Assembly (NCBI GenBank): GCA_030690245.1
Contig: JAUYGW010000081.1
Span: 1 to 15,419, forward strand
Direction: 5' to 3'
Source: Gallionella sp.
Lineage (GTDB): Bacteria; Pseudomonadota; Gammaproteobacteria; Burkholderiales; Gallionellaceae
Length of the DNA stretch: 15,419 nucleotides
The notes below the pieces were generated by a model. That model was not told the origin of the DNA. It did not search any database and saw only the letters and a list, made by a program, of their open reading frames with translations. Both the position numbers and the translations under genes were made by a program. Numbering within the stretch: position 1 is the first letter of the stretch; each line of letters begins with the position of its first letter. Positions 1 to 15,419 of the stretch are shown piece after piece.

Positions 1-2528
1 GGTTCGCCGAAGTTGAGCAGCTTGCGCAGCTTCATGCCGATCCAGGCCGGGTCGATGACGCGCATGTCCAGGCTTAACACCTTGCACAGGCCGTCGAGGG
101 CGCGCGGATAAACTCCGGCCAGCCACATCGAGTAGGGGCGGCGTTGCCCGTCCGGCAGCTTCAGTTCTTTCAGGCCCAGCACGAAATCGTCGCCGGTGCC
201 GGCGTTGGAGATATCCACCGTCCAGCTCATCGTGCCGTCGGTGCCGGTCTTCGGTTCCTTTTTGGCGAACAGCGCGTCCATCATCGGCGTGGTTGCATCT
301 TCGTTTAATTCCAGCGCACCCAGTTCCTCGATGCGGTATTTCAGCAAATATGCAAACGCCGCGACCAGGCTCGGCATGCGCTTCACTTCACCGTCAGGCG
401 GCATCGGCATGTCGAAGGCGTCGTCGCCGGCGGTCTTCATCAGCATTTCCAGCTTCATGCGCATCCATACCGGATCGCGCGCGCGCATGTCCATCGACAG
501 CGATTTCGCCAGCGCGCCCAGCCCGCGCGGTTGCTCCGCGCCGTTCACCCAGACTTCAAACGGATGATTTTTGCCGTTGCTGGTATGGGAAATGAAGGCC
601 ACGAAACTGCCGAGCGGATGCTTTACCACCTGGGAAACCCAGCCTTCGCTGCCGCCGGGCAGTTCCGGGCGGCCCGGCCAGCGCAGCGATGCGAGAGACG
701 GCTTGGGCGCGGCTTCCAGCATGATGCGCCGGTCCTGGTCGAACAGCAGGTCCTGCGGCTGCTCTTCCTTTTTGGCCGGTGTGACGGACAGCACCGAACC
801 CAGCACGCTGTTGGGGCGATAGGTTGCCAACCCTTTCAGTCCGGCCTTCCATGCTTCCGTGTAGAGTTCCTTGAAGTCCTCGTAAGGGTAGTCGGCCGGC
901 ACGTTGACCGTCTTGCTGATCGCCGTGTCGATGAACGGCGCTACGGCGGCCACCATTTTCATGTGATCGATCGCCGAAATTTCCAGCGCGGTGACGAACG
1001 CGGGCGGCAGGTTGTCCATGTCGCCGCCCTGTTCCTTGTATAAGCGCCAGGCATGGTCTTCCACCTGGTAATCCTTGCTGCTGCCGTCCATCATCCGTTT
1101 CTTGCGCGTGTAGAACCACGAGAACGGCGGCTCGATGCCGTTGGAGGCATTGTCGGCGAATGCCAGCGAGATGGTGCCGGTGGGTGCAATCGACAGCAGG
1201 TGGCTGTTGCGGATGCCATGCTTGCGTATCTTGTCCTTGATTTCTTGCGGCAGCCGCGAGGCGAAGCGCGGTGCGGCGAGGTACTGCTCGGCGTCCAGCA
1301 GCGGGAAAGCACCGCGCTCGATGGCCAGATCAATCGAGGCGAGATAAGCCTCATCGCGCATGACGCGCGTCAGTTCGGCCGCGAAAGCGCGCGCCTCCTC
1401 GGTGTTATAGGGCAGGCCCAGCATCACCAGAGCATCGCCGAGCCCGGTATAGCCCAGCCCGATGCGCCGCTTGTTCTGCGCTTCCAGTTGCTGCTCGGGC
1501 AGCGGCCATGCGGTGACGTCGAGCACGTTGTCCAGCATGCGCACGCCGACACGCACCAGCTGCTTGAACTTCGCGTAGTCGAAAGCAGCCTGTGCGGTGA
1601 AGGCATTTTCCACCATCAGGGTCAGGTTGATCGAACCCAGGCAGCAGCAGCCGTAGGAAGGCAGGGGCTGTTCGGCGCACGGGTTGGTCGCCTCGATCAC
1701 TTCGATGTAACTGAGGTTGTTGTCGCGGTTCATCAGGTCGATGAACAATACGCCCGGCTCGGCGTGGTCGTAAGTGCTCTCGATAATCTGTTTCCACAGA
1801 TCGGCGGCCGGCACTTTGCGGTACACCCAATTGCCGTCGGCGCGTTTCGTGGCGCCTTGTTCCTTGAGCGCGGCGGCAGGCTCGGCGGCATGCACCAGTT
1901 CGAAGTCTTCACTGTTTTCCACGGCGAGCATCAGGGCATCGGTGACCCCGACGGAAATGTTGAAGTTGCGCAGGTCGCCCTTGTCCTTGGCGTGGACGAA
2001 TTTTTCGATGTCGGGGTGGTCGCAACGCAGCACGCCCATCTGCGCGCCGCGCCGCGCGCCGGCCGATTCGACGGTTTCGCAGGAGCGGTCGAACACGCGC
2101 ATGTAGGAGATCGGGCCGCTGGCGCGGGAATTTGTGCCCTTGACCATCGCGCCCTCTGGGCGGATCGATGAAAAATCGTAGCCGACCCCGCCGCCGCGCC
2201 GCATGGTTTCTGCGGCTTGCTGCAAGGCATCATAAATGCCCGGCTTGCCGTTGCTGATGCCGGAGATTGAATCTCCCACCGGCTGCACAAAACAGTTGAT
2301 CAGGGTCGCCTGAATCTTCAGCCCGGCCGCCGAGTTGATGCGGCCGGCAGGCACCAGCCCGTTTTCCTGCCCCAGAAAAAATTCCTCTTCCCATTGGGCG
2401 CGTTGTTTCGGTTTTTCGGCCTGCGCCAAGCCGCGCGCTACGCGGCGGCGCACATCCTGAACGGAGGTTTCGCCGATCTCCGCGTATTTTTCCAGCAATA
2501 CTTCGGTGCTGATTTCTTGTGTTGTCAT
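1..2528 (-). CDS. nrdJ: Adenosylcobalamin-dependent (class II) ribonucleotide reductase, 3' end outside window
   Basis: Makes deoxyribonucleotides from ribonucleotides using adenosylcobalamin as radical source, so it needs no oxygen and no separate radical subunit. I translated 842 residues without a stop; the gene runs off the left edge. Visible are Cys79 (INCF), the catalytic N-x-C-x-E motif at 282-286 (NPCAEQ, with Cys284 as expected thiyl site) and a further Cys at 295, the usual Cys partner spacing. The barrel ends in a [16 protein letters not shown] segment. After it come two similar segments (about residues 655-697 and 797-839) resembling TSCPD-type tail domains. The terminal redox Cys pair, if present, lies outside the window. 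The start ATG (2528-2526) follows an AAGGGAG ribosome-binding site at 2543-2537. No nrdA/B partner is adjacent. The upstream NrdR-type boxes suggest control by NrdR. Identity is firm; the exact C-terminus is not visible. Confidence 0.94.
10..566 (-). repeat. Internally duplicated TSCPD-like segment in nrdJ tail
   Basis: Two segments of about 43 residues encoded at 437-566 and 10-140 align well. Shared features include a tryptophan (VWVNG against MWLAG), a Pro-Arg pair, L-x-K-x-LS-x-DMR, then DP-x-W and MKL. They are separated by about 100 residues. This looks like an old domain duplication in the C-terminal part of the reductase, related to the TSCPD domain found at the tail of many class II enzymes. 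The assignment to TSCPD is from memory of the family; the duplication itself is read directly. Confidence 0.6.
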
Positions 2529-2573
2529 TTAAATGGCTCCCTTAAAAGTCAATTCGCCCGATATTCGGTTGTC

Positions 2574-2595
2574 TTGCCACCTGGATGGGTGGCAA
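2574..2595. other. Hairpin in the nrdJ leader
   Basis: A perfect 8-bp stem (TTGCCACC / GGTGGCAA) with a 6-base loop lies 46-67 bases before the nrdJ ATG. On the minus (transcribed) strand it has no U-run after it, so it is not a terminator for nrdJ. On the plus strand it is followed by TTATTTTTC and resembles a terminator, but no plus-strand gene ends here. It could be a leader structure affecting nrdJ mRNA stability or translation. The role is unknown. Confidence 0.35.
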
Positions 2596-2841
2596 TTATT
2601 TTTCTGGCGGTGATGTTGTGAAAATTTTCGTGCGGCTATGGAACTATAAGTGCCCTCTTAAGCCTGCAATTTTGTTATGGAATTCTTGCGGCGGGTCGCC
2701 CTGGTGCTGGCAGGATGTCATGCTGTAGGGGGCGGAGGATCTTGAAATATTGCGGGCAGATGTTGAAGATAAAATATGTTCTGTAACAAGCACAATATGA
2801 CCCCCCGATTGCGTGGGCCGCTTCAGCCCTAAAAACAAAAA

Positions 2842-2859
2842 ACCACTACCTGTAGTGGT
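2842..2859 (-). terminator. Terminator-like hairpin overlapping the second NrdR box
   Basis: On the minus strand an 8-bp inverted repeat (ACCACTAC / GTAGTGGT) is followed at once by a T-rich run interrupted by one G (2841-2831). That is the shape of an intrinsic terminator. It lies inside the predicted nrdJ leader, shortly after the predicted transcription start, so it could attenuate nrdJ. The same palindrome is explained at least as well as an NrdR operator, and a 2-base apical loop is tight, so some base pairs must open. The terminator reading is tentative. Confidence 0.3.
2843..2858 (-). promoter_or_regulatory. NrdR-type box 2 (promoter-distal)
   Basis: A 16-bp palindrome, CCACTA-CAGG-TAGTGG on the minus strand, fits the general form of the NrdR consensus (ACACTA-N4-TAGTGT type). 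It lies 15 bp from the second 16-bp box, giving the 31-bp, three-helical-turn repeat typical of NrdR operators upstream of nrd operons. It falls just downstream of the predicted nrdJ transcription start. NrdR is an ATP/dATP-sensing zinc repressor of ribonucleotide reductase genes; nrdR itself is not in this window. Confidence 0.75.
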
Positions 2860-2873
2860 CAGCTGCCAAATTT

Positions 2874-2889
2874 TCACTAATTCTAGTGT
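2874..2889 (-). promoter_or_regulatory. NrdR-type box 1 (overlaps the nrdJ -10)
   Basis: A 16-bp near-palindrome, ACACTA-GAAT-TAGTGA on the minus strand, is a close match to the NrdR consensus (5+5 bp perfect arms, CACTA/TAGTG). It contains the predicted nrdJ -10 element TAGAAT, so bound NrdR would block RNA polymerase. It is separated by 15 bp from box 2 (2843-2858). The pairing, spacing and position upstream of a ribonucleotide reductase gene make this a strong assignment. Confidence 0.82.
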
Positions 2890-2907
2890 GCTGGTGTTTT
2901 TTTGCAA
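2880..2907 (-). promoter_or_regulatory. Predicted nrdJ sigma-70 promoter
   Basis: On the minus strand, -35 TTGCAA (2907-2902), a 16-bp spacer and -10 TAGAAT (2885-2880, 5 of 6 consensus bases). The expected start is near 2873, giving an untranslated leader of about 345 nt before the nrdJ ATG. The -10 lies inside NrdR-type box 1, which supports the choice. A second promoter nearer the gene cannot be excluded. Confidence 0.6.
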
Positions 2908-3093
2908 GAACTATTTCGGCCTAGATAATTGGATAAATAAATTGACTTGGCCGATTGGCTGAGTTAGCCGGATTTGATTCTGCATCAACCGGGATGGGGC
3001 AGTTTCAAGCAGGCGGCCCATAGGGCGGATGCCCAAAAATCAGCGCACCCAGGGCTTCCGTTCACATGGAACTCGCATAGCGAGACTGCGTCC

Positions 3094-3130
3094 CTTTCTC
3101 CCGCTTGCGGGAGAAAGCTGTGAGTGAGGG
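3094..3130. repeat. Dispersed-type intergenic palindrome
   Basis: A perfect 11-bp inverted repeat (CTTTCTCCCGC / GCGGGAGAAAG, 2-base centre, 3094-3117) is followed by CTGTGAGTGAGGG. It matches the general form of the CCCTCTCCCGC...GCGGGAGAGGG...TGAGGG palindromes scattered between genes in many beta- and gammaproteobacteria. It sits about 120 bp before the UPF0114 gene, upstream of its predicted promoter. Recognition is from memory; copy number in this genome is unknown from one window. Confidence 0.5.
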
Positions 3131-3191
3131 AAATAAATATGGCGGGCTTCATCATCAGGGGCTGCATATTGGCCATGCCCGTTCGGGTCGC

Positions 3192-3221
3192 TTGCATTGA
3201 GGTAGCCATTTACGCTTTAAT
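3192..3221 (+). promoter_or_regulatory. Candidate promoter for the UPF0114-tlpA-like pair
   Basis: TTGCAT (3192-3197), an 18-bp spacer and TTTAAT (3216-3221) lie about 30 bases before the chosen ATG at 3253. Both hexamers are only moderate matches to the sigma-70 consensus. Its position just upstream of a well-spaced ribosome-binding site favours it. Confidence 0.35.
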
Positions 3222-3252
3222 GTCTGACGTTTTTTATTGCTGGGAGCAAGGC

Positions 3253-3831
3253 ATGGGTTTTCTTGAAAAATTATTCGAGGGGGCATTGTGGAATAGCCGC
3301 TTCATGATCCTGACGGCGGTGATCGGCAGCCTGCTGGCGGGCGTCGCGATTTTTTACATGGCTACCGTGGATGTGCTGTATTTGTTTGAACATGCCATGC
3401 ACTACGCCGATTCAGGCTTGAATGCCGAGGCGCGCAAGGCTTTGCACGACAGCACCGTGTCGCATATCGTCGAAGTGGTGGACGGTTATTTGCTGGCGAC
3501 GGTGATGCTGATTTTTTCGCTGGGCCTGTATGAACTGTTCATCAGCGACATCGATCAGGCCCACGGCAGCAAGTCTTCCAGCAAGATACTGGTGATCAAT
3601 AATCTCGATGACCTCAAATCGCGCCTGGCCAAAGTGATCCTGATGATCATGATCGTCACGCTGTTTGAAGAAGCGCTGAATATGCATCTGAGCACGCCGC
3701 TGGATCTGGTCTATCTCGGCGCAAGCATCGCTCTGATCGCACTGGCCTTGTATCTGACCCATGCTTCCGAATATGGTACGGGCGGCGATGCGGGGCAAGA
3801 TGAAAAAGTGCCGGAAAAGCACGGCCACTGA
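3253..3831 (+). CDS. UPF0114 / YqhA-type inner-membrane protein
   Basis: A 192-residue membrane protein of the uncharacterised UPF0114 (YqhA) family. Four likely membrane segments lie at about residues 17-39, 79-97, 127-145 and 150-169. Between segments 2 and 3 is the family-typical stretch with ILVINNLDDLKSRLAKVI. The C-terminus is a short charged tail rich in Gly, Asp, Glu, Lys and His. The start at 3253 is chosen over the longer frame from 3124 because of a GGGAGCAAGG ribosome-binding site 3-12 bases upstream and because the extra 43 residues translate the intergenic palindrome region. The TlpA-like gene begins 22 bases downstream, so the two are probably co-transcribed. The biochemical role of the family is not known to me; transport or envelope maintenance is only a guess. 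Confidence 0.85.
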   Translation: MGFLEKLFEGALWNSRFMILTAVIGSLLAGVAIFYMATVDVLYLFEHAMHYADSGLNAEARKALHDSTVSHIVEVVDGYLLATVMLIFSLGLYELFISDIDQAHGSKSSSKILVINNLDDLKSRLAKVILMIMIVTLFEEALNMHLSTPLDLVYLGASIALIALALYLTHASEYGTGGDAGQDEKVPEKHGH

Positions 3832-3853
3832 TTTTTAGACGGGGTTCTGGACC

Positions 3854-4312
3854 ATGTTGCGTAAGTTGCTGTTATGGTCATTGCTGGCCTTGTCGTTTTC
3901 GGGTTACGCGGCGGATTTCTCGCTGGAAGATATGCAAGGCAAGACGCACCGTTTGGCGGATTATCGCGGTAAGTGGGTGCTGGTGAATTTCTGGGCGACT
4001 TGGTGCCCGCCATGCCTGAACGAAATTCCCGAGTTGAGCAGTTTGCACAATGCGCACAAGGATCGCGACCTGGTGGTGATCGGCATCGCGATGGATTCCG
4101 GTTCCGCCAAGAAAGTGACTCATTTCGCCGAGGCGCACGACATCAGTTATCCGATCGTGCTGGGCAACCGCAAAATCGCGGCGCAGATTGGCGAGCTACA
4201 GGTGCTGCCGACCAGTTATCTATATGCGCCTAACGGTGAACAGGTGAGTTATCAAGCCGGGGAAGTGACGCGCGAGAGCGTCGAGACTTACATCAAGAAC
4301 AAGAAATTTTAG
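3854..4312 (+). CDS. TlpA/ResA-like exported thioredoxin-fold protein
   Basis: A 152-residue protein with an N-terminal signal peptide or anchor (Lys/Arg at 3-4, hydrophobic core 5-17, probable cleavage after YAA at about 20). An AhpC-TSA/Redoxin-type thioredoxin fold follows. The redox site is WCPPC (Cys51 and Cys54) in the usual NFWATWCPPC context, and LPTS at 118-121 supplies the cis-proline (Pro119). This is the TlpA/ResA/CcmG group, which reduces disulfides in periplasmic proteins, often apocytochromes c. No cytochrome maturation gene is visible nearby, so the substrate is unknown. The preceding ribosome-binding site is weak (GGGG about 10 bases upstream), consistent with expression from the upstream gene's mRNA. 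Its stop overlaps the stop of the convergent transglycosylase gene by 4 bases. Confidence 0.9.
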   Translation: MLRKLLLWSLLALSFSGYAADFSLEDMQGKTHRLADYRGKWVLVNFWATWCPPCLNEIPELSSLHNAHKDRDLVVIGIAMDSGSAKKVTHFAEAHDISYPIVLGNRKIAAQIGELQVLPTSYLYAPNGEQVSYQAGEVTRESVETYIKNKKF

Positions 4313-5028
4313 CCGTCGGCGGGCCGGTGGCCGCTATCAGCTGTCTTGGGATGCAAAGTCCATTTGTTGTGCCAGGCGGCGCGCACCAGATTCGGGTATT
4401 CGGGGCGGCCCAGGCTGCCGTTGTAGCGTCCCAGCGCACGATACAGGTCGCCCTTTTCGATATCCAGGTAATGGCGCAGGATGGTGCAACCGTAGCGCAG
4501 GTTGATGCGCAGGTGGAACAGGTTGTGTTCTTTGGCGCCGATCTCCTTTACCCAGAACGGCATCACCTGCATGTAGCCATGTGCGCCCGCGCCGGAAACC
4601 GCGTATTTCTTGAAACCGCTCTCCACTTCGATCAAGCCCAGCACCAGTTCAGGTTCAAGGCCGGCGCGCTTGGCTTCATAATGCACCGTGCTCAGGAAAT
4701 CAAGGCGCGACTCGGCATCGGGGATGCGTTTCCACAAGCGCCGCGACATCTCCTTCAGCCACTTATCCGCCTCATCCTGTGTGCCAAACGCCAGCTTGGG
4801 CGCGGCCTGGTCCGATACGCTGCGTTGCAGCACCGCACGGACACTGGCGGAAAGCGCCTCTTCCCGTTGCGCCCCGGCGAACGCGCCGGAAGCAGGCAGC
4901 ATTCCGGCGGCAAACAGCATGACCGCTGTGAGGATCGAGGAGCGAGGATTGAGGATCGAGCCAAAAGCGGAGCTGAGGGTTTTCCTCGCTCCTCGCTCCT
5001 CGCTCCTCGCTCCTGTTTTTTTAATCAT
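4309..5028 (-). CDS. Soluble-type lytic murein transglycosylase (SLT domain)
   Basis: A 239-residue exported enzyme expected to cleave peptidoglycan between MurNAc and GlcNAc with 1,6-anhydro product. The SLT domain covers about residues 112-215: catalytic Glu136 in IEVESGF, then [11 protein letters not shown] (148-158) and YNGS (202-205). I chose ATG 5028-5026 because it overlaps the proS stop as ATGA, implying translational coupling; no clear Shine-Dalgarno is present. Residues 5-33 are encoded by an 87-base block of opposed heptanucleotide repeats. Removing them would join MIKK directly to [11 protein letters not shown]...FAG, a normal signal peptide. Alternatively translation may begin at ATG 4920-4918, but that start has a pyrimidine-rich upstream region and no positive n-region. 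The family is firm, the N-terminus uncertain. Confidence 0.87.
4930..5014. repeat. Inverted pair of heptanucleotide repeat arrays inside the transglycosylase gene
   Basis: Two 31-base arrays face each other around a 23-base centre. Array one (4930-4960, plus strand) is four 7-mers, GAGGATC, GAGGAGC, GAGGATT, GAGGATC, plus GAG. Array two (4984-5014) is four exact CCTCGCT units plus CCT, the reverse complement of GAGGAGC-type units. Transcribed RNA could fold into a long imperfect hairpin. The block 4930-5016 equals 87 bases (29 codons), so it leaves the frame open. Similar GAGGAGC-type arrays are, from memory, dispersed in several proteobacterial genomes. Confidence 0.85.
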
Positions 5029-6734
5029 AGTTTGGATTTTACGAACTCCGGCGCGTTTTGCAAGGGGATGGATTGCGCCTGCGCATCGCACCGCCCCTGA
5101 TATTCCACGTTGCCTTCCTTCAGGCTGCGCTCGCCGATGACGATGCGGTGCGGGATGCCGATCAGTTCCATGTCGGCGAACATCACGCCGGGACGCTCGT
5201 CGCGGTCATTCAGCAACACCTCGACGCCGGCGGCTTGCAGCGCGGCGTACAGTTGTTCTGCCGCATCGCGCACGGCCGCGCTCTTGCCCATGCCGATCGG
5301 CACGATGGCAACCTGAAACGGCGCCATCGCGGCCGGCAGGATAATGCCGCGCTCGTCGTGGTTCTGCTCGATGGCAGCGGCCACGATGCGCGACACGCCG
5401 ATGCCGTAGCAGCCCATTTCCATGATCTGCGACTTGCCCTGCGCGTCCAGGAAAGTGGCGTTCAGCGCCTCGGCATACTTGGTGAGCAACTGGAAAATAT
5501 GGCCGACTTCGATGCCGCGGCAGATTTCCAGTAGGCCATTACCGTCCGGCGACGGGTCGCCCGCGACGACGTTGCGGATATCGGCGACCAGATCGGGTTC
5601 GGGCAGGTCGCGTCCCCAGTTAATTCCGGCAGTGTGGAACTTGGGCTGGTTAGCGCCCGCCACGAAATCGCTCATGGCGGCCACGGTGCGGTCGGCTATG
5701 ACGCGTATCTGCGCCCTGTCGATGCCGACCGGGCCGAGAAAGCCGGGCGGGCAGCCGAAGCTGGCGCGGATTTCTTCGTCCGTCGCAAAACGGAATTCGG
5801 CGAGGCCGGGCAGCTTGCTCGCCTTCACTTCGTTCAGACTGTGGTCGCCGCGCAACAGCAGGACATGCAGTTTGCCGCCGGCAATCAGCGCCAGCAGTTT
5901 GACCGTGCGCTGCAGCGTGATGCCGAGCAACTCCGCTACCTGTTCGCAGGTGGTCTGTTTCGGCGTCTCAACATCACGCATGGTTTCGGTCGATGCAGCG
6001 CGCGGTATCGTCGGTGCCACGGCTTCTGCCATCTCCACGTTCGCCGCGTAATCGGAAGCGGGGCAGTAAGCCAGCGCGTCCTCGCCGGAATCTGCCAGCA
6101 CGTGAAACTCATGTGAGCCGCTGCCGCCGATCGCGCCGGTATCAGCCGTGACGGCGCGGAATTTCAGCCCGAGGCGGGTAAAGATGCTGCTGTAGGTGTT
6201 ATGCATGAGCTGGTAGGTCTGCTCCAGGCTCGCGTAATCGGCATGGAACGAATAGGCATCCTTCATCATGAATTCGCGCGCGCGCATCACGCCGAAACGC
6301 GGACGCACTTCGTCGCGAAATTTGGTCTGGATCTGGTAAAAATTGACCGGCAACTGGCGGTAGCTTCGGATCTCGCGGCGCGCGACATCGGTGATTACCT
6401 CTTCGTGGGTCGGGCCGAAGCAGAAGTCGTTGCCGTGCCGGTCCTTGATCTTCAGCATCTGCGGACCGAACACCGCCCAGCGCCCGGTTTCCTGCCACAA
6501 CTCGGCGGGCTGCACGGCAGGCATCAGCAACTCGATGCCGCCGCTCCGGTCCATTTCCTCGCGCACGACGTTCTCCACCTTGCGCAGCACGCGCAAACCC
6601 AATGGCATCCAGGTGTACAGGCCGCTGGCGAGTTTCTTGATATACCCGGCGCGCAGCATCAGCTTGTGGCTGGGCAGCTCCGCTTCGGACGGGGCTTCTT
6701 TCAGGGTGGAGATGAAAAATTGTGAGACGCGCAT
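5025..6734 (-). CDS. proS: Prolyl-tRNA synthetase (bacterial type)
   Basis: Charges tRNA-Pro with proline in the cytoplasm. The 569-residue length and layout match the bacterial type with an editing insertion. Class II motif 1 lies near 30-75 ([13 protein letters not shown]...MPLG), the FGPTHEE element at 107-112, motif 2 at 139-163 ([17 protein letters not shown]) and motif 3 at 441-449 (GCYGIGVSR). Between motifs 2 and 3, about 225-405, lies the YbaK-like domain that hydrolyses mischarged Ala-tRNA-Pro. The anticodon-binding domain follows to the end (VAIVPIG...[26 protein letters not shown]). ATG 6734-6732 gives the standard MRxSQFFIxTLKEAP start. The stop overlaps the start of the transglycosylase gene (ATGA), so the two form an operon. 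Confidence 0.97.
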
Positions 6735-6767
6735 GGTGAAGGGCTGCCAAGTTTGAAATGAGGCGCG

Positions 6768-6795
6768 ATTTTACAGGGAATGCATGGATTACCAA
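6768..6795 (-). promoter_or_regulatory. Candidate proS promoter
   Basis: On the minus strand TTGGTA (6795-6790), a 16-bp spacer and TAAAAT (6773-6768) lie 34-61 bases before the proS ATG. The -10 is a good match; the -35 is moderate. The site lies downstream of the terminator of the preceding large gene, so proS would be transcribed independently. Confidence 0.45.
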
Positions 6796-6844
6796 ACCGT
6801 TTGCGTGGCTCGCATGACGATCTACCTTGTTCCCGGAACGAACA

Positions 6845-6875
6845 CCAAAAAGACAAAGCCCGCATTCGCGGGCCT
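6845..6875 (-). terminator. Intrinsic terminator after the FecR-domain gene
   Basis: On the minus strand a GCCCGC / GCGGGC stem with a GAAT loop (6873-6858) is followed by TTTGTCTTTTT. It begins about 33 bases after the TAG stop of the giant gene (6908-6906) and separates that operon from proS. No similar structure follows the exporter gene, consistent with co-transcription of the two genes. Confidence 0.85.
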
Positions 6876-6905
6876 AGTCATTTTCTACGCCGCAAGTGCG
6901 GAACA

Positions 6906-9900
6906 CTAAGGAATCTGCGCCCCCTGTTTGAGTGCCGCTACACCGCTGACTATCGCGCCGCCATTATTGAAGCCATACATCATCCCCACACCCACACCGT
7001 TTGTACCCGTAAATGCCCCACTGATTCTCGCCTGAGTCGGAGCGGCTGCGCATCCTGCTCCAGAGCAAGTGGCAGTCAGCATGCCAGCGGCACTTATACT
7101 TCCCGTGGCTGCATCGAACATTGTACGTTGCTGAATGGGGATGCCCGTTCCGCTGGCAACCAGCGTCGTCGGGTTTGTCGCATTGGTGATGCCGACGCTT
7201 ACGCCCACATCGACTGTTTGAGCAGTAAAATTGGCTACCAAGCTTGCGCTGTTCAGTGTGCCGACATTGCCCAGATTGTCGGTTGGCGCAGTACCGCCTG
7301 CCAGCACATAGTTATGCGTGCCAGTGATTGGCAGCGCGACCGGCGCGGTCATGCTTGGTGTGGCGATCCAGTGCAGGCTGCTTGTTCCCAGCGCGCTGGG
7401 TGTGACAACTCCGGTGGTGCGATCAGTGATATCGATAGAGCCGCCATCCCAACGTCCCCAACTGATGCCGGTTACGGGGTCGGTACCCGACCCGCTGGCG
7501 GCAGCAGTTCCGATAGCCAACGTTGCGGAGCCATTGTTAACGCTGGTATTGTAATGGCCCAAACCAGAATCAAATGCCGTCACATTACCCGCAACTTCTG
7601 TTACCCGTGATGTATTGTTGAACCCGCCATCCAGGATCATGCCGCCGTTAAAAGTTGCCGCCGAAGAATCAAATGCCGAGATCGCCACCATGCGATAAGG
7701 TGTGGCGGTGTCGGCCGGTGCGTTTGCCACCAGCGCCACCGTCCCATTCACTGTTTCGACGGGTGCGCTATTGGAAGTGCCGTTGCCTGCACCGAATGCG
7801 CCTGATGCCTTGATCGTGCCGCTGGTTAACTGCCAGATGCCGGTCAGCTCATTCGCATTGGGGCCGTAGAAATGGCCGCTGGTCGCACCCACCGTACCCG
7901 TCGTTACGTTAACCGGGCTGGCCGTGTAACCTGCAGGTGCGGCATTTGCCGTCACGCTGCCGCTGAAGGCATTGGTGGCAATGGTGGCACTCAGCGACAG
8001 GTCGTTGAAATAGCCCACGAAACTGCCGGTATTTCGATCCATAACCTCAATGAAGGTTGCCAAGCCGTTCAATGTCCCCGTGGTGAAATTGGCGTTCAAG
8101 TCAACCCAACTGGAATACAGGCTGTATGGCGTGTTAGTCGTACTATCCTGTGCACCTCCGACCATCGAACCGGAGTAATAGCCATTTATGGCGTAGTTGC
8201 TGACAGGCATCGACATAGCCGGGGTGAGCAACATGCCGCCGGCGAATTCGCCGCTGGTGAACGGGCCGGTTGCGGTTGCCGGCGCAAGCCCGGCAGGTGT
8301 AGGCAACATGCGCCATTCGCCGAAATTGGAATATCTTGCGCTGTATGTCCCTGCGTAAGTGTCCACCGATACCGATTCGCCGGTCGCTGCGGTACCGTAA
8401 TAAACCCCCGTTTTGACTGGATCGGGTGTCAGATTAGGCACCGACGCGGTAACCCCGCCAGACAAGGATGCAGTGATTGGTACCCCGCCCGCCAGCCCCA
8501 CGCTAAGCGTGGTGGCCGGCTGCACCGCCAGGGTGCCAGACGTTCCAGCCGGGAATGCAACACTGACAGCGCCTCCCGTTATAACAGGGCCGGTTACTGT
8601 CGCCGACGGAGCCTGAACCGTTACCATATCGGATGCGGTAAAAGTGTTGGGAACCATCGGCATCGGCAACGGTGCATTCAATTGGTATTGGAACAAGGCG
8701 CCATTCAGGCCGCTGCCGGTCAACTGTCCCGAGATATAACCACTGCCTACTGTTGCGCCATCCATTGTTACATTCAGCGCATTCGCCAGTGTGGTTCCAG
8801 CATTTGCCCAGAAGCCATTCTTGCTGTAGTTGGTCCAGCTCAGCGGCGTACCGGTGCTGCTTGCCGTCCAGTTATGGCCATTCACACCGGTCAAGCCCAA
8901 GGCGATATCGACAGTCTGGCTGGTAAAGTTCACAGACAAACTTGCGCTGGACAAAGTGCCGGTCAAACCATTTTGATTGGTCGGAACCGTGCCGCCGTCA
9001 AGGGCGTAGGACATCGTGCCGAGCAGCACCTCAGGCAAATAAATAGGATCCAGCCCCGGGCCTTCTATCCAGTGGAATTGCCCGCCAAACGGTTGGCTGA
9101 AGTTGCTGGTCCGGCTACCCGTATCCCATGTGCCGAACTGAATTCCCGTTGCTGCATCCGGCGCTGCCTGACCGGTGCAAATGGTGCAGGCGATCGTGGT
9201 GGTGCTGGTTGCTCCCGCGCCGTTATCGGTGCTATAGCTGGTCAGCACACCTCCGGTTGTGGTTGTGGTATTGGCGGTTTGCGAGTTCCAGTTATAGCCG
9301 CCCCCTTCTGCCACCACAAATTTTCCGGTGGGAGCCGCTGTGCCATTTGCTACGGTTGCATTACCCGCCACGCCGTTGCGCGTCAGTGCTGCCACACCGG
9401 AAATGCTGGTGGTAGCGCCGCCAGCCGATGGCCATTCCTGAATGACGTAGTCCACAATCGCGCCGGCATAGTTTTGTCCGGTGAATGCGCCATTCAAGTA
9501 GCCGTAGGTGCTAACTGACAGATTGCTGCTGGTTACGGTCAAATAGCTGTTAAAGCCAGCACCTGTGCCGTTAATCACGCCCGCAGTCGAATTAGCCGTC
9601 CAGTTGGTTGCTCCCAGCGAAACGGATAGTGCAGCACTAACCGTTTGTGTGGTGAAGTTGGCAGCCAGGGTCAGCGAATTTAATGTGCCCGCCGTGCCGT
9701 ACTGATCTTTTGGGGCAGGCGCTACGCCACTCAACGTGTAGTTGAATACGCCCTGGACAGTGCCGCCGGTTGCCGCAGAGAGTATGGTTGGCGTATCCAG
9801 GTAGCCTTCCGGCGCAAAAGCCCAGCTTGAGCTGCTATGGCCGGTATTGATCTGCCCCGGCGCAAATATGTAAGTATAAACTTGTGAAATGGAAGGCACA

Positions 9901-12900
9901 TCGGTCCAGCGGCCAAACTGAATAGCGGTGGTCGCGAACGAAGTGGCATTGCCATTCACCGCTCCCGTCGCGCCCGGCAGTTGCACCGTCTCATTACCGC
10001 AATTAACACAACCATAATCCCAGCTAAACGAAGGTGTAGTGGCTGTTGGTGCGACATTCGCGGCAGCGGTCATGCTATTGCTGCCGTAATAATACATCGA
10101 GCCATAGTTGTTGCTGAGCGAAATTTCGAACGAAACATCGTTTTGAACGTAAGGCTGCGCCGTGATAGGTGGTGCCACCGTTGGTGCGGTCGCGGTATTA
10201 AATGCAACGATGCTCTGCACCATGTCGGTATGCACACTGCCAGCCGCCGCGACCGGATTAGCCCTGTTGAATAGCGCATAATCCACATAAGCACTGGAAG
10301 CGGTTGTTCCGGCAAAGTCCCCATACAGCCACGCGCTCCAGGTCCCCGCGCCGCAATCCGCTCCGCTGCAACTGACGGTTGTTGTCATGGCTGGCCAACT
10401 GTCGTTAAAGCCCGAATTAATTATCGGCATTGCGGTTTGATTGATTGCGAATACCTGATTTTTTGCACTGATATTCACAGGATCAGTTGTACTGAATGTG
10501 AATGTGGCGGTGGATGCAACCGTCTGCGCAGTAAAATTGGCGGACAGCGTTGCATTGGTGACCGTACCCACGTTGCCGAATGAATCGGTTGGTCTGGTGA
10601 AAGCGGATATGGTGTAGTTGGTCGTGCCTGCCAGAGATTGCACCAAGCTCACGCCCAATGTTTCCGGCACCATCTGCCCGATCACCCAGTGCGCGCTGGA
10701 AGCGCCAAGGTTGGTGGTGAATGGGGCAGCCGGTCCAGTAGCTGCCATATCGGTGACGGTTATGCCGCCGCCCTGCCAGCGCCCCATGTAGATGCTTGAA
10801 TCGGACGCAACATAAGTGTCTTGCGCAACCCCACCTGTAAACTTGATGTTGGCATTCAGGATTCCTTGCACGAGTAGCGTTTGATCATAGGTGCTGTAAC
10901 CTGCACTGCGCATTTCCACCAGATTCTTGTTTCCATCCAGGACATATTGCGTATTGAGCATTCCATAATTTGTATCCCATACCTCCAGCCAACCACCGGT
11001 AACCGGTTGGCCAGCCATAAGGTTATGAGACGCACCGGGGAGGCTTAAAATGTTCGGGTTGTTGTAGGCAGCAACCGGGGCATTGGTGGCAATAACGGAT
11101 GCCTGTACCTGAACGGTATTCGCTGCGGAAGGCGTGGGGCTGATCACCGCCGGATCGGTTTGTACAAATGCCGCAGCGGCATTGCTCGCCGCTGTCTGCG
11201 CTGCGGTAGCCTGGGCACTGGCAGTTGCCGCATCGGTGACGGCAGTGCCCGCCGCAGAGGCAGCAGTCGTCACGGCAGTGCCTGCAGCCGTTGCGGCTGC
11301 CTGCGCCGCAGCCAACTGGTTGGCTACTGCCGTTTGTGCGGCCAGCGCTGTCGCCTGCTCTGCCTGGGCGATGGCAAGTTCTTGCTGCGCTATGGTTAAT
11401 TGTGCCTGCGCGCCAGCCAGATCACCTGCCGCCTGCAATGTGGCTGCCTGTGTCGCCGCCGTTTGTGCTGCCGTTGCAGCAGCTTGCGCATTGGCTGCCG
11501 CGGTCTGGGCGGCAGTCACTTCTGACGGGGTTGCTGTCTGTGCAGTGGTGATGGTGGTGTTTTGCGTGTTCGCTGTGGCCAGGTCTGCATTCGCCGTGGT
11601 CAGGTTGGTGCTTGCGTTGGTCAATGCCGTAATGGCTGCACTTTGTGCCGTGGCCAGTGCCGTGTTTTGTGCGGCTACAGTCCCCGCCTCCGTCTGTACG
11701 GTGGTATTGGCGGTCTGCAATGCGCTGTTGGCGGATTGCACGGTAGTATTGGCCGGTCCTGCGGTGTTGTCGGCAAAGGTACCGCTTGCGGTGAACGCGG
11801 CCTGTGCGGCAGCGGCCTCGCTAGCCGCCGCCGTTGTGGTGGCCTGAACGGAAGCAGCATTGGCCGTTGCCGTTGCGGCATCCGCCGGCGTCAATGCGGT
11901 TGCCGCCGACACTGCCGTGCTTGCCGTGCCGACATCGGTGGTTGCCGTGGCGATCGCTGTAGTTGCAGGTGTGACGGGTACGGGTGCGATTGCCGCCAGT
12001 GTCGTATCGGCCGTTTGCGCGGCTGCTGCTGCAGCTGCAGCCGCATTCGACGCTGTCAGCGCGGCATCTGCCGCTGCTTGTGCTTGGGCGGCCGTCAGGC
12101 CATCTGTAACAGTCAGAACTTGTCCCGTGCTGGTAATCACCGTTCCAGCAGTAATGTCCACGGTTGTGCCACCCGTGGCGGCCACGGTAGTAAGTGTTGT
12201 CGTGGGTGCAGGTGGTGCCGCGACAACCGCAGTCGTCGCAGTCGTCGTGGCAGCGGGAGTTGTAGTTGCGGCAGGCGCATTGCCGATGGCTGGAGCCGTG
12301 GCATCCACTACCGCAGTTTCGCGGACAGGCACCGCTTCCTCTTGCGTGGTGGTGGCAACCGGAGCCGCTTCCACAGCACCGGTTTCTGTCGCCGCTTCAG
12401 CCTTGGCTTCCTCTTTCTTGCCTTCTTCCTTGTCGCCCTTGGCTGCTTTTTCTTCCTGTTTGGTCTCGGTTTTTTCTTCCTTTTCTTCTTTCTTTTCGGC
12501 TTTTGCTTCCGGTGTGGACGCCTCGGCCACGGTAAACACGTTGGTGTTGATGGGCTGTACCTGCGGCATCTGGTTCATCCCGCCGGCAAAGCCCATCTGG
12601 TTGGGTTGCACGAAAATTGTGCCCTTGTCGGTGGTCATGCTGGTCTCGCCGGTATTCACCTTGTTGTAGGCGCCACTCGGGGCGATCTGCGCCAGCGGAC
12701 TGCCCGGCGTGATCAGGAAGGTCTCATGATCCGTCCCGCGGATGCCGATGGTCGCCGCCGGGGTGGTGACCCTGTAATTCTGCTTGTTGATGCGGCCGAT
12801 CAGGCCGGTCACCGCTCGGAAGCCGCCCTTGAACAGGGAAAAGAAGCTCTTTTCGCTGCCGTCTTCCTTGCCGGCAAAGACGAACTGGTCGAACTTCAGT

Positions 12901-13160
12901 TGGGTGTCCGGGCGCACCGCGACAAAGCCGCCATCCTGCATCTTGATCTGCGCCGAGGCTTTCTGCGCGGAGGTCAGGGTGTCGCCTTCGTTGATTGCAT
13001 CACCCTTTTGCGCCATGCGGGTCTGCCCTGCCGGGTTGGTGATTTGCACCTTGCCATTGACGAACTGCACATGTCCGGCCACGGCGGCATAAGCTGAAGA
13101 GGCCGCCATAAAGCAAGCGACAGACAACCCCAGGCAAGCGAAAAATTTGTTAGTTTTCAT
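6906..13160 (-). CDS. Giant exported FecR-domain protein with five beta-rich modules; candidate Slam/T11SS substrate
   Basis: A 2084-residue exported protein. Residues 1-26 are a Sec signal peptide (Lys at 3 and 5, hydrophobic core, AYA-A cleavage); there is no lipobox. A FecR domain spans about 45-145 (DAINEGDTL, DGGFVAVRPDT, TTPAATIGIRGTDHE). Residues 213-256 are Lys/Glu-rich, 290-330 Ala/Thr/Pro-rich and about 354-664 an Ala/Thr/Gln-rich probable helical stalk. Five related beta-rich modules follow at about 694-985, 1003-1258, 1280-1496, 1584-1800 and 1822-2078. The fourth has a FYGPNANEL element (1764-1772) like transferrin-binding-protein-B barrels. The mature part has only eight Cys, in four close pairs. 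ATG 13160 has AAGGTG (13171-13166) upstream, 23 bases after the exporter gene. The FecR domain is clear. Cargo status and surface location are inferred; an autonomous adhesin is an alternative. Confidence 0.88.
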   Translation of the reverse strand: MKTNKFFACLGLSVACFMAASSAYAAVAGHVQFVNGKVQITNPAGQTRMAQKGDAINEGDTLTSAQKASAQIKMQDGGFVAVRPDTQLKFDQFVFAGKEDGSEKSFFSLFKGGFRAVTGLIGRINKQNYRVTTPAATIGIRGTDHETFLITPGSPLAQIAPSGAYNKVNTGETSMTTDKGTIFVQPNQMGFAGGMNQMPQVQPINTNVFTVAEASTPEAKAEKKEEKEEKTETKQEEKAAKGDKEEGKKEEAKAEAATETGAVEAAPVATTTQEEAVPVRETAVVDATAPAIGNAPAATTTPAATTTATTAVVAAPPAPTTTLTTVAATGGTTVDITAGTVITSTGQVLTVTDGLTAAQAQAAADAALTASNAAAAAAAAAQTADTTLAAIAPVPVTPATTAIATATTDVGTASTAVSAATALTPADAATATANAASVQATTTAAASEAAAAQAAFTASGTFADNTAGPANTTVQSANSALQTANTTVQTEAGTVAAQNTALATAQSAAITALTNASTNLTTANADLATANTQNTTITTAQTATPSEVTAAQTAAANAQAAATAAQTAATQAATLQAAGDLAGAQAQLTIAQQELAIAQAEQATALAAQTAVANQLAAAQAAATAAGTAVTTAASAAGTAVTDAATASAQATAAQTAASNAAAAFVQTDPAVISPTPSAANTVQVQASVIATNAPVAAYNNPNILSLPGASHNLMAGQPVTGGWLEVWDTNYGMLNTQYVLDGNKNLVEMRSAGYSTYDQTLLVQGILNANIKFTGGVAQDTYVASDSSIYMGRWQGGGITVTDMAATGPAAPFTTNLGASSAHWVIGQMVPETLGVSLVQSLAGTTNYTISAFTRPTDSFGNVGTVTNATLSANFTAQTVASTATFTFSTTDPVNISAKNQVFAINQTAMPIINSGFNDSWPAMTTTVSCSGADCGAGTWSAWLYGDFAGTTASSAYVDYALFNRANPVAAAGSVHTDMVQSIVAFNTATAPTVAPPITAQPYVQNDVSFEISLSNNYGSMYYYGSNSMTAAANVAPTATTPSFSWDYGCVNCGNETVQLPGATGAVNGNATSFATTAIQFGRWTDVPSISQVYTYIFAPGQINTGHSSSSWAFAPEGYLDTPTILSAATGGTVQGVFNYTLSGVAPAPKDQYGTAGTLNSLTLAANFTTQTVSAALSVSLGATNWTANSTAGVINGTGAGFNSYLTVTSSNLSVSTYGYLNGAFTGQNYAGAIVDYVIQEWPSAGGATTSISGVAALTRNGVAGNATVANGTAAPTGKFVVAEGGGYNWNSQTANTTTTTGGVLTSYSTDNGAGATSTTTIACTICTGQAAPDAATGIQFGTWDTGSRTSNFSQPFGGQFHWIEGPGLDPIYLPEVLLGTMSYALDGGTVPTNQNGLTGTLSSASLSVNFTSQTVDIALGLTGVNGHNWTASSTGTPLSWTNYSKNGFWANAGTTLANALNVTMDGATVGSGYISGQLTGSGLNGALFQYQLNAPLPMPMVPNTFTASDMVTVQAPSATVTGPVITGGAVSVAFPAGTSGTLAVQPATTLSVGLAGGVPITASLSGGVTASVPNLTPDPVKTGVYYGTAATGESVSVDTYAGTYSARYSNFGEWRMLPTPAGLAPATATGPFTSGEFAGGMLLTPAMSMPVSNYAINGYYSGSMVGGAQDSTTNTPYSLYSSWVDLNANFTTGTLNGLATFIEVMDRNTGSFVGYFNDLSLSATIATNAFSGSVTANAAPAGYTASPVNVTTGTVGATSGHFYGPNANELTGIWQLTSGTIKASGAFGAGNGTSNSAPVETVNGTVALVANAPADTATPYRMVAISAFDSSAATFNGGMILDGGFNNTSRVTEVAGNVTAFDSGLGHYNTSVNNGSATLAIGTAAASGSGTDPVTGISWGRWDGGSIDITDRTTGVVTPSALGTSSLHWIATPSMTAPVALPITGTHNYVLAGGTAPTDNLGNVGTLNSASLVANFTAQTVDVGVSVGITNATNPTTLVASGTGIPIQQRTMFDAATGSISAAGMLTATCSGAGCAAAPTQARISGAFTGTNGVGVGMMYGFNNGGAIVSGVAALKQGAQIP
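6927..11081 (-). repeat. Five tandem protein modules in the giant FecR-domain gene
   Basis: Units lie at about 11081-10206, 10154-9387, 9323-8673, 8411-7761 and 7697-6927. Units 1, 2, 3 and 5 share an order of signatures: a front part ending in G-R/T-W (GRW, GRW, GTW, GRW), usually an HW pair, Y-x-L/I, a PTD/PTN-G-x-x-GT turn, a strand of A/S-x-L-x-x-NFT-x-QTV form, and G-x-F/L-x-G followed by a Tyr. Unit 4 is divergent but keeps NFTTGTLNGL and G-x-F-x-G. Paired Cys occur in units 1 and 5 as CX4C and in units 2 and 3 as CX2C. DNA identity between units is low, so the duplications are old. Confidence 0.75.
11169..12101 (-). other. Ala/Thr/Gln-rich stalk-coding segment
   Basis: Encodes residues about 354-664 of the giant protein. 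Composition is dominated by Ala, Thr and Gln with recurring AQTA, ANTTVQ and TAA words, including one run of nine Ala (373-381). There are no Cys or Trp and very few aromatic residues. It probably forms a long helix or coiled-coil spacer between the FecR domain and the beta modules. Its repetitive GC-rich DNA creates long open frames on the opposite strand that I regard as artefacts. Confidence 0.7.
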
Positions 13161-13183
13161 GATGGCACCTTACACGAAAATGA

Positions 13184-14773
13184 TTATCTGAAATCGCGGC
13201 GGATGGTCAGCGAAATGTCCGTGCGATCGAAACTATATAAAGAGATGTTGGAGTTCTTCCTGGAAAAGGCAACCTGAGGCTTGACCGACCAGAGCTTGTC
13301 CAGGCGCCAGTTTGCCGCCACAGTCAGGTCATAGAGCTTTTCGCTGCGATTGGACATGATCAGGTTGTTCAGGTTGCCGTAGTTCGCGGATTGCCAGCCC
13401 AGGCTCGCAAGCCCATCCAGTTGCTCGTTAAAAGCCGCCTGTCCGCCGACCCGCAATCCTTCAAAGCGTTTCTTGCCGTCGGTGCGGCCGCCGTTGGGCA
13501 GGCCGGCAGAGACGACCGGCGCAACGTCCAGTTCCTTGCCGGCATAAAGGCTGGCGAACAGGGCCTGCTTGCCTTCTGCCATGATATGCACCCATGCGAC
13601 CCCTGCCACCACCTGATCGGTATCACCCTCGATGCGTGCATCTGTTGTCGGCGAGGTGGGCGGAAAGCCTGCCGCCCTGCTCTCGCCATACTGCATGAAT
13701 GCGCTCATCTGGTTGGACGGGCTGAAAACATGTTGCCATTCCGCGCCTAGCCCGATCAAATCCCGGCGCATGGAGTTGGCGGTGTAATACTGTCCGCCGG
13801 TCAACGACAGTTTGTAGGTATTCTGCTCTTCGGCATACATCACGCCGAAGCGGGCATCTATGCTCAGTGTGTCATAGGCGGTCTGGGTCATATTACCGTG
13901 CTGGCGCAAATCCGCTCCCGCAAACACGCCCCAGTTCGCATTGAGGTTGTGGCTGATTTCTCCCCCCGCGTTGATTCCTTCATAAGCACCCGTGAGTTTG
14001 GCGGCAGGCGGCAGCTGGTTTCCCGGAAATATGCCGCTCCACGGGGAGGCGGGGGCAAACGTAAAAGTTTGGGTGCTGCTATTGGCGATGTTGCTGTCGT
14101 GCCCCGCCACGCCCTCGACATAACCTGCGATGCGTGTTTGCTTGGCCTGTTCAAATGCGGCAATCGCATCCAGATATTTCTGGATGGTGATGCGCGCCGC
14201 CTCGGGCGGGTTTTGTTTCAATACTTCCAGAAATTCTGTTTGGGCACGCGGCAGGTCGCCGAGCTGGTAATAGGCACGCCCCATGTCCAGCCGCGCACCG
14301 GCAAAATTCGGGTCCACCGCCAGCACCCGTTCGAAGGCGAGCGTTGCCTTGTCAGGTTTGCCGCTGTCCAGCGCGGCGATGCCGATCAGGTAATCGAAAC
14401 GCACTTCCCCGGAACGCTCGAACTCCAGCGGCTCCAGCAAGGCGTAAGCATCGGCAGGCTTGCCGTTCTTCATCATCTCTTCTGCATCCTTGATGGGCTT
14501 TTCGCGCGCTTCAAGCGCTGCCAGCTTCCTGGCTTCCGCCTCGGCGCGTTGGCGCACCTCCTGTTCGGCTTTGATGCGCGCTTCTGCTTCGCGCTGCGCC
14601 TGCAAGGCGCGCGCATCAGGCTTGACGGCTTTTTTGACGGCAGGCTTGGCCTTTTTGGTTACGGCCTTCTTGGCCTTGCCGTGCGTCACTTCGGGTTCAG
14701 CCCCCTGTGCAACAGGGCCTGTCGCCATCAAGGCTCCGAATACTCCGCAACACACCCATTGCCCTAGCTTCAT
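13184..14773 (-). CDS. Slam-like outer-membrane barrel protein with N-terminal TPR (T11SS-type exporter)
   Basis: A 529-residue exported protein. Residues 1-24 are a signal peptide (probable AQG-AE cleavage). Residues 33-51 are Lys/Ala-rich and 52-92 a charged coiled coil. TPR-like repeats lie at about 95-205 (LAVDPNFAGARLDMGRAYYQ), with the family-typical QNPP...IQKYLDAI. From about 215 an outer-membrane barrel begins (EGVAGHDSNIA) and ends in a beta-signal, ISLTIRRDFR, with terminal aromatic-Arg. The layout fits the surface lipoprotein assembly modifier group (DUF560), which moves substrates across the outer membrane. Start ATG 14773-14771 is preferred over GTG 14812 because a GGGGGG ribosome-binding site lies 8 bases upstream and a signal peptide begins there. 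The next gene is 23 bases downstream with no terminator between. A generic TPR-porin is the alternative. Confidence 0.75.
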   Translation of the reverse strand: MKLGQWVCCGVFGALMATGPVAQGAEPEVTHGKAKKAVTKKAKPAVKKAVKPDARALQAQREAEARIKAEQEVRQRAEAEARKLAALEAREKPIKDAEEMMKNGKPADAYALLEPLEFERSGEVRFDYLIGIAALDSGKPDKATLAFERVLAVDPNFAGARLDMGRAYYQLGDLPRAQTEFLEVLKQNPPEAARITIQKYLDAIAAFEQAKQTRIAGYVEGVAGHDSNIANSSTQTFTFAPASPWSGIFPGNQLPPAAKLTGAYEGINAGGEISHNLNANWGVFAGADLRQHGNMTQTAYDTLSIDARFGVMYAEEQNTYKLSLTGGQYYTANSMRRDLIGLGAEWQHVFSPSNQMSAFMQYGESRAAGFPPTSPTTDARIEGDTDQVVAGVAWVHIMAEGKQALFASLYAGKELDVAPVVSAGLPNGGRTDGKKRFEGLRVGGQAAFNEQLDGLASLGWQSANYGNLNNLIMSNRSEKLYDLTVAANWRLDKLWSVKPQVAFSRKNSNISLYSFDRTDISLTIRRDFR

Positions 14774-14803
14774 GTTTACTGCCCCCCATTTATTGTTGTT
14801 CGC

Positions 14804-14832
14804 AGTATCCACCCCTTGCTTGGCATGGTCAA
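14804..14832 (-). promoter_or_regulatory. Predicted promoter of the exporter-FecR operon
   Basis: On the minus strand TTGACC (14832-14827, 5 of 6 consensus bases), a 17-bp spacer and GATACT (14809-14804, 4 of 6). The expected start near 14797 leaves a leader of about 24 nt before the ATG at 14773. It lies between the radC stop and the exporter gene, so the operon can be transcribed apart from radC. Confidence 0.5.
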
Positions 14833-14840
14833 TATGCCAA
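14820..14840. promoter_or_regulatory. Inverted repeat embracing the -35 box, operator-like
   Basis: TTGGCAT and ATGCCAA form a perfect 7-bp inverted repeat around a 7-base centre that contains most of the predicted -35 hexamer. No U-run follows on either strand, so it does not look like a terminator. A repressor or activator site is the natural reading; the regulator is not known. Confidence 0.4.
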
Positions 14841-14849
14841 AAGACCTAA

Positions 14850-15419
14850 TTAGATCAGCCCTTTTTCCGCAAACGATAGGGTCTGCCCGCCCGTCACGAC
14901 GAAGTGATCCAGCACGCGCACATCCACCAGCCCGAGAGCCTGCTTCAGCGCGGCGGTGAGGAGTTGGTCGGCCTGGCTCGGTTCGGCGACGCCGGAGGGA
15001 TGATTGTGCGCGAGGATCATGGCGGCGGCGTTATGCGCCAGCGCTCGTTTGACGACTTCGCGCGGATACACGCTGGTCTGGCTGAGCGTGCCGTGGAACA
15101 GTTCTTCCGAGGCGATTACGCGATGCTGGGTATCGAGAAACAGCGCCAGGAAGACTTCATGCTGACGGCCGCCGAGCAACAGCCGCAAATAGTCGCGCAC
15201 CGCGCGCGGCGAATTGAGCGCGTCGCCGCACTGCATTTCTTCCTGCAACGCCCGCCGCGACATTTCCAGCACGGCCTGCAGTTGCACGTATTTCGCCTGC
15301 CCCATGCCGTGCGTTTCGCAAAAGTCAATTTCACTGGCGGCAAACATTTGCGTGAGGCTGCCAAAGCGGGTGAGCAGGTCACGCGCCAGATCCACCGCGC
15401 TCTTGCCGGTCACACCGGT
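14850..15419 (-). CDS. radC: RadC family JAB/MPN-domain protein, 5' end outside window
   Basis: The visible 189 residues cover most of a RadC (UPF0758) protein of usual length about 225; the first 35 or so residues lie beyond the right edge. The visible part starts within [16 protein letters not shown] of the helix-hairpin-helix-like N-terminal region. The JAB1/MPN metalloprotease-like domain follows with the metal-site motif AHNHPSG...D, and the C-terminus is DHFVV...SFAEKGLI. RadC was once linked to DNA repair, but that link has been withdrawn in E. coli and its function is uncertain. The internal GTG at 15413 is not the real start because family similarity continues upstream of it. No link to the neighbouring secretion operon is implied. 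Confidence 0.93.

Follow-up and report, generated by a model that had tools for sequence, protein, structure and literature searches.

A Slam-like exporter and a giant FecR-domain protein form a putative surface-display locus in Gallionella, within an exporter branch whose near-constant partner is FecR

In the stretch of Gallionella sp. DNA analyzed here (15,419 nucleotides, all of which we call the window), an exporter gene of the type 11 (T11SS; Slam/DUF560) kind is followed by the gene of a giant FecR-domain protein, and in this exporter branch the partner that recurs almost constantly is FecR, not the TbpB barrel. We lean toward reading the pair as a two-gene type 11 surface-display locus where a FecR/retention plug would sit on the exporter from the periplasmic side and tether a non-lipidated cargo. 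The analysis shows the gene pair, its domains, predicted folds for the exporter and for a cargo homolog, the near-constant FecR partnership, and the co-divergence of the two partners. From these we infer the translocation, topology, and anchoring of the giant.

All features described below lie on the (-) strand. The exporter gene (13184..14773) encodes 529 amino acids with a TPR domain and an outer-membrane beta-barrel of the SlipAM/DUF560 family. A GTG start at 14812 is possible, but relatives align from the ATG at 14773. A Pfam scan matched the exporter to SlipAM (PF04575, DUF560) at 28.9 bits (cut-off, 22) and to TPR families, the latter within residues 128-191. SlipAM was matched at an E value of ≤0.001 by 51 of the 54 members of the exporter alignment, the window exporter included, while other barrel families matched 5, 4, and 1 of the 54 and the Pfam TPR_Slam model matched only 1. 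The AF2 model (pLDDT 83.6) comprised a long helix and TPR superhelix at residues 57-210 (14144..14605), which we infer to be periplasmic, and a predicted 14-stranded barrel at residues 213-528 (13190..14137). The Slam barrel likewise has 14 strands. Both the profile search and the structure prediction were in line with the Slam/DUF560-like exporter proposed in the preliminary description, so that the first of the refuting outcomes named there, a barrel with no such match, did not occur. The solved-structure matches listed for the exporter included no Slam structure, which is uninformative either way. In its own genome (82.5% complete), the window exporter was the only SlipAM match found.

The giant gene (6906..13160) begins 23 nucleotides (13161-13183) after the exporter gene, and both open reading frames and this gap are as first described. 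A shared promoter and terminator, also proposed at that stage, remain plausible by consensus match only. The candidate promoter, TTGACC-17-GATACT (14804..14832), matches the consensus at 9 of 12 positions, which is not evidence of function, and the candidate terminator (6856..6875) has an 8-pair stem and a T-rich tail just past the giant's stop codon. Promoter-like sites numbered 12 in the scan versus 6.1 ± 2.7 in shuffled sequences, and terminator-like sites 18 versus 20.0 ± 4.9.

We surveyed the neighborhoods of related exporters in two sets. The first comprised 83 regions, each surrounding an exporter-like match that scored at least about 70 bits, leaving out eight partial matches of at least 70 bits (two in G122; G141, G005, G132, G061:C1, G072, and G107) and weaker, mostly TPR-only matches. 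The second took 40 stretches from 45 rows, the five set aside being the window itself, an additional piece in G298, and three matches that were short or degraded (G283, G288, and G298:734576). Four loci stand outside the 101 exporters counted, namely, L048 and L088, whose open reading frames were not called, and L067 and L069, at contig ends. A FecR gene lay directly downstream on the same strand at 90 of the 101 exporters, the window's included, compared to 13 of 1166 open reading frames lying more than two genes from an exporter, and therefore the pairing is not due to chance. Independent occurrence of the two genes, the other outcome that would have spoken against the preliminary description, was thus not what the survey showed. 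None of the 13 high-scoring (canonical) Slam matches had a FecR neighbor. In a phylum-wide survey that returned 29 new loci (one of them, L164, belongs to a genome that the class set includes), FecR was near 23 and absent from 6. The partners themselves, the window's included, supplied the training sequences for the FecR and C-terminal HMMs, and Pfam tallies served as the independent check for FecR. FecR was upstream of the exporter at L087 and L095, and a six-frame search placed it beside L048, L088, L067, and L138, the last being counted as a miss among the 101. Even by six-frame search, FecR was not found next to L052, L061, L069, L071, L086, or L104; at L069, only about 200 bases downstream were available to search.

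The partners themselves vary widely. Complete ones range from 225 to 2949 amino acids, and a TbpB barrel was recognized in 41 of 69 complete Gallionellaceae partners, while 28 have FecR without a recognized barrel. These barrel counts rest on our custom HMM because Pfam TbpB_B_D detects only 2/29 and 2/16 of partners. Given those 28 partners, we rejected the barrel as the invariant partner, and anchoring a fused cargo cannot be the sole role of FecR. The idea that FecR is peculiar to the giant was likewise rejected. The preliminary description had suggested that a non-lipidated, modular FecR cargo of this size would be an unusual class; since FecR is so regular a partner, with partner size variable and the barrel optional, the giant is no oddity. 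Exporter and partner also co-diverge in a distance test of 80 of the 90 pairs (those with a recognizable core motif), with correlations that are inflated by shared ancestry. A lipobox-like string occurs in 11 of 90 partners, mostly inside the hydrophobic stretch, and that in the 1324-amino-acid partner of L053 could be a real site. IgGFc_binding was found at 13 of 28 partner loci without a barrel and at 0 of 41 with one (Fisher, 1e-6). Since all 13 belong to a single exporter clade, we give this complementarity no independent weight. Neighbor labels (IgGFc, CHASE2, and GT41) denote similarity to one query each, with Pfam run on only L066 and L080 (IgGFc), L112 (CHASE2), and L090 and L097 (GT41).

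The giant is a predicted exported, multidomain protein of 2084 amino acids. Its first 26 residues (13083..13160), read from the sequence alone, resemble a signal peptide ending near AYA-AVAG, with no lipobox cysteine at the end of this stretch on inspection, in keeping with the earlier view that the giant is non-lipidated. Residues 27-215 (12516..13082) form a FecR/retention-module-like domain (FecR PF04773, 29.3 bits; cut-off, 24), which we propose to be a periplasmic anchor that docks on the exporter. The composition breaks at the end of this domain, and residues 216-735 (10956..12515) are a charged linker followed by an Ala/Thr-rich stretch. Lys and Arg are absent from residues 281-744; a low Lys/Arg content is compatible with any surface protein. 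Five TbpB-like units make up the C-terminal part. The HMM of partner C termini identified unit 1 at residues 740-988 (10197..10943; E value, 2.7e-27), unit 2 at 1030-1261 (9378..10073; 6.7e-17), unit 3 at 1297-1498 (8667..9272; 7.2e-20), and the C-terminal unit 5 at 1852-2079 (6924..7607; 1.5e-82, with the window's own C terminus among the 29 training rows). The barrel part of unit 4, at 1662-1791 (7788..8177), was matched by Pfam TbpB_B_D (PF01298) at 42.8 bits (cut-off, 26). The scan gave no RTX family match in the giant, which holds the only FecR and TbpB_B_D matches found in its own genome (82.5% complete). Adhesion or the binding of metal, haem, or mineral are guesses at what the units do. 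Carrying TbpB-type small barrels, the giant is the best candidate cargo of the exporter, as had been proposed, and its export is predicted from sequence.

Fold comparisons were made with the model of a compact homolog. Its C terminus, the counterpart of unit 5, folds like TbpB, fHbp, and haemophilin, which are known T11SS cargos, and also like NHBA; its N terminus is like FecR anti-sigma domains, PupR being closest, and like the adhesin retention domain 5ix9. Single lobes fit and their arrangement does not: Foldseek against TbpB gave TM-scores of 0.15-0.18 of the model with an rmsd of about 18, and VIA superpositions over both lobes had an rmsd of about 16. By sequence, the cargo profile found among solved structures only an unrelated match (E value, 0.0052), and the TbpB link of the cargo derives from structure and Pfam. 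The N-terminal domain matched the adhesin retention domain by profile (E value, 2.1e-7). The giant itself had no match to the retention_LapA profile at an E value of ≤10, and its FecR domain reached only 0.066 against 5ix9 by phmmer, so the retention link is drawn from relatives and a homolog's model rather than from the giant's own sequence. The label is also not exclusive: the sole retention_LapA score among the matches listed, 32.9 bits, does not reach the curated threshold of 50, and two Leptospira surface proteins, Lsa33 and LipL45, match the region about equally well. LapG-type release found no support: PF06035 had no match in the 82.5%-complete genome, and a T/A/P-AAG motif within residues 151-330 occurs in only 9 of 90 partners. 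The S-layer protein NpdA was dropped as a relative, being described in the relevant passages of PMC10765051 as without conserved domains and as having its gene next to T2SS genes.

The likeness of the N terminus to an adhesin anchoring domain was missed earlier and changes the likely mechanism. In the retention reading that we favor, both proteins would reach the periplasm by Sec, and the exporter would set its barrel in the outer membrane, leaving its TPR domain on the periplasmic side. The TbpB-like units at the C terminus of the giant would pass through the barrel and fold outside, as homology with T11SS cargo suggests, while the FecR/retention-like domain would fold in the periplasm, dock on the exporter, and plug it or tether the chain. 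The Lys/Arg-poor stalk and the five units would thereby stay displayed at the cell surface. This suggests, for iron oxidizers and many relatives, a lipid-free fastening of exported proteins to the cell surface. The broader proposal, which we judge to fall a little short of even, is that a large environmental T11SS branch works by retention, its defining partner being a module of the FecR/LapA type that docks on the TPR domain and takes the place of a lipid anchor. In side branches the module would stand alone and may serve other outputs, namely, a CHASE2 cyclase at 5 loci and, at 13 loci, an IgGFc_binding protein that is a putative lipoprotein cargo.

The FecR domain might instead be an N-terminal recognition signal, read by the exporter TPR domain and then exported or cleaved, with the giant either set free or held at the surface through domains of its own. 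The co-divergence data fit equally well, recognition and retention predicting the same coupling, and soluble, unlipidated T11SS cargo is known (PMC12282271). However, both the fold and the profile of the domain favor a module of the kind that anchors adhesins, and the change in composition where the domain ends suggests different compartments. We consider recognition unlikely.

Less probable still is a sensing system, in which the barrel would pair with the FecR protein as a receptor complex of the outer membrane that signals inward, like FecR with FecA, while the TbpB-like units bind ligand. PupR is the closest FecR fold of the homolog model, and a CHASE2 cyclase follows a short FecR at five loci. 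Published parallels are a Campylobacterota cluster of CHASE2 cyclase, FecR outer-membrane protein, and TPR protein (PMC9239204) and a Lysobacter cluster with sigma factor, FecR regulator, TonB receptor, TbpB, and Slam genes (PMC11233812). However, the cyclase loci are one exporter clade, and the giant starts with a signal-peptide-like sequence, not an anti-sigma part, and has a cargo-like C terminus. No cyclase, kinase, or sigma-factor gene was seen beside the pair in the window, whose other genes are RadC, ProS, SLT, UPF0114, and a thioredoxin-like protein by Pfam scan. A further neighbor reads as ribonucleotide reductase from its translation, outside that scan. Finally, a polysaccharide-type export porin (BcsC/PelB/PgaA kind), with the giant a matrix protein leaving by another route, is very improbable: BcsC (2.0e-12) and PelB (1.1e-10) are among the top Foldseek matches of the exporter, but they align at a TM-score of about 0.3 (rmsd, 12.6-16.5), the exporter has 14 predicted strands where BcsC and PgaA barrels have 16, SlipAM is the main barrel family of its relatives, and no glycan-synthesis gene was seen beside it in the window.

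The retention reading bears on a sparsely charted family. The majority of T11SS outer-membrane proteins are without known or predicted cargo, according to the relevant part of PMC12282271, and nine of ten clusters contain no characterized protein, according to that of PMC8406197. A near-constant FecR partner gives an uncharacterized environmental branch a testable cognate protein and suggests how unlipidated cargo could remain on the cell. In iron oxidizers, it flags giant, variable surface proteins that could come into contact with minerals or neighbors. One periplasmic fold would link Slam export, LapA retention, and FecR signaling.

Among known systems, the CHASE2 cyclase/FecR/TPR clusters and SMc02177-NsrA of S. 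meliloti likewise combine a FecR protein and an outer-membrane protein of the TPR or barrel kind (the NsrA barrel is described at residues 600-1200; PMC7529298); five surveyed loci do carry the cyclase, whereas the window has none. With the FecR and PupR anti-sigma regulators, the giant shares the FecR domain (PF04773; PupR fold in the homolog), here fused to an exported multi-barrel chain, with a signal-peptide-like start instead of the anti-sigma part and no sigma factor or TonB receptor gene seen next door in the window. T11SS/Slam loci (DUF560, SlipAM PF04575; clusters 1 and 3 of Grossman et al.) likewise have a TPR plus SlipAM barrel beside the gene of a TbpB-like-barrel protein, and unlipidated and multi-barrel cargos have been described (PMC12282271). 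In contrast, the partner here opens with a FecR/retention-like domain, lacks a lipobox, and has up to five TbpB-like units, and FecR is the near-constant partner, not the barrel. The word FecR is absent from the main texts of PMC12282271 and PMC8406197, and in the only Slam-FecR neighborhood that we found in print (PMC11233812), the FecR-family member is a regulator with a sigma factor as neighbor rather than a cargo. Our literature search found no paper linking retention modules with FecR or T11SS. With the LapA-type adhesins (T1SS and also type Vb), the giant would have in common its large size, its place at the surface, and an all-beta N-terminal domain that may serve as an anchor, is expected to be periplasmic, and in the homolog model has a fold like 5ix9; the exporter here is instead a SlipAM barrel, the cargo has no RTX match, and the 82.5%-complete genome has no LapG match. 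The strategy would be that of the LapA-type adhesins, whose retention module is left in the periplasm, on a different exporter. N-terminal retention has been described in T1SS and type Vb (PMC13090378), and T11SS would, if the retention reading is true, be a further secretion route that uses it.

The window spans one entire contig (G000:C134) of an 82.5% complete metagenome genome, placed in Gallionellaceae by its relatives; the nearest of three named loci found is that of Candidatus Ferrigenium altingense (exporter identity, 96%). Between radC and proS on the minus strand lie the genes for the 529-aa TPR-barrel exporter (13184-14773) and, 23 bases after it, the exported 2,084-aa giant protein (6906-13160). 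The sole SlipAM, FecR, and TbpB_B_D matches found in this 82.5% complete genome all fall within the pair. Elsewhere in the window, a perfect 7-base tandem repeat (TCCTCGC, 4.6 copies; 4983-5014) lies near the start of a lytic transglycosylase gene.

We examined the 101 exporters having a downstream ORF, the window's among them. In 90 of them (75 of 85 in Gallionellaceae; 15 of 16 in the wider class), the next gene downstream, in the same orientation, encodes FecR; in 3 others, the second gene does. The background rate, in ORFs more than two genes away, was 13/1,166. A six-frame search also found FecR at locus L138 and, outside the 101, at L048, L088, and contig-end L067, but not around the exporters of L052, L061, L069, L071, L086, and L104. 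At L087 and L095, the FecR gene is upstream. Pfam scans of the partners corroborated FecR in 27/29, 27/27, and 15/16. Phylum-wide, FecR lay within about 1.5 kb at 23 of 29 loci, on the same strand in 20. FecR genes are not limited to exporter loci; 130 of 150 family genomes carry one or more FecR genes.

Exporter and FecR distances were correlated (0.94; 80 pairs). At the three tandem loci in which both pairs entered this test, the nearest exporter and nearest FecR shared one other locus in 4 of 6 systems and were of the same class in all 6. Partial correlations with the exporter, computed over 44 long partners, were 0.78 (FecR) and 0.22 (C-terminal barrel). FecR partnership and co-divergence are shown, as are the domains and predicted folds. 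Compared with close relative L035, the exporters are 96% identical and the first 293 partner residues 87% identical, while beyond residue 293 only partial alignments (32 to 50%) were obtained and the lengths differ by 931 residues (2,084 versus 1,153 aa). The cargo beyond the FecR domain is thus either exchanged or heavily diverged. Lys plus Arg content was 9.9% within the FecR domain and 2.4% beyond, a decrease seen in 44 of 45. Because of the co-divergence, this conservation pattern, and the Lys-plus-Arg break, the N-terminal (FecR) part is probably the exporter's partner.

Residues 281 to 744 of the giant (10929-12320) form an uninterrupted 464-residue stretch without Lys or Arg; comparable runs occur in the L039 and L040 partners (476 and 472). 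In each of TbpB-like units 1, 2, 3, and 5, two Cys residues lie close together as a single CX2C or CX4C pair, a candidate disulfide or metal site; inspection of unit 4 found none.

We infer export, topology, and anchoring of the giant as follows. The FecR/retention domain would be periplasmic and docked on the TPR-barrel exporter, and the chain beyond it would be exported and displayed. This arrangement is compatible with the partnership, the co-divergence, and the Lys-plus-Arg drop.

Among 69 complete Gallionellaceae partners, 41 have a C-terminal barrel, 13 are short and belong to an exporter directly preceded by an IgGFc_binding-like gene, and 15 have neither. The 13 loci (L051, L053, L055-L058, L060, L062, L065, L066, L078, L080, and L082) form one exporter clade, and their IgGFc_binding-like proteins, all with lipobox-like N termini, are separate cargo candidates. 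Another single clade holds five loci (L112, L113, L114, L116, and L117) with the order exporter, short FecR protein, CHASE2 adenylate/guanylate cyclase (Pfam-confirmed in L112). At L090, L092, L096, L097, and L101, the gene after the FecR-barrel gene encodes a GT41-like (OGT/SPINDLY-like) glycosyltransferase (Pfam-confirmed in L090 and L097), making cargo modification possible. On the exporter tree, a quick, unrooted tree with several long branches, barrel loci surround the clade whose FecR proteins are short; therefore, the barrel was probably lost there and FecR retained. Since barrel-less partners exist, the FecR domain must also have some role without fused cargo.

Of 34 FecR partners without a recognized barrel, 19 end in Phe (short partners, e.g., L066:6372-7196 and L053:4384-5208), resembling an outer-membrane protein signal. 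At L105, L106, and L107, a short protein is encoded between exporter and FecR genes; that of L106 has a Peptidase_S74 (intramolecular chaperone) domain, also present in 3 of 16 FecR partners scanned. At L089 (6377-11196), the end of a short FecR ORF consists of a collagen-like repeat plus a stretch of unknown residues, and a barrel ORF of its own (1,351 aa) comes next; this may reflect a split gene or an assembly gap.

Canonical Slams, here the 13 matches of at least 73 bits (7 genomes) in a class-wide SlipAM search, had FecR in 0 of 13 fetched stretches (one a 3.1-kb contig), versus 22 of 27 for weaker matches (<73 bits), among which L154 looks spurious. Using phmmer, the window's exporter matched no ORF at any of the 13 canonical loci, so the two branches are distant.

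Described T11SS cargos include lipidated and soluble proteins with multi-barrel and helical architectures, according to PMC12282271; the term "FecR" is absent from the main texts of PMC12282271 and PMC8406197. Among the main texts of open-licence papers, we found none joining "retention module" with FecR and T11SS, and a single one, PMC11233812, combining FecR with a Slam term. It describes an iron cluster of Lysobacter in which a sigma factor and an FecR-family regulator accompany a TonB receptor, TbpB, and Slam; this FecR is of the signaling type and not cargo. In Campylobacterota, FecR was reported alongside a TPR protein and a CHASE2 cyclase (PMC9239204). Judged against these open-licence papers, the window pair is an undescribed T11SS variant rather than a separate category.
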